A stretch of 64,000 bases of DNA from Propioniferax innocua (GTDB lineage: Bacteria > Actinomycetota > Actinomycetes > Propionibacteriales > Propionibacteriaceae), in assembly GCF_006716235.1 (NCBI RefSeq), contig NZ_VFOR01000001.1, positions 1,302,001-1,366,000 of the forward strand, given 5' to 3'. Positions 1-64,000 of this stretch are shown one piece after another (the stretch's first letter is position 1; every line of letters starts with the position of its first letter). The notes under the pieces are model-generated. The model worked only from the letters and a program-made list of their open reading frames with translations, searched no databases and had not been told where the DNA came from. The translations under genes were made by a program, and so were the position numbers.

Positions 1-1345
1 CAGCCCGCACTGGCCGATTGAGGTGCACAGTCACACCATGGGCCTCGAGCTGCGCGGTGAAGTACGCAATCGTCTCGGCGAACTCCTCCTTGCCCGGAAC
101 CTGCATGGCGAGTGCGAACTGCCCACCGACCTCCGCGCGAGCCTCGAAAAGTTCCACGACATGACCCCTCTGTGCGGCCGTGACCGCGGCCGCCAGCCCG
201 GCGGGCCCGGCCCCCACGACGGCCACTCGTTTGGCCTGCCGCACCGGGGAGATGACGAGCTCCTGCTCGCGACCCGCACGTGGGTTCACCAGGCAGGACA
301 CGCTCCGGCTGCTGAACGTGCGGTCCAGACACGCCTGGTTGCAAGCGATGCACGTGTTGATGGGCTGCCCCGTCACGGCTCTGTTCACCCATTCGGCATC
401 GGCCAGGAAGGGGCGGGCCATCTGCACCAGATCGGCCTGCTCAGCGGCGAGCACGCCTTCGGCGACGTCAGGGGTGTTGATGCGGTTGGATGCCGCCACC
501 GGAATGCTCACCGCATCCCGAACCCGGGCGGTGGCATCGACGAAAGCCGCACGCGGGACCGAGGTGACGATGGTGGGCACGCGCGCCTCGTGCCAACCGA
601 TCCCCGTGGCGATGTAGCTGGCTCCGGCGTCCTCGACAGCCCTGGCCACATCGAGCACCTCGGGCCAGGTCTGACCATCGGGAACGAGATCGAGCACCGA
701 GAGCCGGTAGGAGATGATGAAGTCCGGTCCGGTCGCGGCGCGCGTGCGCCGTACGATCTGGAAGGGCAGCCGGCGCCGGTTGGCAGCCGACCCACCCCAC
801 CGGTCGGTCCGACGGTTGGTGCGCGGCGCGAGGAACTGGTTGATCAGATAACCCTCGGACCCCATGATCTCCACGCCGTCATAGCCCGCCTCGGCAGCGA
901 GTTCGGCGGCACGGACAAAGTCATCCACGGTGCGACGGACCATCGGTTCGGGAAGCGCCATCGGCGTGATGGGGCTGATCGGGGCTTTCACCCGAGAGGC
1001 CGAGACGGCCCACGGAGTGGCTCCATAACGTCCGGCGTGCAGGAGCTGCAGGATGATCCGTCCGCCGTTGTCGTGCACCGCATCGGTCACGACGCGGTGG
1101 CGCCGCGCATCCCTGCGCGTTCGCATCAGACCGGCTTTCGGGTAGAGCGTTCCGGCAATGTTCGGAGAGAAGCCACCGGTCACGATCAGCCCGACACCAC
1201 CGCGGGCTCTCTCGGCGTAGAAGGCGGCCAGACCATCGAGCTTCGATCCGTCCTCGAGCCCTGTGTGCATGGATCCCATGATCGTGCGGTTTCTGAGCGT
1301 GACCCCATTCAGAGTGAGCGGCTCGGAGAGCAGCGGGTACGACAT
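1..1345 (-). CDS. fadH: 2,4-dienoyl-CoA reductase (NADPH), partial (C-terminus beyond window)
   Basis: Old-yellow-enzyme/FadH type flavo-iron-sulfur reductase that removes double bonds from 2,4-dienoyl-CoA during beta-oxidation of unsaturated fatty acids. Seen: N-terminal TIM barrel starting MSYPLLSEPL with the FadH-like MGSMHTGLE stretch, [4Fe-4S] cysteines C332, C335, C339 and C351 in a CIACNQAC context, then a GAGPAGL dinucleotide-binding motif. The first 448 codons are visible; the rest lies left of base 1. The start has a strong GGGAGGG ribosome site 4 nt upstream and a TAAGAT -10 at 1374-1379. It diverges from the RNase HI gene across a palindrome. Family assignment is firm; the exact substrate within the OYE/FadH family is inferred. 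Confidence 0.9.
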   Translation of the reverse strand, partial: MSYPLLSEPLTLNGVTLRNRTIMGSMHTGLEDGSKLDGLAAFYAERARGGVGLIVTGGFSPNIAGTLYPKAGLMRTRRDARRHRVVTDAVHDNGGRIILQLLHAGRYGATPWAVSASRVKAPISPITPMALPEPMVRRTVDDFVRAAELAAEAGYDGVEIMGSEGYLINQFLAPRTNRRTDRWGGSAANRRRLPFQIVRRTRAATGPDFIISYRLSVLDLVPDGQTWPEVLDVARAVEDAGASYIATGIGWHEARVPTIVTSVPRAAFVDATARVRDAVSIPVAASNRINTPDVAEGVLAAEQADLVQMARPFLADAEWVNRAVTGQPINTCIACNQACLDRTFSSRSVSCLVNPRAGREQELVISPVRQAKRVAVVGAGPAGLAAAVTAAQRGHVVELFEARAEVGGQFALAMQVPGKEEFAETIAYFTAQLEAHGVTVHLNRPVRA

Positions 1346-1373
1346 TGTCCCTCCCAAAGTCGGATGCGCCCGT

Positions 1374-1379
1374 ATCTTA
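1374..1379 (-). promoter_or_regulatory. -10 element of fadH
   Basis: TAAGAT on the minus strand, 29 bp before the fadH start. No good -35 hexamer is seen at 17 bp (GTGGCG at best). The predicted transcript would carry the GGGAGGG ribosome site. Confidence 0.45.
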
Positions 1380-1421
1380 CCGGCCAGTAGGAATGCCGCC
1401 ACCCCAGAAGCGCCTGCGCAA

Positions 1422-1480
1422 TGCAGCGTTTGATCCATGATCAACCACCTCAGGGAGTTGATCATGGATGAGAATCTGCA
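1422..1480. repeat. Palindrome family A, copy 1
   Basis: Imperfect inverted repeat with arms 1422-1445 and 1457-1480. The core GATCCATGATCAAC is mirrored by GTTGATCATGGAT, with a few mismatches in the outer part (AATCTGCA against TGCAGCGTTT). The loop is 11 nt. It lies between the divergent fadH and RNase HI genes, upstream of both, so it cannot be their terminator. A near-identical, perfect copy is at 54432-54490, also between divergent genes. Confidence 0.85.
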
Positions 1481-1523
1481 GTTCGTACTGGCCTCCGCAG
1501 CACTCCATGACACAATCGCCCGC

Positions 1524-2462
1524 GTGATCACGGCAGCAGCAGATGGATCGGCCCTCAACAACCCCGGACCCGCAGGTTGGGCGTGGTTCATCGACGACAC
1601 ATGCTGGGCCGCCGGCGGCTGGCCCAGCTCCACGAACAATCGAGGCGAGCTCCAGGCGGTGCTCGACCTTCTGCACCAGACCGCCCACGTGGACGACGAA
1701 CTGACCGTGCTGTGCGATTCGCAGTACGTCATCAACGTCATCACCAAGTGGATGAGCGGATGGAAACGCAAGGGATGGAAGAAGGCCGACGGCAGGCCGG
1801 TCCTGAACGTCGATCTTGTGCAGGCACTGGATGAGGCCATGCTGGGACGGAACGTGACATTCGAGTGGGTCCGCGGACACTCGGGGCACGAGCTCAACGA
1901 GGCCGCCGACAAACTCGCCCGAGCCGCGGCGGAAGCCTTCCGCGATGGGACGAAGGTGAAATCCGGCCCCGGTTTTCCCGGCGCTGGAACCGCTCCACTC
2001 ACCACAGATCAGGAGCTGCTCACCGAACCCGACGACGAGCCCGAGCTCGGTCTCCCCCGCGATGGTTTCGATGGGGATCTGTTCAGCGAGGTCGATGATG
2101 CAGACGTTCCCAAGCCCTCGGACGAGGACATCGTCGCAGCCGCTGAGCGCTCGCTGTTGACCGATGCCGTGCGCCAGGATCCGGCCCAGGTCGCCACGCT
2201 GCTGCACGCGCAGTGGACCGAGATCGGGGCGTCCGGCAGGCAGTGGACGCGCGCCGAGATGCTCGCCGAGATCGGCCCGCTCCCCCCGGTGGATGGCCGC
2301 CCGCTCGCCGATACCTTCGAGGTGATCGACACCCAACGCCTAACCCCTGACGCCATCCTTCTGCTGTGGCGCACCGCGGGCAGCATCCGTTCCTCGGTCT
2401 GGCTCCGGCACCAGGACGGCTGGCTCCAGCGCTTCACACAGGGAACACCACAGGTCGACTGA
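1524..2462 (+). CDS. rnhA: Ribonuclease HI with C-terminal SnoaL/DUF4440-like domain
   Basis: Cuts the RNA strand of RNA-DNA hybrids. The N-terminal ~145 residues are an RNase H fold with the catalytic set D7 (TAAADGSA), E42 (NNRGELQ), D65 (LCDSQ) and D129 (NEAADKLA), and the RGHSGHE loop. An acidic linker leads to a ~105-residue C-terminal domain (LLHAQWTEIGASGRQWTRAEM) resembling DUF4440/SnoaL-like proteins. The GTG start fits family N-termini and has CACAAT at 1511-1516, suggesting a leaderless mRNA. In-frame ATGs at 1437 and 1464 lie inside palindrome A and would add 20-29 residues. The fusion is the odd feature; the role of the tail is unknown. Confidence 0.85.
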   Translation: MITAAADGSALNNPGPAGWAWFIDDTCWAAGGWPSSTNNRGELQAVLDLLHQTAHVDDELTVLCDSQYVINVITKWMSGWKRKGWKKADGRPVLNVDLVQALDEAMLGRNVTFEWVRGHSGHELNEAADKLARAAAEAFRDGTKVKSGPGFPGAGTAPLTTDQELLTEPDDEPELGLPRDGFDGDLFSEVDDADVPKPSDEDIVAAAERSLLTDAVRQDPAQVATLLHAQWTEIGASGRQWTRAEMLAEIGPLPPVDGRPLADTFEVIDTQRLTPDAILLLWRTAGSIRSSVWLRHQDGWLQRFTQGTPQVD

Positions 2463-2488
2463 CCCACGCTGATGACCACCCCACAGCC

Positions 2489-3988
2489 ATGAACGACGAT
2501 CAGAACCCGCCGAACACCTCGGGCGCCGACGACGCAGAGAGCCCCGAGGTCGACACGCGTGCCGGCTGGCGAGCTCTCATCGCCCTGGTGTGCGGCTTCT
2601 TCATGATCCTGCTCGATGCCACGATCGTGTCGGTGGCCATGCCGGCGATCATGGATGGTCTCGACGCGGACACCGGGGCCGTGGTGTGGGTGACGAGCGC
2701 TTACCTGTTGGCGTTCGCAGTTCCCCTGCTCATCACCGGTCGTCTCGGTGATCGCTTCGGCCCCAAACGTATCTATCTGACCGGACTGACGCTGTTCACC
2801 ATCGCCTCGGTGATCTGCGGGTTCGCTCCCACGATCGGTGTCCTGATCTGCGCCCGCGCCCTTCAGGGGCTGGGCGCATCGATGATCAGCCCACAGTCGA
2901 TGGCGGTCATCACCCGACTCTTTCCGCCCCGGAAGCGTGGTGCGGCGATGGGCGTGTGGGGAGCCGTGGGCGGCATCGCCACTTTCAGCGGACCTCTCGT
3001 GGGCGGGCTCCTCGTCGACACCGTGGGCTGGGAGTGGATCTTTCGCATCAACCTTCCGATCGGGATCGCCGCCTTCATCGCAGCCGTTCGGCTCGTGCCG
3101 ACGCTGCCGCAGGCGTCGCACCATTTCGACCTGATCGGTGTGGGTCTGAGTGCGGTGGGGATGTTCTGTCTGGTGTTCGGGCTCGAAGAGGGCCACCGTT
3201 ACGGCTGGGGCCAGATCATGGGCCCGATCAGTGTCCCGCTTCTCCTCGTGGTGGGTGCGGTGGTCATGACGGTGTTCGTGTGGTGGCAGACGCGTACATC
3301 CGAGCCGCTCGTGCCGCTGGCGTTGTTCGGTGACCGCGACTTCTCCGCCGCCAACATCGGCATCATGATGATGGGTGGGATCGTGAACACGATCAACATC
3401 CCGCTCATGTTCTACCTGCAGACCGGACGCGGCATCTCACCGCTCATGTCGGCTCTGGTGCTGATGCCGTCGGCCGTCGTGGGTGGTGTGCTCGCCCCCT
3501 TCGTGGGCCGTTACGTCGACAGGACCCACCCGCGGCATGTCGCCATCGCCGGTTTTGTGGTGCTGTCCACCGGGTTGGCGTGGACCGCTGCCATGATGCG
3601 TCCCGGTTTCTCGCCGTGGTGGTTGTTCGCTTCATCCACGCTGTTGGGGATGGCGAACAGCCTCATCTGGAGTCCGCTCTCGGTGTCGGCCACCCGCAAC
3701 CTCCCTCAGCATCGCGCTGGCGCGGGCTCGGGTGTCTACAACATGACGCGACAGTTCGGCGCGGTGCTGGTCATGGCGATCACCGCAACGCTGATGGCCG
3801 CCCGGCTCGATGCCCGCGTCGGCGGAGATCCGACGCAGACCCCCGGACCCGCAACCGCCGAGGAGCTGGCGGGGTATGCCCTGGCCATGGGTGACACGGT
3901 CTGGTTCCCGGCGGTGCTGGGGCTCATCGGGGTCGGCGCTGCCGTGACGCTGCAGCGGGCGACAACTTCCGAAAACCGCCTGCGGTAG
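2489..3988 (+). CDS. MFS multidrug exporter, DHA2 (EmrB/QacA) family
   Basis: Proton-driven drug or metabolite efflux in the cytoplasmic membrane. The 499-residue product has a ~30-residue hydrophilic N-terminus and many hydrophobic segments, as expected for 14-helix DHA2 proteins. The motif DATIVSVAMPAI in the first helix (D1-type motif), GRLGDRFGPKR (motif A between helices 2 and 3) and GGIATFSGPLVGG (motif C, antiporter signature) are visible. It begins 26 bp after the RNase HI gene, so the two may be co-transcribed, although no convincing ribosome site precedes the ATG. The substrate cannot be read from sequence. Confidence 0.88.
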   Translation: MNDDQNPPNTSGADDAESPEVDTRAGWRALIALVCGFFMILLDATIVSVAMPAIMDGLDADTGAVVWVTSAYLLAFAVPLLITGRLGDRFGPKRIYLTGLTLFTIASVICGFAPTIGVLICARALQGLGASMISPQSMAVITRLFPPRKRGAAMGVWGAVGGIATFSGPLVGGLLVDTVGWEWIFRINLPIGIAAFIAAVRLVPTLPQASHHFDLIGVGLSAVGMFCLVFGLEEGHRYGWGQIMGPISVPLLLVVGAVVMTVFVWWQTRTSEPLVPLALFGDRDFSAANIGIMMMGGIVNTINIPLMFYLQTGRGISPLMSALVLMPSAVVGGVLAPFVGRYVDRTHPRHVAIAGFVVLSTGLAWTAAMMRPGFSPWWLFASSTLLGMANSLIWSPLSVSATRNLPQHRAGAGSGVYNMTRQFGAVLVMAITATLMAARLDARVGGDPTQTPGPATAEELAGYALAMGDTVWFPAVLGLIGVGAAVTLQRATTSENRLR

Positions 3989-4055
3989 CCGCCGTGACGG
4001 CTTATCGTTCGTGGTGATGGCCGCCCGTGATCCACGCGACTTCCGGAGGACAACC

Positions 4056-4637
4056 ATGTCGTATCAGCAACCGCAGCCAGGCCCCAACGGCTTCGGCCAA
4101 CCGGGCCACCAACCACACGACCAGCCACCGGTGAACCAGTTCACCCAGCCCGCACCCCAGCAGTTCGGCCAGCCGGCCCCACACGGCGGAAGTGAGCTCG
4201 CGCCCATCAGCCAAGGTTTCCCCGAGCCGACGAACCCTTACGCTCCTGCGACGAACGCCCCCATGGGACCGCCGCTGGGACCTCCCGGACGTCCTCAGGA
4301 CACGACGCTTCTGCTCCTGCTCACCTTCCTGACAGGTGGTATCTGGGGCTTGGTGTGGTACTACCGCGCCGGCGAGGACCTCAAACGCTTCACCGGAACC
4401 GGCATGGGCGGCGGAGTCCACCTGCTTCTCGCCCTGTTCCTGGGCATCGTGGAGGATTTCATCCTGCCGAACGAGATCCAGCACGCCTACGACCGCATCG
4501 GTCGTCGTTCCCCGGTCAGTGCCATGACCGGGCTGTGGGTGCTCCTCGGCTTCTGGCTCGTCATCCCGATCTTCATCTACATGTACAAGGTCAACGGGGC
4601 GCTCAACGATCTGTGGCGGGCCGCCGGCCCACGCTGA
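4056..4637 (+). CDS. DUF4234-like membrane protein with Pro/Gln-rich N-terminus
   Basis: A 193-residue protein of unknown function. Residues 1-85 are a disordered, Pro/Gln/Gly-rich cytoplasmic tail. The remainder has about three hydrophobic segments with the pattern TFLTGGIWGLVWYYR typical of DUF4234-type small membrane proteins, and ends YMYKVNGALNDLWRA. The start is supported by GGAGGA 6 nt upstream. It stands alone, 67 bp after the exporter gene, and is convergent with the next gene. The DUF assignment is by recalled motif, not by search. Confidence 0.7.
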   Translation: MSYQQPQPGPNGFGQPGHQPHDQPPVNQFTQPAPQQFGQPAPHGGSELAPISQGFPEPTNPYAPATNAPMGPPLGPPGRPQDTTLLLLLTFLTGGIWGLVWYYRAGEDLKRFTGTGMGGGVHLLLALFLGIVEDFILPNEIQHAYDRIGRRSPVSAMTGLWVLLGFWLVIPIFIYMYKVNGALNDLWRAAGPR

Positions 4638-4644
4638 TGTAGCC

Positions 4645-4688
4645 CACCTCTACGTTGGGCCGTGCAGTCCCGGCATGACGTAGAGGTG
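4645..4688. repeat. Palindrome family C, copy 1 (possible bidirectional terminator)
   Basis: Inverted repeat CACCTCTACGT (4645-4655) / ACGTAGAGGTG (4678-4688) with a 22-nt loop containing TTGGGCCGTGC. It lies between convergent genes. The string CGTTGGGCC(A/G)TGC recurs in the family C elements at 55.4 and 58.7 kb. Confidence 0.7.
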
Positions 4689-4760
4689 AGCGACGGGCGG
4701 GGTTCTGTGCTCTCGGACCTGCCATCGAACATGTGGCCTCGTGGCCGGTCCGGCCCCGGG

Positions 4761-5081
4761 TCAGTCGATCTGCAGTTCGCCCATCGCGTCCCAGTCGTCC
4801 CCATCGATCTGACGGCTGATGATCTTGGGCGTGCTGAGCAGCATCGGACGCATGGCCTCGAGCCCCTTGGCGAAGTGTTCAGAGTTCACGTGGGCTGCGG
4901 CGGCGTCATCATCGAAGGCCTCCACCAGGGTGAAGACGTTGTCCTGCTCGCAGCTGCGGTTCCACTCGAACCATTTGTTGCCGGGTTCGGCACGGGTGGC
5001 TTCGGTGAACTCGCGGGTGCGTTCGAGCCACTGGTCGACGTGTTCGGGCTTGACCTCGTACTTGACGACGATGAAGATCAT
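4761..5081 (-). CDS. Antibiotic biosynthesis monooxygenase (ABM) fold protein
   Basis: A 106-residue single-domain dimeric alpha/beta-barrel protein of the ABM/YgiN-like type, which oxidises quinols or binds small aromatics. Seen: MIFIVVKYEVKPEHVDQWLE start strand, NKWFEWNRSCEQDNVFTLVEAF core, and HVNSEHFAKGLEAM, the usual SEHF motif. The ATG overlaps the stop of the upstream DUF885 peptidase gene by 4 bp, so both are translated from one message. The actual substrate is unknown. Confidence 0.8.
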   Translation of the reverse strand: MIFIVVKYEVKPEHVDQWLERTREFTEATRAEPGNKWFEWNRSCEQDNVFTLVEAFDDDAAAAHVNSEHFAKGLEAMRPMLLSTPKIISRQIDGDDWDAMGELQID

Positions 5082-6754
5082 GCGTCGACGCTATCAACCG
5101 CGGGCGACGCAGCCCCGCCCAAGGTCTCCCGCAGGACCCGCAGCGGCAGGCCGCCGAGGGCGAGTGCGTTCGAGTGGAAGTCCTTCGCGTCCCCGGGGTA
5201 TGCGGCACGCAGTTCCTCCCAGATGCGCTGCCCCAGGGCATACGAGAGGGCCTGCCCCGCCCAGCCGAGGTAGCGGTCACGTTCGAAGGTCAAGAACCCC
5301 TCTCCCATGGCGACGTGGCGACGAAGGAACGCGAATGCCGAGTCGGGGGTCCAGGCGTGGGCGTCGACGCCGATGTCGGCGGGCGGCATCGGCAGACCGA
5401 GGTGGTAGCCGATGTCGAGGACCACCCTGGCCGCGCGCAGACGCTGGGCATCCAGCACTCCCATGCGTGTGCCCGGGTCGTCGTGGAAGCCGAGCTCCGC
5501 CATCAGTTTCTCGGCGTACAACGCCCAGCCTTCGCCATGACCGGAGGTGAACGAATCCACGCGACGCCACAGGTTGAGGTCGGGCTCCACCAGTGCCTGG
5601 CCGAGCTGCAGATGATGGCCGGGCACACCCTCGTGATAGACGGTGGTCAGTTCCTGCCAGCGCGCGAACGTCGTCTCCCCCGCCGGAACCGCCCAGTACA
5701 TGCGCCCGGGGCGAGTGAAGTCCGCCGACGGCGGCACGTAGTAGATGCCACCGGTCCCGGAGGGGTCGATGCAGCATTCGATGGTGCGGATCTCGGCGGG
5801 CACGTCGAAGTGGACACCGTCGAGCGCGGCGATGGCACCATCGGCGGTCTCCTGCATCCACGCCTTCAGTGCGTCGACGCCATGGATCTGGCACGCCGGA
5901 TCATCGTTGAGCCGCTGCAGTGCCTCATCGACGCCGGTCCCCGCGCCGTAGAGTTCAGCGGCCACGTCTTCTTGTTCGGCGATGATCTCCCGGAGCCGGT
6001 CCTGGCCCCAGGCATAGGCCTCGTCCAAGTCCACCTCATCCCCGACCCACTGCCGCGAGAGCAGCGCATACCGGTCCCGCCCCACGGCCTCGGCCTCCGG
6101 GCTGCGCGGCGCCAACTCCTCACGGAGCCACGTGGCGAATTCCGCGTGCGCAGCACGGGCGGCGTCCAAGGCCTCGGCGAAACCCGCTGGTGGTTCGTCC
6201 CCGGCGATATCGGCGAGCATCGAATCGGATGAGGCCAGGTCGTCGCACTGCCCGGCCAGCAGGAGGATCTGGCGTCGGGCCGCAGGCAGTCCTCGTGCGG
6301 CGGCTTGTTCGAGGGATTCGCGATAGCCCGCAAGAGCCTGCGGCACGCACGCGAGCTGTGAGGTGGCCTGCTCCCGGCCCTCGGCGGTGCTGGTGTCGTG
6401 CATCGTCAGCAGCGTGCGGATCGTCTGCACCGGGGTGGTGATGTTGTTGACCTCACGCACGTCTTCACCGGCGTCGTGCAGCTCCCGGATCAGTCCCATC
6501 CGGTCACGAGCAGCCGCTGCGGTCACCTCGTCGACGGTGTCGAAGCCGGGCTCCAGTTCGTCGACGCGACGCAGGAAGTCACGCGCCTCGGCGGCGATGG
6601 CCTCATGGAAGGCCGGCGAGAAATCGGGGAGATCGCCGTGGTTGTCGCCGATGCCCCACTCCATTGCCGCCGTGGGATCGAGCACGGCGATGCGATGGAC
6701 ATATTCCTCGCTGGCGGCATCGAGTGGTGACGGCGTACGTGGTGCAGTGCTCAT
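5078..6754 (-). CDS. DUF885 family metallopeptidase-like protein
   Basis: A 558-residue cytoplasmic protein of the DUF885 family, related to zinc dipeptidases and carboxypeptidases. The motif TVYHEGVPGHHLQLGQ (H374-E375 and the following GHH) is the family's variant of HExxH. Downstream, GHGEGWALYAEKLMAELG carries the expected second metal-site glutamates. No signal peptide is seen. Length is typical. It is the first gene of a two-gene unit with the ABM protein and is divergent from ggt. Peptide substrates are unknown. Confidence 0.85.
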   Translation of the reverse strand: MSTAPRTPSPLDAASEEYVHRIAVLDPTAAMEWGIGDNHGDLPDFSPAFHEAIAAEARDFLRRVDELEPGFDTVDEVTAAAARDRMGLIRELHDAGEDVREVNNITTPVQTIRTLLTMHDTSTAEGREQATSQLACVPQALAGYRESLEQAAARGLPAARRQILLLAGQCDDLASSDSMLADIAGDEPPAGFAEALDAARAAHAEFATWLREELAPRSPEAEAVGRDRYALLSRQWVGDEVDLDEAYAWGQDRLREIIAEQEDVAAELYGAGTGVDEALQRLNDDPACQIHGVDALKAWMQETADGAIAALDGVHFDVPAEIRTIECCIDPSGTGGIYYVPPSADFTRPGRMYWAVPAGETTFARWQELTTVYHEGVPGHHLQLGQALVEPDLNLWRRVDSFTSGHGEGWALYAEKLMAELGFHDDPGTRMGVLDAQRLRAARVVLDIGYHLGLPMPPADIGVDAHAWTPDSAFAFLRRHVAMGEGFLTFERDRYLGWAGQALSYALGQRIWEELRAAYPGDAKDFHSNALALGGLPLRVLRETLGGAASPAVDSVDA

Positions 6755-6858
6755 GCGCGGACCCTAGCGAACGTCACCTTCCGTCTGCTGTGCTCTTGGC
6801 ACCGATGGGGCGATCCTCTAACGTGCCGTTATTCATCCATAGACGAAGGAGTCCATCG

Positions 6859-8688
6859 ATGCCCACCTCGATCAATGGCCCGCGCATCTCCCGACGCCTG
6901 CTGCTGGGCCTCGGAGCCGGTGTGGGTGCGACCACGCTGCTGCCCTCTGGGCCCGTGTCGGCTCATCCTGCCCGCGGAGGGGCGATCCCCGAGCCGCTGA
7001 AGGTGCGTGAGGCCCGCGGGTCCACCGCGGCGGTGGCCTCGGTCGATCCTTACGCCAGTGACATCGGCATCGGTGTCCTCGAGTCGGGCGGCAATGCGGT
7101 CGACGCCGCCGTGGCCATGGCTGCGGCGTTGGGCGTCACCGAGCCCTTCTCGTGTGGTCTGGGTGGTGGCGGATTCTTCGTCTACAGGGAAGCGTCCAGC
7201 GGCCGGGTGTTCACCATCGACGGGCGTGAGACGGCCCCTGCTGCCTTCACCGAGAACGAGTTCACCGATGGTTCCGGCGAGGCGCTTCCCTTCGATGAGG
7301 TGGTCAATTCAGGACGCTCGATCGGTGTTCCGGGAACCCTGGCCACGTGGAACGAGGCCGTGGAGCGCTTCGGTACGCGGGATCTGGGGAGTCTGCTCAA
7401 GCCCGCTGAGCATCTGGCACAGAAGGGGTTCGTGGTCGATCAGAACTACCACGACCACACCGCGGCCAATGCCGAGCGCTTCAGCAGGTTCCTCGAGACC
7501 GCGCGGGTGTTCCTGCCCGGCGGCGAGGTGCCGCGCGTCGGCTCGCGGTTCCGCAATCAGGATCTGGCCGCGACGCTGCGGCGTATCCGCACCCACGGTG
7601 TTGATGAGTTCTACACCGGTTCCATCGCCGAGGCGATCGTGGCAGAGGCGAACCGTCCCGGAACGGTGGCCGGCCACGAGGTGGTGGGCAGTCCCATGAC
7701 TTTGGACGATCTCGCCGGCTACGAGGCCATCTGGCGCGATCCGACGGTCAGCACTTATCGCGGCATGACCGTGTACGGCATGCCCGTGCCCAGTTCGGGG
7801 GGCATCGCGGTGGGCGCGATCCTCAAGCTCCTGACCGAATACGAGCGGATCACCGGCGTCCCGATCTCGAAGCTGTCGGAGGCCGAGTATCTGCACCGCT
7901 TCGCCGAGGCCTGCGCGACCGCCTTCGCCGACCGGAACCGCTGGGTCGGCGATGTGGATGACGTACCCACCGATGAACTGCTCAGTGATGGCTTCGCCGC
8001 CGAGCGCGCCCGCCTGTTCGACGCCGAACGTGCGCAGGAGCGCCCGATCCCGTTCGGGTGGCCCGACGGGGACTACGAGGGCGCCAACCCGGAGGGTCAG
8101 GGCCAGCGTGAACCGTACGAGGGTGAGTCGACCACGCATCTCAATGTGATCGACCGGTGGGGCAACACCGTCTCCTACACCCTCACGATCGAACAGACCG
8201 GTGGTTCGGGCATCACCGTTCCGGGGCATGGGTTCTTGCTGAACAACGAGCTCACCGACTTCAACTTCGTTCCCGTGACGCCCGGGGTTCCCGATCCGAA
8301 CCTTCCGGGGCCGGGCAAGCGTCCACGTTCGTCGATGTCTCCGACGATCATCACCGAAGGTGACCAGACGAGGTTGTCGGTCGGCACACCCGGTGGGGCG
8401 ACGATCATCACGTCGGTGGCCCAGATCATCGTCGGCCACTTCGAGCGCGGACTTCCGCTGGTGGAGGCGATCGCCGCGGCACGGGTCAGTTCGAGGAATG
8501 CGCCGACCACCGATGTGGATCTGGGGCTCATGGACACCTCCGTCGGCGCGGAACTCACGGCTTTGGGCCATGACCTCAACGCCAAGGATCCGATGGGCAA
8601 TGCCTCGGGCATCGGGCTCGAGGATGGCGAGCTGGTGGCAACGGCCGAGACCGTCCGCGGCGGTGGTGGTTCGGCTCGCGCGGTGTGA
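6859..8688 (+). CDS. ggt: Gamma-glutamyltransferase, Tat-exported
   Basis: Cleaves or transfers the gamma-glutamyl group of glutathione and related peptides as a self-processing Ntn-hydrolase outside the membrane. The N-terminus ISRRLLLGLGAG followed by a hydrophobic run and VSAHP fits a twin-arginine signal. Autoprocessing would occur before T425 in ESTTHLNVIDRWGN, giving large and small subunits. GRPRSSMSPTI-like KRPRSSMSPTI and GTPGGATIITSV mark the small subunit. The start is chosen for the GAAGGAG site 6-9 nt upstream. Total 609 residues, normal for the family. A strong hairpin follows. Confidence 0.93.
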   Translation: MPTSINGPRISRRLLLGLGAGVGATTLLPSGPVSAHPARGGAIPEPLKVREARGSTAAVASVDPYASDIGIGVLESGGNAVDAAVAMAAALGVTEPFSCGLGGGGFFVYREASSGRVFTIDGRETAPAAFTENEFTDGSGEALPFDEVVNSGRSIGVPGTLATWNEAVERFGTRDLGSLLKPAEHLAQKGFVVDQNYHDHTAANAERFSRFLETARVFLPGGEVPRVGSRFRNQDLAATLRRIRTHGVDEFYTGSIAEAIVAEANRPGTVAGHEVVGSPMTLDDLAGYEAIWRDPTVSTYRGMTVYGMPVPSSGGIAVGAILKLLTEYERITGVPISKLSEAEYLHRFAEACATAFADRNRWVGDVDDVPTDELLSDGFAAERARLFDAERAQERPIPFGWPDGDYEGANPEGQGQREPYEGESTTHLNVIDRWGNTVSYTLTIEQTGGSGITVPGHGFLLNNELTDFNFVPVTPGVPDPNLPGPGKRPRSSMSPTIITEGDQTRLSVGTPGGATIITSVAQIIVGHFERGLPLVEAIAAARVSSRNAPTTDVDLGLMDTSVGAELTALGHDLNAKDPMGNASGIGLEDGELVATAETVRGGGGSARAV

Positions 8689-8710
8689 CCCCGCGCGGAG
8701 ACAGCATGGT

Positions 8711-8746
8711 GCCGTGCGCTCCGGGAACCGTCCCGGAGCGCACGGC
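8711..8746. terminator. Rho-independent-type terminator between convergent genes
   Basis: Perfect 16-bp stem: GCCGTGCGCTCCGGGA (8711-8726) and its complement (8731-8746) with a 4-nt loop. No clear T-run follows on either strand. It ends ggt and lies just beyond the stop of the opposite gene. Confidence 0.75.
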
Positions 8747-8750
8747 CGCA

Positions 8751-9476
8751 TCAGATGCTGAGAGGGTCCACGTGCCAGCGCCAGAGCACTGGAACGGTGA
8801 CGGTTCCGTCGGCGGGTTCGCCCGGTTCCAGGCCTGCATCACGCAGGGCGGCGACGAGGTCGGAGGCGATCTCTGCGTCGGTCGCCTCGTCGTAGGCGAC
8901 GTAGCCGATGCGCAGGGGACGCTGCTCTTCGTGTGAGAGGTTCTCCCACTCGTTCACCCAGATGAGGACGCCGCCGCGTTCGCGCGGCTCGATGTCGGAC
9001 CAGTCGGTGAAGAGACCCACCGCGATGCGTCGTTCCTCCAATGCGACAAATGCAGTGAGGACGCGGTCGGCGTCGGTGGTCTCGCCGTCCCAGGCCTGTG
9101 CGATCTCACGGCACTCGCGCCACACGTGGGTGGCGAGTTCCTCGGCCAGCTCCTCGAGGTCGGCGTCGGGGTCATCGGTGTCCTCGGGGGCGTCGGGATC
9201 CAGATCATGGTCGACATCCACATCGACGTTGGGGTCCTCGCGTGCGTCCACTTCGTCGTCGGTGTCGAAGGGGCCGGCGAACTCCTGGTTGTCGTCGTAA
9301 TCGACGACCTCGTCGGCGTGGGACTCCAGCTCTTCGAGGATCAGTTCGGCGGCGTCCTCGAACTCGTCGGTGTCACCGCCCATGATCCGGTCACGCACAT
9401 CCTCGAACACCCATGTGAGCTGCTCGTTCCCCCACAGCAGTTGCGCCTTCGGGGAGAGGTTCTCGACATCCGCCAT
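8751..9476 (-). CDS. Acidic conserved hypothetical protein
   Basis: I do not recognise the family. The 241-residue product starts MADVENLSPKAQLL at an ATG with GGAGGA 6 nt upstream, so the 18 extra codons of the longer frame are rejected. Residues ~70-125 are an Asp-rich low-complexity stretch (DVDVDHDLDPDAPEDTDDPD). The C-terminal half looks folded (RRIAVGLFTDWSDIEPRERGG, WVNEWENLSHEEQRPLRIGY). No membrane segment is seen. It lies 90 bp after the next upstream gene on the same strand, so they may be co-transcribed. Confidence 0.7.
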   Translation of the reverse strand: MADVENLSPKAQLLWGNEQLTWVFEDVRDRIMGGDTDEFEDAAELILEELESHADEVVDYDDNQEFAGPFDTDDEVDAREDPNVDVDVDHDLDPDAPEDTDDPDADLEELAEELATHVWRECREIAQAWDGETTDADRVLTAFVALEERRIAVGLFTDWSDIEPRERGGVLIWVNEWENLSHEEQRPLRIGYVAYDEATDAEIASDLVAALRDAGLEPGEPADGTVTVPVLWRWHVDPLSI

Positions 9477-9566
9477 GACGTCCTCCTGATCCGGGAAAGA
9501 CCGATCCATCTGACCGCTCCATGCTCCCACAGGGGCATCGGCGCACAGCAGCCGACCGGCCCCATC

Positions 9567-10142
9567 TCAGGCCTGCTGGCCGCCCTGCTCCTGCACCCCA
9601 ACCTGCTCCTGTATCTCAGTGAGGAATGCCCGCCACCAGGCTTTGAGTTCATCGGAGTGCTCGTTCGACGCCAACCCGTCGTGGTTGACCGCCGCCACGG
9701 ACTTGCCGTTGGTCTTGTTCTGGATGTTGATCGTGATCTTCGAACCGTCGGCGAGGTCTGCACGCCAGTAGCGCCACTTCTCGGTGGCACTGGTGCGGGG
9801 TTCACCCGCCAGTGGGATGCCCGCCAACTCGTCACGTCCTGCGGCGACGGCGTCGACGGCAGCGAGGGTGGCGTCCATGTCCGAAGGCATCGTCTTGGAG
9901 ACGGTGACGCTGAACGAACCGTCGCACCGCTCCCCCACGCCGCGTCGCCCGATGTGCTGCTCGTAGGCGACGGTGACGCCCTGCGCCCACCACTCCGGGC
10001 TCTTCGACGCGCCCCGTGCGTTGATGTGTTCGAGGACCTTGGCCGCCATCGCGGGATGGTCCAGATCCTTGTGCGGCTCGAGGATCTCCAACCACTCGGC
10101 CCACGTGATGCCCGAGCCGGTTTCCAGAGCTGTGGTCTGCAT
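9567..10142 (-). CDS. Conserved hypothetical protein (actinobacterial)
   Basis: A 191-residue cytoplasmic protein of unknown function. The N-terminal half (TWAEWLEILEPHKDLDHP...EWWAQGVTVAYEQHIGRR) looks like a small helical domain. The C-terminal half (EKWRYWRADLADGSKITINI) resembles a beta-rich domain found in similar actinobacterial hypotheticals, some compared with SRPBCC-type proteins. The ATG at 10142 is chosen because AAGGAGGC precedes it. The function is not inferable. Confidence 0.72.
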   Translation of the reverse strand: MQTTALETGSGITWAEWLEILEPHKDLDHPAMAAKVLEHINARGASKSPEWWAQGVTVAYEQHIGRRGVGERCDGSFSVTVSKTMPSDMDATLAAVDAVAAGRDELAGIPLAGEPRTSATEKWRYWRADLADGSKITINIQNKTNGKSVAAVNHDGLASNEHSDELKAWWRAFLTEIQEQVGVQEQGGQQA

Positions 10143-10349
10143 GATGCCTCCTTGCTGCGGATGTTTACCACACGGAGCAATCGCAGCACTTTTCAGATAC
10201 GACCGAAGTTGGCGACTGGTTGTCGAACTGCCGATCCGAGAGCGGACGAGCAACACCTCGGCCGATATGGACGATCGGGAGACGTGGCGCATCACCAAGA
10301 TGAAGTTCGCGTCACGTACCGACAAGTCCGCGACCGCCTCAACATTCAG

Positions 10350-10379
10350 TGCTAGCATGAATCCGGAGGTGCTGGCATG
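10350..10379. promoter_or_regulatory. Candidate promoter/operator of the toxin-antitoxin pair
   Basis: TGCTAGCATG (10350-10359) is repeated as TGCTGGCATG (10370-10379), a spacing of 20 bp or two helical turns. TGCTAGCA is a perfect 8-bp palindrome and contains TAGCAT, a possible -10. Ribbon-helix-helix antitoxins usually bind such tandem half-sites at their own promoter; this use is inferred. Confidence 0.4.
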
Positions 10380-10616
10380 CGAGCGATCACGGTGAGAAAC
10401 CTGGACGATGAAGTCCATCGCGCCCTGATGGAACGGGCGCATGCGAACAAGCGGTCCATGGAGGCGGAGGCCCGCGAGATCCTCACCCGTGAGGTTCGTG
10501 CCGACGTCGCGTTCCCCAATGTGCTCGTCGAGTTCTACTACGCCTGCCGGGAAGACCCCGCCGAGCTTCCGGAGATCACACGCGACATGGAACCCCCACG
10601 GGTGGAGTTCGAATGA
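10377..10616 (+). CDS. FitA/VapB-type antitoxin (ribbon-helix-helix)
   Basis: A 79-residue antitoxin. The N-terminus MRAITVRNLDDEVHRALMERA is a ribbon-helix-helix DNA-binding domain of the FitA (Arc-like) type. The C-terminal ~35 residues, acidic with aromatic YYACREDP, would wrap the toxin. GGAGG lies 8 nt upstream. The stop overlaps the toxin start by 4 bp (ATGA), as expected for coupled antitoxin-toxin expression. It would bind its own promoter and neutralise the PIN toxin. Confidence 0.88.
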   Translation: MRAITVRNLDDEVHRALMERAHANKRSMEAEAREILTREVRADVAFPNVLVEFYYACREDPAELPEITRDMEPPRVEFE

Positions 10617-11026
10617 ACGTCGCTCTCGACACCAACGTGATCTCCGAACTCACCAAAGCCCACCCCGACCCGAACGTGGTCACATGGATCGGCAGGTACA
10701 GATCAGCAGAGCTGTTCCTCCCCGCTCCGTGCCTGGCAGAACTGCACCGCGGGCTCCTCCTGATGCCGCCAGGACGCCGACGCGAAGCCCTGACCACCCA
10801 CGTGGATCGACTGCTCACCGGGCTCGGCGGCGTCTTGGCGTTCAGCGCGAATGAAGCTCGAGTGTTCGCGCGCCTGACGAGCCAACCCGGTCGCCCGCGG
10901 CCAACGACCGACGCCATGATCGCAGCGATCTGCTTCACTCACGAGATGCCACTGGCCACGAGGAACACCTCGGACTTCTCCGACTGCGACATCGAACTGA
11001 TCGACCCCTGGGCCCCTCGGGAATGA
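10613..11026 (+). CDS. VapC/FitB-type PIN-domain ribonuclease toxin
   Basis: A 137-residue PIN nuclease that cleaves RNA when released from its antitoxin. Seen: D6 in VALDTNVISEL, the conserved glutamate in CLAELHRGL, D at RPTTDAMIAA and the last acidic site in TRNTSDFSDC, the usual four acidic residues coordinating Mg2+. It is translationally coupled to the antitoxin. No other mobile genes flank it, so it may be a stand-alone stabilisation module. The RNA target is unknown. Confidence 0.88.
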   Translation: MNVALDTNVISELTKAHPDPNVVTWIGRYRSAELFLPAPCLAELHRGLLLMPPGRRREALTTHVDRLLTGLGGVLAFSANEARVFARLTSQPGRPRPTTDAMIAAICFTHEMPLATRNTSDFSDCDIELIDPWAPRE

Positions 11027-11078
11027 ACCACCAGCACCTTGAGCGGGGCTCGCACACCAACCGGAACGCGCGCCGCCC

Positions 11079-11312
11079 TCAGGCCAGCTCTTGTGCGGAC
11101 GCAACCACCCACCCGGCAAACCACAGCACCAACGCGGCCCCCACCATCAGCCCGACACCCACCAAGAGCACAGCCAGTGCAGCCACGGCGATGACGAGAC
11201 CGGCATCGACGGGCCTGGCCTCCATCGAACGACTCGGATCGGCCAGATCGACCACATCGGCCGGGCCAACCACGATGTCGACGCAGAGGAGCACCACCAC
11301 ACCGGGAATCAC
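11079..11312 (-). CDS. Possible small membrane protein
   Basis: A 77-residue frame with a GTG start and two hydrophobic stretches (IPGVVVLLCVDIVV; VIAVAALAVLLVGVGLMVGAALVLWFAGWVV). No clear ribosome site is seen and the gap is otherwise empty, so this is tentative. It would be convergent with the toxin gene. It could be chance hydrophobicity of high-GC DNA. Confidence 0.3.
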   Translation of the reverse strand: MIPGVVVLLCVDIVVGPADVVDLADPSRSMEARPVDAGLVIAVAALAVLLVGVGLMVGAALVLWFAGWVVASAQELA

Positions 11313-11490
11313 GCACCCATGATCCCGGAAGGGCCATCGACATCAAAGACAACGACCGGCCACACGTTCACCACACAGTGGAAACAGAAGCACCGACATC
11401 GGTGCACAGACCTCCACTGCAATAGAACGCCACCGCGTTCAAGCAGCACCCGGACCCGAACGAGGCGCGTGAACAGGCCCCGAGCATTGA
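11313..11490. other. Gap between the small membrane ORF and palindrome B1
   Basis: No gene is supported here. Together with neighbouring stretches, the 11,027-11,652 gap holds only the tentative 77-codon frame, palindrome B1 and the tRNA terminator. Confidence 0.5.
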
Positions 11491-11532
11491 ACCTGAGGGT
11501 TTGTGACCGACAGCGGCCACGAACCCTCAGGT
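11491..11532. repeat. Palindrome family B, copy 1
   Basis: 19-bp inverted repeat ACCTGAGGGTTTGTGACCG / CGGCCACGAACCCTCAGGT with two mismatches and a 4-nt loop. Copy 2 at 21775-21820 is perfect. Both lie where transcription converges, so they may act as bidirectional terminators. Confidence 0.8.
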
Positions 11533-11608
11533 GTGTTCGCCGGGGCCCTGCTTTTGGTGGCAGCTTCGACGGCAGATGGTGATCTTGATGGCAGGTGGCG
11601 AAACAACA

Positions 11609-11645
11609 AAGTCCCGGGACATCCATCAACGATGTCCCGGGACTT
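11609..11645 (-). terminator. Terminator of tRNA-Leu
   Basis: Stem AAGTCCCGGGACAT paired with ATGTCCCGGGACTT, 9-nt loop. On the minus strand it is followed by TTTGTTGTTT, a classical intrinsic terminator 8 nt beyond the tRNA 3' end. Confidence 0.85.
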
Positions 11646-11652
11646 CACACTG

Positions 11653-11736
11653 TGCGCGAGAGAGGACTTGAACCTCCACGTCCCAAAGGACACTGGCACC
11701 TGAAGCCAGCGCGTCTACCGATTCCGCCACTCGCGC
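11653..11736 (-). tRNA. tRNA-Leu (anticodon CAG)
   Basis: Cloverleaf on the minus strand: acceptor stem GCGCGAG/CTCGCGC, D-arm TGGCGGAATCGGTAGACG, anticodon stem CTGGC/GCCAG with loop TTCAGGT (anticodon CAG, reading CUG), a long class II variable arm (TGTCCTTTGGGACG), and T-arm GGTTCAAGTCC. The length of 84 nt fits Leu. CCA is not encoded. An intrinsic terminator follows at once. Confidence 0.95.
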
Positions 11737-11798
11737 GTACTGAAAGCTTCTGCTTTCGGCAACCGGAGTACTCTAGCATGCACCGTGACGCAATGCAT

Positions 11799-11837
11799 AG
11801 CCAGATTGCACAGCCAGGTTGCACGCCAGATTGCGCC
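11799..11837. repeat. 13-bp tandem repeat, three copies
   Basis: AGCCAGATTGCAC, AGCCAGGTTGCAC and GCCAGATTGCGCC in direct succession between the tRNA and fhaA. This is one of several short tandem duplications in the spacers of this window. Confidence 0.8.
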
Positions 11838-11971
11838 ATCCGCCCACGAGAGGCTGTTCCACTAGGTAGGGTGGGTCGCTCCCGTTACGATGGGCGGCGG
11901 CCCGCGCGCCAGCGGGTCAGCCACACGGCGCACCTGCGCCGAACGACCTGACTGCCGACTGAGGGGACACC

Positions 11972-12685
11972 ATGGGATTCCTGGACCGTTTCGAGCGGGG
12001 CCTCGAGGGCGCAGTCAACGGTGTCTTCGCCCGCGCGTTCAAAGGTGACGTGCAGCCGGTGGAGATCGCTGCCCGCCTGCAGAAGGAGCTCGACGCCGAG
12101 GCCAAGATGGTCAACCGGCACAAGAAACTCGTCCCCAACGAGTTCATCGTGGGACTCTCGCAGCATGACTACGACCGCCTCACGCCCTACGGCAAGACGC
12201 TGACCGGCGAGATCATCCCCGAACTCCGTTCCCACGCCAAGGAAGCCGGCTACGTGTTCAACGGGCCGATCATGCTCCACTTCGAGCTGGACGACGCCCT
12301 GCCCACCGGTCGGTTCACCGTCGCATCCGAGGCCGTCGCCAAGGTCGACAGCAGCGTCGACAACCACAGCAACTCCGCGATCAACCGGGCCGACCTCGTC
12401 CTCGAGGTCAACGGCCTGCGTCACCCCCTCACTCCTCCCGGGGTCGTGATCGGACGCGGTTCGGACGCCGACCTGCGCGTCAACGACCCCGGCATCTCCC
12501 GCCGCCACGCCGAGGTGCAGGTCTCCGGCTCGGGGCTCGACATGCGTTACCGCATCGTCGACCTGGGCTCCACCAACGGCATCAAGGTGGACGGCGACAA
12601 GGTCCCCCATGCCGATCTGCGCCCGGGCACCACCATCACCATCGGCAACACCCGCATCCTCGTCCTCGACGCCGCGGGTCGCTGA
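11972..12685 (+). CDS. fhaA: FhaA: DUF3662 and FHA domain protein
   Basis: Phosphothreonine reader linked to PknB signalling and cell-wall synthesis. Residues 1-~115 are the DUF3662/FhaA N-terminal domain (MGFLDRFERGLEGAVNGVFARAFKGD). The C-terminal ~90 residues are an FHA domain with GRGSDADLRVNDPGISRRHAE and DLGSTNG. A short linker joins them, much shorter than in Mycobacterium. GAGGGG lies 7 nt upstream. First gene of a six-gene operon with overlapping stops and starts. Confidence 0.95.
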   Translation: MGFLDRFERGLEGAVNGVFARAFKGDVQPVEIAARLQKELDAEAKMVNRHKKLVPNEFIVGLSQHDYDRLTPYGKTLTGEIIPELRSHAKEAGYVFNGPIMLHFELDDALPTGRFTVASEAVAKVDSSVDNHSNSAINRADLVLEVNGLRHPLTPPGVVIGRGSDADLRVNDPGISRRHAEVQVSGSGLDMRYRIVDLGSTNGIKVDGDKVPHADLRPGTTITIGNTRILVLDAAGR

Positions 12686-13146
12686 TGTCGACCATTGCCG
12701 TCACCCTCATCAAGGTACTGTTCCTTGCCATGTTGTGGGTGTTCATCCTCAGCAGCGCCGGGATCATCAAGACCGACCTCTTCGGCAGGTCGGTGCCCAG
12801 CAGCGCCCTCACCAAGGACGGCGAACGCCCCAAGCGTCGACGCGGCAGGGGCGGGCCACGGCACTTCATCATCACCAACGGGCCCCAGGCCGGCATCGCC
12901 GCCGACCTCTCCCACGGCTACGTGCAGATCGGCCGAAGCGCCGACTGCCAGATCATCCTCGACGACGACTACGTCTCGACCCGTCACGCCGAGCTGATCG
13001 CCGACGACCGCAGCGGTTGGTACATCGCCGACAAGGGATCGACCAACGGCACCTACGTCAACGGTGAGCGCATCACCGCCCCCACCACCATCACCACGTC
13101 CGACACCGTTCGTATCGGCCGGACACAACTCAAGCTGGAGGCCTGA
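12685..13146 (+). CDS. fhaB: FhaB/FipA: membrane-anchored FHA domain protein
   Basis: A 153-residue FHA protein that recognises phosphothreonine made by PknB and couples it to septal synthesis. One N-terminal hydrophobic segment (VTLIKVLFLAMLWVFILSSAG) anchors it. A basic stretch KRRRGRGGPR follows, then the FHA domain with IGRSADCQIILDDDYVSTRHAE and DKGSTNGTYVNG. The start overlaps the fhaA stop (TGATG) and the stop overlaps pstP, so all are coupled. Confidence 0.95.
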   Translation: MSTIAVTLIKVLFLAMLWVFILSSAGIIKTDLFGRSVPSSALTKDGERPKRRRGRGGPRHFIITNGPQAGIAADLSHGYVQIGRSADCQIILDDDYVSTRHAELIADDRSGWYIADKGSTNGTYVNGERITAPTTITTSDTVRIGRTQLKLEA

Positions 13147-14678
13147 TGGCCGACAACAACACCGAAGAGCCCGACGGGCACCTCGACCCCGACGAGATGG
13201 TGGACGCCGCCGAGGCCGACGCCCCGAACACCGACGAGATGGTGGACGCCGCCGAGGCCGACGCCCCGAACGCCGACGAGCAGGACGAGGCAACCACCCC
13301 GGTTCCCATCGACACCGATGATCCACAGTTGTACCTGCGTTATGTGACGCACTCGGAGATCGGCCCGGTACGCAAGAACAACCAGGACTCCGGCTATGCC
13401 TCACCCAATCTGCTGGTGGTGGCCGACGGCATGGGCGGCGCCGCAGCGGGCGACCTGGCGTCGAGTATCGCGATCGACCACGCGAAGAAGGCCGACCATC
13501 GGGTGGCCGGGGAGGACATGCTCGAGGTCCTCGCCGGTGCGGTGGAGCGGGCCAACAGCCAGATCGCCGATCTGGTGGCCGACGACCGCACCTTCGACGG
13601 CATGGGCACCACCCTCACCGGCGCGATGTTCGACGGGCACCAGTTGGGGTTCGTGCACATCGGGGACTCACGCGCCTACCTCCTTCGCGATGGGGAGATG
13701 CAGCAGCTCACCCATGATCACTCGTGGGTGCAGTCGCTCATCGACGAAGGCAAGCTGACCTACGAGGAAGCCGCCTACCACCCCCATCGTTCGCTGATCC
13801 TCAAGGTCATCAACGGTCAACCGAACAACGAACCCGACACCGGCCTGGTGGATGTGCGCGAGGGCGACCGCCTGCTGTTCTGCAGCGACGGCCTGTGCGG
13901 CATGATCGAAGACGACGAGATCCACAAGGGTCTGGCCATCGACGACCTCGACGCGTCACTCGACGCCCTGGTGGCCGGCGCGCACGCCGGCGGCGGAATG
14001 GACAACATCACCATCGTGATCGCCGATGTCGTCGCCGACGAAGCCTCCGCCACCACCGAGGCCAGCGCGGTCGGCGCCATCACCGAACACGACCTCCCGG
14101 CGTTCTTCGAGCAGGCCCGGCGGAACCGTGAGCAGGCTCAGGCCTCCCCGTCCTCCCCCGACTCCCCCGGTTCGCCCTCAGACGAAGACGAACCCGACGA
14201 CCCGGAGGCCGACAGATACGCCCCGGTCCTGCCCCCCAAGAGTCGGCGTCGACGCTGGACCACACTGCTGACGGGCTTGGGCATTCTCGTCCTCATCGCA
14301 GGAATCCTCACCGCCGGCTACGTGTGGTCCCGCACGCAGTACTTCGTCGCACCCGCCGAGGAACGCGTCGCCATCTACCACGGACTCCCGCAGGATGTAC
14401 TGGGCTACCCACTCTCGGACGTGTACGAGGTGCAACCCACGAAGATCAACGACCTTCCGCCGTTCTTCGCCCAGCGTGTGCGCGACACAATCGTGGTCAA
14501 CTCACTCGATGAAGCCCACCGGACCACCGACCAGCTGCAGGCAGAAGCCGAACGTTGCATAGAAGCCCGCAACGCCGCCGAAGATCCCCCCAGGGGCGAG
14601 GGTCCGAAGAAACCCGGACGCGCTCCCTCGCCGGCTCCGGCAACGACCGGGACCGAAACATCCACCGAGGGCTGCTGA
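13146..14678 (+). CDS. pstP: PstP: PP2C-family Ser/Thr protein phosphatase
   Basis: Removes phosphate from PknB and its targets. Residues ~15-43 hold two tandem 14-residue copies of DEMVDAAEADAPN(T/A). The PP2C domain (~60-300) has RKNNQDSGYA, VVADGMGGAAAGD, GDSRAYLLRDG and DNITIVIADV, giving the Mn/Mg-binding aspartates. A linker of ~70 residues leads to one membrane segment (LLTGLGILVLIAGILTAGYVW) and a ~120-residue external tail. The acidic N-terminal repeats are unusual; family members normally start close to the catalytic domain. Confidence 0.95.
   Translation: MADNNTEEPDGHLDPDEMVDAAEADAPNTDEMVDAAEADAPNADEQDEATTPVPIDTDDPQLYLRYVTHSEIGPVRKNNQDSGYASPNLLVVADGMGGAAAGDLASSIAIDHAKKADHRVAGEDMLEVLAGAVERANSQIADLVADDRTFDGMGTTLTGAMFDGHQLGFVHIGDSRAYLLRDGEMQQLTHDHSWVQSLIDEGKLTYEEAAYHPHRSLILKVINGQPNNEPDTGLVDVREGDRLLFCSDGLCGMIEDDEIHKGLAIDDLDASLDALVAGAHAGGGMDNITIVIADVVADEASATTEASAVGAITEHDLPAFFEQARRNREQAQASPSSPDSPGSPSDEDEPDDPEADRYAPVLPPKSRRRRWTTLLTGLGILVLIAGILTAGYVWSRTQYFVAPAEERVAIYHGLPQDVLGYPLSDVYEVQPTKINDLPPFFAQRVRDTIVVNSLDEAHRTTDQLQAEAERCIEARNAAEDPPRGEGPKKPGRAPSPAPATTGTETSTEGC
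13191..13274 (+). repeat. 42-bp in-frame tandem duplication in pstP
   Basis: Two adjacent, nearly identical 42-bp units (13191-13232, 13233-13274) encode 14 acidic residues each. High identity at DNA level points to a recent duplication. Confidence 0.9.
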
Positions 14679-16075
14679 TGGCCGAATCGGAGACCACAGG
14701 CAGCGGCATGGTGGTCATCTACCACAAACGCCGCAACGTCGAAGCAGCGATGATGCTGTTCGCCCTGGCGATCGGCATCATCGGCTGGACCCTGGTGGAA
14801 TACAACCTCCACGAGGAGGTCCCGACGAATCTTCCGGTGGTGGCCGGGATCTGGGTGATGCTCGGGCTGATCGCCCACCTGGCGGTGCGGATCCGCATCC
14901 CCTACGCCGACCCGGTGATCCTTCCGTGCGCGATGCTCCTCAACGGTCTGGGGCTGACGATGATCCACCGGATCGACCAGATCAGCGACCCCGTCGCCAC
15001 CGGCGCACACACCCAGCTGATGTGGACCACGATCGGCATGACGCTGTTCGTGCTGACCGTGACATTCCTGCGTGACCACCGGCGTCTGCAGGCCTACACG
15101 TACATCATGTTCCTGAGCGGCCTGGTCCTGCTGCTGCTCCCACTCGTCCCGGGGCTCGGCCGCGAGGTCATGGGTGCCCGGATCTGGATCTTCATCGGCC
15201 CCTTCTCATTCCAGCCGGCCGAGATCGCCAAGATCGTCCTCGCCGTGGCCTTCGCGTCCTACCTGGTGGAGAAGCGCGAGGTACTCGCCGAGGCCGGAGC
15301 CCGCGTCCTCGGCATCGACCTTCCTCGCCCACGCGACCTCGGGCCCATCCTCATCATGTGGGTCGCTTCGCTCCTCGTGCTCGTTTACCAGCGTGACCTG
15401 GGCACGTCGCTGCTGTTCTTCGGGCTGTTCGTGATGATGCTCTACACCGCCACCGAACGCCCGAGCTGGCCCATCCTGGGATCGGCCATGTTCTTCGGCG
15501 GCGCCTACGTGGGCTACCTGTTGTTCAGCCACGTGCAGATCCGCGTCAACGCGTGGCTGTTCCCCTTCTCGAACTTCGACCAGAACCTGCAGGTCATCAA
15601 CGCCCAGTACGGCATGGCCTGGGGTGGTCTGATCGGCACCGGTCTTGGGCTCGGACGCCCCGGCCTGACGCCCCTGGCCCGCTCGGACTTCATCGCCGGC
15701 GCCATCGGTGAGGAACTCGGCACCGCCGGACTCATGGCCGTCGTCATGCTCTACGGGCTGATCGTCGCCCGCGGACTGCGGGCCTCGCTGGCGTCGAAGG
15801 AGCTGTTCGGCAAGCTGCTCGCAGCAGGCCTGAGCTTCGTGTTCGCCCTGCAGGTGTTCATCATCATCGGCGGAGTCACCCGGCTGCTCCCCCTGACCGG
15901 CCTGACCACGCCATTCATGTCCCAGGGCGGCTCGTCGATGATCGCGAACTGGGTGATCGCGGGCCTGTTGCTCGTGATGTCCCATCAGGCCCGCAAACCG
16001 GTGGCTCCTGTCACCGAGGATCCCGACCCCGACCGTGAGAAGACCCAGCACGTCCCAGCCGGAGGTTCTGCATGA
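14678..16075 (+). CDS. rodA: RodA/FtsW-family SEDS peptidoglycan polymerase
   Basis: Polymerises lipid II into glycan strands together with the class B PBP encoded next. The 465-residue protein has about ten to twelve hydrophobic segments, with SEDS signatures PAEIAKIVLAVAFASYLVE, QRDLGTSLLFFGLFV, NAQYGMAWGGLIGTGLGLG, and DFIAGAIGEELGTAG. The ATG overlaps the pstP stop by one base (TGATG). The position between pstP and pbpA is the conserved actinobacterial arrangement, so RodA is preferred to FtsW. Confidence 0.95.
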   Translation: MAESETTGSGMVVIYHKRRNVEAAMMLFALAIGIIGWTLVEYNLHEEVPTNLPVVAGIWVMLGLIAHLAVRIRIPYADPVILPCAMLLNGLGLTMIHRIDQISDPVATGAHTQLMWTTIGMTLFVLTVTFLRDHRRLQAYTYIMFLSGLVLLLLPLVPGLGREVMGARIWIFIGPFSFQPAEIAKIVLAVAFASYLVEKREVLAEAGARVLGIDLPRPRDLGPILIMWVASLLVLVYQRDLGTSLLFFGLFVMMLYTATERPSWPILGSAMFFGGAYVGYLLFSHVQIRVNAWLFPFSNFDQNLQVINAQYGMAWGGLIGTGLGLGRPGLTPLARSDFIAGAIGEELGTAGLMAVVMLYGLIVARGLRASLASKELFGKLLAAGLSFVFALQVFIIIGGVTRLLPLTGLTTPFMSQGGSSMIANWVIAGLLLVMSHQARKPVAPVTEDPDPDREKTQHVPAGGSA

Positions 16076-17511
16076 ACCGACCGATCCGACGCGTCGCAGT
16101 GGTGTGCATGGTGATGTTCACCCTGCTGCTGCTCAACGCCACCTACAACATCGTGGTGCGCCAGTCCGGGCTCAACGCCGACTCCCGCAACCGCCGCGTC
16201 CGCGATGCCGAATTCGCCCAGGACCGCGGCCCCATCCTCGCCGGCCAAGAGCAGATCGCACGTTCCGAGCCCTCCGACGGCACGTTCGGCTACCAGCGCC
16301 TGTACGACCAGCCGTACCTGTACGCCCCAATCACCGGGTACTACTCGTACGACCACGGCAACACCTCGTTGGAGGCGAACTACAGCTCCAAGCTCGCCGG
16401 CACCGACGATTCACAATTCGTGCGCCGCACGTTGGACCTGGCCACCGGTGAACAGCCCAAGGGAGCATCGGTGGAGACCACGATCAATCCCGCCGCCCAG
16501 CAGGCCGCCTACAACGGGCTCGAGGGCAAGAAGGGCGCCGTGGTGGCGATGGATCCACAGACCGGCGCCATCCTCGCCATGGTGAGCACCCCGAGCTTCG
16601 ACCCCAACGCCATCGCCTCACATGACCTGCAGGAGGCCAACGAGTCGTGGTCACAGCTCGCCGAGGACCCGAACAACCCCCTGACGAATCGGGCCACCCG
16701 CGAGATCTACCCGCCCGGCTCGGTGTTCAAGCTCGTCACCGCCGCTGCGGCTCTGGAGAACGGCCACCCCGCCGATGCCCCCATCGATTCACCCGAGCAG
16801 TTGCGTCTGCCCGGCACCCAGACCGACCTCGGCAACGACACCTACTGCGGGGGCAACCAGATCTCGATGGAGCAGGCGCTGAAGGTCTCCTGCAACACCG
16901 CATTCGCCAACCTCGCCCTGGAGGTCGGGGAGGACGAGATGCGCGCCAAAGCGGAGGAGTTCGGGTTCGGAACGCAGCCGCTCGCCGAGCTCAACGCCGT
17001 CGCGAGCCGCTACCCCACCGAGATGAATGACGCCCAGCTCGCCATGACCGGCATCGGTCAGTACGAGGTGGCGGCCACTCCCCTGCAGATGACGCTCGTG
17101 GCCTCGGCCATCGCCAATCGTGGCCAGCTCTACCGCCCCTATGTGGTGGAGACGGTGCGGGCCAGCAACCTGAGCCCCATCGAGACCCATCGCCCCGACC
17201 TCATGGGCCGTCCCCTCTCCGGTGAGAACGCCGACGCCCTGGCGGGCATGATGGAGACCGTCGTCACCGAAGGCACCGGAACGAACGCACAGATTTCCGG
17301 CGCGACGGTCGGCGGCAAGACAAGTACGGCCCAGTCAGCCCCCGATCGCCCCCCATATGCCTGGTTCACCTCCTTCGCGAAGGACGACGAAGGAACCCCC
17401 AAGATCGCGGTCACGGTGTTCGTCGAGGACGCCGGTGTCAGCCGCAGCGAGGTCTCCGGCGGAGGCCTCGCTGCGCCGATCGCGCGAGACGTGATGGAGA
17501 GTGTGCTGTGA
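16072..17511 (+). CDS. pbpA: Class B penicillin-binding protein (transpeptidase)
   Basis: Cross-links peptidoglycan as the RodA partner. One N-terminal membrane anchor (VVCMVMFTLLLLNATYNIVV) precedes a dimerisation region and the transpeptidase domain. Active-site motifs are S217-VFK220 (PPGSVFK), S273-C-N275 and K416-T-S418. The third motif is KTS rather than the common KTG. It overlaps rodA by 4 bp (ATGA). Length of 479 residues is usual for PbpA. PknB is known to phosphorylate PbpA in relatives. Confidence 0.95.
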   Translation: MNRPIRRVAVVCMVMFTLLLLNATYNIVVRQSGLNADSRNRRVRDAEFAQDRGPILAGQEQIARSEPSDGTFGYQRLYDQPYLYAPITGYYSYDHGNTSLEANYSSKLAGTDDSQFVRRTLDLATGEQPKGASVETTINPAAQQAAYNGLEGKKGAVVAMDPQTGAILAMVSTPSFDPNAIASHDLQEANESWSQLAEDPNNPLTNRATREIYPPGSVFKLVTAAAALENGHPADAPIDSPEQLRLPGTQTDLGNDTYCGGNQISMEQALKVSCNTAFANLALEVGEDEMRAKAEEFGFGTQPLAELNAVASRYPTEMNDAQLAMTGIGQYEVAATPLQMTLVASAIANRGQLYRPYVVETVRASNLSPIETHRPDLMGRPLSGENADALAGMMETVVTEGTGTNAQISGATVGGKTSTAQSAPDRPPYAWFTSFAKDDEGTPKIAVTVFVEDAGVSRSEVSGGGLAAPIARDVMESVL

Positions 17512-17547
17512 CCCACATTGCGAACAGACAGAAGGTGGAGGACCTCC

Positions 17548-19698
17548 ATGGATGACCAGACGACTCCGCCGGAGGGACAGCCCGGAGCGCGTCGCGCCCT
17601 TCCCCCACTGGACGGGGCCGACGCCACCGGTGGGTCTCGCTTCGCCGAGCCCGATACGTCTCGCTTCGCCGAGCCCGACACCACGCGTCCGGTGGAGAGC
17701 ACCCAGGTCAACCCTGCCGAGGACGGCTTCCCCCCGCCCTACGAAGCACCCCAGGACTCACCGCAGCCGGCACGTGCCGCGTCATCGGACGCCGATGAGG
17801 ACTCCACCGACGGCCAGGGGCAACCCCGCATCCTCGGTGGCCGCTACAAGCTGGACGGCGTCATCGGACGCGGCGGTATGGCCCAGGTGTTCCGGGCCCA
17901 GGACACGCGCCTGGGGCGTCCGGTCGCGGTCAAGGAGTTGCGCTCGGACCTGGCGTCGGACCCCACCTTCCAGGCGCGTTTCCGCCGGGAGGCCCAATCC
18001 GCGGCAGGCCTGAACCACCCCAACATCGTCTCGGTCTACGACACCGGAGAATCCATCGATCCGTCCACAGGGCTCGGCGTGCCGTGGATCGTGATGGAGC
18101 TCGTGGAGGGACACACCCTGCGTCAGCTGCTCCGTGAGGGACGCAAGATCCTCCCCGAGCGAGCGCTGGAGCTGATCCAGGGCGTGCTGGATGCGCTCTC
18201 CTACTCGCACCGGGCCGGCATCGTGCACCGTGACATCAAACCCGCCAATGTGATGCTGACCCCGACCGGCCAGGTCAAGGTCATGGACTTCGGGATCGCA
18301 CGTGCGGTAGCCGACACCCAGGCGACGATCACACAGACCGCTGCGGTCATCGGCACCGCGCAGTACCTCTCCCCCGAGCAGGCCCGTGGTGAGACCGTCG
18401 ACAACCGCTCAGACATCTACTCCGCCGGCTGCCTGCTGTACGAACTGCTGATAAACCGACCCCCCTTCCAGGGTGATTCACCACTCTCGGTGGCCTACCA
18501 GCATGTACGTGAGGACCCGGTTGCCCCATCGCAACTGGACGACGTCATCACCCCAGACATCGACGCGATCACGCTGAAGGCGCTGGCGAAGGATCCTGCC
18601 GATCGTTATCAGGACGCCCGCGAGATGCGTGATGACATCTCCCGGCTGCTCCAGGGGCAGGAGGTCACCGCCCCGTTGCCAGTGACGACGCCGGTGCCCG
18701 TGGCCGCTGCCGCGGCCACACCGCCCGATGCGACCGAGAGTGCCGATTTCGACGACGAGGAGGACGAGGAGGAGCCCGAGAAGAAGCGTCGAGCCCTGCC
18801 GATCTTCATGGTGGTGCTCGCCGTGCTCGCCGTCGGCGGTCTCATCGCCACGAGCCTGTGGTTCATGAACCGCCCGGAGGAGCCCGAGGTGGTCATGCTC
18901 CCGGTGCCCCGCGTCCTGGGCGAATCCCAGACGAGCGCCGAGAACACCATTCGGAACGCCGGCTTCGAGCCGAAGACCGTGGAAGAGGCCGGCCCGGACG
19001 ACACCACGGTCGGCAGCGTCATCAAACAGAACCCCGGCGACGGCCAGCAGGCGGAGGAAGGTTCTGTCGTGACGCTGACGGTGAACCGTGGCCCCGACAA
19101 GATCACCATCCCCGAGGGTCTGGTGGGTCTGAGCCGATCCGAGGCCGAGGAAAGGCTCCGCGACGCCGGGTTCACGAACGTGCAGGCACGCGAATCCGCC
19201 GATGAACCCTCCGACAGCGAACCCGACGAGGTTCTCGCCGTGCACCCGGGCAGCGGCGAGAGCGTCGTGCCGGACGCCGAGGTGACGCTCGAGTATGCGA
19301 TCGGCAAGTCGCCAGTGCCGGACTGGATGGGCTGGAACCGCGAGTCCATCGAGGAGGACGCCCAGCAGCGAGGTTTCACCAACGTCCAGTTCACCGAACA
19401 GGTCGTCACCAACGACGCCGACGTCGGGGTCGCCGTATACAGCGACCCCGAACCCGGCACGATGGTCGAACGAGGAACGACGATCACCATCTCGATCGGC
19501 AAGGCAGCGCCGCAGCCCGAACAGACTGCCCCGCCGTCGAGTGCGTCTCCCTCACCGAGCCAGACTCCGTCCCCGAGCCAATCCGCCCCCAGCGATGGAG
19601 ACCCGAGCAGTAAACCCAGCAGCAAGCCCAATGGCGGCGCAGGCAATTCCAACGCCGGCCCCGGCAACAACAACGGCAACTCACGGGGTGGTCGATGA
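17548..19698 (+). CDS. pknB: PknB: Ser/Thr protein kinase with three PASTA domains
   Basis: Membrane receptor kinase sensing muropeptides or lipid II and controlling growth and division. A disordered N-terminal ~98 residues carry a doubled SRFAEPDT. The kinase domain (~99-360) has GRGGMAQVF, K129, HRD with D229, DFG with D247, and activation-loop threonines in ATITQTAAVIGTAQYLSPEQA. One membrane helix (~416-440) precedes three PASTA repeats and a Ser/Pro/Asn tail. The start is set by the ribosome site GTGGAGGA; the 10-codon longer frame is rejected. The long N-terminal extension before the kinase is unusual. Confidence 0.95.
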   Translation: MDDQTTPPEGQPGARRALPPLDGADATGGSRFAEPDTSRFAEPDTTRPVESTQVNPAEDGFPPPYEAPQDSPQPARAASSDADEDSTDGQGQPRILGGRYKLDGVIGRGGMAQVFRAQDTRLGRPVAVKELRSDLASDPTFQARFRREAQSAAGLNHPNIVSVYDTGESIDPSTGLGVPWIVMELVEGHTLRQLLREGRKILPERALELIQGVLDALSYSHRAGIVHRDIKPANVMLTPTGQVKVMDFGIARAVADTQATITQTAAVIGTAQYLSPEQARGETVDNRSDIYSAGCLLYELLINRPPFQGDSPLSVAYQHVREDPVAPSQLDDVITPDIDAITLKALAKDPADRYQDAREMRDDISRLLQGQEVTAPLPVTTPVPVAAAAATPPDATESADFDDEEDEEEPEKKRRALPIFMVVLAVLAVGGLIATSLWFMNRPEEPEVVMLPVPRVLGESQTSAENTIRNAGFEPKTVEEAGPDDTTVGSVIKQNPGDGQQAEEGSVVTLTVNRGPDKITIPEGLVGLSRSEAEERLRDAGFTNVQARESADEPSDSEPDEVLAVHPGSGESVVPDAEVTLEYAIGKSPVPDWMGWNRESIEEDAQQRGFTNVQFTEQVVTNDADVGVAVYSDPEPGTMVERGTTITISIGKAAPQPEQTAPPSSASPSPSQTPSPSQSAPSDGDPSSKPSSKPNGGAGNSNAGPGNNNGNSRGGR

Positions 19699-20324
19699 CG
19701 CACGTCCTGGTTGTGGACAACTACGACTCGTTCGTGTTCAACCTCGTCCATTACCTGGCCCAGATCGGCGCCGAGACCACGGTGCTCCGCAATGACGACC
19801 CGCGTCTGGTGGCCGGTGTACAGGAACAGGGCCTGGTCGAGGAGTTCGACGGCGTCCTGCTGAGTCCAGGCCCCGGCACTCCCGAGAACGCCGGCGTCTG
19901 CATCGACCTCATCCGCTCATGGGCGGGCGTGCGTCCACTGTTCGGGGTGTGTCTGGGGTTGCAGGCGATGGCGGTCGCCTTCGGTGGCCGCGTGAGCCGA
20001 GCACCAGAACTCATGCATGGCAGGACCTCGCAGATCATCCACGACGGGGTCGGCTGCATGGCCGGCCTGCCGAACCCCTTCACCGCCACGCGGTACCACT
20101 CCCTGGCCGTCGCCGACCTCCCGGGATGCATGGAGGCGACCGCCCGGACCGAGAACGACATCCTGATGGCCGCTCGGCACCGGGACCTTCCCGTGGAGGC
20201 GGTCCAGTACCACCCCGAATCGGTTCTGACGCAGGGTGGCTACCAATTGCTCGGGAACTGGCTCGCCGTGTGCGGGGACGCCGACGCACCCCGACGCGCG
20301 GCCTCGCTGGCTCCCCTGATCTGA
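19695..20324 (+). CDS. trpG: Glutamine amidotransferase of anthranilate/aminodeoxychorismate synthase
   Basis: Class I glutamine amidotransferase that supplies ammonia for anthranilate or 4-amino-4-deoxychorismate. Nucleophile C86 lies in GVCLGLQ; H173 and E175 in YHPES complete the triad. N-terminal VVDNYDSFVFNLVHYL is typical of TrpG/PabA. It overlaps pknB by 4 bp, and the pknB-trpG adjacency is common in Actinobacteria. No partner synthase is in the window, so TrpG and PabA roles cannot be separated. Confidence 0.9.
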   Translation: MTHVLVVDNYDSFVFNLVHYLAQIGAETTVLRNDDPRLVAGVQEQGLVEEFDGVLLSPGPGTPENAGVCIDLIRSWAGVRPLFGVCLGLQAMAVAFGGRVSRAPELMHGRTSQIIHDGVGCMAGLPNPFTATRYHSLAVADLPGCMEATARTENDILMAARHRDLPVEAVQYHPESVLTQGGYQLLGNWLAVCGDADAPRRAASLAPLI

Positions 20325-20325
20325 C

Positions 20326-20364
20326 GCTCGGCTCTGGCGCTCAGACCTGGCGCTCGGCCCTGGC
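20326..20364. repeat. 13-bp tandem repeat, three copies
   Basis: GCTCGGCTCTGGC, GCTCAGACCTGGC, GCTCGGCCCTGGC directly after the trpG stop and running into a fourth partial copy. This occupies the whole convergent gap with the DUF881 gene. Confidence 0.85.
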
Positions 20365-20366
20365 GC

Positions 20367-21098
20367 TCAGCGTCGCGCGTGCATGAGTTGCGTCGAACCC
20401 TCGTAGGGAGGGGCCTCGGCTTCTGTGAGCGTCTCCTGCCGGTATCCCAGGGAGTAGGCCTCGGCGTGCTCCTTGTAGAGCGCGATCGCCTCCGATTCGT
20501 CGAGCCCTGCGTTCAGACGCTCGGGGTCGCCGATCGCCTCGATGACGTACGGGGGCGCATAGGGCACCTCGTGCAGGACGACGGTGTTTCCGACGCACTT
20601 GACTGCGGTGGTGGAGACCACGCGCTGCCCCTGGATGGTCATGGCCTCCGCGCCCGCGGCCCACAGCTCATTGACGACGGCTTGGACGTCCTGCTGATGC
20701 ACCACGAGCAGATCGGCGTCCACTCCCACCGGATTGACCGAATCGGGGGCGTCCTCCAGTGTGACGCGCACCGCAGGGCCCGCCACCCGCTGGAGCTCGA
20801 GCGGCGGTTCGGCTTCGGGGACCGGCGCAGCCTGACGGCTGAGCCCATCCACCTCAGTCTCGAGCTCGGAGACCTCCTCGTTGAGCTCTCGGATGTGATG
20901 CACCTGCGAGGTCACGAGCTCGGCCATCCCCCCGTTTCGGGAGGGCCGCAGATCGGTGCCGCGCGCGGCCAGCATCGACGCCGCGATCATCACGCCGAAC
21001 AGCACACAGACAGCAGCCGTCCCCCAGGAGCCTCGGCTGCTCAACGGCCGGTGTGCTCCACCGCCCTCGGCATTCCCAATCCGACGCTTCAACACCAT
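20367..21098 (-). CDS. DUF881 family membrane-anchored protein
   Basis: Unknown function, probably envelope or division related. The ~240-residue product has one N-terminal membrane helix (WGTAAVCVLFGVMIAASMLAA), a coiled-coil segment (MAELVTSQVHHIRELNEEVSELETEVDGL), then the DUF881 domain (VRVTLEDAP, DLLVVHQQDVQAVVNELWAAGAEAM). GGGAGG is only 2 nt before the ATG at 21098 but 5 nt before the next codon, GTG at 21095, which may be the true start. A neighbour of crgA in many Actinobacteria; here divergent from it. Confidence 0.88.
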   Translation of the reverse strand: MVLKRRIGNAEGGGAHRPLSSRGSWGTAAVCVLFGVMIAASMLAARGTDLRPSRNGGMAELVTSQVHHIRELNEEVSELETEVDGLSRQAAPVPEAEPPLELQRVAGPAVRVTLEDAPDSVNPVGVDADLLVVHQQDVQAVVNELWAAGAEAMTIQGQRVVSTTAVKCVGNTVVLHEVPYAPPYVIEAIGDPERLNAGLDESEAIALYKEHAEAYSLGYRQETLTEAEAPPYEGSTQLMHARR

Positions 21099-21183
21099 CA
21101 CCTCCCGTTCAGGAACCATCGATACATGCGTGCCCCATTGTTACCGGCTACGCTAGGCGACCGCTGCAAGCTAGGAGGATCCG

Positions 21184-21741
21184 TTGGCCGACAAAGCCAA
21201 GAAGGCCGCTGAGGCCACCGAGAAGGACGTGGAGAAGTCCGTGAAGGCCGAAGAGACCCCTGACGCGACGCCCGATGCCTCGGAGACCCCGTCCGAGAAG
21301 GACAACGCGTCCAAGAAGGGTTCCTCGACCACGAAGAGAACCAAGAAGTCAGCGTCCAAGGACTCCGACAAGGAAGCTTCGGGCAAGGGGGCTTCGAGCA
21401 AGGAGTCCTCCAACAAGGGGGCTTCGGGCAAGGCGTCCTCCAACAAGGGGGCTTCGGGCAAGGCGTCGAAATCCTCCACGCGCCGGAAGTCCGAGAAGAA
21501 GGACACATCCGACACAGGCGACGAGGCCACAGCTCAGCTCCACGCCCCTGGATCCAACCGCTGGGTGGTCCCCACCTTCGTGACGCTGGCACTCCTCGGC
21601 GTCCTCTGGATGGTCGTGTTCTACATCAGCAGCACGGCCAACATCGACATCCCGGTGATGAGCGACATCGGCTACTGGAACCTCGCCATCGGCATGGGAC
21701 TCCTCGCCGTCTCGCTCGGGCTCACCACGCAGTGGAAGTGA
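21184..21741 (+). CDS. crgA: CrgA cell-division protein with long basic N-terminal extension
   Basis: Small septal membrane protein that helps recruit or regulate division proteins and PBPs. The C-terminal ~70 residues show the CrgA pattern: SNRWVVPTFVTLALLGVLWMVVFYI, an external loop, then YWNLAIGMGLLAVSLGLTTQWK. The N-terminal ~115 residues are a Lys/Ser/Ala/Glu-rich disordered region with tandem NKGASGKASS units, whereas family members usually total 80-100 residues. The start is TTG with AGGAGG 5-10 nt upstream. Confidence 0.92.
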   Translation: MADKAKKAAEATEKDVEKSVKAEETPDATPDASETPSEKDNASKKGSSTTKRTKKSASKDSDKEASGKGASSKESSNKGASGKASSNKGASGKASKSSTRRKSEKKDTSDTGDEATAQLHAPGSNRWVVPTFVTLALLGVLWMVVFYISSTANIDIPVMSDIGYWNLAIGMGLLAVSLGLTTQWK

Positions 21742-21774
21742 CGCCGAACAGAACTGCAGGCCTGTATCGCGAAC

Positions 21775-21820
21775 GGACCTGAGGGTTTGTGGCCGACATG
21801 GGCCACAAACCCTCAGGTCC
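21775..21820. repeat. Palindrome family B, copy 2 (perfect)
   Basis: Perfect 20-bp inverted repeat GGACCTGAGGGTTTGTGGCC (21775-21794) and its complement (21801-21820), loop GACATG. Lies between convergent crgA and lysS. Copy 1 is at 11491-11532 with a matching loop start GACA. Confidence 0.9.
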
Positions 21821-21837
21821 GTGACGAAGGTCTCGGG

Positions 21838-21897
21838 CCGACCAGCCCTGTGCCAACCAGCCCCGCGCCAACCAGCCCAGGGCCGATCAGCTCTGCG
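21838..21897. repeat. 15-bp tandem repeat, four copies
   Basis: Units begin CC(G/A)A(C/T)CAG: 21838, 21853, 21868 and 21883. The central pair differs only in the last four bases. The last unit includes the lysS stop codon. Confidence 0.85.
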
Positions 21898-23386
21898 GCT
21901 TGAGCAGCGGGAACAGGATCGTCTCGCGGATGCCTGCTCCGGTGAACAGCATCACCAGACGGTCCAGGCCCAGACCCATGCCGCCCATCGGCGGCGCACC
22001 GAACTCCAACGCGGCAAGGAAGTCCTCGTCGAGCTGCATGGCCTCGGGGTCGCCCGCCGCAGCCGCCAATGACTGCTCGGTGAGGCGTTCACGCTGGATC
22101 ACCGGATCGATCAGCTCCGAGAAGCCCGTGCCGCGCTCCATGCCGCCGATGATGAGATCCCAGGCCTCGATCAGGCCCGGCTCACTGCGGTGCGGACGCG
22201 CCAGGGGCTGCGCAAGCGCCGGATAGTCACACACGAAGGTCGGCTGCACGAGCGTCGGCTCCACGATGTGCTCGAACAGCTCCATGGCCAGCTTGTGATC
22301 CACCCATTCGGGATCGACTTCCAGCTCATGGGCCCCGGCCAGTCGCTCGAGCACCTCACGCGGGGTGTCGATGCCGAGCTCCTCACCGGTGGCCTCCGAC
22401 AGCGTGGGGTAGAACGGCGCCCAGCGCCATTCGCCGTCGAGATCGATCTCCTGGCCGTCCACCACGACCTGACGCGACCCCAGCGCGTCGGCGGCGTCCA
22501 CGATGAGCTGTTGCGTCATGCGGGCGATCGTCGTCTGATCACCCCATGCCTCATAGGCCTCGAGCATCGTGAACTCCGGCGCATGCGAGGAGTCGACACC
22601 TTCATTGCGGAAGATGCGCCCGATCTCGTAGACCTTCTCGGCCCCGCCGATCATCGCCCGCTTCAGATAGAGCTCGAGGGCGATGCGAAGCGTCATCGGA
22701 ATATCGAACGCGTTGAGATGGGTGTGGAAGGGACGCGCGGCCGCGCCCCCGTGGATCGCCTGCAGAACCGGCGTCTCGACCTCGAGGTAGCCGAGGCCGT
22801 GCAGCGTCTCACGCAGGGAACGGGTGATCGCGGCACGCGCCCGAACCATGTCGCGGGCTTCCTGACGCACCGCCAGATCTGCGTGGCGCTGACGCACCCG
22901 CGTCTCCTCCGAAAGGTCCGAGTGCAGGTTCGGCATGGGTCGCAGCGCCTTGGACGCCAGCACCCAGCTCGACGCCATGATCGACAGCTCGCCCCGCCGC
23001 GAGACGATCACCCGACCGGTGGCCGAGACGTGGTCACCGAGGTCGACATCCGCCTTCCAATCGGCCAGGCCCTGCTCACCCACCTCGGCCAGTGAGAGCA
23101 TCACCTGCAAACGCTCACCACTGGACCCCTCGGTGAATCCGCTCTGAAGCGTGGCGAAACAGAGCTTCCCGGTGTTACGGATGAACACGACGCGGCCGGC
23201 CACCGAGACCACGTCCTGAGTCTCCTCACCGGTCTCCAAGTGGGAATACGCCTCGCGGACCTCGGCGAGCTCATGGGTGTGGGGCACCTCAACCGCATAT
23301 GGTGCGATGCCCTTCTCGAGGAGTCGCTGCCGCTTCTCGCGGCGGATCTGCAGCTGTTCGGGCAGGTCGAGTTCGGAATCAGTCAC
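21887..23386 (-). CDS. lysS: Lysyl-tRNA synthetase, class II
   Basis: Charges tRNA-Lys. The 499-residue protein has an N-terminal OB-fold anticodon-binding domain (VVSVAGRVVFIRNTGKLCFATLQ) and a class II core: motif 1 FLEVETPVLQ-like YLEVETPVLQ, motif 2 GRIFRNEGVDSSHAPEFTMLEAYEA, motif 3 GLGLDRLVMLF. It starts at GTG 23386; upstream codons of the longer frame have no family similarity. TACCCT ends 7 nt before the GTG, so the mRNA is probably leaderless. Divergent from the YbjQ-domain gene. Confidence 0.95.
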   Translation of the reverse strand: MTDSELDLPEQLQIRREKRQRLLEKGIAPYAVEVPHTHELAEVREAYSHLETGEETQDVVSVAGRVVFIRNTGKLCFATLQSGFTEGSSGERLQVMLSLAEVGEQGLADWKADVDLGDHVSATGRVIVSRRGELSIMASSWVLASKALRPMPNLHSDLSEETRVRQRHADLAVRQEARDMVRARAAITRSLRETLHGLGYLEVETPVLQAIHGGAAARPFHTHLNAFDIPMTLRIALELYLKRAMIGGAEKVYEIGRIFRNEGVDSSHAPEFTMLEAYEAWGDQTTIARMTQQLIVDAADALGSRQVVVDGQEIDLDGEWRWAPFYPTLSEATGEELGIDTPREVLERLAGAHELEVDPEWVDHKLAMELFEHIVEPTLVQPTFVCDYPALAQPLARPHRSEPGLIEAWDLIIGGMERGTGFSELIDPVIQRERLTEQSLAAAAGDPEAMQLDEDFLAALEFGAPPMGGMGLGLDRLVMLFTGAGIRETILFPLLKPQS

Positions 23387-23475
23387 GGCAGCAGGGTAGC
23401 CGCACGCACCGGTGGCTCCAGAACTCCGTCCACCCAGACAGCTCGAGGGGGCTGCACACACGGCCCGTCGCCAAG

Positions 23476-23481
23476 TAGTGT
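23476..23481 (+). promoter_or_regulatory. -10 element of a leaderless gene
   Basis: TAGTGT ends 7 nt before the ATG at 23489 and there is no ribosome site, so transcription probably starts at or next to the ATG. Confidence 0.5.
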
Positions 23482-23488
23482 GACCCGC

Positions 23489-24724
23489 ATGAGCTACGGA
23501 CAGAACCCCTACGGCGACAACCAGCAGTACGGGCAGAACCCCTACCAGAGCCAGAACCCTTACGCCCAGCAGCAGGACCAGCAAGGCGGACAGAACCCGT
23601 ACGCTCAGGGCGGCTTCGGGCCAGACGCCGGCCAGCAGAGCGCCAACCCCTACAGCCAGCCCAGCGCCTCACAGCCCATCGGCCAGCAGAGCGCCAACCC
23701 CTACAGCCAGCCCAGCGCCTCACAGCCCTTCGGCCAGCAGAGCGGCCAGGATGCCTTCGGCCAGCAGGGCGGCCAGGATGCCTTCGGCCAGCAGGGCGGC
23801 CAGGATGCCTTCGGCCAGCAGGGCGGCCAGGATCAGTTCGCACAGCAGCAGAACCCCTACGCCCAGCAGCAGGACCAGTTCGGTCAACAGCCCCAGCAGG
23901 ATGCCTTCGGCCAGCAGGGCGGCCAGGACCAGTTCGCACAGCAGCAGAACCCCTACGCCCAGCAGGGCGGCCAGGATCAGTTCGCACAGCAGCAGAACCC
24001 CTACGCCCAGCAGCAGAATCCGTATGGTGAACAGCAGTACGGCCAGCAGGCCTCCGCTGCGGCTCCCGATATGAGCTGGCAGGAGATCCCCGATCACGGC
24101 ATCAAGGTCTTCACCCTGGAGTCGATTCCCGGGGAGTCGGACATCACAGCCCTCGGCGAGGTCGTCGGTGTGGCGCAGCGTCCGCGTCACCGCAACGAGG
24201 AGACCCTGACCCGTGCTCATCAGGAGGCTGTTCAGGAGGCCGTCATCATGGCCAAGAACAGCAACGCCGACGCCATCATCGGTCTGCGCTACACCGAGGG
24301 CCCCGAGTCGGTCGTCGCCTACGGCACGGCTGTGACCCTCGGCTCATCGGCGTCATCCGATGAGGCCCCGGCCGACGTGAGCGTCGGGACCCCGGCCGCC
24401 GAGGCGGAGACCGCCAGCACCGAGCAGGGCGATTCATTCGCCTTCAGCAACGACCGCTCGCCGTTCGAGCAGCCGTCGCAGGAGACCGACTCGTTCGGGA
24501 CCTCCCAGCAGGACGAGAACTCGTTCCAGTCCGGCTCCGCAGCGTCCGATCAGTTCGGTGCCGATTCATCGCAGAGCAGCGACGGTGGTTTCGGGGACCA
24601 GTCCTACGGCGATCAGTCGTACGGCTCACAGTCCTACGGTGACCCGAGCCAGCAGCAGGGTCAGGAAGCGTACGACAACCCGTACGAGCAGCAGAGCGGC
24701 GAGTGGCCGTTCCGCGGCAACTGA
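23489..24724 (+). CDS. Gln/Gly/Asn-rich repeat protein with YbjQ (UPF0145) domain
   Basis: A 411-residue protein of unknown function. Residues 1-~190 are extreme low complexity built from QNPYAQQ and FGQQGGQDA units, rich in Q, G, N, Y and lacking charge. Residues ~200-295 are a YbjQ/UPF0145 domain (IPGESDITALGEVVGVAQRPRHRN; EAVIMAKNSNADAIIGLRY), a pentamer-forming fold sometimes called heavy-metal binding. The tail (~300-411) is again Q/S/G/Y-rich. No signal or membrane segment is seen. It resembles a condensate-forming protein around an oligomeric core; that is inference. Confidence 0.85.
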   Translation: MSYGQNPYGDNQQYGQNPYQSQNPYAQQQDQQGGQNPYAQGGFGPDAGQQSANPYSQPSASQPIGQQSANPYSQPSASQPFGQQSGQDAFGQQGGQDAFGQQGGQDAFGQQGGQDQFAQQQNPYAQQQDQFGQQPQQDAFGQQGGQDQFAQQQNPYAQQGGQDQFAQQQNPYAQQQNPYGEQQYGQQASAAAPDMSWQEIPDHGIKVFTLESIPGESDITALGEVVGVAQRPRHRNEETLTRAHQEAVQEAVIMAKNSNADAIIGLRYTEGPESVVAYGTAVTLGSSASSDEAPADVSVGTPAAEAETASTEQGDSFAFSNDRSPFEQPSQETDSFGTSQQDENSFQSGSAASDQFGADSSQSSDGGFGDQSYGDQSYGSQSYGDPSQQQGQEAYDNPYEQQSGEWPFRGN

Positions 24725-24772
24725 ACCGGCCTCGGATCGCAGAACACAGGTCGGATCCCAGAACAACGGGCA

Positions 24773-24808
24773 GGGCGTGAGCCTCAGCGCAGGCTGAGGC
24801 TCACGCCC
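24773..24808. terminator. Bidirectional terminator hairpin
   Basis: Perfect 16-bp stem GGGCGTGAGCCTCAGC / GCTGAGGCTCACGCCC with a 4-nt loop between two convergent genes. It overlaps the last codons of the HAD hydrolase gene. Confidence 0.8.
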
Positions 24809-25431
24809 TCGTCGCTCACATGCCAGGAGACCGCCGAGAGGTCATCGACGACGAGGTCAGCGAAGGCGAGGGCGTCCCGCTGCGTGGTGGTCACCACCGC
24901 GAGGGTCGACGCTCCTGCAGCCTGGCCCGCACGGATGCCGCTGGTGGCGTCCTCCACCACCAGGGCGCGACGCGGGTCGATACCCAGACGTTCAGCAGCC
25001 AACAGGAAGGGCTCGGGGTCGGGCTTGCCATGCGTGACGTCCGACGCGGTCACCACCACATCCGGGGCCGGGATGCCCGATGCCGCGATGCGTCGCTCGG
25101 CCAGATCGCGAGTGCAGCTCGTGGCGATCGCCGTGACCGGCAGGGTTGCGAGCGCTTCGACCGCGCCGGGCAGTGCCACGATCCCCTCGACGTCATCCAG
25201 CTCGAGTTGGGTGACCCGAGCCAGCGATTCCTCATGCAGTTCGGGCGGCATCAACTTGGCCACGATGGAGCGGGCCGGCATCCCGTGGAAGTCTCCGAAC
25301 TTCTCCTCCGGGATCTCATATTCCTCGGCCCATCTCGTCCATGACCGCACCACCGCCGGCGTGGAGTCGATGAGGGTGCCGTCCATGTCGAAGATGACAC
25401 CTGAGAAACAACGATCGGTCAGCGCAGTCAT
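24784..25431 (-). CDS. HAD-superfamily phosphatase (beta-phosphoglucomutase-like)
   Basis: A 215-residue HAD subfamily IA hydrolase acting on a small phosphorylated metabolite, probably a sugar phosphate. Motif I FDMDGTLIDST (nucleophile and acid/base aspartates), motif II TSCT, the lysine in THGKPDPEPFLLAAERLG, and motif IV VVEDATSGIRAG are all present, with the four-helix cap between motifs I and II. ATG 25431 is preferred; another ATG lies 9 bp upstream. No substrate can be named. Confidence 0.85.
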   Translation of the reverse strand: MTALTDRCFSGVIFDMDGTLIDSTPAVVRSWTRWAEEYEIPEEKFGDFHGMPARSIVAKLMPPELHEESLARVTQLELDDVEGIVALPGAVEALATLPVTAIATSCTRDLAERRIAASGIPAPDVVVTASDVTHGKPDPEPFLLAAERLGIDPRRALVVEDATSGIRAGQAAGASTLAVVTTTQRDALAFADLVVDDLSAVSWHVSDEGVSLSLR

Positions 25432-25554
25432 GGCCCCCATTCTGGCAACTCGCCACGCCGGGCGCACATGGGAGCGAATCGGTAAAATCACGCAGGGCGG
25501 CTAGACTGCCACATTGGCCCTGCCCATTTGCTGGTGAATTCCCGGAGGATCTCC

Positions 25555-26844
25555 ATGAGCGACACCTGGCCCGGACCTCATGACGGCACCGAGTCCACGG
25601 ACTCCCCTGCCCTCGGCCGACGCGCCGCTGGGCCGTCACCGGACCGAGAGGAAACTCCCCCACCCCTCCGCAATGCCGCCGCCAACTCCTCCGGCTCGGC
25701 CTCATCGGCGGATGCCCAGGAGGCCGAGTCTTCGGCCAGGACCAGCCACGGGAGCTCCGGCGAAGCGTCGCCCTCGTCCACGGACGCGGAGCCAACCGGC
25801 GCGGAGCCGGCGAACGACTCCACGCAGCAGGCATCGACGCCTCCTCCGGCGCATGCCCTCCACAACAGTGAACCGACGCCGGCCCCGGGCTCACCGCTGA
25901 CCCAACGCAAGGAACGTCCTCGCAATGACCAGCCGGTGGACCGCCGCTACGAGGCCAATGAGCTCATCGATCAGCTGACGCCCAGCAAGAAGCGCAAGTC
26001 CAGACGCGGCTGGCGCGCTCGCTTGGGCTTGAAGCCCTCGCAGAAGGAACTCGACGAGCTGCGCGATCTGCGTCTGGCGCAGACACCCTTCGACCTGCCG
26101 GTCACCATCATGGTCGCCAACCCGAAGGGTGGCGTCGGCAAGACGCCCACATCGCTGCTGCTGGCGGCCGCCTTCGGCGTCGCGCGTGGTGGCGGCGTCA
26201 TGGCATGGGACAACAACGAGCTTCGCGGCACCATGCCGGACCGTTCAGAGTCTCCGCATCGACGCAACGTCCGCGATCTGTTGGCTGACATCCACATCCT
26301 GCGTCAACCCAGCTCGCAGTTCACCGATCTGGCTCACTTCATCAACCACCAGGCCGCCGGCACGTTCTACACGCTCGGATCGGCACAGAGCACCGGCCGC
26401 ATGGTCTCCAAGCTCGATTTCGAGCTCGTGCACGAGCTGTTCCGACGCTACTTCCAGGTGATCGTGGTGGACACCGGCAACAACGAAGCCGCCCCCAACT
26501 GGATGGCTGCCGCCCAGGTGGCCGACTGCCTCGTGGTGCCGACCAAGTGGCGCAAGGACAGCCTCATTCCCGCCGCACGCATGCTCGAGGGCCTCCAGGA
26601 TGTCAACCCCGGACTGCTGCGTCGCACCGTGATCGCCGCCACGAACGGGCCCTCCGACAGCCAGGCCGAGGTGAAGTCGAACGGTGCCTCCTGGTTCGGG
26701 TCCAGCCATCCGATCGTCGAGCTGCCCACCGATCCGCACATCGCCGAGGGTGGCGTCATCGACTACACGAAGCTGTTGCCGGCCACGCAGCGGGCCGCAC
26801 TGCGTCTTGCCGCAGAGGTGGCCAGGCGCATCAACGAGGAGTGA
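25555..26844 (+). CDS. ParA/MinD-like P-loop ATPase with disordered N-terminus
   Basis: A 429-residue protein. Residues 1-~125 are a Ser/Ala/Pro/Glu-rich disordered region. The C-terminal domain starts with a deviant Walker A, NPKGGVGKTPTS (K191, K196), then VVDTGNNEAAPNWMAAAQVADCLVVPTKW as Walker B and switch region, like ParA/MinD/Mrp ATPases that position cargo. There is no ParB gene, so it is unlikely to be the chromosome partition ATPase. GGAGG lies 7 nt upstream of the ATG. The cargo is unknown; similar proteins are annotated as plasmid-partition or secretion-associated ATPases. Confidence 0.82.
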   Translation: MSDTWPGPHDGTESTDSPALGRRAAGPSPDREETPPPLRNAAANSSGSASSADAQEAESSARTSHGSSGEASPSSTDAEPTGAEPANDSTQQASTPPPAHALHNSEPTPAPGSPLTQRKERPRNDQPVDRRYEANELIDQLTPSKKRKSRRGWRARLGLKPSQKELDELRDLRLAQTPFDLPVTIMVANPKGGVGKTPTSLLLAAAFGVARGGGVMAWDNNELRGTMPDRSESPHRRNVRDLLADIHILRQPSSQFTDLAHFINHQAAGTFYTLGSAQSTGRMVSKLDFELVHELFRRYFQVIVVDTGNNEAAPNWMAAAQVADCLVVPTKWRKDSLIPAARMLEGLQDVNPGLLRRTVIAATNGPSDSQAEVKSNGASWFGSSHPIVELPTDPHIAEGGVIDYTKLLPATQRAALRLAAEVARRINEE

Positions 26845-27033
26845 CCCCAACGGCGCCGACCATGCCGCACCACTCCGGCGGCCGCCGTGGCCCCGCCCGT
26901 GACGCTCGTGCGTCCCACCGGGCGGGGTTCGCTGCATTCTGAGCACCCCTGATGCGGAATCGACCGGCAGGCGAGGGAGTTCGTCCGCAGATGCAAGCGG
27001 AAATCGCCACCGGAAAGTGACGCTGTGACCCAA
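26845..27033. other. Spacer with an imperfect hairpin after the ParA-like gene
   Basis: GCCCCGCCCG (near 26890) pairs with CGGGCGGGG (near 26920) across ~20 nt, a probable terminator for the ParA-like gene. I see no riboswitch consensus in the rest. Confidence 0.4.
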
Positions 27034-27062
27034 TTGTTACTCGCCGGATCTCTTCCTAATTT
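27034..27062 (+). promoter_or_regulatory. Promoter of the secreted SH3/hydrolase gene
   Basis: TTGTTA (-35, 27034-27039), 17-bp spacer, TAATTT (-10, 27057-27062). The start codon at 27102 has CAGGAG upstream, giving a leader of about 30 nt. Confidence 0.65.
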
Positions 27063-27101
27063 GGTGGCAACGCAGTCCCTCCACCCCCCAGGAGATCCTC
27101 A

Positions 27102-27923
27102 ATGACATCCAAGAAGCTGATCCTGACCGGCATCGCAGCCGTCACCGTGACCGCGACCGCCGCCATCGGCGTCCCTCTCGCCAGTGCCTCATCCGGGACC
27201 ACCGGAACCTCCTACTCCTTCAACGGCACCTCGGTGAACATCCGCACCGCCCCCAACACCTCCAGCGACGTCGCGGGTTCCCTCCAGGATGAGGAATCGC
27301 GCGCCATCCACTGCTGGACGCACGGCGAGACGGCCGGTAACCCCCGTGGAGACCAGACCGACGTCTGGTTCCAGATCGACGCGGGCTACGTCTCCGGCGC
27401 CTTCTTCTTCCAGGACGACCTCGACGTCACCGTCCCGCAGTGCGAGGAGTCCGGTGGCGACCAGGGTGAGAACCTCCCGGGCGAGCCCGGCGTGTATGCA
27501 GGCGTGGAACTCGACGCCGAACAGGTCGGCAATGCCCGCACCATCATGTCGGTCGCCAAGGGTCATGGTTTCGGACGCGATGCCCAGATCATCGCGCTGA
27601 TGACCGCCATGCAGGAGTCGCAGATGTACAACCTCGACTACGGCGACCGTGACTCCCAGGGCCTGTTCCAGCAGCGCCCGGAGACGGGCTGGGGCACCGT
27701 CGAACAGGTCAGGACGCCGGTCCTGGCCACCCGCGCCTTCTTCGGCGTCGCCGACCACACTTCGAACCCCGGCCTGCGGGACATCGAGGGGTGGGAGTCG
27801 ATGCGCAAGACCGAGGCCGCACAGGCCGTCCAGCGTTCAGCCTTCCCCGAGGCCTACGCCAAGTGGGAGGAGATGGCCACCGCAGTGGTGGACGCCAACT
27901 CCGACGTTGAACCCCAGCAGTGA
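27102..27923 (+). CDS. Secreted SH3-domain protein with lysozyme-like C-terminal domain
   Basis: A 273-residue exported protein. Signal peptide MTSKKLILTGIAAVTVTATA...ASA, then a bacterial SH3 domain (~38-108; SVNIRTAPNTSSDVAG...) expected to bind peptidoglycan. Residues ~145-255 resemble the lysozyme-like domain found in actinobacterial cell-wall proteins (IIALMTAMQESQMYNLDYGDRDSQGLFQQRPETGWG), with a candidate catalytic glutamate in QES. Two cysteines in the SH3 region may form a disulfide. First of two tightly linked hydrolase genes. The exact bond cut is unknown. Confidence 0.83.
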   Translation: MTSKKLILTGIAAVTVTATAAIGVPLASASSGTTGTSYSFNGTSVNIRTAPNTSSDVAGSLQDEESRAIHCWTHGETAGNPRGDQTDVWFQIDAGYVSGAFFFQDDLDVTVPQCEESGGDQGENLPGEPGVYAGVELDAEQVGNARTIMSVAKGHGFGRDAQIIALMTAMQESQMYNLDYGDRDSQGLFQQRPETGWGTVEQVRTPVLATRAFFGVADHTSNPGLRDIEGWESMRKTEAAQAVQRSAFPEAYAKWEEMATAVVDANSDVEPQQ

Positions 27924-27949
27924 ACATCTTCGGAATCGGAAACACGACC

Positions 27950-28969
27950 ATGCGCAGAATGATCCGAAACTCCTTGATCGGCGCGACGGCTTCCCTCGCC
28001 CTCGCCCTTCCGGTGGCCCTGCCCGCGGCCATGCCCGGCTCGGTCCCCGTGGCCGCCGCCGCCGGCCAGAACATGGCCGAGGGCGCCCATGGCGCCGAGG
28101 TCTCCGCAGTGCAGGTGTTGTTGAACCGCCACGACGCCGGCCTCGAGGTTGACGGCCACTTCGGCCCGAAGACCACGGCCGCGGTGGTCGCCTTCCAGAA
28201 GACCCAGGGTCTCGAGGCCGACGGCATCGTCGGTCCCAGCACGGCAGCCGCTCTGGCTCCGAAGCTCCGGGCCGGTGACACCGGCCCTCAGGTCCAGGCG
28301 GCCCAGCTGGTGCTCCAGAGCCACGACAACGCCCTCGCCGTCGACGGCGTATTCGGTGACAAGACCGCAGCAGCGACCACGTCGTTCCAGAAGGCCCAGG
28401 GCCTCGAGGCCGACGGCATCATCGGACCGAAGACCTGGGCGGCCCTCCTCGGGATCGAGGCGGAGTCGGGTGACGACACCACCCCGCCCGAGGGCGTCGA
28501 CACCTCCAGCCCCGACGCCTTCATCGCGTCGATCGCGCCATTGGCCCAAGAAGGACAGCGTCGTCATGGCGTTCCGGCATCGGTGGCGATGGCGCAGGCG
28601 ATCATCGAATCCGGGTGGGGAACGTCGAGCCTGACCACCGAGGGCAACGCATTCTTCGGTATCAAGTGCAATGACTCCTCCGAATATGCCAACGGATGCC
28701 TCATCAAGGAGACCAAGGAGTTCGAGAACGGCCGCTGGATCACCATTCGGGATGGCTTCCAGACCTACCCCGATGCACAGTCCTCGTTCCTCGATCACGG
28801 CGATTTCCTGGCCCAGCGTGAGCACTACGCCCCCGCGTTCAACCATCAGGACGATCCCGATCAGTTCATTCGCGAGATCCACAAGGGCGGGTACGCCACC
28901 GCCCCCGACTACGCGGACAAGATCATCAACCTGATGCAGGAATACGACCTCTACCAGTACAACCTCTGA
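27950..28969 (+). CDS. Secreted peptidoglycan hydrolase: two PG-binding domains and a glucosaminidase domain
   Basis: A 339-residue exported protein. After a signal peptide (SLALALPVALPAAMPG...) come two PG_binding_1 repeats (HGAEVSAVQVLLNRHDAGLEV... and ...TGPQVQAAQLVLQSHDNALAV...) and a C-terminal FlgJ/LytD-type N-acetylglucosaminidase (VPASVAMAQAIIESGWGTSSL, NAFFGIKC) with the catalytic glutamate in IIESGWG. ATG 27950 is chosen; a GTG at 27920 overlaps the previous stop but lacks a ribosome site. Probably co-transcribed with the upstream SH3 gene. Confidence 0.88.
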   Translation: MRRMIRNSLIGATASLALALPVALPAAMPGSVPVAAAAGQNMAEGAHGAEVSAVQVLLNRHDAGLEVDGHFGPKTTAAVVAFQKTQGLEADGIVGPSTAAALAPKLRAGDTGPQVQAAQLVLQSHDNALAVDGVFGDKTAAATTSFQKAQGLEADGIIGPKTWAALLGIEAESGDDTTPPEGVDTSSPDAFIASIAPLAQEGQRRHGVPASVAMAQAIIESGWGTSSLTTEGNAFFGIKCNDSSEYANGCLIKETKEFENGRWITIRDGFQTYPDAQSSFLDHGDFLAQREHYAPAFNHQDDPDQFIREIHKGGYATAPDYADKIINLMQEYDLYQYNL

Positions 28970-28990
28970 CCCTGCTCCCACTTTTCGGTG

Positions 28991-29022
28991 AACCGCCTCG
29001 CCCGCACCCGGGCGAGGCGGTT
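28991..29022. terminator. Intrinsic-type terminator
   Basis: Perfect 14-bp stem AACCGCCTCGCCCG / CGGGCGAGGCGGTT with loop CACC, then CGTTGTTC. It ends the hydrolase pair. Confidence 0.8.
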
Positions 29023-29162
29023 CGTTGTTCACTGCCCCGATCCCGGCACAGGCAGGTCATGCAAGCTGGCAGGCCCACATCACCATCACGGTTTTGATAA
29101 CGAAATGGTCACAGGTACGGTGGCTCGCCGCCGAGAGAAACGACGAGACCCACAGGAGAGCC

Positions 29163-29693
29163 ATGCCCAAGTGCAGCAAGCCCTTGCTCCTCGGGAGCCT
29201 GGCCGCCGCCACTTTCGCGGCCACCACCGCGATCGGCATCCCTCAGGCCGCCGCCGCACCGGACAATCTCCCCGACGGATACACGGCTCCGGCCCAGGCG
29301 ATCGATTCACACTCCAGCATCGAGCATGACGCGACCGACGACGTCGAACGCTGGATCGGCGAGGCCCGGCGGATCATGATCGAAGCCGGCATCGAGCCCC
29401 AGGACATCGACGCCAACGACCTGGCCATCATCGCGATGCACGAATCCAGCGGTGACCCCGACGCGGTGAACGACTGGGACAGCAACGCAGCCATGGGCAC
29501 ACCCTCCACCGGCCTGATGCAGACCATCCAACCGACCTTCGACGCCTACGCACTCGAGGGGCACACCGACATCCATGACCCGGTGGACAACATCATCGCC
29601 GCCTCCCGGTACGCGATCGACCGCTACGGCTCGGTGTCCGAGGCACCGGGCCCGGAGTCGGTCAACAAGGGCGGCGAGTACAAGCCCTACTGA
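29163..29693 (+). CDS. Secreted transglycosylase SLT-domain protein
   Basis: A 176-residue exported lytic transglycosylase-like protein. Signal peptide LLLGSLAAATFAATTAIGIPQAAAA, then an SLT fold: AIIAMHESSGDPDAVNDWD with the catalytic glutamate, STGLMQTIQPTFDAYA, and DPVDNIIAASRYAIDRYGS. AGGAG lies 6-10 nt upstream of the ATG. The domain is compact and reaches the C-terminus, so there is no separate wall-binding module. It follows the hydrolase pair as a separate transcription unit. Confidence 0.88.
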   Translation: MPKCSKPLLLGSLAAATFAATTAIGIPQAAAAPDNLPDGYTAPAQAIDSHSSIEHDATDDVERWIGEARRIMIEAGIEPQDIDANDLAIIAMHESSGDPDAVNDWDSNAAMGTPSTGLMQTIQPTFDAYALEGHTDIHDPVDNIIAASRYAIDRYGSVSEAPGPESVNKGGEYKPY

Positions 29694-29723
29694 CCGACAC
29701 CCTCACCGCGCTTCAGCCACGAC

Positions 29724-29767
29724 GCGACGAGGCCGCCTCCCCTCACCGGGCGAGGCGGCCTCGTCGC
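29724..29767. terminator. Bidirectional terminator hairpin
   Basis: Perfect 16-bp stem GCGACGAGGCCGCCTC / GAGGCGGCCTCGTCGC with a 12-nt loop between the convergent SLT gene and the BlaI-type regulator. Confidence 0.8.
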
Positions 29768-29812
29768 ATGCTTTCACTCGACAACACCCCAGGCAGCAGC
29801 CGACCACCGGCG

Positions 29813-30145
29813 TCAGGCCGGATCGATCGACACCTCGGGCACCCGGCGGGCCAGCTCCTCCAGAACCTCACGACGCGACTCGACATCCTTGCCGAGCAGC
29901 ACCTCAACCTGATCGGCGATCAGTGACGCGCGATCCCGCGCCGGCGTGTAGATCCACTGACGCCCTTGGCGTTCACGAGAGACGATCCCCTTCTTCGCCA
30001 GCCTGTCCAGCACGGTCATGACCGTGGTGTAGGCGAGCTGTTTCTCCTCGAGGAGGACGTCCAGCACCTCACGCACGCTCATCGGTCGCATGGTCGCCCA
30101 CAGCACGTCCATGACGCGCTGCTCCAGCTCGCCAAGTGTTGGCAT
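29813..30145 (-). CDS. BlaI/MecI/CopY-family transcriptional repressor
   Basis: A 110-residue winged-helix repressor. LGELEQRVMDVLWATMRPMSVREVLDVL and LAYTTVMTVLDRLAKKGIVSRERQGRQWIYTP are the family's helix-turn-helix and wing; the C-terminal ~40 residues form the dimer region. GGGGAG precedes the ATG. No BlaR sensor protease is present. It is divergent from cydA, and dyads matching TAC(T/G)AC...GTAGTA occur in the shared promoter region, so control of cydAB and itself is likely. Confidence 0.88.
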   Translation of the reverse strand: MPTLGELEQRVMDVLWATMRPMSVREVLDVLLEEKQLAYTTVMTVLDRLAKKGIVSRERQGRQWIYTPARDRASLIADQVEVLLGKDVESRREVLEELARRVPEVSIDPA

Positions 30146-30179
30146 GTCATCTCCCCTTCATCGTCGAACAGCATCTTAC

Positions 30180-30198
30180 TACTACACGAGACGTAGAC
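30180..30198. promoter_or_regulatory. Candidate BlaI operator, site 1
   Basis: TACTAC, 7-nt spacer, GTAGAC. The half-sites mirror each other in four or five positions. Placed 35 bp upstream of the regulator's own start. Confidence 0.5.
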
Positions 30199-30222
30199 AA
30201 CAAGAGCGAATCGGGTGCGAAG

Positions 30223-30243
30223 TACGACAATGGGTAGTAAGAT
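30223..30243 (+). promoter_or_regulatory. Candidate BlaI operator, site 2, overlapping the cydA -10
   Basis: TACGAC, 5-nt spacer, GTAGTA (30223-30239). It overlaps TAAGAT (30238-30243), which ends 7 nt before the cydA ATG, consistent with a leaderless cydA mRNA blocked by a bound repressor. Confidence 0.55.
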
Positions 30244-30250
30244 GCGCGGC

Positions 30251-31732
30251 ATGAGCGCCGAAACACTCGCCCGATGGCAATTCGGGGTCACGACGGTTTA
30301 CCACTTCCTGTTCGTGCCCATCACGTTGGCACTGTCGTTCTTGGTGGCCATCCTCCAGACCATCTGGGTTCGGACCGGCCAGGAACGCTTCCTCAAACTC
30401 ACGAAGTTCTACGGCAAGCTGTTCCTCATCAACTTCGCCATGGGTGTCGTCACCGGCATCGTGCAGGAGTTCCAGTTCGGCATGAACTGGTCCGAGTACT
30501 CTCGCTTCGTCGGCGACATCTTCGGCGCCCCACTGGCACTCGAGGCACTGCTGGCCTTCTTCCTCGAGTCCACCTTCCTCGGCCTGTGGATCTTCGGCTG
30601 GGACCGTCTGAACAAGAAGGTCCATCTGGCGACCATCTGGCTGGCCGCCATCGGCACCAACATCTCGGCCATCTTCATCCTCGCGGCCAACGCCTGGATG
30701 CAGAACCCGGTGGGCTTCCGGTTCAATCCCGAGACCAACCGCGCCGAGCTGACCAATTTCGCCGACGTCATGCTCAACCCGGTGTTCCTGGCCACATTCC
30801 CGCACCAGATCACCGCTTCATGGCTCGTCGCCGGCGCCCTCATGGCCGGCATCGCGGTCTGGCATCTGCACCGCATCAGCCGCCAGACCGGCGCGCGCAG
30901 CAACGCCGACCTCACCGGCGAGCACGCCACCAACGAGAAGGCCTTCCGCTTCGCCGCGGTCCTGGGCGCGGTCAGTCTGCTCGCGGGCGGCGTCGGCGTC
31001 ATCGCCAGCGGCGACTTCCAGGCCAAGGTCATGTACGAGGCACAGCCCATGAAGATGGCCGCTGCCGAAGCCTCCTTCGATGACGACGCGGACTTCTCCA
31101 TCCTCACGATCGGCGATCTGAATCAGGAGGAGGTCTTCTCCATCAAGATCCCCGGCCTGCTCGGCTTCATGGCCACCGGCGAGTGGGGCAAGCCCGTACC
31201 CGGCATCAACACCCTGCAGGAGCAGTACAGCGTCGAGCTCCGGCAGCAGCTGGAGAGCGAGTACGGCCCCCATGTGGCCGCAGCGATCCCCGATGACTAC
31301 TCACCGAACCTGCCCATCTCGTACTGGACGTACCGCATCATGATGACGCTGGGCTTCATCGCGATGGCCGTGGCCGCCGTCATCTTGTTCGCACTGCGCA
31401 AGGGCCGCCTGCCGGTGAACAGGCTCTGGACCCCCCTGATGGTCGTCTTCCCGCTCATGCCACTGTTCGGCAACTCGTTCGGATGGATCTTCACCGAGAT
31501 GGGACGCCAGCCCTGGCTCGTGTTCGGCGTGATGCCCACCGCCGCCGGCGTCTCCCCCGGCGTCTCCCCCGGCATGGTGCTGTTCTCGCTGATCCTGTTC
31601 ACCCTCGTGTACGGAATCCTCGCGGTGATCGAAGTGGGACTGCTGCTCCTGTACATCAAGAAGGGGCTGCCCGAAGTCGAGGAACCCAAGGTGGTCACCG
31701 ACGACGACGAACCCCTGTCGTTCGCTTACTGA
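30251..31732 (+). CDS. cydA: Cytochrome bd ubiquinol/menaquinol oxidase subunit I
   Basis: Oxidises menaquinol and reduces O2 with high affinity; resistant to low oxygen and many inhibitors. 493 residues, about nine membrane segments. Heme ligands expected from the family are visible: H18 (TTVYHFLFVPITL), H185 (FPHQITASWLVAG) and M364/M365 (YWTYRIMMTLGF). The quinol-site motif GWIFTEMGRQPW is intact. The start is the ATG at 30251, since twelve upstream codons lie in the promoter. Followed 10 bp later by cydB. Confidence 0.96.
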   Translation: MSAETLARWQFGVTTVYHFLFVPITLALSFLVAILQTIWVRTGQERFLKLTKFYGKLFLINFAMGVVTGIVQEFQFGMNWSEYSRFVGDIFGAPLALEALLAFFLESTFLGLWIFGWDRLNKKVHLATIWLAAIGTNISAIFILAANAWMQNPVGFRFNPETNRAELTNFADVMLNPVFLATFPHQITASWLVAGALMAGIAVWHLHRISRQTGARSNADLTGEHATNEKAFRFAAVLGAVSLLAGGVGVIASGDFQAKVMYEAQPMKMAAAEASFDDDADFSILTIGDLNQEEVFSIKIPGLLGFMATGEWGKPVPGINTLQEQYSVELRQQLESEYGPHVAAAIPDDYSPNLPISYWTYRIMMTLGFIAMAVAAVILFALRKGRLPVNRLWTPLMVVFPLMPLFGNSFGWIFTEMGRQPWLVFGVMPTAAGVSPGVSPGMVLFSLILFTLVYGILAVIEVGLLLLYIKKGLPEVEEPKVVTDDDEPLSFAY

Positions 31733-31741
31733 GAGGCAATC

Positions 31742-32785
31742 ATGGAACTGTCAACACTCTGGTTCATCTTGGTCGCCGTTCTCTGGATCGGCTACTTCGT
31801 CCTCGAGGGCTTCGACTTCGGCGTCGGCATGCTCGTCACCTTCCTCGGCAAGAAGGAGGACAACCGCCGTGTCATGATCAACACGATCGGCCCGCTGTGG
31901 GACGGCAACGAGGTCTGGCTGCTCACTGCCGGTGGCGCCACCTTCGCCGCCTTCCCCGAGTGGTACGCCACACTGTTCTCCGGCCTGTATCTGCCACTGT
32001 TCCTGGTGCTGCTGGCCCTCATCGTCCGCGGCGTCGCCTTCGAATACCGGCACAAGCGCCCTGGTCTGAGCTGGAAGCGCGGCTGGGACTGGTGCATCTT
32101 CGCCGGCTCCCTGGTGCCCGCCCTCGTGTTCGGCGTGGGCTTTGCGAACTTCGTCCGCGGCCTGCCGATCGAATCGCAGGAGGGGCGCCGCTGGGTCATG
32201 GACACCACCGTCGGGAACTTCTTCGGACTGTTCCTGCCGTACGCCCTCATCGGCGGCCTGCTGTTCGTGACGCTGTTCCTCATGCACGGCGGCATCTTCA
32301 TCTCGCTGAAGACCAACGGTGGGATCCGCGAAACGGCCCGCAACCTCGCCGGAAAGATCGGCCTGGTCGTTCTGGCGCTCATGGCCGTCTTCATGATCTG
32401 GACCGCTGCGGTACACGGCACCGGTGCACTCACCTGGGTGGCCGCCGTGATCGCGATCATCGCTGTGGCGCTGGCATGGTTCGCCAACTCCAAGGCGCGT
32501 GAGGGGTGGGCCTTCACTGCCACGAGCCTGGCGATCCTCGGGATGATGGTGGCGCTGTTCACCTCGCTGTTCCCCTACGCCATCAAGGCGCTGGACCCGG
32601 CGCACCACATGCTGGCCAGCGACGCGGCCTCCAGCGCCCTGACCCTGAAGATCATGACGATCGCCTCGCTGGCAGCACTCCCGGTCGTCCTCGGCTACCA
32701 GGCATGGTCGTTCTGGGTCTTCCGCAAGCGCATCAGCGTCAAGAATCTGCCGGTGGAAACCCCGGAGACCAGCGACGCACACTGA
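31742..32785 (+). CDS. cydB: Cytochrome bd oxidase subunit II
   Basis: Partner of CydA. 347 residues with about eight hydrophobic segments. The conserved start LWFILVAVLWIGYFVLEGFDFGVGML and the following GPLWDGNEVWLLTAGGATFAAFPEWYA are diagnostic. Ends with a short acidic tail. The 10-bp gap and GAGAGGC ribosome site suggest co-transcription with cydA; a hairpin follows before cydD. Confidence 0.96.
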   Translation: MELSTLWFILVAVLWIGYFVLEGFDFGVGMLVTFLGKKEDNRRVMINTIGPLWDGNEVWLLTAGGATFAAFPEWYATLFSGLYLPLFLVLLALIVRGVAFEYRHKRPGLSWKRGWDWCIFAGSLVPALVFGVGFANFVRGLPIESQEGRRWVMDTTVGNFFGLFLPYALIGGLLFVTLFLMHGGIFISLKTNGGIRETARNLAGKIGLVVLALMAVFMIWTAAVHGTGALTWVAAVIAIIAVALAWFANSKAREGWAFTATSLAILGMMVALFTSLFPYAIKALDPAHHMLASDAASSALTLKIMTIASLAALPVVLGYQAWSFWVFRKRISVKNLPVETPETSDAH

Positions 32786-32805
32786 TGTGACCCACCGCCT
32801 CCACA

Positions 32806-32841
32806 CCCGGGCCCGCGCGGCACTTGCCGTTCGGGCCCGGG
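32806..32841 (+). terminator. Possible terminator or attenuator between cydB and cydD
   Basis: CCCGGGCCCG (32806-32815) and CGGGCCCGGG (32832-32841), perfect 10-bp arms, followed by CCGTTTTCG. It could separate cydAB from cydDC or set their ratio. Confidence 0.55.
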
Positions 32842-32902
32842 CCGTTTTCGCACTACCGTCGGAACCGGAACAATTGAGCCGACGCCCACCCCGCGCAGCA
32901 AT

Positions 32903-32950
32903 CCAGACAGAACAGCCCCCAGACAGAACAGCCCCCAGACAGGACAGAAG
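32903..32950. repeat. 16-bp tandem repeat, three copies
   Basis: CCAGACAGAACAGCCC twice and then CCAGACAGGACAGAAG, immediately before cydD. The third copy supplies the AAGGA ribosome site. Confidence 0.9.
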
Positions 32951-32958
32951 GACGCAGG

Positions 32959-34713
32959 ATGCCTGGACCGATCGACCCCCGGTTGTGGAGCCGCGCATCG
33001 GCGACGAAGACGTACATGGTGGCCGGCGTCGCGGTCGGGACAGTCACCTCGGTCGTTCTGGTGGCTCAGGCGTGGCTGCTGGCCAAGCTCATCTCGACCG
33101 CATTCCACCTTCAGGGGCTCCCCGGTGATCTGAACGCCGTTCTTCCGGGTTCGGAGAACGCGGCCTATCCACTCGGCGGCCTTGCACCGTCACTCGGTGC
33201 GCTCGGCGGCATCATCGCAATACGTGCCGTGCTCATGTGGTTCAACTCGTGGCTCGCCCATCGTTCGGCCGCACGTGTGAAGTCACAGTTGCGCACCGAC
33301 ATCATCGCCGCGCGGCTCGCGTCCCCGCACGATGCGACCCTGACCACCGGCCAGCTCGTGCAGGTGGTCACCAAGGGACTGGACAACCTCGATGGTTATT
33401 TCGGCCGGTACCTGCCCCAGCTCGCCCTGGCCATCACCGTGCCCGCAGTCGTGGGGACCGCCATCCTGGTCACCGACTGGGAGTCGACACTGGTGGTGAT
33501 CCTGACGCTTCCGTTGATCCCGCTGTTCATGATCCTCATCGGGCTCGCCACACAAGCCAAGATGGATCGTTCGTGGCGCACCCAGTCGCGGCTCGGCAAT
33601 CACTTCAACGATCTCGTGGTGGGACTTCCCACGCTGCAGGCGTTCGGACGGGCCGCCGCGCAGCGCAAGGGACTCAAGATCAACGAAGGAAACCACCGGG
33701 CGCAGACGATGTCGACGCTGCGGGTCAGCTTCCTCAGCGGCGGCGTCCTCGAACTCGTCGCCACCTATTCGGTGGCACTCGTCGCGGTGCCGATCGGGCT
33801 GCAGCTGGCCTTCGGCCACATGGATCTGATGACGGGCCTGTTCGTGCTGATCCTCGTTCCCGAGGTATATCTGCCGGTGCGGCAGGTGGGCGTCCACTAC
33901 CACGATTCGGTGGATGGCATCACCGCTGCCGAGGAGGCCTTCGCCGCGATCGACGCCGGATCCCACCCCGCATCACAGACGGACCCTGCCGACCCCTCAC
34001 CGGCCAATCCCTCACCGGCAGGCATCATCTTCGACGCCGTGACCGTCGGTTACAGCGAGAACACGGTTCTCGACCGTCACAGCGAGAACACGGTTCTCGA
34101 CCGTCACAGCGAGAACACGGTTCTCGACGAATTCTGTGAGCACATCGCCCCCGGCGAGGTCGTCGCCCTCGTGGGGCCGAGCGGCTGCGGGAAGTCCACC
34201 GCCCTGCACGTTCTCATGGGATTCCTGACCCCTGCGTCCGGGACGGTCCATGCCGGTGGAATGTCACTGGGGGACCCACGGTGGCGTCGGCAGTTCGCCT
34301 GGGTGGGCCAGACCCCCGGCATGATCAATGGGACCGTGGCCGACAACGTCCGGCTCGGGGACCCCGACGCCTCCGACGACGCTCTCCAGAACGCATTGCT
34401 GCGAGCCGGGGCCGGCGATATGGCGCTGGGGCATCACGTCGGTGATGGCGGCGAGGGCCTGTCGGCCGGTGAACGGCGGCGGGTGGCGATCGCGCGGGCG
34501 CTGTTGCGCGTCGACGCCGGGTCGGACTGGATGATTCTCGACGAACCCACCGCAGGTCTCGATGCCGACACCGAGGCTTCGGTGATCGAGACGCTGCGTG
34601 GCTCGGGCACCGGCGTCCTCGTCGTCACCCATCGCCCCGCCGTGATGGAGGCCGCCGATCGTGTCATCACGATGGAGCGTGCGGAGGACCGGATGTCGGA
34701 GGTGGCGCGATGA
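32959..34713 (+). CDS. cydD: Thiol-reductant ABC exporter subunit CydD
   Basis: Half-transporter exporting cysteine/glutathione-type reductant needed to assemble cytochrome bd. Six membrane helices in residues 1-~310, then the ATPase domain with Walker A GPSGCGKST (406-414), signature LSAGERRRVAIARAL and Walker B DWMILDEPTAG. Between the A-loop tyrosine (VTVGY, ~365) and Walker A there is a tandem in-frame repeat SENTVLDRH x2.8 (residues 366-390), adding about 18 residues where homologues have one copy. Overlaps cydC by 4 bp. Confidence 0.94.
   Translation: MPGPIDPRLWSRASATKTYMVAGVAVGTVTSVVLVAQAWLLAKLISTAFHLQGLPGDLNAVLPGSENAAYPLGGLAPSLGALGGIIAIRAVLMWFNSWLAHRSAARVKSQLRTDIIAARLASPHDATLTTGQLVQVVTKGLDNLDGYFGRYLPQLALAITVPAVVGTAILVTDWESTLVVILTLPLIPLFMILIGLATQAKMDRSWRTQSRLGNHFNDLVVGLPTLQAFGRAAAQRKGLKINEGNHRAQTMSTLRVSFLSGGVLELVATYSVALVAVPIGLQLAFGHMDLMTGLFVLILVPEVYLPVRQVGVHYHDSVDGITAAEEAFAAIDAGSHPASQTDPADPSPANPSPAGIIFDAVTVGYSENTVLDRHSENTVLDRHSENTVLDEFCEHIAPGEVVALVGPSGCGKSTALHVLMGFLTPASGTVHAGGMSLGDPRWRRQFAWVGQTPGMINGTVADNVRLGDPDASDDALQNALLRAGAGDMALGHHVGDGGEGLSAGERRRVAIARALLRVDAGSDWMILDEPTAGLDADTEASVIETLRGSGTGVLVVTHRPAVMEAADRVITMERAEDRMSEVAR
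34054..34128 (+). repeat. 27-bp in-frame tandem repeat in cydD
   Basis: Two full units (34054-34080, 34081-34107) and 21 bp of a third. The units are identical at the DNA level and encode SENTVLDRH. Each contains the near-palindrome GAGAACACGGTTCTC. Confidence 0.95.
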
Positions 34714-36326
34714 CGGTCGCTGCTCCACGACGCAATCAGTGGCGCCTCGTGCGGGAGCTTTTCGATGATGTCCCGTGGTCACGCACATCTTTCGCCATGT
34801 CGGTGTTGTGCTCGGTGCTGGCCAGCTTCTCGGCAGTGGCGCTGATGGGCATTGCCGGTTGGCTCATCAATCGGGCCGCGGAGCAGCCACCGGTGATGCA
34901 CCTGACAGCGGCCACGGTCCTGGTGCGGGCCTGTGGTCTTGGCCGCGGTGCCTTCCGCTACGTCGAGCGCCTGTTCAGCCATGACCTGGCGCTGCGACTG
35001 CAGTCGGTGCTGCGGCTGCGCACCTACGATGCATTGGCCCATACGACACTGCTGAGCCGCCGTCGTGGAGATCTGCTGGTCCGCATCGTCAGTGATGTGG
35101 AGGCCATCATGGACGTGGTGGTGCGCGTCCTGCTGCCCTTCGCGTCGGCGGGCATCGTGGTGATGGCCACCACCATCATCATCGCGACGATGTCCGTACC
35201 GATCGCCGCCGGGCTGTTCCTCAGCGCTCTCGCCGCCGGTGTTGCCGTCCCCCTGCTGGCCCGTACAGCCTCCCGAGCGGCAGATCGCGCGCTGATCCCG
35301 ACCCGTGGCGAACTGGCCGGGATCGTCGCCGAGATCAACGACGCCGCCACCGATCTCGCCGCCTATGAGGACACCAGCCGCATCCGGGCCCTGCAGGAGG
35401 TCGACGAGCAGCTGCGCCGTGCCGAGGAACGCGCCGCTGCGGTGCGCGGGTTCGCCGCCGCAGCCCAGGTGGTGGCGGCCGGAGTGGCGGTGCTGTGGTC
35501 GCTGGGGTTCGGCATCGCCCAGGTGGAGGCGGGGACGCTGTCCCGCGTCGAACTCGCCGTGGTGGTGTTGACACCACTGGCGCTGCATGAAGTCCTGACC
35601 ACATTGACCCAGGCCGCCCAGACCGGCACCCGCGCTGCGGCGGCTCTGGATCGCGTCGGCCAGATCCTCGATGCTCCCCCGCTCGGTCAGGGCGATGCCG
35701 TGGCGGGATCGCCGTCCGAGGACCCCGGCATCTCCGTGACCGATGCGAGTATCGGCTGGAGCCCAGACGAACCGGTTCGCACCGGTGTCGATGTGCACGT
35801 GGCCCCCGGCGAATGGGTGGCTCTCACCGGGCCGAGTGGCTGCGGCAAGACCACACTGGCTGCAACCATCATGGGGCTCATCCCGTCACTCGGCGGACAC
35901 GTCGAGGTGCGCGGCACCGTGGGTTATCTGGCGCAGGATGCGCACGTGTTCAACACCTCGATCCGAGAGAACGTCCAGATCGGTGATCGTGACGCGACCG
36001 ACGATCAGATCCTCGACGCCCTGAGCCGCGCGGGGCTCGCCACCCCGGCCGGGGTGCTCGATCGCATCGTCGGCGAGGAGGGATCGATGCTCTCCGGCGG
36101 TGAGGCCCGGCGTCTGGCAATCGCACGGCTGCTCGTGGGCGGGCGTCAGACCTGGATCCTGGATGAACCCACCGAACATCTGGACACCGAAACCGCCGCG
36201 GCCCTGCTGAACGATCTGCGAGAACTCACCGCGGACGCACCCGTGCTCGTCATCACGCACGATCCCGCCGTCATGCAGATCGCCTCGCGGCAGATCGCAC
36301 TGGACGCCACGCCCGCCGGCGAGTGA
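34710..36326 (+). CDS. cydC: Thiol-reductant ABC exporter subunit CydC
   Basis: Second half of the CydDC exporter. 538 residues: six membrane helices, then an ATPase domain with Walker A GPSGCGKTT, signature MLSGGEARRLAIARLL and Walker B TWILDEPTEHLD. The start overlaps the cydD stop (ATGA). MGIAGWLINRAAEQPPVMHL in the first helices is typical of actinobacterial CydC. Last gene of the cyd cluster. Confidence 0.94.
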   Translation: MTVAAPRRNQWRLVRELFDDVPWSRTSFAMSVLCSVLASFSAVALMGIAGWLINRAAEQPPVMHLTAATVLVRACGLGRGAFRYVERLFSHDLALRLQSVLRLRTYDALAHTTLLSRRRGDLLVRIVSDVEAIMDVVVRVLLPFASAGIVVMATTIIIATMSVPIAAGLFLSALAAGVAVPLLARTASRAADRALIPTRGELAGIVAEINDAATDLAAYEDTSRIRALQEVDEQLRRAEERAAAVRGFAAAAQVVAAGVAVLWSLGFGIAQVEAGTLSRVELAVVVLTPLALHEVLTTLTQAAQTGTRAAAALDRVGQILDAPPLGQGDAVAGSPSEDPGISVTDASIGWSPDEPVRTGVDVHVAPGEWVALTGPSGCGKTTLAATIMGLIPSLGGHVEVRGTVGYLAQDAHVFNTSIRENVQIGDRDATDDQILDALSRAGLATPAGVLDRIVGEEGSMLSGGEARRLAIARLLVGGRQTWILDEPTEHLDTETAAALLNDLRELTADAPVLVITHDPAVMQIASRQIALDATPAGE

Positions 36327-36390
36327 CCCGAACGGCTCAGGGCTTCACCCATCAACGATCATGACCGCCAACGTACGTGGCCGGGATTCG

Positions 36391-36396
36391 TATCAT
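36391..36396 (+). promoter_or_regulatory. -10 element of a leaderless gene
   Basis: TATCAT ends 6 nt before the ATG at 36403, with no ribosome site: a clear leaderless arrangement. Confidence 0.55.
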
Positions 36397-36402
36397 GAGC
36401 CC

Positions 36403-37059
36403 ATGGCAGCCACCGTTCTGATCCTGGGCAGCACCGGCTTCATCGGTGCGCGGATCACCTCGCATCTGGCCCGCACCGACACGACCGTGACGGTGACACG
36501 TCGCCCCGCCGCGGGGGCCGGGCATGTCAACATCGTGCTTCCCGAATGGGTGGACGAGCCCGCATCAGTGGCGGAGGCCGTGGCCGAGCATCCGATCGAC
36601 ACCATCCTGGTGTCGGTGGGCGGATGGAGCGAGCCAGGTCCCCTCGCCCGGCTCGGTGGCCGTGACCTTCTGGAGTACACCTCCTCACATCTTCTTCCTC
36701 ACCACGCCGCGCTGGTGATCGCCGACCTGCTCGGGCAGCGCCGTGGCCGCCCGGTGCATGTCATCTGCATCAACGGCGACGCGTCACGGCGCGTGGCCAC
36801 ACACAGCGGCCCGGTCTCGGTGATGGGCTCGGCGCTCACGATGCTGTGCGGCGTCGCAAGCGCGGAGGCGAACATCGATCCGACGCTGCCGCGCGTCACC
36901 GAAGTCGTCATCAACGGACCGATCGCCGAGGACGACCGCAATGAATCAGCAGACGCCCACGTGACCACCGAGCGCATCCTGCTGGCTGTGGATCACGTGC
37001 ACAGACTGGGAGCGGATGCACCAGCGAGCATCGTGCTGGATCCTCAGTCACAGCCCTGA
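36403..37059 (+). CDS. NAD(P)-binding Rossmann-fold protein (SDR/epimerase type)
   Basis: A 218-residue protein starting AATVLILGSTGFIGARITSHL, an atypical-SDR glycine motif (GSTGFIG). The remainder (LVSVGGWSEPGPLAR; HVICINGDASRR) is not close to any enzyme I can name and the usual YxxxK pair is not evident, so it may bind a nucleotide without being a classical dehydrogenase. Leaderless start. Stands alone after cydC. Confidence 0.7.
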   Translation: MAATVLILGSTGFIGARITSHLARTDTTVTVTRRPAAGAGHVNIVLPEWVDEPASVAEAVAEHPIDTILVSVGGWSEPGPLARLGGRDLLEYTSSHLLPHHAALVIADLLGQRRGRPVHVICINGDASRRVATHSGPVSVMGSALTMLCGVASAEANIDPTLPRVTEVVINGPIAEDDRNESADAHVTTERILLAVDHVHRLGADAPASIVLDPQSQP

Positions 37060-37120
37060 GTTTTCCCCGGAAGTACCCCACCGGGCCACTTCGTGGCACC
37101 GCATGCGGTAGAACTCCCCC

Positions 37121-37678
37121 ATGGCCCTTCTCCAGCATGACCTTCTCATCATCGACCAGATCCGAAGTTTCCTCAGCAACGACTTCAGCATTCTCGACGC
37201 CCACGGTCAGCCTGCCGGTTACATCCGCACCGAGGGCAGCGGCCTGAACCGCTTCTTCATGGGCAACCGTCAGTTCACGGTGCTCGACGTCGACGGCACC
37301 CCCATGGTCCGACTCGACGATGTGGTCACCTTCGGGCGTGACCGCATGAACATCATGGCCCCCAACGGTCAGCCGCTCGCCGAGTTGGTTCGTCACTTCA
37401 GCTTCCTGCGGAGCAGGTTCACCATCACGCTCGCCGATGGGGCCGTGATGGAGATCGAGGGCAAGATGTTCGATCGGGAGTTCCAACTGGCCACGGCCCA
37501 GATGGGCGAGATCGCCCGTGTGACGCGCAGCTACTCCGGGATCGGTCAGGCTCTGCTGGGGCGCGAACGCTACGCCCTGCAGTTGGCCGGCTTCACCGAA
37601 CCCTGGCTCCGAGCCACGATCATCGGCTGCGTCATTGCGATCGACCTGTGCCGCCAGAAGGACAGGAACAGCAGCTGA
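37121..37678 (+). CDS. LURP-one-related / phospholipid scramblase-like protein
   Basis: A 185-residue protein of the LURP-one (Tubby/scramblase-like beta-barrel) family, function unknown in bacteria. LIIDQIRSFLSNDFSILDAHGQPAGYI and the repeated strand pattern FTVLDVDGTPMVRL, MNIMAPNGQPLAEL, FTITLADGAVMEIEG are characteristic. A hydrophobic C-terminal stretch (ATIIGCVIAIDLC) may touch the membrane. TAGAAC ends 6 nt before the ATG, suggesting a leaderless mRNA. Confidence 0.8.
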   Translation: MALLQHDLLIIDQIRSFLSNDFSILDAHGQPAGYIRTEGSGLNRFFMGNRQFTVLDVDGTPMVRLDDVVTFGRDRMNIMAPNGQPLAELVRHFSFLRSRFTITLADGAVMEIEGKMFDREFQLATAQMGEIARVTRSYSGIGQALLGRERYALQLAGFTEPWLRATIIGCVIAIDLCRQKDRNSS

Positions 37679-37726
37679 CCTGTCCTGGAATCGAGAGGTC
37701 CATCGGCAGGAACGCAGCCGAACCAG

Positions 37727-37763
37727 ACGGGCCCCGCCGCGCATCGTGCGCGACGGGGCCCGT
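37727..37763. terminator. Bidirectional terminator hairpin
   Basis: ACGGGCCCCGCCGCGC / GCGCGACGGGGCCCGT with one mismatch and a 5-nt loop, between convergent genes. Confidence 0.8.
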
Positions 37764-37792
37764 CGGTATCAGTTCATGTCTGCGTCAGCAGG

Positions 37793-39040
37793 TCACTTGA
37801 GGACTTCGACCTTCACCTGGGCGACACCGGCGTTGGGGCTCGCGATCTTGGAGAACGATCCGCGCGAGAGGTCGATGCAGCGCCCCCCGACGTAAGGGCC
37901 GCGGTCGTTGATGCGCACCACCACAGACTTTCCGTTCGCCTGGTTGGTGACCTTCACCTTGGTGTTGAACGGCAGGGTCTTGTGGGCGGCGGTCATGGCA
38001 TCGGGGTCGAACTGTTCACCGGTCGCCGTGATCTGGCCCTGCCAGTAGTTGGACGCTTCACAGGTCTCTACCTGGCCGGTTCCCGACAGGCCCGAGTCCG
38101 CCCCCGAGTCCTGGGACTTGGACCCGGCGTCGTTGCTGGAACCCGAATCTGCCGATTCGGTGTCCTTGGAACTCTCATCATCGGAGTCGTCACCGGAGGT
38201 GGCAGGCTTCTTCTCGCCCGTCCCCACCAGGACCACGCGGTCCTCCGGCTCCTCGACAACGGTGCGCTTGACGCGTTCCTTGCCGACCGACTTGCCGTTG
38301 ACGAACTTCTCGACCCATTCCTCGACCGCGGTGCCGTCCTTGCCCTCGACCTCGACCTCTTCGGTCCCCTCCGGCAGGGAATCGGTCTTCTTGCGCACGG
38401 TCTCGTTGGGTATCGAGACGTCCTTCTTCGTGCGCTTCTCCTTGTGGTACTCGACCTCGACGGTCATACCCTCTTCGATCGACGCATCCCGCTCGGGCGT
38501 CACCTTGTCCTGGTCGGAGAGCTTGATCCCCTGCTCCTCGAGGGCCTCACCGACGGTCGACGCCGTGGTGACGCTCTCCTGCGCCGGATCATCACCCGAG
38601 ACGACGGTGATGCGCTTGGCGCTGTTCACCTCCAGAGCGAGCCCTTCGCGACCGATCTTGGTCTCGTGAGGCTCGGAGACCTTCGACTCGGGGCGCACAC
38701 CGAGTTCGTCCACGAAGTCGCCCACGGTGAGCGCCGTGGTCCACTTCTCCGACGAGTTGCCGTCGAGAGTCAACTTGACCGGACGGGCGAAGCTGACCGT
38801 CACATCCTGATCCGCGGTGAGCTTGGCTCCCATCGAGGGGCTCACGACGTCCCGGCCCGCCACTTCGATCTCATGGGCACGCAGCAGGCCGCCGACGGTG
38901 CCCTGATAGGTGCGGACGGTCCGGGGTGCGCCGTCGACGATGAGATCGACGTTCGTGGCCGACGCCTCGATGGCACCGAGAGTGCCACCTGATGCCAGAA
39001 GAGCACCGCCGGCGACGATGAGCGGAACGACCTTGCGCAT
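37793..39040 (-). CDS. Secreted G5-domain protein with DUF348 repeats and RlpA-like double-psi barrel
   Basis: Envelope protein, 415 residues. Export signal VVPLIVAGGALLASGGTLGA, then three DUF348 ubiquitin-like repeats (~30-175: VDLIVDGAPRTVRTYQGTVGGLL, LTLDGNSSEKWTTALTVGDFV, RITVVSGDDPAQESVTTASTV), a G5 domain (~195-275), a Ser/Asp-rich linker and a C-terminal RlpA-like barrel (CEASNYWQGQITATGEQFDPDAMTAAHKTLPFNTKVKV, VRINDRGPY). The N-terminus is as in RpfB, but the catalytic Rpf domain is replaced by the RlpA type. GGAG precedes the ATG. Confidence 0.9.
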   Translation of the reverse strand: MRKVVPLIVAGGALLASGGTLGAIEASATNVDLIVDGAPRTVRTYQGTVGGLLRAHEIEVAGRDVVSPSMGAKLTADQDVTVSFARPVKLTLDGNSSEKWTTALTVGDFVDELGVRPESKVSEPHETKIGREGLALEVNSAKRITVVSGDDPAQESVTTASTVGEALEEQGIKLSDQDKVTPERDASIEEGMTVEVEYHKEKRTKKDVSIPNETVRKKTDSLPEGTEEVEVEGKDGTAVEEWVEKFVNGKSVGKERVKRTVVEEPEDRVVLVGTGEKKPATSGDDSDDESSKDTESADSGSSNDAGSKSQDSGADSGLSGTGQVETCEASNYWQGQITATGEQFDPDAMTAAHKTLPFNTKVKVTNQANGKSVVVRINDRGPYVGGRCIDLSRGSFSKIASPNAGVAQVKVEVLK

Positions 39041-39232
39041 GTGACTCCAACCATGGTGTGAGGGCCGCGGGATTCGTGGCTCGGGCCATCAGACCCAAAC
39101 ATCACGGAATGGTAACCGTACGCGCGTCACCTTCCAAACCCGCGGCCCACTGTGCACACACCGCGCCTGTGACTCGAGGGAGCCACGAGGCTCCCTGGAC
39201 CAGGCGCCTCGGAGAGACTGGAGCCCCTCGGC

Positions 39233-39439
39233 TCAGGCGGGCTTGACGGTGTAGTCACCGGCCTCTGCGACAGCAGCCTCCACGACCGACAGATCGACGG
39301 GATTCTCGCTGGAGAAGGACATCGCGCCCGAAAGCTCGACCTTCACATCGCTGACACCCTCGATCTCGCCGACCTCCTCGGTGACCGCCTTGACGCAGTG
39401 CTCGCAGGTCATGCCGGTGACGGTGTAGTTGCTGATCAT
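39233..39439 (-). CDS. copZ: Heavy-metal-associated domain protein (copper chaperone)
   Basis: A 68-residue HMA domain with the metal-binding GMTCEHCVKAV motif and ferredoxin-like length, delivering Cu(I) to a P-type ATPase or to CsoR. AAGGGG lies 7 nt upstream of the ATG. No ATPase gene is adjacent. A CsoR-like operator lies ~140 bp upstream. The start at 39439 gives the normal family length. Confidence 0.92.
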   Translation of the reverse strand: MISNYTVTGMTCEHCVKAVTEEVGEIEGVSDVKVELSGAMSFSSENPVDLSVVEAAVAEAGDYTVKPA

Positions 39440-39579
39440 GTATACCCCTTGACACTTCGGTGACTCATATCTTGTCGATGCCACAGAGCCGCATCGATGC
39501 GCCGCCCCTGATCGGAGCGACACCTTCACCCAGGCTCTCCGGCGACGCTCGGACCATGACGCCCGAACGCCCGTCAACG

Positions 39580-39600
39580 ATACCCCACCAGGGTATACCC
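39580..39600. promoter_or_regulatory. Candidate CsoR-type copper operator
   Basis: ATACCC, 5-nt spacer, GGGTAT, continuing into the perfect palindrome GGGTATACCC (39591-39600). This matches the TACCC...GGGTA layout of CsoR operators. It lies upstream of copZ. Confidence 0.6.
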
Positions 39601-39651
39601 TCGACGGGACGCACCCCCCAGACAGGCCATCCCATAGCGCGCTCCCACCCC

Positions 39652-39896
39652 CGTGGACAAGCTGGGGATAACTTCCGCCGAGGAACGCATGACACCGTCC
39701 CCACGGCGCTTCAACACCCCCATTCCCGCCCTCGATCCACTACCCACAGTGGTCTTATCCACTGCAAGAATCGGGCGTTTCCCCTAGTCAGAGCGGGGTT
39801 CTCGAGCTTTGGGCAAATCCATCCCCAGAGTTATCCCCACGTCTCCACCGATGCCGCCGCCATCACCCACAACCCATCCACATGCCCTGTGGATAA
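39652..39896. other. DnaA-box cluster upstream of dnaB (possible oriC or DnaA-binding region)
   Basis: In a ~580-bp gene-free gap there are five 9-mers close to TTATCCACA/TTGTCCACA: 39652-39660 (-) TTGTCCACG, 39663-39671 (-) TTATCCCCA, 39755-39763 (+) TTATCCACT, 39831-39839 (+) TTATCCCCA, and 39888-39896 (-) TTATCCACA, the perfect consensus. Weaker CATCCACA copies lie between. No dnaA or dnaN gene is in the window and no AT-rich unwinding element is obvious. Confidence 0.6.
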
Positions 39897-40023
39897 CCCG
39901 GGTGGCGCGCGTCACGTTCTCGCAGTACGGTGCGGCCTTCATCCGGCCCGGGACGGATCCGAACAACCTCCGCCCGGCGGACAGGCGCTAGTGTGAGGCC
40001 GTGGATTTCGGAAGGGAGGCGAC

Positions 40024-42675
40024 GTGACCGACAGATTCGACGAACCTCCCCCGCCGCCAGACGAAGGCGGCGGTTCACAACTCGACCGCACTCCTCCGCA
40101 GGACGTTCTGGCCGAGCAGTCGGTGCTCGGCGCGATGATGATGAGCAAGGACGCCATCGCCGACGTCGTGGAGATCGTGCGCGGCCGTGACTTCTACCTG
40201 CCCAAGCACGAGTTCGTGTACGACGCGATTCTCAGCGTCTACGGACGAGGCGACCCGGCCGACGCGATCACCGTGGCTGACGAGCTGGGCCGCACCGGGC
40301 AACTTCAGCGCGTCGGCGGCGCGCCCTACCTGCATGATCTGCTCTCGTCGGTCGCGATCGCAGCCAACGCCAGCTACTACGCCGAGATCGTCCGCGACAA
40401 AGCGATCCTGCGGCGTCTGGTGGAGGCGTCGGTGCAGATCGCACAGATGGGTTACGCCGGCGAGGGTGAGGTGAACGACATCGTCGACGCCGCCCAGGCT
40501 GCGGTGTATGGCGTCTCGGACGGCAAGGCGAACGAGGACTACGCACCACTGGCCGACCTCATGGAGGAGACCCTCGACGAGATCGAGGCCATCAGCGCCC
40601 AGGGCGGCGAGATGGTGGGCGTACCCACCGGATTCACCGATCTCGATGAACTCACCAATGGCCTGCACCCGGGACAGATGGTGATCCTCGCCGCCAGACC
40701 CGCGATGGGCAAATCAACCCTCGGGCTGGACATGGCCCGGTCGTGTTCGATCAAGAACAACATGGCGTCGGTGATCTTCTCGTTGGAGATGAGCAAGGTC
40801 GAGATCGTGATGCGTCTGGTCTCCGCCGAAGCGCAGATCCAGCTCTCGTCCCTTCGCAAGGGGTCGATGAACGAGGACGACTGGCAGCGTCTGGCCAACA
40901 AGATGGCCGACATCTCCAGCGCACCGCTGTTCATCGACGATTCGCCGAACCTGACGATGATGGAGATCCGCGCCAAGGCCCGCCGCCTGAAGCAGAAACA
41001 CGACCTGCGCCTGATCGTCATCGACTACCTGCAGCTGATGACCTCGGGCAAGAAGGTCGAGTCGCGTCAGTTGGAGGTCTCGGAGTTCTCGCGTCAGATC
41101 AAGCTGCTGGCCAAGGAGCTCGGGGTGCCCGTGGTGGCTATGTCGCAGCTCAACCGTGGTCCCGAACAGCGCACCGACAAGAAACCGATGGTGTCCGATC
41201 TTCGCGAGTCGGGTTGCCTGACGGCATCCACGCGCATCCTCCGCGCGGACACGGGCGCGGAAACCACCATCGGAGAGATCTATAGTCAAGGCCTCCGCGA
41301 CATTCCGGTCTGGTCGGTCGACGAGAACCATCGCGTGGTTCCCATGACGATGACACATGCGTTCTCCAGCGGCGTCAAGGACGTCTTCCGTATGCGCCTC
41401 GCCTCGGGCCGAGAGATCGAGGCGACCGCCAATCACAAGTTCCTCACCATCGACGGCTGGGTTCCGCTCGAAGATCTCGCTCCGGGACACCGGCTGGCAG
41501 TGCCCCGGCACGTGCCGGACCCGATCGCCACGAAGAGGGCCGACGATGACGAGGTGGCGCTACTCGCTCACATGATCGGCGATGGGTCATTCGTCAAGAA
41601 GCAGCCCATCCGTTACGCCAGTGTCGACGAAGCAAACCTGACACGTGTTGCCGAGGCCGCGTCGCGTCGTTTCGGCATCAACGCCAAGCGGGACGAACAT
41701 TCGGCTGCGCGGGTGACCACGCTTCGGCTGCCCGCGCCCTTCCGCCTCACGCACGGTAAGCGCAACCCCATTGCGGCTTGGCTCGATGGATTGGGGCTCT
41801 TCGGGTTGCGTAGCCACGAGAAGTTCATCCCCGAGTGGGTCTTTGCACTACCCCTTGATCAAGTGCAGGACTTCATCGGCCACCTGTGGGCAACGGACGG
41901 TTCGGCCCGTTGGGACGAACAAGCCCGACAAGCGCGGATTTACTACGCCACCTCAAGTCGGCGACTCGCCGACGGTCTGTGCCAGCTCCTGCTGCGCTGT
42001 GGCATCGTCGCCAGAATCAAGATCGCACAGAAGAGCGGCTTCCGAGATGGCTATCACGTGCACATCTATGGGGCGGCGCAGCAACTCACCTTCTGCCGCA
42101 CCATCCCTGTGTGGGGCGCTCGGGGCGTTTCTGCACGGCAGATGGTTCCACGGCTGGAAGCGATCAAGGGAAACACCAACGTGGACACCGTCCCTCGCGA
42201 AGTCTGGGCCTCTGTCAGGACCTCACTGACTGCGCAAGGCATGAGCCACCGAGCCTTCTCGGAGGCCTTGGGAACAGCCTTCTGCGGATCGGCGTTGTGG
42301 AAGCGCTCACCGAGCCGAGAGCGCTTGGGTCGTGTGGCGACCTTGCTGGAAGACCCCGATCTGCAAAAGCTGGCCGACAGCGACCTGCTGTGGGACTCGG
42401 TCGTTTCCATCGAGCCCCTGGGACAGCAGGAAGTGTTCGACGCAACGGTTCCGGGGACGCATTGCTTCGTGGCCAACGGCGTCGTGGCCCACAACAGCTT
42501 GGAACAGGACGCCGACATCGTGATCCTGCTGCACCGTGACGACGTGTACGACAAGGAATCGCCCCGCGCCGGCGAAGCCGACTTCATCATCGCCAAGAAC
42601 CGCAACGGCCCGACGCGCACGGTGACCACGATCTTCCAGGGCCACTACTCACGGTTCGTGGATATGCAGCACTGA
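40024..42675 (+). CDS. dnaB: Replicative DNA helicase DnaB containing an intein
   Basis: Hexameric fork helicase. The 883-codon frame encodes a 456-residue DnaB interrupted by a 427-residue intein. Extein: N-terminal domain (PQDVLAEQSVLGAMMMSKDAIADV), Walker A ARPAMGKSTL (K230), VIFSLEMSK, VIDYLQLM and VSDLRESG, resuming after the intein as SLEQDADIVILLHRDD. Start GTG with GGGAGG upstream. No ssb or rplI is adjacent on this side. Function depends on protein splicing. Confidence 0.96.
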   Translation: MTDRFDEPPPPPDEGGGSQLDRTPPQDVLAEQSVLGAMMMSKDAIADVVEIVRGRDFYLPKHEFVYDAILSVYGRGDPADAITVADELGRTGQLQRVGGAPYLHDLLSSVAIAANASYYAEIVRDKAILRRLVEASVQIAQMGYAGEGEVNDIVDAAQAAVYGVSDGKANEDYAPLADLMEETLDEIEAISAQGGEMVGVPTGFTDLDELTNGLHPGQMVILAARPAMGKSTLGLDMARSCSIKNNMASVIFSLEMSKVEIVMRLVSAEAQIQLSSLRKGSMNEDDWQRLANKMADISSAPLFIDDSPNLTMMEIRAKARRLKQKHDLRLIVIDYLQLMTSGKKVESRQLEVSEFSRQIKLLAKELGVPVVAMSQLNRGPEQRTDKKPMVSDLRESGCLTASTRILRADTGAETTIGEIYSQGLRDIPVWSVDENHRVVPMTMTHAFSSGVKDVFRMRLASGREIEATANHKFLTIDGWVPLEDLAPGHRLAVPRHVPDPIATKRADDDEVALLAHMIGDGSFVKKQPIRYASVDEANLTRVAEAASRRFGINAKRDEHSAARVTTLRLPAPFRLTHGKRNPIAAWLDGLGLFGLRSHEKFIPEWVFALPLDQVQDFIGHLWATDGSARWDEQARQARIYYATSSRRLADGLCQLLLRCGIVARIKIAQKSGFRDGYHVHIYGAAQQLTFCRTIPVWGARGVSARQMVPRLEAIKGNTNVDTVPREVWASVRTSLTAQGMSHRAFSEALGTAFCGSALWKRSPSRERLGRVATLLEDPDLQKLADSDLLWDSVVSIEPLGQQEVFDATVPGTHCFVANGVVAHNSLEQDADIVILLHRDDVYDKESPRAGEADFIIAKNRNGPTRTVTTIFQGHYSRFVDMQH
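41215..42495 (+). other. DnaB intein with LAGLIDADG homing endonuclease
   Basis: Residues 398-824 of the dnaB product. N-terminal splice junction Cys1 (CLTASTRILRADTG), block B near TANHKFLTIDG, LAGLIDADG motifs LLAHMIGDGSF and FIGHLWATDGSA, C-terminal block THCFVANGVVAHN followed by Ser+1. It is inserted in the helicase's ESG/SLEQDAD motif, a conserved site in the nucleotide-binding core. All splice residues look intact and the endonuclease seems full length, so it may still be mobile. Confidence 0.95.
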
Positions 42676-42744
42676 CATCGAGTGACACTGATCAAACTTC
42701 CACCCATACTGACAAAAAGTGTCACTTCCCAGTGGATTGTCACC

Positions 42745-43523
42745 ATGCGGTGGTCACTGGACGACTTGACTCGTGCGCTGGAGGCCATGCGCATCCGCCG
42801 AGGGACACCACCACGACCATTGAGGTGAAGCGCGCCTCCGGAGGCGTTCCGTCCATGCCGGAGACCTTGTGCGCGTTCGCCAACATGCCCGACGGCGGGA
42901 CCATCATCTTGGGGGTCGACGAGGGAAATGGCCGCTTCGAGGTCACCGGACTGACAGATCTCGCAGCCATCGAGTCCGGCATCATCTCCCAAGCCCGGCA
43001 AGCGGTGACCCCGAGCCCCCAGCTTGTTCCCCAACAGTTCATCGTGAACGGGAAACAGCTACTGGTGCTCCACGTGGTCCCCTTGCCTGCAACAGACAGG
43101 CCAGCCACCGCCGACGGGGTCGCCTATCTTCGACAACCCGACGGCGACTGTCCCATGCACGAGCACGAACTCCGAATGCTGGAAGTGGCAAAGCTACATC
43201 TCGATGAGCAGGTCGAGTACGACCTTCGGGCCGCATCCGGGCTCGACATCGACGATCTGGTACCCGAACTCGTCGACCAGTACATTGCAACGGCCAGAAG
43301 CCGCGATGGTCGGCTACGCAATGACTCCCGGGAGCAGACCCTGCGCAACACCAGCGTGCTGACCCGAACCGGCGAACCCACATTGGCAGGCCTGTACGCA
43401 CTGGGCGATTATCCCCAAGGTCGCTACCCAGCCCTGACCGTGACTGCGGCCGTCCAACTTCCAGGCGGGGAAGGGCAGCACCGAAACACGGTCTACCGCC
43501 GTGCACCATGGACCACAAACTGA
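42745..43523 (+). pseudogene. AlbA_2-domain (Schlafen-like) ATP/DNA-binding protein, frameshifted and truncated
   Basis: The codons from ATG 42745 (MRWSLDDLTRALEAMRIRRG) stop in frame, while the family sequence TTTIEVKRASGGVPSMPETLCAFANMPDGGTIILGVDE continues in another frame, so one base has been lost or gained near 42800. AlbA_2 (DUF4062/COG2865-like) proteins run on for a further 150 or more residues, but here the frame ends after RYPALTVTAAVQLPGGEG. It therefore looks broken at both ends. It marks the left edge of the restriction island. A sequencing error at 42800 could mimic the first lesion. Confidence 0.7.
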
Positions 43524-43643
43524 CGGGATACTTCCACTCGCGTCGGCAGTCTTCGTCAGTTCCGATTCCGAATCGCCATCTCAGCGCAGCTCTGGCTGTG
43601 AACCAACGGATCCATGGGAGCGAAAGCAGCCAGATGAGCCCAG

Positions 43644-43723
43644 ATGGCAGAGTAGCCCCAAGTCATCCGAAAGCGAGGCCCCATGTCATCGTTGGGAAAC
43701 CTGATCTGGAACATCGCCGACCA
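43644..43723 (+). repeat. Left direct repeat flanking the restriction island (5' end of hsdM)
   Basis: The segment from ATGGCAGAG to GCCGACCA covers ~40 bp upstream of hsdM and its first 13 codons. It recurs with ~85% identity at 52157-52235. Confidence 0.85.
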
Positions 43724-45629
43724 GCTGCGCGGGGTCTACAAGCCCGCGCAGTACGGTACGGCCACGCTGCCGTTCCTGATCCTGCGACGAATGGAGTGCG
43801 TCCTCGCCGACCACCGCGACGAGATCAACGCGATGGCCGCGAGCACACCAAACGACATGGTCCTCGCCGCGAAGCTCCGCAAGCAGTTCAACCTGCACTT
43901 CTGGAACCGCACGAACTACACGCTGAAGTCGCTGCTAGGCGATCCGGAGAATCTGGCCGAGAACCTCATCGATTACACCGCAGGTTTCTCCGCCAACGTC
44001 GCCGACATCTTCGACCGCTTCGGGTTCACCGAGACGGTCCACAAACTCGACGAGAAGGACCGGCTGTACCTGGTGGTCGGGCAGTTCACCGACATCGACC
44101 TGCATCCCAAGCGGGTCACCAACGCCGACATGGGGCAGGTGTTCGAGCATCTGATCTTCAAGTTCTCCACCGCAAGCAACGAGACCGCCGGTGAGCACTT
44201 CACCCCACGCGATGCAATCCGCCTGATCGTTGATCTCGTGCTGGCTCCCGATGACGAGATCCTCTCCGAAGCTGGCGTCGTGCGTTCGATCTACGATCCG
44301 ACCGCCGGTACTGGCGGCATGTTGTCGGTGGCGGAGGAGGAGATCCTCGCCATGAACCCGAGAGCCCAGGTCACCTTGGCCGGGCAGGAGCTCAACGACG
44401 AGTCCTATGCGATCTGCAAGTCCGACATGATCGCCAAGGGCCACGCGGTGGACGCCATCCGCCTCGGCGACACGCTCTACGACGACAAGCACTACGACCA
44501 GACCTTCGACTACTGCCTGTCGAATCCGCCCTACGGCGGCGACTGGAAGGCGTCGCAAGCCGTGGTGCGCCGTGAGCACGAGATCGGCGGGGGCCGGTTC
44601 GACGCCGGGCTGCCGCGCATCAGCGATGGCCAGACGCTGTTCCTGCAGCACCTGATCTCCAAGCTGCGTCCGGCCAAGGCTGGGGCGAAGGACTCCGGGG
44701 GCCGGGCGGGCATCGTCCTCAACGGGTCGCCGCTGTTCACCGGTGGCGCGGGTTCGGGTGAGTCGGAGATCCGACGCTGGTTGATCGAGTCCGACCTCAT
44801 CGACTGCATCGTCGCCCTGCCGACCAACATGTTCTACAACACCGGCATCGCGACGTATGTGTGGGTCCTCGACAATCACAAGCCCGAGGAACGACGCGGC
44901 AAGATCCAGCTCATCGACGCCACCGCGCGCTGGACCAAGATGCGCAAGAACCTCGGCTCCAAGAACCGTGAGATCGGCGACGCCGACCGCGACGCCATCG
45001 CAAACCTCTACGAGGGCTTCACCGAGACCGAGCACTGCAAGATCCTCGAACCCGCCGACTTCGGCTACTGGGAGATCACCGTCGAACAACCGTTGCGCCT
45101 GCGGTTCGCGCCCGATGCCGAATTGGTGGACGCCGCCTTGGCCGCGAAGGCGATCACCAAGCTCGATCAGGACGAACAGGGCAAGCTCCGCACTGCACTG
45201 GAATCGCTGATCGGCCAGACTTGGATGGACCGCGCCGAGTTCATCCAGGACCTCAAGAAGGCCGCCCGCGAGCGCGGAGTCGCCCCGAGCGCTGCGGTGG
45301 TGAAGGCGATCTGGCAGGCCATCGGGGTACATGACGATGACGCGGTGGTCTGCACCGACAACAAGGGCAACGTCGAACCGGACACCGATCTGCGCGACAC
45401 CGAACTCGTGCCCTTCCGCGACGACATCGAGAGCTACTTCGAACGCGAAGTGCTCCCCCACGTGCCGGACGCCTGGATCGATGAGTCGAAGACGAAGATC
45501 GGGTACGAGATCCCGTTCACGCGGTTGTTCTACAAGTACGTCCCGCCGCGCCCCCTCGAGGAGATCGACGCCGACCTCGAACGGGTGACGGCCGAGATCA
45601 TCGAACTGCTGCAGGACGTGGAGTCGTGA
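43683..45629 (+). CDS. hsdM: Type I restriction-modification system, methyltransferase subunit
   Basis: N6-adenine methyltransferase of the type I complex. 648 residues: helical N-terminal domain (SSLGNLIWNIADQLRGVYKPAQYGTATLPFLILRR), SAM-binding DPTAGTGGM (205-213) and catalytic NPPY (N281-P-P-Y284). GEHFTPRDAIRLIVDLV is the usual linker motif. A ~180-residue C-terminal extension would contact HsdS. The start codon lies in the direct repeat. The stop overlaps hsdS. Confidence 0.95.
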   Translation: MSSLGNLIWNIADQLRGVYKPAQYGTATLPFLILRRMECVLADHRDEINAMAASTPNDMVLAAKLRKQFNLHFWNRTNYTLKSLLGDPENLAENLIDYTAGFSANVADIFDRFGFTETVHKLDEKDRLYLVVGQFTDIDLHPKRVTNADMGQVFEHLIFKFSTASNETAGEHFTPRDAIRLIVDLVLAPDDEILSEAGVVRSIYDPTAGTGGMLSVAEEEILAMNPRAQVTLAGQELNDESYAICKSDMIAKGHAVDAIRLGDTLYDDKHYDQTFDYCLSNPPYGGDWKASQAVVRREHEIGGGRFDAGLPRISDGQTLFLQHLISKLRPAKAGAKDSGGRAGIVLNGSPLFTGGAGSGESEIRRWLIESDLIDCIVALPTNMFYNTGIATYVWVLDNHKPEERRGKIQLIDATARWTKMRKNLGSKNREIGDADRDAIANLYEGFTETEHCKILEPADFGYWEITVEQPLRLRFAPDAELVDAALAAKAITKLDQDEQGKLRTALESLIGQTWMDRAEFIQDLKKAARERGVAPSAAVVKAIWQAIGVHDDDAVVCTDNKGNVEPDTDLRDTELVPFRDDIESYFEREVLPHVPDAWIDESKTKIGYEIPFTRLFYKYVPPRPLEEIDADLERVTAEIIELLQDVES

Positions 45630-46912
45630 GCATCCAACAAGAAGACCTCCTCGGCGAGCGCCCACCGTCACACTGGGTCGTTACACGACTCGGACGTCTA
45701 GGCCGATGGGGCAAGGGATACGGCGGCTCCAAGAAAGACAACCAAGAATCGGGAATCCCCGTCGTTCGGTACGGCGACCTCTACACCACATTCCAGACCA
45801 CCATCGAGCATCCGGTGGCCTATGTCAGTTCCGAAGATGCCGATCGTTACGCGCCGCTTCACCCCGGAACCTTAGTTTTCACTGCGTCCGGCGAGGACCC
45901 CGAAGAGATCGGCAAGGCCGCCGTCTCCATGCTGCCTGACCCAGCCGTCGTCGGTGGCGATGCCATCACTCTGGAACCGGACGGCGACGTGGACCCCCTG
46001 TTCCTGGCCTATGGAATACAAGCGCACCCTTTGAGGACTCACCGAGCCCTTCGCTCAACAGGGTTCACGGTGGTGCATATCAGCGCCGCCAAGTTGAAGA
46101 CAATCCCTCTTGCGCTGCCGCCATTAGGAGAACAACGAGCAATCGCAGACTTCTTGAACCGCGAGACCGCAAAGATCGACGCGCTCATCGAGAAGCAGAA
46201 CGAGCTGATCTCCCTGCTCCGTGAACGGCGAGGGGCAGCAGTGCAGCATCGACTGGACGTGTTCAGTGCTGAACACTCCACGATCGCTCTGGGATACGTG
46301 ATTGGTTCCATCGATCAGGGAGCGAGTCCCTCTTGCGCAACATGGCCCGTGGCGAACCCCGCCACGGACTGGTGCGTCCTCAAGGTCGGATGTGTCAACT
46401 ATGGCGTGTTCCGGCCGGACGAGAACAAGGCACTTCTGGACCTCGAATACGCCGATCCCAAGCACGCAGTCCAGGCTGGCGATGTGGTCGTTTCCCGCGG
46501 AAATACGCGCGAACTCGTTGGGAGTGCCGCGCATGTCCCAACGCATCTCCCGCGCGCATTGCTGAGTGATCTCCTTTATCGGGTTCGCACCCGGTCTGAC
46601 CTTTACGATCCCCAGTTTCTGGCAACGGTGCTTGGAAGCCGCCATGCACGGGATCAGATCGAGCTCGAGGCTCGAGGGAGTAGCCACACAATGCCCAAGA
46701 TCTCGCAAGCGGTCCTGCGGAAGCTGCAGGTTCCCCACATACCACTTGCCGAGCAACGTGCCTTGCAGACCAGCATCGCCGCTGAGACCGCCAAGATCGA
46801 CGCCCTCATCGCCAAAGCCGAGGAGCACATCGCTCTCGCCCAAGAGCGTCGGGCGGCGCTCATCACCGCTGCGGTCACGGGCCAGCTCGACATCCCCGGA
46901 GAGACGAACTGA
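45626..46912 (+). CDS. hsdS: Type I restriction-modification system, specificity subunit
   Basis: Recognises the DNA target for the complex. 428 residues with two target-recognition domains, each followed by a long helix: KIDALIEKQNELISLLRERRGAAVQHRLD after TRD1 and KIDALIAKAEEHIALAQERRAALITAAVTGQLDI after TRD2. The GTG start overlaps hsdM by 4 bp. The TRD2 region (~46300-46700) has visibly lower GC and mixed codon use compared with hsdM, as expected for recombining specificity domains. Confidence 0.94.
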   Translation: MSIQQEDLLGERPPSHWVVTRLGRLGRWGKGYGGSKKDNQESGIPVVRYGDLYTTFQTTIEHPVAYVSSEDADRYAPLHPGTLVFTASGEDPEEIGKAAVSMLPDPAVVGGDAITLEPDGDVDPLFLAYGIQAHPLRTHRALRSTGFTVVHISAAKLKTIPLALPPLGEQRAIADFLNRETAKIDALIEKQNELISLLRERRGAAVQHRLDVFSAEHSTIALGYVIGSIDQGASPSCATWPVANPATDWCVLKVGCVNYGVFRPDENKALLDLEYADPKHAVQAGDVVVSRGNTRELVGSAAHVPTHLPRALLSDLLYRVRTRSDLYDPQFLATVLGSRHARDQIELEARGSSHTMPKISQAVLRKLQVPHIPLAEQRALQTSIAAETAKIDALIAKAEEHIALAQERRAALITAAVTGQLDIPGETN

Positions 46913-46913
46913 C

Positions 46914-47795
46914 ATGGCACGCGCACAGACGATCCAGATCTTCCTGCCGAGTGGAAACCCGCAAGGACTTCGGCAGGCCGAGATCACGACCCGCACGGTC
47001 CAGGTGTTCGACATCCCACGCGCGTCGCTGTCGGAGTTTCTCGCCATGGAACAGGCCCACCAGGTCGGGGTGTATTTCCTGTTCAGTGACACGTCCGACA
47101 CTGACGAACGTGCCGAGTGCTACATCGGAGAGACCGACGACATCGGCAAGCGCTTGCGTCAGCACGAAAGCAAGAAGCTGTTCTGGACCCGGGCACTCGT
47201 GGCCATCTCCCTGACTGCCTCGTGGACGAAGACGCACGTGCGCTACTTCGAAGCCAAGGCGGTCCGCGTCGCGAAGGACAACGGACGCTATGCGGTGAAG
47301 AACGGCAACGACGGTTACGCCAACATGCACATGCCGCTGCCACTTCAGGCCGACTGTGATGAGTTCTTCGAAACGATTTCAGTGCTGACCGCGACCTTGG
47401 GATTTCCCATCCTGCGGCCGTTGAAGTCCAAGCAGGACACCCCGCACGCCAACATCCTCCACGTACGCGGTCTCAAGGACACCACCTCGGGCTCCTACTC
47501 CGACGAAGGGCTGACCGTCTTCGCAGGAACCCAGATCGTGCCGCAGAATGCCAAGTGGCGCCCCTATCCCGCCATCGCCGCCCAGCGGGAAGCCCTCCTG
47601 GACGATGGTGTACTCCAGCAGGACGAGTCCGGCGCCATCGTGTTCGCCAAGGACCACCTGTTCCCCACCCCCAGCGGAGCCGCCTGCGTGATCCGCGGAC
47701 GCAGTGCCAACGGTTGGGAGCAGTGGCGGGATGGTCAGAACCAACGGCTGGATGCGATCGTGGATCGCACCGGTACTCAGGAGGAGGTGCCCTGA
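46914..47795 (+). CDS. GIY-YIG nuclease-domain protein with DUF4357 tail, inside the R-M operon
   Basis: A 293-residue protein between hsdS and hsdR. Residues ~52-140 are a GIY-YIG nuclease: G52-V-Y54, Y70-I71-G72 in CYIGETDDIGKRLRQHE, then the conserved Glu in RYFEAKAVRVAK. The C-terminal ~60 residues (GSGAACVIRGRSANGWEQWRDGQNQRL pattern, ending DAI) fit DUF4357, often found with R-M systems. It starts 1 nt after the hsdS stop and overlaps hsdR by one base, so it is made in step with the complex. Its role (extra nuclease or modulator) is not known. Confidence 0.88.
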   Translation: MARAQTIQIFLPSGNPQGLRQAEITTRTVQVFDIPRASLSEFLAMEQAHQVGVYFLFSDTSDTDERAECYIGETDDIGKRLRQHESKKLFWTRALVAISLTASWTKTHVRYFEAKAVRVAKDNGRYAVKNGNDGYANMHMPLPLQADCDEFFETISVLTATLGFPILRPLKSKQDTPHANILHVRGLKDTTSGSYSDEGLTVFAGTQIVPQNAKWRPYPAIAAQREALLDDGVLQQDESGAIVFAKDHLFPTPSGAACVIRGRSANGWEQWRDGQNQRLDAIVDRTGTQEEVP

Positions 47796-50700
47796 TGACG
47801 AACCAGACGTGGGAATCGCAGTTCGAGACCGAGATCTGCGAACACCTCGCCGCACACGGGTGGCTCTACAGCCCCAATGACGACGGCTACGACCGCGAAC
47901 TCGCCCTCTACCCCGCCGACCTGTTTGCTTGGCTCGAGGAAACCCAACCCGAACAACTCGCCAAGAAGATCAAGCCCACCCAGTCTGCCGAGGCGCAGGC
48001 CACCTCGCGTCGCGCTCTGCTCGAGCGTCTGGCGTTACTCCTCGACAAGGGCCAGGCTGGCACCGGCGGTTCCCTGCACCTGCTGCGCACCGGGTTCAAG
48101 GACACCCCCGCGTCGTTCCAACTCATGCAGAAGCAGCCCGAACAGGGCGTCAACCCCACCGTCAACGCCCGCTACAGCGCCAACCGGCTGCGGATCATGC
48201 GTCAGGTGCACTACTCCACCAAGCACAACAAGTCGATCGACCTGGTCGCGTTCGTCAACGGTGTCCCGGTCGCGACGTTCGAACTCAAGACCGATCACAA
48301 GCAGACCATCGGCGACGCGAAACGGCAGTACTGCCACGACCGCGACCCGGCCGGTGAACCGCTGCTCGGGTTCGGCACCCGTGCACTGGTGCACTTCGCC
48401 GTGAGCAACGACGAGGTCTGGATGACCACCAAGCTCGCCGGCTCCAAGACCCACTTTCTCCCGTTCAACCGCGGCCACGAGGGCCACGAGGGCAATGGCC
48501 CCGACGAGGACGGCGGCTCGGCCACCACCTACCTGTGGCGCGACGTGCTGCAACGCGACCAGTGGCTGGACATCCTCGGCAAGTTCATCCATTACGAGGA
48601 GAAGCGCAGCACCGACGACAAGGGCCGCGTCCGCACCTCGCACACCCTGATCTTCCCGCGGTTCCACCAGCTCGATGCAGTCACCAAGATCGTCCGCGAC
48701 GCCCGCACCCACGGGGCCGGACAGCGCTACCTGATCCAGCATTCGGCCGGGTCTGGCAAGACACGCTCCATCGCGTGGTCGGCCCATCGACTCGCGACGC
48801 TGCACGACGACAACGACCAGAAGGTGTTCGACACCGTCATCGTCGTCACCGACCGCAACGTGCTCGACGAACAACTCCGCGAAGCCGTCAAACAGATCGA
48901 GAGCAAGTCGGGCGTCGTGGCCTCGATCTCCGCCAAGGAAGCCGCCAAGAAGTCGTTCGGCTCGAAGTCGGCCTATCTCTCCGAGGCACTGGCCAGCGGG
49001 AAGCTCATCATCGTGGTCACCATCCAGACCTTCCCATTCGTGTTGGAGGCCATCCAGGACGACGACGCCCTGGCCGGCCGCCGGTTCGCCGTGATCGCCG
49101 ACGAGGCGCACTCGTCACAGACCGGCCAGACCGCCGCGAAGCTCAAGGCAGTGCTCTCGGAGCAGGAGGCAGCCGAGTTGGACGACGGCGGCAGCGTCGA
49201 TGTGGAAGCGATGCTGGCAGCCGAGGCGAAGTCGCGGGCCGCCACGCCCAACATCTCGTTCCTAGCGTTCACCGCCACGCCGAAGTCGAAGACGATGGAG
49301 ATGTTCGGCACTCCCGGCCCCGACGGCAAACCCGTGCCGTTCCACACGTACACGATGGCCCAGGCGATCGAGGAAGGATTCATCCTCGACGTACTGCAGA
49401 ACTACACCACATACAAGACCGCCTACCAGTTGGCCCAGGCGTCGCAGGGTGGAGAGTTGGTGGACGAATCCACCGCCACCAAGGGCCTGATGCGATGGGT
49501 GAAGCTGCACCCGACGAACATCGCGCAAAAGGTCTCGTTAATCATCGAGCACTTCGACTCGAACGTGAAGCACCTGCTCGACGGACGAGCGAAGGCGATG
49601 GTGATCACCGACTCACGCAAGGCCGCCGTCCGCTACAAGCTCGCCATGGACGCGTACATCGCCAAGCGCGGATACACCGGCTACACCTCATTGGTCGCAT
49701 TCTCCGGCGACGTCACCGACCTCGAATCCGGACCCGATCCGTTCACCGAGCACTCCCTCAACCCCGGCGTGAAGGACCTGCGCACGGGTTTCGAGGCAGA
49801 CGAGTACCGCGTGATGATCGTCGCCAACAAGTTCCAGACCGGCTTCGACCAACCGCTGCTGTGCGCCATGTACGTCGACAAGCAGTTGGCCGGCGTCGCT
49901 GCGGTGCAGACGCTCTCCCGGCTCAACCGGGCCATGAAGGGCAAGGAGACGATGGTCGTCGACTTCGTCAATGACGAAGAGCAGATTCTGGCCGCGTTCC
50001 TGCCGTACTACGCCGAAGCCGAGATCGTCGCCACCACCGATCCCAATCTGCTCCACGACCTGCAGAGCAAACTCGACACCTCCGGGTATTACACCCCCGA
50101 CGAGGTGGACGCGGTGGTCGATGCCGCGGTCCAGAAGAAGGGCAACGGAGCGATCTCCCACGCGCTCGGGCCGATCAAGCAGCGGTTCGTCGCCGCGTGG
50201 AACAGCGCACAGGCGAGCAAGGACACCAGCGCCATCGACGAGCTGGAACTGTTCCGCAAGGACGTTCGCACGTTCGTGAAGCTCCACGATTTCGTCTCCC
50301 AGATCCTCGATTTCGAAGACGTCGACGTCGAGAGGCACGCCATCTTCTTCCGCCTGCTGATCCCGCACCTGCGGACGCATTCGGTCACCGAGACCGTCGA
50401 CCTCTCCGACGTCGAGCTGGTGCACATCAAGCAGAAGGAGACCGGCCAGCACACCCTCGACCTCTCCGAAGGCAAACCCGAGCCGCTCAAACCATCGGTG
50501 GCGGCGGGCTCCAAGCGTCGGCGTGACCCCAAGTTGGTTCTCATGGATGAACTCATCGACCGGCTCAACGCGCAGTTCGCCGGCGAGGACTTCCGCCCCG
50601 ACCAGGTCACTTCGTGGGCCACCGCGCTGGTGCAGGCAATGGAAGCCGACGAAGACCTCCAGCAGCAGGCCTCGGCCAACAGTGAAGAGCAGTTCCTGAC

Positions 50701-50980
50701 CTCGCAGAAGCTGAAGGACTCCCTCCTGATCGCGGTCTATGACACCAACCAGGCCCATTCCCGGATGACCGAGCTGTTCAACGAGGGCGGCCCGGTGGAA
50801 AGCGCGATGCTGGAGCTGCTCGGCAAGCTCGTGTACCGCGGGTTGCGCGGTGGGGACGCACAACAGGCCGTTGATGGTTCTGCCTTCGAGGTGGAGGACG
50901 CCGCCAGCCATGGAGACCGCGACACACCCAATTCTCGACAAGGGAAAGACTCTGCTGCCCTCAGCGAGCGGAACTCCTGA
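47795..50980 (+). CDS. hsdR: Type I restriction-modification system, endonuclease/translocase subunit
   Basis: Motor and nuclease that cuts unmodified DNA after translocation. 1,061 residues: N-terminal PD-(D/E)xK domain with E163-L-K165 (FELKTDHKQT), SF2 ATPase with Walker A AGSGKT (K322) and DEAH box (D436), SAT-like FTATPK motif, NKFQTGFDQPLL and QTLSRLNRA motif VI, then a helical C-terminus. GAGGAGGTG ribosome site; TGATG overlap with the GIY-YIG gene. Length is normal for HsdR. Confidence 0.95.
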   Translation: MTNQTWESQFETEICEHLAAHGWLYSPNDDGYDRELALYPADLFAWLEETQPEQLAKKIKPTQSAEAQATSRRALLERLALLLDKGQAGTGGSLHLLRTGFKDTPASFQLMQKQPEQGVNPTVNARYSANRLRIMRQVHYSTKHNKSIDLVAFVNGVPVATFELKTDHKQTIGDAKRQYCHDRDPAGEPLLGFGTRALVHFAVSNDEVWMTTKLAGSKTHFLPFNRGHEGHEGNGPDEDGGSATTYLWRDVLQRDQWLDILGKFIHYEEKRSTDDKGRVRTSHTLIFPRFHQLDAVTKIVRDARTHGAGQRYLIQHSAGSGKTRSIAWSAHRLATLHDDNDQKVFDTVIVVTDRNVLDEQLREAVKQIESKSGVVASISAKEAAKKSFGSKSAYLSEALASGKLIIVVTIQTFPFVLEAIQDDDALAGRRFAVIADEAHSSQTGQTAAKLKAVLSEQEAAELDDGGSVDVEAMLAAEAKSRAATPNISFLAFTATPKSKTMEMFGTPGPDGKPVPFHTYTMAQAIEEGFILDVLQNYTTYKTAYQLAQASQGGELVDESTATKGLMRWVKLHPTNIAQKVSLIIEHFDSNVKHLLDGRAKAMVITDSRKAAVRYKLAMDAYIAKRGYTGYTSLVAFSGDVTDLESGPDPFTEHSLNPGVKDLRTGFEADEYRVMIVANKFQTGFDQPLLCAMYVDKQLAGVAAVQTLSRLNRAMKGKETMVVDFVNDEEQILAAFLPYYAEAEIVATTDPNLLHDLQSKLDTSGYYTPDEVDAVVDAAVQKKGNGAISHALGPIKQRFVAAWNSAQASKDTSAIDELELFRKDVRTFVKLHDFVSQILDFEDVDVERHAIFFRLLIPHLRTHSVTETVDLSDVELVHIKQKETGQHTLDLSEGKPEPLKPSVAAGSKRRRDPKLVLMDELIDRLNAQFAGEDFRPDQVTSWATALVQAMEADEDLQQQASANSEEQFLTSQKLKDSLLIAVYDTNQAHSRMTELFNEGGPVESAMLELLGKLVYRGLRGGDAQQAVDGSAFEVEDAASHGDRDTPNSRQGKDSAALSERNS

Positions 50981-51182
50981 TCGCGCATCATCGGCCCTTC
51001 TGGACCACAGTCACAAGTAACTCCAGTTACCAAGATGGGGGAGATTACCTGCCCCCGACCACACAGCTGCTTCCACGGGAAGAGCGAAGAGATCGTGCAC
51101 GAGGAGAGTGCCCATGGAAGAGCCAAGCCCCGACACCACCCAATGGATTCGCGTCGCTCACTGACCCCCGACTAGAATTGAC

Positions 51183-51281
51183 ACCAGCGGTTCTTCAGGA
51201 GCCTGCCAAGGTTCACCAGCGGTGCTGCCACCGCCCTCCTTAAGTGGATCGGCCCTTGGAGGCTCCTGAAGAACCGCTGGT
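51183..51281. repeat. 28-29 bp inverted repeat at the right end of the R-M operon
   Basis: Arms 51183-51211 (ACCAGCGGTTCTTCAGGAGC...) and 51254-51281 are complementary except for one extra base, with a 42-nt loop. The right arm lies inside the last codons of the DUF3800 gene. It could be a terminator for hsdR and its convergent neighbour or the remnant of a mobile element end. Confidence 0.8.
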
Positions 51282-52049
51282 TTCCTTCCTCGGGCAACCG
51301 GGGCATGGAAACCACGGTTCATTCGTGACAGTCACATTGGTGGGACTCGACATGATCCCGAGCGGGACAGCGCAAGAGTCACTGTTCCGAATCTGATGCC
51401 AGACGCTGAGTAAGTACGCTGGCTCAGTGAGGTTGAATTGCCCATCTGGCCAGATCGCCGCCTTGAGAAATCCGCCGTAAAGATCTGCTGCCTGACTCTC
51501 CAGATACCGGTCGGCAGAGACCCAGCGCAAGCCCTTCTCGAGATGGTGCGGAACCTTCGGATCAGGGATGACCTGACGCAGAATGTATCCCTTGGTTGCC
51601 TCATGGTCGTGACGACGCACGTGCCCGAATCGCGTCCATAGCTGGGCGCCTTCGCCAGCCCAGTTGCGCCCAGCCCACAAGATCGACTTGTACATCTTGA
51701 GCGCAATGAAGTTGTAGAAGAGCGCTTGGTCGCCGTTGAACGCGTCGCGCTTGAGGTCCGCCTTCCTGCAGTAGACGTACATGACTCGCAGATTGGTCAA
51801 AGCACCGAGTCGCGCCGCCGCAAGCCGTCGGTGATCATGAGTCTTGACGTGCCTTTTCCATGACATCACCGTTCCCTCTGGAACCGAAAACAGCTCGCGT
51901 ATGTCACGAACGACTTGTCGCAACTCTGCCGCGCCGTCGTCGTCCACCATGACTGCCGCCATGCCGAACACTGGGCTCGCTTTGGACGACAGCCCACGGT
52001 CACCCGTCTCGTCAACATAAGCGAAGATGCGTGGCTGTTTCGTGGCCAT
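51240..52049 (-). CDS. DUF3800 domain protein
   Basis: A 269-residue protein. IFAYVDETGDRGLSSKASPVFGMAAVMV is the DUF3800 signature, an RNase H-like fold whose first acidic residues (D-E) may be catalytic; such genes are common beside defence systems and mobile elements. The ATG at 52049 is chosen because the 13 upstream codons lack family similarity. The last ~30 codons run through an inverted-repeat arm and look unrelated to the domain (PGCPRKETSGSSGAS), so the C-terminus may have been altered. Convergent with hsdR. Confidence 0.85.
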   Translation of the reverse strand: MATKQPRIFAYVDETGDRGLSSKASPVFGMAAVMVDDDGAAELRQVVRDIRELFSVPEGTVMSWKRHVKTHDHRRLAAARLGALTNLRVMYVYCRKADLKRDAFNGDQALFYNFIALKMYKSILWAGRNWAGEGAQLWTRFGHVRRHDHEATKGYILRQVIPDPKVPHHLEKGLRWVSADRYLESQAADLYGGFLKAAIWPDGQFNLTEPAYLLSVWHQIRNSDSCAVPLGIMSSPTNVTVTNEPWFPCPGCPRKETSGSSGASKGRST

Positions 52050-52156
52050 GCCCTGACGGTAGCGACTCGAACGGACACATGACCGCACCGCGACAATGCT
52101 CCACGCTTGTCAGCCCAAGCAAGTTCAGCCCGAGGCTGCCCTGATACGAGCAGCGA

Positions 52157-52265
52157 ATGGCAGAGCGGCCCCATCCGGCGAAAGCGAGGTCCCATGTCAT
52201 CGTTGGGAAACCTGATCTGAACCATTGCCGACCACCACGACGAGATCAACGCGATTTCCGCGAAC
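52157..52265 (+). pseudogene. hsdM 5' remnant (right direct repeat of the island)
   Basis: Repeats ~37 bp of hsdM leader and codons 1-13, but TGG at codon 9 is TGA. At GCCGACCA the copy jumps ~85 bp ahead in hsdM to CACGACGAGATCAACGCGAT (43811-43834 equivalent), a deletion between two GACCA repeats. No frame remains. Together with 43644-43723 it brackets the R-M island. Confidence 0.85.
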
Positions 52266-52388
52266 CACCTGACGTCCACCGCTGGAGGGCCTAACGTGAC
52301 CACCGTCGTTCACGAACCACCCCCGGTTCCGGGAGACACCGACTCGTCGGTTTCGGTGGCGCCCGGACCATGACGACGGAGCACCATC

Positions 52389-53000
52389 ATGAGCCAAGAC
52401 CCCGCATCGTTCACGGCACAGGACCTCACCAACCCCAGCCTTGACGCCCACACGCTGCGCAGCATCGCCATTGCACGGCCGGATCTGCACTTCGCGGTGC
52501 TTCAGCATCCGAATACACCTCCGCAGCTCGCTGAGGACATCCGACGCCTGTCAAGTTCGAATGGACGATCGCCGCAGCAGACCGGCGGACGGGCGATCGC
52601 ACGCCTGCTTCTGCCGGGGCTGGCCTTCGCGGCATTGCTCGTGACCTTTGCTCCGGCCATGACAGCGACCAAGAGTGGGCTGTTCGACTCGACGACGACC
52701 TCGTTCGCACTCGGCGATCTGGGCTACGGCATGCCCCTGCGCGCAGGATGCGCGCTGGTCGTCATCTTGGGCCTCGCGGCCGCCGCCCGCCCCAAGGCTT
52801 GGCTATACAGCATTCTGTCGATCATCACGTTCCTGATCAGCCTCGCCCTAGGAGCGATCAGCTGGATGTTCATCGGCATGGATGGCCACTCCTCCGACGG
52901 CGTCACGATGAGCCTCGCCTACGGGCCCTTCGCCGCCATCACGCTCGCCGCAGCCATGATCGTCGCCGCATTCATCGGGTTGGGCCGGGTGAAGCAGTAG
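52389..53000 (+). CDS. Leucine-rich-repeat-variant membrane protein
   Basis: A 203-residue protein of unknown function. Residues 1-~55 match the LRV pattern seen in actinobacterial proteins (AQDLTNPSLDAHTLRSIAIARPDLHFAVLQHPNTPPQLAEDI). Four hydrophobic segments follow (~68-90, 115-135, 140-160, 178-200). GGAGCACCATC precedes the ATG. Convergent with the MFS gene. Confidence 0.72.
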   Translation: MSQDPASFTAQDLTNPSLDAHTLRSIAIARPDLHFAVLQHPNTPPQLAEDIRRLSSSNGRSPQQTGGRAIARLLLPGLAFAALLVTFAPAMTATKSGLFDSTTTSFALGDLGYGMPLRAGCALVVILGLAAAARPKAWLYSILSIITFLISLALGAISWMFIGMDGHSSDGVTMSLAYGPFAAITLAAAMIVAAFIGLGRVKQ

Positions 53001-53016
53001 CGAACATTCCGAGGCC

Positions 53017-54402
53017 CTACCGCTCCTCCAGCGCCAGCCCCTTGTGCTCGGGCAGGAACCAACCGGCCACCATGGCGAGGGCGAACATCCCGCCGAACAG
53101 TCCGAACAAGATCCCCAGCCCCAGCGGGGCCACGAGCGGAACCACCATCGGTGCGACCATCGCCGCGATACGCCCGAACGCGGTGGCGGCTCCGGCCCCC
53201 GAAGCCCGTCCCGTGGTCGGGTAGGCCTCGGGCGTGATCGCATACACCGCGCCCCAGGCACCGAGGTTGAAGAAGCTCAGCAGGCATCCGAAGAACATCG
53301 CCACGCCGTACTGCCAAGCCCCGGAACCGGGAGCGATGCTGTCAGCGAGCTGACCGGCGAACCCAAACCCCACTGCGGCCAAAGCCGACCCGCCCAGGAA
53401 CGAGACCAGCGTCGCCCGGCGCCCCCACACCTCGATGAGGATCGCTGCCACCAGATACCCCGGCAGCTGCGCGAGCGTCATGAACAAGGTGAACTCGAAA
53501 CTCTTCACCACCGTCAGGCCGCCTTGATGCAGCAGCGTCGGGATCCAGATGAAGGCCCCGTAGTAGGCGAAGTTGACACCGAACCACACCAGCCAGAGCG
53601 CGATCGTGCGCTGACGAAAACGTGGCTCGAACAGTTCACGCCAACCGATACGTTCGGTTTCAGCTCCCTCGGAGCCGTTCTCGATCTTCAGGGGGCCGGG
53701 ATCACCAGCACCGGCCCGGGCCTGAACTCCGGCAGCGCTCTCCCAGTCCGCGACGATCGCCTCGGCTTCCTCGTGTCGGCCCTTCGACTCCAGGAAGCGC
53801 ACCGATTCGGGCACCTTCGCCCGGATCACCAGCGACCACAGCGCCGGGATGAGGCCGAAGGCCAACGCCCAACGCCAGCCGTTCTCCAGCGGCACGACGA
53901 AGTACCCGACGAGCGCGGCGCCGAGCCAACCCACGGCCCAGAACGACTCGAGCGCCACCACCACACGGCCACGGATCCGCTGCGGAGAGAACTCACTCAC
54001 CAACGTCGATGCCACGGGCAGTTCACCGCCAAGTCCAAGGCCCACCACGAACCGCAACACGATGAGCGCCACCAGTCCCGTTGAGAGGGCCGAGAGCCCC
54101 GTGGCGATCCCGTAGACCAGCAAGGTCAGGGCAAAGACCCGGCGGCGACCGATCCGATCGGCGAGCAGCCCACCCAGCGAGGCGCCCAACGCCATGCCGA
54201 TGAACCCCACCGATGCCAGCACGGATTGCTCAGCACCAGTGAGTGACCACTCCTTCGTCAGCGCCAGCATGATGTAGGCGATGAGCCCCACATCCATGGC
54301 ATCCAGCGCCCAACCGACGCCCGAGGCGAACAGCATCGTGTTGTGTTTCCGCGTGTACGGCAGTCGGTCGAGCCGCTGGGTACGTGTGAGGTTGCTCTGC
54401 AC
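53017..54402 (-). CDS. MFS transporter, sugar/aromatic-acid porter type
   Basis: A 461-residue, 12-helix symporter. GWALDAMDVGLIAYIMLAL (helix 1 D motif), GLLADRIGRRRVF (motif A), LRFVVGLGLGGELPVASTLVSEF and ALESFWAVGWLGAAL are characteristic of the SV2/NiaP/aromatic-acid:H+ group. GTG start; on the minus strand TAAAAT (54409-54414) ends 6 nt before it, so the mRNA is probably leaderless. Divergent from enoyl-CoA hydratase across palindrome A2. The substrate is unknown. Confidence 0.85.
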   Translation of the reverse strand: MQSNLTRTQRLDRLPYTRKHNTMLFASGVGWALDAMDVGLIAYIMLALTKEWSLTGAEQSVLASVGFIGMALGASLGGLLADRIGRRRVFALTLLVYGIATGLSALSTGLVALIVLRFVVGLGLGGELPVASTLVSEFSPQRIRGRVVVALESFWAVGWLGAALVGYFVVPLENGWRWALAFGLIPALWSLVIRAKVPESVRFLESKGRHEEAEAIVADWESAAGVQARAGAGDPGPLKIENGSEGAETERIGWRELFEPRFRQRTIALWLVWFGVNFAYYGAFIWIPTLLHQGGLTVVKSFEFTLFMTLAQLPGYLVAAILIEVWGRRATLVSFLGGSALAAVGFGFAGQLADSIAPGSGAWQYGVAMFFGCLLSFFNLGAWGAVYAITPEAYPTTGRASGAGAATAFGRIAAMVAPMVVPLVAPLGLGILFGLFGGMFALAMVAGWFLPEHKGLALEER

Positions 54403-54408
54403 GTTCGG

Positions 54409-54414
54409 ATTTTA
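54409..54414 (-). promoter_or_regulatory. -10 element of the MFS gene (leaderless)
   Basis: TAAAAT on the minus strand, 6 nt before the GTG start. Confidence 0.55.
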
Positions 54415-54431
54415 GGCGACGTTCAGCGAAG

Positions 54432-54490
54432 TGCAGCGTTTCATCCATGATCGACTCCCAGGGGGCGCTGATCATGGATGAAACGCTGCA
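54432..54490. repeat. Palindrome family A, copy 2 (perfect)
   Basis: Perfect 21-bp inverted repeat: TGCAGCGTTTCATCCATGATC (first 20 bases shared in part with copy 1) at 54432-54452 and its complement at 54470-54490, 17-nt loop. It sits between divergent promoters of the MFS gene and echA. Confidence 0.92.
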
Positions 54491-54520
54491 ATTGGCAGGC
54501 GGCCCTGCCAGACTGGGGCC

Positions 54521-55306
54521 ATGAGCAACGAAGCTTTGGTCCAGGTCACCGTGGAAGGCGCCGTCGCCCGTGTCCACATGAACAACCCCAAGACCCGAAA
54601 CGCCCTGTCGGTCGCGATGATGTCGGCTCTGATCGACGAATTCACCGCGATCGCCGAGCGCAGGGACGTACATGTGGCCGTCCTGTCATCTGAGGGACAC
54701 GTGTTCAGTTCCGGGCACGACCTCAAGGAGCTCAATGGCGCGGACGAGGCCGCCCGCACCGAGATGTTCCGGGTCTGTTCGGAGCTGATGCTGCTCATCC
54801 AGGCCATTCCCCAGCCGGTGATCGCCCAGGTCCAGGGCGTGGCCACCGCGGCCGGATGCCAACTCGTCGCCACGTGCGACCTCGCCGTGGCCGGCTCATC
54901 GGCCCGCTTCGGCACCCCCGGCGTCCGCATCGGGCTGTTCTGCTCCACACCGATGGTGGCCCTGTCACGCGCAGTCCCCCGCAAGCAGGCCATGCGCATG
55001 CTGCTCACCGGAGATCTCATCGAAGCCGAGGATGCCCTCGCCCACGGGCTCGTCTCCGACGTCGTCCCCGACGACGAGTTGCCCGCCGCCACCGCCGAGC
55101 TTGCCGACAAGGTCGCCGCAGCATCCTCAGCCACCGTCGCACTGGGCAAGGCCGCCTTCTACGAGCAGATCCAACTCGCCACCGCCGATGCCTACACCCG
55201 CATGAGCGAAGTCATGGTCGCCAACGCCGGCATGCCCGACGCCCGCGAAGGCATCGACGCCTTCCTCGGCAAACGCACTCCCGTCTGGCAGCACCGCACC
55301 AAGTGA
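54521..55306 (+). CDS. Enoyl-CoA hydratase/isomerase family protein
   Basis: Crotonase-fold enzyme of 261 residues, hydrating 2-enoyl-CoA in fatty-acid or amino-acid breakdown. The CoA/oxyanion motifs SSGHDLKELNG and QGVATAAGCQLVATCDLAVAG are present. In place of the glutamate pair of true hydratases, the second site reads ARFGTPGVRIGLF, so isomerase or another crotonase activity is possible. CAGACT ends 6 nt before the ATG, suggesting a leaderless start. Divergent from the MFS gene. Confidence 0.87.
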   Translation: MSNEALVQVTVEGAVARVHMNNPKTRNALSVAMMSALIDEFTAIAERRDVHVAVLSSEGHVFSSGHDLKELNGADEAARTEMFRVCSELMLLIQAIPQPVIAQVQGVATAAGCQLVATCDLAVAGSSARFGTPGVRIGLFCSTPMVALSRAVPRKQAMRMLLTGDLIEAEDALAHGLVSDVVPDDELPAATAELADKVAAASSATVALGKAAFYEQIQLATADAYTRMSEVMVANAGMPDAREGIDAFLGKRTPVWQHRTK

Positions 55307-55356
55307 GTCCACCTGCAGGGCCCTGGCACACACCCCGCGACCCGACCACCAAGCGC

Positions 55357-55433
55357 CCCACCTCGGCGTTGGGCCATGCCTGCCCGCCCCACCTTGACGC
55401 TTCGCCGCATAGACACGGCACAACGCAGAGATG
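55357..55433. repeat. Palindrome family C, copy 2
   Basis: CCACCTCGGCGTTGGGCC...TGCCCGCCCCACCTTGACGC followed by the conserved string AGACACGGCACAACGCAGAG. The stem is imperfect. Third copy 70 bp further on. Confidence 0.7.
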
Positions 55434-55504
55434 AAGCGCGCCAGGGGCCGCAAACCGCACCAATCACCCACCCATCGACGCCTGACCACCCCACCTTCGG
55501 CCCC

Positions 55505-55550
55505 ACCTTGACGCTTCGCCGCACAGACACGGCACAACGCAGAGGTGGAG
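55505..55550. repeat. Palindrome family C, copy 3
   Basis: CCACCTTGACGCTTCGCC pairs imperfectly with GGCACAACGCAGAGGTGG; the 20-mer AGACACGGCACAACGCAGAG is shared with copy 2. The 55,307-55,708 gap thus holds copies 2 and 3, then the licT promoter and RNA antiterminator. Confidence 0.75.
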
Positions 55551-55586
55551 GCGACGCGGGCCAAGCAGAGGATTCGACGCGGCCGC

Positions 55587-55616
55587 TTGCCCAACAACTA
55601 CGCCACGTCGTACAAT
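55587..55616 (+). promoter_or_regulatory. Promoter of the licT-PTS operon
   Basis: TTGCCC (55587-55592), 18-bp spacer, TACAAT (55611-55616). The transcript would begin near 55623 and carry the antiterminator target. Confidence 0.6.
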
Positions 55617-55636
55617 CAAGGAACCACCAGAAGCAC

Positions 55637-55687
55637 GGGTGTCACTGTTCGGCAGGCATCACCGGAAGCGGCGGAGTACTTCCGCCG
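55637..55687 (+). promoter_or_regulatory. RAT antiterminator site overlapping a terminator-like hairpin
   Basis: 55637-55665 (GGGTGTCACTGTTCGGCAGG...) matches the 29-nt RAT consensus bound by LicT/SacY proteins (GG.TTGTTACTG...GCAGGC...ACC). The 3' end overlaps a hairpin CGGAAG (55663-55668) / CTTCCG (55679-55684), with an alternative CGGCGGA/TCCGCCG stem to 55687. The two folds are mutually exclusive, as in bgl/lic systems. A U-run is missing. Confidence 0.75.
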
Positions 55688-55708
55688 TGCTCAACGAGGA
55701 GCTTTCCT

Positions 55709-56560
55709 GTGCCGCAGCCAACACCGCGCGTTGTTCGCGTTCTGAACAACAACGCCGTCCTCGCCCGAGGGGCCGAGGACGAGATGGTGCTGGTCGGACG
55801 TGGCATCGGGTTCGGTCGCAGCGAAGGCGACCCCATCCCCACCGAAGGTATCCAGAGCCGTTTTGTGGAGGTCGCACCCGAGCAGGTGCAGTTCCTTACG
55901 TGGGCCAGCTCCTTGGGCACCTCGGTGCTGGAGACCATTTCGGCAGCCGTCGATCTCGCGGCCGACCTGCTCGGCGAGCTCCACCCATCGGTCTATCTGC
56001 TGCTCGCCGACCACCTCGCGTTCGCCGTCCACCGGCTCGAACAGGGTCAGGCGATCCGCAATGAGCTGGTCAAGGAGATCCGTGCCTCCTTCCCCGACGA
56101 GTACGCCGCGGCCGAGGTCGTCGTCCATTATCTGAACGCCAACCTCTCGGTGACGATGCCCGTCGACGAAGCCGCCTTCGTCACCCTCCACCTCAATGGG
56201 GCCCGCACCGGGGCCACTGCCAAACAGCCCCTGCAGCGCGCCAATCTCCTGGCCGAACTCGTCGCCCTCGTCCACACCGAATTCGGAATCACCCCCGGCG
56301 CCGACGCCGACCCCACCACCAACGACCTGACCGTCGCCCTGGCCCAACTCATTCGCCGTATCGAGACCGGACGCTGGCGTCACAACAACGCCCTGCACGC
56401 GATCCACCGCGACCTCCCCTCCGAATGCGCGCTCGCTCGGCGTCTGATCACCCGCATCCTCCACACCGATGCCCTGCCGCAAACCGCCCGAGGCGAGGTG
56501 GCCTACACCGCCGTAGGGCTGCACGGCTGGAAACAAGACCACGCACACAGGCGTGCCTGA
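55709..56560 (+). CDS. LicT/BglG-family transcription antiterminator
   Basis: RNA-binding antiterminator controlled by PTS phosphorylation. 283 residues: CAT RNA-binding domain (1-~55: VVRVLNNNAVLARG, LVGRGIGFGRSEGD), then PRD1 (~65-170) and PRD2 (~172-280) with their conserved histidines (LHPSVYLLLADHLAFAV; LLAELVALVHTEFG). GTG start with GAGGAG 7 nt upstream; longer frames upstream run through palindrome C and the leader. Next genes are EIICB and EIIA, 14 bp on. It probably binds the RAT in its own leader. Confidence 0.92.
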   Translation: MPQPTPRVVRVLNNNAVLARGAEDEMVLVGRGIGFGRSEGDPIPTEGIQSRFVEVAPEQVQFLTWASSLGTSVLETISAAVDLAADLLGELHPSVYLLLADHLAFAVHRLEQGQAIRNELVKEIRASFPDEYAAAEVVVHYLNANLSVTMPVDEAAFVTLHLNGARTGATAKQPLQRANLLAELVALVHTEFGITPGADADPTTNDLTVALAQLIRRIETGRWRHNNALHAIHRDLPSECALARRLITRILHTDALPQTARGEVAYTAVGLHGWKQDHAHRRA

Positions 56561-56574
56561 GAAAGGAAGAAACA

Positions 56575-58170
56575 GTGGGATCTCGCATCATGGAGGCGCT
56601 GCAGCGCCTCGGAAAGGCCCTGATGGGTGCGGTGGCAGTGCTGCCGGTCGCAGCCATTCTCATGGGCATCGGCTATTGGATCGACCCTGACGGCTGGGGC
56701 GCGAACAGCATCGTCGCGGCAGTACTCATCAAGTCGGGCTCGGCAGTGCTCGACAATCTCGGTTGGATCTTCGCGGTCGCCATTGCCTTCGGTCTGGCGA
56801 AGGACTCCAACGGCGCGGCAGCACTATCGGGTTTCATCGGTTTCGCCACGGTGAAGATGGTCGTCGGCCCCGAAACGGTGGCGGCGTACAAGGGCATCGA
56901 GGATCCCACCGCGCTCGAGGGTGACGCAGCCCTGTTGTGGGCGTCACAGGGTTGGGACGCCATCGACGACAAGAACGTGCTCATCGGCATCCTCGTCGGC
57001 GTCCTTGCCGCTTGGGTCTACAACAGATTCCACAACACCCGCCTGCCGGATGCACTGGCCTTCTTCTCCGGGCGCCGACTCGTCCCGATCCTGACCTCGG
57101 TGTTCTCCATCGCCCTCGCCGGTGCGATGTATGTGCTGTGGCCCCTGCTGTACACCGGGTTGTTCAACTTCGGTCAATGGATTCAGGGCATGGGTGCCGT
57201 CGGCGCGGGCCTGTACGGCTTCGTCAACCGCCTGCTCATCCCGACAGGTCTGCATCACGCGCTGAACTCCATCTTCTGGTTCGACGTGATCGGCATCGAC
57301 GACATCGGCAAGTTCCTCGCCGGTGGCGCCACCATCGAGGCGGCCAAGGCGGCCACTGACGCGGCGTCGTGCCCCGGCGTCTGGGATGGCAGCACGTGTC
57401 AGGTCGTCGGTGAGGTGGGCCGCTACCAAGGTGGTTTCTTCCCGGTGATGATGTTCGGTCTCCCCGGCGCTGCGCTGGCCATGTTCCTGCGCGCCGATGC
57501 CAAGCGTCGCAAGACCATCGGCTCGCTCATGCTCGCCGGTGCCCTGGCCTCGTTCTTCACCGGTGTCACCGAGCCCCTGGAGTTCACCTTCATGTTCGTC
57601 GCACCGTTGCTGTACCTGGTGCACGCGATCCTGACCGGTCTGTCGATGTTCATCGCCTCGGCCTTCAACTGGACCGCAGGCTTCGGTTTCTCCGCCGGGT
57701 TCGTCGACATGGCGTTGTCATCCCAGAACCCGCTGGCCAACAAGTGGTACATGCTCGCCCTCGTGGGGCTCGCCTACTTCGCCCTGTACTTCGTGGTGTT
57801 CTACTTCCTGATCGGCAGGTTCAACCTGAAGACGCCTGGTCGCGGGGATGTCACCGATGAGGACGCCGACGCCACCCTCGACGCCGATGCCGATGTCATG
57901 GCCACCGCCGATCAGATCATCAAGGGCCTCGGTGGGACCGAGAACATCAAGCTCGTCGATTACTGCACCACGCGTCTGCGTTGCACCGTCGACGACTATG
58001 TGAAGGTGAAGGAGAGCGAGATCAAGAAGGCCGGCATCGCCGGCGTGATCCGGCCCTCGCAGACGTCGGTCCAGGTGGTCGTCGGGCCGCAGGTGCAGTT
58101 CGTGTACGACGCGGTCGCCGATCGGCTCAGGTCCAAGGACGTCGCCCTCGAGGGCGCCAAGGACGAGTGA
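56575..58170 (+). CDS. nagE: PTS N-acetylglucosamine-type transporter, EIICB
   Basis: Sugar-transporting EIIC (residues 1-~425, about ten membrane segments; GLHHALNSIFWFDVIG and TGVTEPLEFTFMFVAPLLY carry the sugar-site H and E) fused to an EIIB domain (~440-531) with phosphorylated C464 in DYCTTRLR. Overall closest in look to the NagE/PtsG glucose-GlcNAc family; the NxxxW/D pattern favours GlcNAc. No EIIA in the chain; EIIA is encoded next. GTG start with AAAGGAAG. Sugar specificity is inferred. Confidence 0.88.
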   Translation: MGSRIMEALQRLGKALMGAVAVLPVAAILMGIGYWIDPDGWGANSIVAAVLIKSGSAVLDNLGWIFAVAIAFGLAKDSNGAAALSGFIGFATVKMVVGPETVAAYKGIEDPTALEGDAALLWASQGWDAIDDKNVLIGILVGVLAAWVYNRFHNTRLPDALAFFSGRRLVPILTSVFSIALAGAMYVLWPLLYTGLFNFGQWIQGMGAVGAGLYGFVNRLLIPTGLHHALNSIFWFDVIGIDDIGKFLAGGATIEAAKAATDAASCPGVWDGSTCQVVGEVGRYQGGFFPVMMFGLPGAALAMFLRADAKRRKTIGSLMLAGALASFFTGVTEPLEFTFMFVAPLLYLVHAILTGLSMFIASAFNWTAGFGFSAGFVDMALSSQNPLANKWYMLALVGLAYFALYFVVFYFLIGRFNLKTPGRGDVTDEDADATLDADADVMATADQIIKGLGGTENIKLVDYCTTRLRCTVDDYVKVKESEIKKAGIAGVIRPSQTSVQVVVGPQVQFVYDAVADRLRSKDVALEGAKDE

Positions 58171-58244
58171 CACCGCCCACCCATCCACACGCGGCGTCCT
58201 TGGAGAGGGGCTCCGAGGACGCCGCCCCACACCCAAGGAGAATC

Positions 58245-58730
58245 ATGTTCGGATTCGGCAAGAAGAAGACCAGCATCACCGCACCGCTGACGGGACGGGT
58301 GATTCCGGTCACCGAGGTGCCCGATCCGGTCTTCGCCCAGCGCATGCTCGGTGACGGGTTCGCGATCGAACCGGACGCCGACGCCGGGGTCGTGGAGGTC
58401 TGCGCTCCGACGGCCGGAAGATTGACCAAGGTCTTCGACACGCTGCACGCCTTCGCGCTGGTCGCCGAATCCGGGCTCGAGGTGTTCGTGCACATCGGCA
58501 TGGACACCGTAGAGCTCAAGGGCGAGGGGTTCGAGAAACTGGCGTCCACCGGTGAGACCGTGACCGCCGGTCAGCCCATCGTCCGCGTCGACGTGTCCCG
58601 GATCCGCGAATCCGGGCGCGACCCGATCACCCCGGTGGTGTTCACCAAGTCCGCCCAAGTGGCTTCGCTCGACATCACTGAGGGGCCGGCACGCGGCGGC
58701 GACAAGGTCTGCACCCTCGCCCTCGCCTGA
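58245..58730 (+). CDS. crr: PTS EIIA, glucose/GlcNAc type
   Basis: Soluble phosphocarrier of 161 residues. H83 in VFVHIGMDTVELKG is the phosphorylated histidine; H68 (TLHAFAL) is the second active-site histidine at the expected 15-residue spacing. N-terminal TAPLTGRVIPVTEVPDPVF and APTAGRLTKVF are typical. AAGGAG precedes the ATG. It feeds phosphate from HPr to the EIIB domain encoded upstream, and in relatives also signals sugar status. Confidence 0.93.
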   Translation: MFGFGKKKTSITAPLTGRVIPVTEVPDPVFAQRMLGDGFAIEPDADAGVVEVCAPTAGRLTKVFDTLHAFALVAESGLEVFVHIGMDTVELKGEGFEKLASTGETVTAGQPIVRVDVSRIRESGRDPITPVVFTKSAQVASLDITEGPARGGDKVCTLALA

Positions 58731-58767
58731 GCGCGCCACCCTGGCGTTGGGCCATGCCTGCCCCGCC

Positions 58768-58813
58768 CCACCTTGACGTTGTGCTGCGTAGACACGGCAC
58801 AACGTCAAGGTGG
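58768..58813. repeat. Palindrome family C, copy 4 (perfect stem)
   Basis: Perfect 17-bp stem CCACCTTGACGTTGTGC / GCACAACGTCAAGGTGG with a 12-nt loop TGCGTAGACACG, preceded by CTGGCGTTGGGCCATGCCTG as in copy 2. It ends the licT-PTS operon. Confidence 0.85.
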
Positions 58814-58884
58814 AGCCGATGTGACGCGGGAACGCGGGAACGCGCCCCAAGGTGTCCTCGCGAAAGGCGACTACGCTGACGGCC

Positions 58885-59226
58885 ATGCATCGCATCTTCA
58901 CCATGAGCGTGGCGTCGGTCTACCCCCACTACGTGACGAAGGTCGAACGCAAGAGCCGGACGAAGGACGAGCTCGACACCGTCATCTGCTGGCTGACCGG
59001 CTTCGACCGGGTCACGTTGCAGCGTCACCTGGATTCCGGGACCACCTTCCAGGACTTCTTCGACGCCGCCTCCCTGCACCCGAACTCCGAGAAGATCACC
59101 GGCTCGGTGTGCGGGGTCAAGGTGCAGGAGGTCGAGGACCCTCTCATGCGGAGGATCCGTTACCTCGACAAGCTCGTGGACGAACTCGCCAAGGGGCGCC
59201 CCATGGAGAAGATCCTTCGGCCGTGA
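58885..59226 (+). CDS. DUF2200 family protein
   Basis: A 113-residue protein of unknown function, matching the DUF2200 pattern HRIFTMSVASVYPHYVTKVERKSRTKDELDTVICWLTGF...FQDFF. TACGCT ends 7 nt before the ATG, so a leaderless mRNA is likely, and the 11 upstream codons of the longer frame are rejected. Single gene, normal length. Confidence 0.85.
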   Translation: MHRIFTMSVASVYPHYVTKVERKSRTKDELDTVICWLTGFDRVTLQRHLDSGTTFQDFFDAASLHPNSEKITGSVCGVKVQEVEDPLMRRIRYLDKLVDELAKGRPMEKILRP

Positions 59227-59320
59227 TCCACCGCCGGTCCCCGATGACCGACACACGCCTCACCCCACACCCGAACCGAACACCGCCCGATGACCAACAA
59301 CCGGATGTCATGATGGCCCG

Positions 59321-59659
59321 ATGGCCAACAAACGGATCCGCATCATGACCTTCCCCGCGCATCCGGCGCAGGTGTTCCATGCGGCCCAACAGGCGATCGC
59401 GACGCATACCCGGCGTCCGGTGCAGACCGACGGGATCACCGTGCACGGGTCGGTCGCGGCCAATCTGTGGAGCTGGGGAGAGAATCTCTCGATCATGGTC
59501 GAACCGGATCCGGCAGGCGCCAAGGTCACCGCATCCAGTCGCTCCGCGTTGGCCACACAGATCGTCGACTACGGACGCCACCGCAAGAACGTGGACGCAC
59601 TCCAGTGGCTCATGGAGCAGTCCCTGGAACGAGCGGCCCACGTGGTCAGCCCCGGTTGA
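59321..59659 (+). CDS. Hypothetical protein
   Basis: A 112-residue cytoplasmic protein I do not recognise. It has alternating alpha/beta character (VFHAAQQAIATHTRRPVQTDGITVHGSV; NLSIMVEPDPAGAKVTASS), reminiscent of small proteins that bind hydrophobic ligands, but no motif. No strong ribosome site is seen. Codon use matches its neighbours. Confidence 0.6.
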   Translation: MANKRIRIMTFPAHPAQVFHAAQQAIATHTRRPVQTDGITVHGSVAANLWSWGENLSIMVEPDPAGAKVTASSRSALATQIVDYGRHRKNVDALQWLMEQSLERAAHVVSPG

Positions 59660-59727
59660 GCCCCCTCGGCAGGGCTTCGAGCCGTGGCGAATGGGTCCCG
59701 CATGGGTCGGCGCAATAGGCTGCAGGC

Positions 59728-60300
59728 ATGAACGCTGATCTCATCGCGCGGACGTTCGATGTGCTCCACCGGGCGGGTGCCGAGTTCGCACCGGGCCTCA
59801 CCGATGACGAGTTCGAGCAACTCGAGAGCACTTTCAACTTCCGTTTCGCCCCCGATCACAGGGATTTCCTCGCAAGGGCGCTGCCCATCCGTGACCGCTG
59901 GGTGGATTGGCGCACCGACGACATGCGTTCGCTGCAGCGGTCGTTCGACTGGCCCATCGAGGGGATCATCTTCGACGTCCACGAGAACGCCTTCTGGCCC
60001 GGCGCATGGGGCGAGCGCCCAAGCGATGCCTGTTCGGCTGAAGAGGTGGCGCGTCGGGAACTCGCCTCATGGCCCACGCTGGTTCCCCTGTACGGGCACC
60101 GCTACATCGCGGCTGCCACTGCCGACGGTGCCAGCCCGGTGTTCTCGGCATACCAGTCCGACGTGATCCTGTACGGGGCCGATCTGCATGAATACGTGCT
60201 GAACGAGTTCCACCGAAACCAGTTCGAGGTGAATCAGCCCACGACGCGTATCCCGTTCTGGTCTGATCTCGCCGAAGGAGTCGAACCGTGCGCGAACTGA
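59728..60300 (+). CDS. SMI1/KNR4 family protein
   Basis: A 190-residue SUKH-superfamily protein: GLTDDEFEQLESTFNFRFAPDHRDFLARALPIRDRWVDWR, then WPIEGIIFDVHENAFWPGAWGERP and LVPLYGHRYIAAATADGASPVFSAYQSDVILYG. Members often act as immunity proteins in contact-dependent toxin systems, but no toxin gene is adjacent. It overlaps the GDSL gene by 13 bp, so the two are coupled. Confidence 0.85.
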   Translation: MNADLIARTFDVLHRAGAEFAPGLTDDEFEQLESTFNFRFAPDHRDFLARALPIRDRWVDWRTDDMRSLQRSFDWPIEGIIFDVHENAFWPGAWGERPSDACSAEEVARRELASWPTLVPLYGHRYIAAATADGASPVFSAYQSDVILYGADLHEYVLNEFHRNQFEVNQPTTRIPFWSDLAEGVEPCAN

Positions 60301-61076
60301 CCATTGATGAACAGACGCCTCTTCGCATGGCCTCGTTGGGGGACAGCTTCACCGAGGGCGTCGGTGATGAGTACGCCGATGGCACAGCGCGGGGCTGGGC
60401 AGACCGCGTCGCACAGGGGTTGGCCGATGCCCATGGCACCGAGGTGCGCTTCGCCAACCTCGCCATCCGCGGACTGCTGCTGGAGCAGATCGTCACCACC
60501 CAGGTCGAGGCAGCACTGGCCCTCGACCCTGCGCCCACTTTGGTGACGTTCAACGGCGGCGGCAATGACATGCTGCGCCCACGTATGGACGCCGCACGGA
60601 TGGTGGGGCTCATCACCGAAGCCTTGGACGCCTTCTCCACAGCGGGAATCCGCGTGGTGGCTCTGGCTGGCCCCGATCCCACCGGGGGACTTCCCCTCGG
60701 CCAGACCATCCGACGTCGGGGCGCCGAACTCACCGACGCGATGACGGCGCTCACCGCTGCCCGCGGCGTCGATTTCATCGATATCTTCCACGATTCGGAG
60801 ATCCAACGCCCTCAGTACTGGGCCGAGGACAGGCTGCACATGGGCCCGGACGGGCATCGCCGCGTGGCCGATCTCGTTCTTCGGGCGTTCGGACGGGTCG
60901 AGACTCCCCATGCCCTTCCCGCGGGCGAACCGCCGCGGAAATCGGTGTCGGATCAACTCCGTTACGGGCGCTCCCATCTTCTGCCCTGGGTCGGCCGGAG
61001 GCTACGCGGACGTTCCTCTGCCGACGGCCGCATCGCCAAGCATCAGCAGTGGGCGACGCTGACGCCGCAGCAGTGA
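60288..61076 (+). CDS. SGNH/GDSL hydrolase
   Basis: A 262-residue esterase/lipase-type hydrolase. Block I SLGDSFTEGVGDE supplies the nucleophile serine, block III FNGGGNDML the oxyanion Asn, block V EDRLHMGPDGHRRVAD the catalytic His and Asp. No signal peptide. GTG start inside the end of the SMI1 gene. The C-terminal ~50 basic residues extend beyond the usual domain. Substrate is unknown. Confidence 0.87.
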   Translation: MRELTIDEQTPLRMASLGDSFTEGVGDEYADGTARGWADRVAQGLADAHGTEVRFANLAIRGLLLEQIVTTQVEAALALDPAPTLVTFNGGGNDMLRPRMDAARMVGLITEALDAFSTAGIRVVALAGPDPTGGLPLGQTIRRRGAELTDAMTALTAARGVDFIDIFHDSEIQRPQYWAEDRLHMGPDGHRRVADLVLRAFGRVETPHALPAGEPPRKSVSDQLRYGRSHLLPWVGRRLRGRSSADGRIAKHQQWATLTPQQ

Positions 61077-61109
61077 GCTGACCGGCGATGGGTCCGGACG
61101 CACCGCGCC

Positions 61110-62327
61110 TCAGGCGGTACGGCTCTCCGGTGCGGTGCGCAGCACGAGCAGCGCGACCACCTGGCAGATGACGAAGACCAGCATCAGCACCACCATGGGC
61201 ACCGCACTCTGACCGTTTCCGATGCCGGTGAGCGGGGCCACTGCGGCCGCGAGGGTCATCTGTGACGCACCCATGAGCGCAGATCCTGCGCCGCGTCGAC
61301 TCCCCGAGGCTTCCAATGCCACCGCCGACAGGTTGGGAAACAGGAAGCCGATGCACACCGTCAGGCAGAAGAATCCGATGATGACGGCCCAGCCGGCCAC
61401 ATCGAACACGAGCACCGCGAGCGTCAACCACAGCACCACCGCAGCCATCGCCGGCGTCGCCCGAGTGGCGATGTCCAGCGGTCTCATCCGTGCCACGAGT
61501 CGGGCATTGGTGAGGTTGGAGCCGAGGATCGCCAAGGAGTTCATCGTGAACACGATCGAGAACTGCTCCTCAGTCAGGCCGACGATGCGCTGCAGCACGA
61601 AGGGGCTCGCCGATACGTACGAGAACAGGATCCCGAAGCTCACGATGAACATCGCCACCGCAGCGGCATAGCCCCGGAATCGCAACAGGAACAGCATGTC
61701 GGAGATGGCCTTGCCGACGCCGCCGGTGATCCGTTCATGCGACGGGAGTGACTCGGGAATGATGATCCAGGCGGCCACCAACATGCCGACGCCAAGCAGC
61801 GCCAGGAACCAGAACACCGAGCGCCAGCCGAGCGTCGGCACCAGGAGCCCGCCCATGATCGGGGCGATCACCGGCGCAAGGGCTTGCACCGACATGAGCA
61901 TCGAGAAGGCCCGCGCGACGCCGATGCCCTCGGCGAGGTCGGCGACGATCGCCCGCGAGAGCACCACCCCCGCCCCACCGAATGCTCCCTGCAGGATGCG
62001 CGCGACGATCAGCACCCAGATGCTGGGAGCCACGGCACACAGGGCGGACGCCACCGCTGCGCCCGCGAGCCCGACGAGGAGGACGCGGCGACGCCCGGTC
62101 TGATCCGACAACGGCCCCAGCACGAGCTGGCTGAGGCCGAGCGCGAGGAGGAAGCCGGTCAGGGTGAGTTGGGCCTGTGAGGCGGGAACGCCAAAATCGT
62201 GGGCGATGGCGGGCAGGCCGGGCAGGTAGGCGTCGATGGCGAAGGGGCCGAAGCCGCCGCAGAGGGCGAGCACGATCAGAAGCGGCGCCGCGAGTGCACC
62301 ATCGGGTCGTTTCGCCTGACCGGCCAT
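61110..62327 (-). CDS. MFS drug-resistance exporter, Bcr/CflA (DHA1) family
   Basis: A 405-residue 12-helix proton antiporter. FGPFAIDAYLPGLPAIAHDFGVPASQAQLTLTGFLLALGLSQLVLGPLSDQTGRRRVLL is the Bcr/CflA N-terminus with motif A. GVVLSRAIVADLAEGIGVARAFSMLMSVQALAPVIAPIMGGLLV is motif C region. GGAGGAG precedes the ATG. Divergent from cysE. Possible substrates include bicyclomycin-like drugs or cysteine, as for Bcr; the pairing with cysE makes cysteine export plausible. Confidence 0.87.
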   Translation of the reverse strand: MAGQAKRPDGALAAPLLIVLALCGGFGPFAIDAYLPGLPAIAHDFGVPASQAQLTLTGFLLALGLSQLVLGPLSDQTGRRRVLLVGLAGAAVASALCAVAPSIWVLIVARILQGAFGGAGVVLSRAIVADLAEGIGVARAFSMLMSVQALAPVIAPIMGGLLVPTLGWRSVFWFLALLGVGMLVAAWIIIPESLPSHERITGGVGKAISDMLFLLRFRGYAAAVAMFIVSFGILFSYVSASPFVLQRIVGLTEEQFSIVFTMNSLAILGSNLTNARLVARMRPLDIATRATPAMAAVVLWLTLAVLVFDVAGWAVIIGFFCLTVCIGFLFPNLSAVALEASGSRRGAGSALMGASQMTLAAAVAPLTGIGNGQSAVPMVVLMLVFVICQVVALLVLRTAPESRTA

Positions 62328-62371
62328 GTGGCTCCTCCTGTTCGCCCTCCCGAAAAACCGGAGGCATATGT

Positions 62372-62377
62372 TAAATT
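62372..62377 (+). promoter_or_regulatory. Possible -10 of cysE
   Basis: TAAATT in the short AT-rich stretch between the divergent exporter gene and cysE. No convincing -35. Confidence 0.35.
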
Positions 62378-62434
62378 TCTATCTCTCCATCATCGTCAAC
62401 GATGGAGAGCGACACCGAAGGGATGTCCTCCGCG

Positions 62435-63232
62435 ATGACCAAACATGTGCCCGATCATGACGTGTGGCCCACCATCGTGCAGGAGGCCGAACGTGATGCC
62501 GCCGCCGAACCGACGCTGGGCGGTTTCCTGTTCGAGTCGGTCCTGCGCCATTCCTCCCTCATGGAGGCCCTCGGTACCCTACTCGCCCACAAGCTGGCCA
62601 ACCCGGTGGTCTCATCGGTGACGCTGCGCGACCTCGCCTTCACCGCTTTCGAACGCGACCCGTTGATCGAGGAGTCGGTCATCGCCGACCTGCAGGCAAC
62701 GATCACCCGTGACCCCGCAACCCTCGGCTACAGCCACCCGTTGCTGTACTTCAAGGGCTTCCATTCGGTCCAGGCCTTCCGCATCGCGCACCACTACTGG
62801 GTGACCGGACGCAAGACGCTGGCCCTGTTCATGCAGAGCAGGATCTCGGAGGTGTTCGCCGTGGACATCCATCCGGGTGCCCGCATCGGCCGCGGCATCA
62901 TGTTCGACCACGCCACCAGCGTGGTGATCGGCGAGACCGCCGTGATCGAGGACGACTTCTCGATGCTGCACGAGGTGACGCTCGGTGGCACCGGCAAGGC
63001 CGGCGGTGACCGTCACCCCAAGATCGGGCGTGGCGTCATGATCGGTGCCGGTGCGAAGGTGCTCGGGAACATCCGCGTGGGCGAAGGCGCCAAGATCGGC
63101 GCGGGCTCGGTGGTCCTCAGCGATGTACCGCCCCGCACCACCGTGGCTGGCGTGCCGGCCAAGATCGTGAGCCACAACCATGAGCCCTTCCCCGCCCTCG
63201 AGATGGACCAGCGTTTCGGCCAAGCGGTCTGA
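62435..63232 (+). CDS. cysE: Serine O-acetyltransferase, long (enterobacterial-type) form
   Basis: Makes O-acetylserine from serine and acetyl-CoA, the first step of cysteine synthesis. 265 residues: N-terminal helical domain (VWPTIVQEAERDAAAEPTLGGFLFESVLRHSSL) then left-handed beta-helix hexapeptides (VDIHPGARIGRGIMFDHATSVVIGE, GGTGKAGGDRHPKIGRGVMIGAGAKVLG). Most actinobacterial CysE proteins are short (~190-230); this one aligns along its whole length with the E. coli type. ATG 62435 matches the E. coli N-terminus; ATGs at 62402 and 62423 are alternatives. Confidence 0.93.
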   Translation: MTKHVPDHDVWPTIVQEAERDAAAEPTLGGFLFESVLRHSSLMEALGTLLAHKLANPVVSSVTLRDLAFTAFERDPLIEESVIADLQATITRDPATLGYSHPLLYFKGFHSVQAFRIAHHYWVTGRKTLALFMQSRISEVFAVDIHPGARIGRGIMFDHATSVVIGETAVIEDDFSMLHEVTLGGTGKAGGDRHPKIGRGVMIGAGAKVLGNIRVGEGAKIGAGSVVLSDVPPRTTVAGVPAKIVSHNHEPFPALEMDQRFGQAV

Positions 63233-63288
63233 GCACCTCAGCCGCGCTCCCGACGCCGTTCACACCGAGGGCCGGATCGACGTGGGCC

Positions 63289-63690
63289 TCAGCCGATCTC
63301 GGCGATGGCCTGGATCTCAACGAGGAACTGCGGACGCGCGAGCGCCGCGACGCCGACCACCGTGTGCGTCGGCAGCACCTCACCGGTGAAGTGACGCGCC
63401 CGAGCCGCCGAGACCACCGGGGCGTCGGCCACATCCACCAGATAGGTCGTGGTGGAGACGACATCATCGATGGTGCCGCCGGCCTCCTCGACCACTGCGG
63501 TGAGGTTCTGCATGACCTGCTCCACCTGCGCCTCGATGTCGCCCTCCCCCACGATGTTGGCGTCCGAATCGAAGGCGACCATGCCCGAGATGTGCAGGGT
63601 CGAACCACGCAGGACTCCGTACGAGTAGACCGTCCGTTCAGCTGGAGCGGCGGGAAGCTGGGCGGGCATGATGGCACGGGACTCGGTCAT
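63289..63690 (-). CDS. RidA/YjgF family protein
   Basis: A 133-residue trimeric deaminase-like protein that hydrolyses reactive enamine/imine intermediates. RGSTLHISGMVAFDSDANIVG, EAQVEQVMQNLTAVVEEAGGTIDDVVSTTTYLVD and ARPQFLVEIQAIAEI are the family motifs; the usual arginine that binds the substrate carboxylate is in ARPQ. AGGAGTG precedes the ATG; upstream codons of the longer frame are rejected. Convergent with cysE. Confidence 0.9.
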   Translation of the reverse strand: MTESRAIMPAQLPAAPAERTVYSYGVLRGSTLHISGMVAFDSDANIVGEGDIEAQVEQVMQNLTAVVEEAGGTIDDVVSTTTYLVDVADAPVVSAARARHFTGEVLPTHTVVGVAALARPQFLVEIQAIAEIG

Positions 63691-63902
63691 GGGCACTCCT
63701 TCGTGGGGATGGGACGCGGCGGACGCGACGTCACGGGGATTCTGACGTCCCCCATCCACCGGCACAACCCCTCTCACCGTGGAAGACACCACGCGCTACC
63801 TTGGTTTTGATTTCAACAACAACCGGAGGACGCCGAATCGTTGCCCACGGAAAGTCACGTGAAGGTCGAACCCAAGCGTCCGAACACCGAAAGAGGACTT
63901 CC

Positions 63903-64000
63903 ATGAAGATCGGCATCATCAGCGGATCGGTACGCGAGGGACGCAGGAGCGACCTGATCGCCGCCTGGGTCGAGGAACAGGCCCGGAAGCGCACCGAGGC
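63903..64000 (+). CDS. NADPH-dependent FMN reductase-like protein, partial (cut by window end)
   Basis: The first 32 codons are visible: MKIGIISGSVREGRRSDLI, the flavodoxin-fold phosphate loop GSVREGR of NADPH-dependent FMN reductases. GAGGAC lies ~8 nt upstream. The rest is outside the window, so the subfamily is unclear. Confidence 0.75.
   Translation, partial: MKIGIISGSVREGRRSDLIAAWVEEQARKRTE

What the first reader, a model, noticed from the sequence alone, without database searches (positions are those of the whole stretch)
43644..52265. Type I R-M island bracketed by duplicated hsdM 5' ends
The 8.5-kb block hsdM-hsdS-GIY-YIG-hsdR-DUF3800 begins and ends with the same ~80-bp segment (43644-43723; 52157-52235). 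The right copy has a stop at codon 9 and an 85-bp deletion between GACCA repeats. Thus an older hsdM stood at the right end, or the island was gained by recombination between repeats. Recombination of the two copies would delete the whole system, a built-in excision or loss route.
Basis: partly seen in the sequence, partly recalled or inferred. Interest (0 to 1): 0.72.

Follow-up and report, generated by a model that had tools for sequence, protein, structure and literature searches.

The report
Restriction island with decayed gene-start relic
A normal-looking bacterial restriction-modification gene cluster sits next to a short, broken leftover of the start of its own methylase gene; this is an ordinary trace of past gene duplication and loss, and nothing shows that it serves as an excision switch.

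Summary
The repeat is real. Window 43644-43842 and 52157-52263 share 86% identity over 80 bp and 92% over 37 bp (E 7e-20, 3e-8), the only two copies in this 2.79-Mb genome (Propionibacteriaceae-type kin). The right copy is a dead hsdM start: stop at codon 9 and a 90-bp in-frame deletion between GCCGACCA 8-mers (not 85 bp). Where relatives allow polarisation, the changes lie on the right copy.

The left copy starts an intact-looking type I operon, hsdM-hsdS-(GIY-YIG/DUF4357)-hsdR. Among 80 related hsdM loci, only one (Acinetobacter, two long tandem hsdM genes) has a second hsdM start. The gene left of hsdM is a truncated AlbA_2/Schlafen gene.

Best reading: a second hsdM copy once stood at the right, and only its start remains in a decaying accessory zone beside dnaB. 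The excision route is possible in principle (29-bp longest identity, 8.5 kb apart) but has no support. Low interest; new member of a known kind.

The parts
42801..43487 (+). Truncated AlbA_2/Schlafen-type gene; C-terminal half missing
   Evidence: 63% identical to residues 22-250 of a 508-aa homologue, remainder absent from the window; Pfam SLFN_AlbA_2
43644..43842 (+). Left copy of the repeat: hsdM leader plus first 53 codons
43683..45629 (+). hsdM, type I DNA methyltransferase subunit
   Evidence: HsdM_N, N6_Mtase, NPPY motif
45626..46912 (+). hsdS, specificity subunit
   Evidence: Methylase_S; PADLOC Specificity_I
46914..47795 (+). GIY-YIG/DUF4357 accessory gene (PADLOC PDC-S14)
   Evidence: DUF4357 1e-18, GIY-YIG just under cut-off, PDC-S14 4e-93
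47795..50980 (+). hsdR, restriction subunit
   Evidence: HSDR_N, SWI2_SNF2, T1R_D3-like
51187..51277 (+). DUF3800-IV RNA (RF02963); strand as given by the model, the long hairpin is nearly symmetrical
   Evidence: 94.3 bits against gathering 60.7; fold z-score -8.3
51240..52049 (-). DUF3800 gene (start taken at the in-frame ATG; longer GTG start at 52088)
   Evidence: Pfam DUF3800; 46% identical homologue in L124
52157..52263 (+). Right copy: hsdM 5'-end pseudogene stub, stop at codon 9 (52218-52220), 90-bp deletion

Best explanation
The right copy (52157-52263) is the decayed 5' end of a second hsdM gene, a pseudogene stub. The intact operon at 43683-50980 is an ordinary type I restriction-modification system with a known kind of GIY-YIG/DUF4357 accessory gene. 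At some time the locus held two hsdM starts in tandem, either by tandem duplication of the R-M unit or by single-crossover integration of a second unit at a resident hsdM. The body of the right-hand unit was then lost, and the stub went on decaying under no selection: a nonsense change, substitutions, and a 90-bp deletion between 8-bp repeats. The DUF3800 gene with its DUF3800-IV RNA is an independent module lying between hsdR and the stub. Shown: homology, uniqueness in the genome, the stop, the deletion, the polarity of several changes, and the separate nature of the DUF3800 module. Inferred: that a complete second hsdM existed, and how it arose and was lost.
For: Significant two-copy homology, no third copy. 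The homology includes the hsdM leader and start codon, which no relative shares: relatives align only from about codon 4-11 onward. At 52220 and 52237 all four relatives compared agree with the left copy, at 52226 three of four; 52222 and 52257 agree with the left only in the closest relative (Sinomonas), and 52256 cannot be polarised. So the right copy is the one that changed, as expected of a pseudogene. The missing 90 bp are present in the hsdM of all six relatives printed and are bounded by GCCGACCA 8-mers in the left copy, the signature of a short-repeat deletion. The next gene on the left is also truncated, so the zone is decaying in general. An Acinetobacter locus with two long tandem hsdM genes, 76% identical and in direct orientation, shows that such arrangements occur. 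DUF3800 plus DUF3800-IV RNA lies between non-R-M genes in G364.
Against: No other piece of a second R-M unit was found around the stub; 52264-52390 matches nothing in the block. A short ectopic duplication of about 200 bp that never included a whole hsdM would look the same. No genome of the same genus was available besides this one, so no empty or doubled site was seen.
Confidence: 0.75

Rival explanations
1. Short ectopic duplication: only about 200 bp of the hsdM start was copied to the right, for instance during break repair, and no second hsdM ever stood there.
For: Homology begins 39 bp before the start codon and ends at codon 53, with nothing else of the R-M unit near the stub.
Against: Right-end truncation by later deletion gives the same picture; the truncated AlbA_2 gene shows deletions happen here. 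No mechanism in the sequence favours a short copy.
Confidence: 0.17
2. Mobile or excisable unit: the two copies are the recombination ends of an R-M island that was inserted with, or can be lost by, exchange between them (first reader's excision route; compare insertion with long target duplication reported for R-M systems, PMC3031569).
For: Direct repeats bracket the block with a 29-bp identical run; R-M systems flanked by direct repeats are known.
Against: The repeat is part of the unit's own hsdM gene rather than foreign target DNA; the copies are diverged; no integrase or IS among the genes scanned and no tRNA nearby; no empty site or junction seen.
Confidence: 0.06
3. The right copy is a functional element, for example a leader peptide (MSSLGNLI) or a regulatory site shared with hsdM.
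For: Start codon and GCGAGG ribosome-site-like sequence are kept.
Against: No related hsdM locus has such an element; changes look like decay; no promoter-like site was found in the region by a simple consensus scan.
Confidence: 0.02

Closest known systems
Type I restriction-modification operon (HsdMSR) with a GIY-YIG/DUF4357 accessory gene (PADLOC PDC-S14)
   Same: Domains and overlapping or nearly overlapping starts; related systems in Propionibacterium, Tessaracoccus, Sinomonas and Dermacoccus; GIY-YIG/DUF4357 homologues also lie in type I loci L028 (after hsdR) and L100 (after hsdM)
   Different: Here the accessory gene lies between hsdS and hsdR
R-M systems inserted with long target duplication, or tandemly amplified (Kobayashi group; see PMC3031569 and references in it)
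   Same: R-M genes bracketed by direct repeats
   Different: The repeat is the R-M system's own hsdM start, one copy is a pseudogene, and no empty site is known
DUF3800-IV RNA module (Rfam RF02963)
   Same: RNA at the 3' side of a DUF3800 gene, same geometry as in G364
   Different: Here it lies between hsdR and the hsdM relic

Membership tests
Type I restriction-modification system | HsdM with N-6 methylase domain | tested here: met
   N6_Mtase 7e-57, HsdM_N 2e-21; PADLOC MTase_I 2e-264 over full length; below the NCBIfam hsdM equivalog cut-off
Type I restriction-modification system | HsdS specificity subunit with two target-recognition regions | tested here: met
   PADLOC Specificity_I 2e-72, two stretches; Pfam Methylase_S finds one stretch
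Type I restriction-modification system | HsdR with endonuclease N-domain and SF2 motor | tested here: met
   HSDR_N, SWI2_SNF2, T1R_D3-like; below the NCBIfam hsdR cut-off
Type I restriction-modification system | Methylation and restriction activity | not testable with these tools
   needs methylome or restriction assay
hsdM pseudogene relic (right copy) | Homology to hsdM with disabling lesions | tested here: met
   86%/92% identity, TGA at codon 9, 90-bp deletion
Insertion with long target duplication | Repeats are target DNA outside the inserted unit | tested here: not met
   the left copy is the working hsdM start itself
Insertion with long target duplication | Empty site with a single copy in a close relative | not testable with these tools
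   own genus holds only this genome
Integrative element or composite transposon | Integrase, transposase, IS ends or tRNA target | tested here: not met
   none among the genes scanned with Pfam; only tRNA in the window at 11652-11736
DUF3800-IV RNA (RF02963) | Covariance-model score above gathering cut-off, next to a DUF3800 gene | tested here: met
   94.3 bits against 60.7; DUF3800 gene overlaps it

The most novel reading that the evidence does not exclude
The block is a mobile R-M unit that uses its own hsdM start as recombination target: units insert, multiply and leave hsdM-start scars by homologous exchange, with the DUF3800-IV RNA module as cargo.
Probability: 0.06. Interest if true: 0.45.

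Novelty: new member of a known kind. Interest (0 to 1): 0.2.

Why it matters
It documents turnover of type I R-M systems in an actinobacterial locus: a dead second hsdM start, a truncated AlbA_2 gene and a DUF3800-RNA module packed beside dnaB. This is the expected wear of a defence locus. It would matter more only if strains showed repeated gain and loss across these repeats.

Tried and rejected
Looked for extension of homology beyond the two copies: none significant. Looked for further copies of the repeat, the right end or the AlbA_2 region in the genome: none. Looked for the missing AlbA_2 C-terminal half on the other side of the block, to show a gene split by the island: absent from the window. 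Looked for same-genus genomes: none held besides this one. Relatives in another genus of the family keep the genes before dnaB, but none of the window's genes follow dnaB there, so no clean empty site could be shown. Looked for the R-M block on plasmids: only about 71-72% matches to parts of hsdM/hsdR in Rhodococcus, and shorter pieces of hsdR in others. DUF3800 relatives were rare: one weak hit in plasmids, none in phages or viral contigs. The first idea that DUF3800 belongs to the R-M island was dropped after the Rfam match and the G364 locus. The papers that first described the DUF3800 RNAs and R-M target duplications were not held.

Full report
What is there. The window lies in contig 1 of a 2.79-Mb genome. 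Its kin appear to be Propionibacteriaceae; I infer this from the nearest named hsdM loci (Arachnia, Tessaracoccus, Propionibacterium) and did not identify the species. The block 43683-50980 is hsdM, hsdS, a GIY-YIG/DUF4357 gene and hsdR with overlapping or nearly overlapping starts. A DUF3800 gene on the other strand follows.

The repeat. 43644-43842 and 52157-52263 are homologous: 86% over 80 bp and 92% over 37 bp on the two sides of a 90-bp gap. No other copy exists in the genome. The right copy keeps the leader and eight codons, then has TGA and several substitutions, and lacks 90 bp bounded by GCCGACCA 8-mers in the left copy. Homology stops at both ends. Of six differences in the coding part, relatives side clearly with the left copy at three; the others are weaker or cannot be polarised. 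The right copy therefore looks like a pseudogene stub and the left one like the gene under constraint.

Relatives. The nearest loci carry hsdM-hsdS-hsdR. Only one of the 80, an Acinetobacter locus with two tandem hsdM genes 76% identical, has a second hsdM start; three other loci gave hits only from short repeats in their leaders. Of the 80 loci, 53 had at least 9 kb downstream, so the absence is not complete for all. None of the nearest relatives shares the leader of the window's hsdM, so the two window copies derive from one another or from a very close allele.

The DUF3800 part. 51187-51277 is the Rfam DUF3800-IV RNA at 94.3 bits, folding far better than shuffles (z -8.3). A DUF3800 gene 46-47% identical, with the same RNA in the same position, lies between genes unrelated to R-M in G364. 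[quoted passage not shown] It is rare: one other genome among 148 of the family and three others among 395 of the class at the cut-offs used. It is a separate module and gives no evidence for the extent of an R-M island.

The left flank. 42801-43487 matches residues 22-250 of a 508-aa AlbA_2 protein at 63%; the rest is absent from the window. The locus thus holds at least two broken genes.

Mechanism. The most likely history is a second hsdM start in tandem, then loss of its body and decay of the stub. Tandem multiplication and repeat-flanked insertion of R-M systems are reported (PMC3031569). A fresh excision by recombination between the present copies is possible, but would have to use a 29-bp identical run at 8.5 kb distance. 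From general knowledge of homologous recombination (not tested here) that would be rare, and no integrase or IS was found to help. Nothing in this single genome shows that it happens.

Verdict. Observation confirmed with corrections; interpretation partly supported. The system is of a known kind with a relic beside it. Interest 0.2.

Noticed in passing
51187-51277: DUF3800-IV RNA (RF02963) overlapping the 3' end of a DUF3800 gene; no function found in the papers held here. A second locus with the same arrangement is L124:10072-10926, where the outer stem differs in sequence but can still pair.
   Followed up: partly
40024-42675: dnaB carries an intein (Intein_splicing and LAGLIDADG domains) inside its helicase domain; eight relatives match only the part before it.
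   Followed up: no
42801-43487: C-terminally truncated AlbA_2/Schlafen-type gene between dnaB and hsdM.
   Followed up: partly
23629-24016: Array of 27-, 48-, 51- and 96-bp tandem repeats rich in CAGCAG/CGGCCAG.
   Followed up: no
34052-34128: Perfect 27-bp tandem repeat, 2.9 copies.
   Followed up: no
L048:6397-12304: Acinetobacter locus with two tandem hsdM genes 76% identical, the first inside a 1167-aa open frame.
   Followed up: partly
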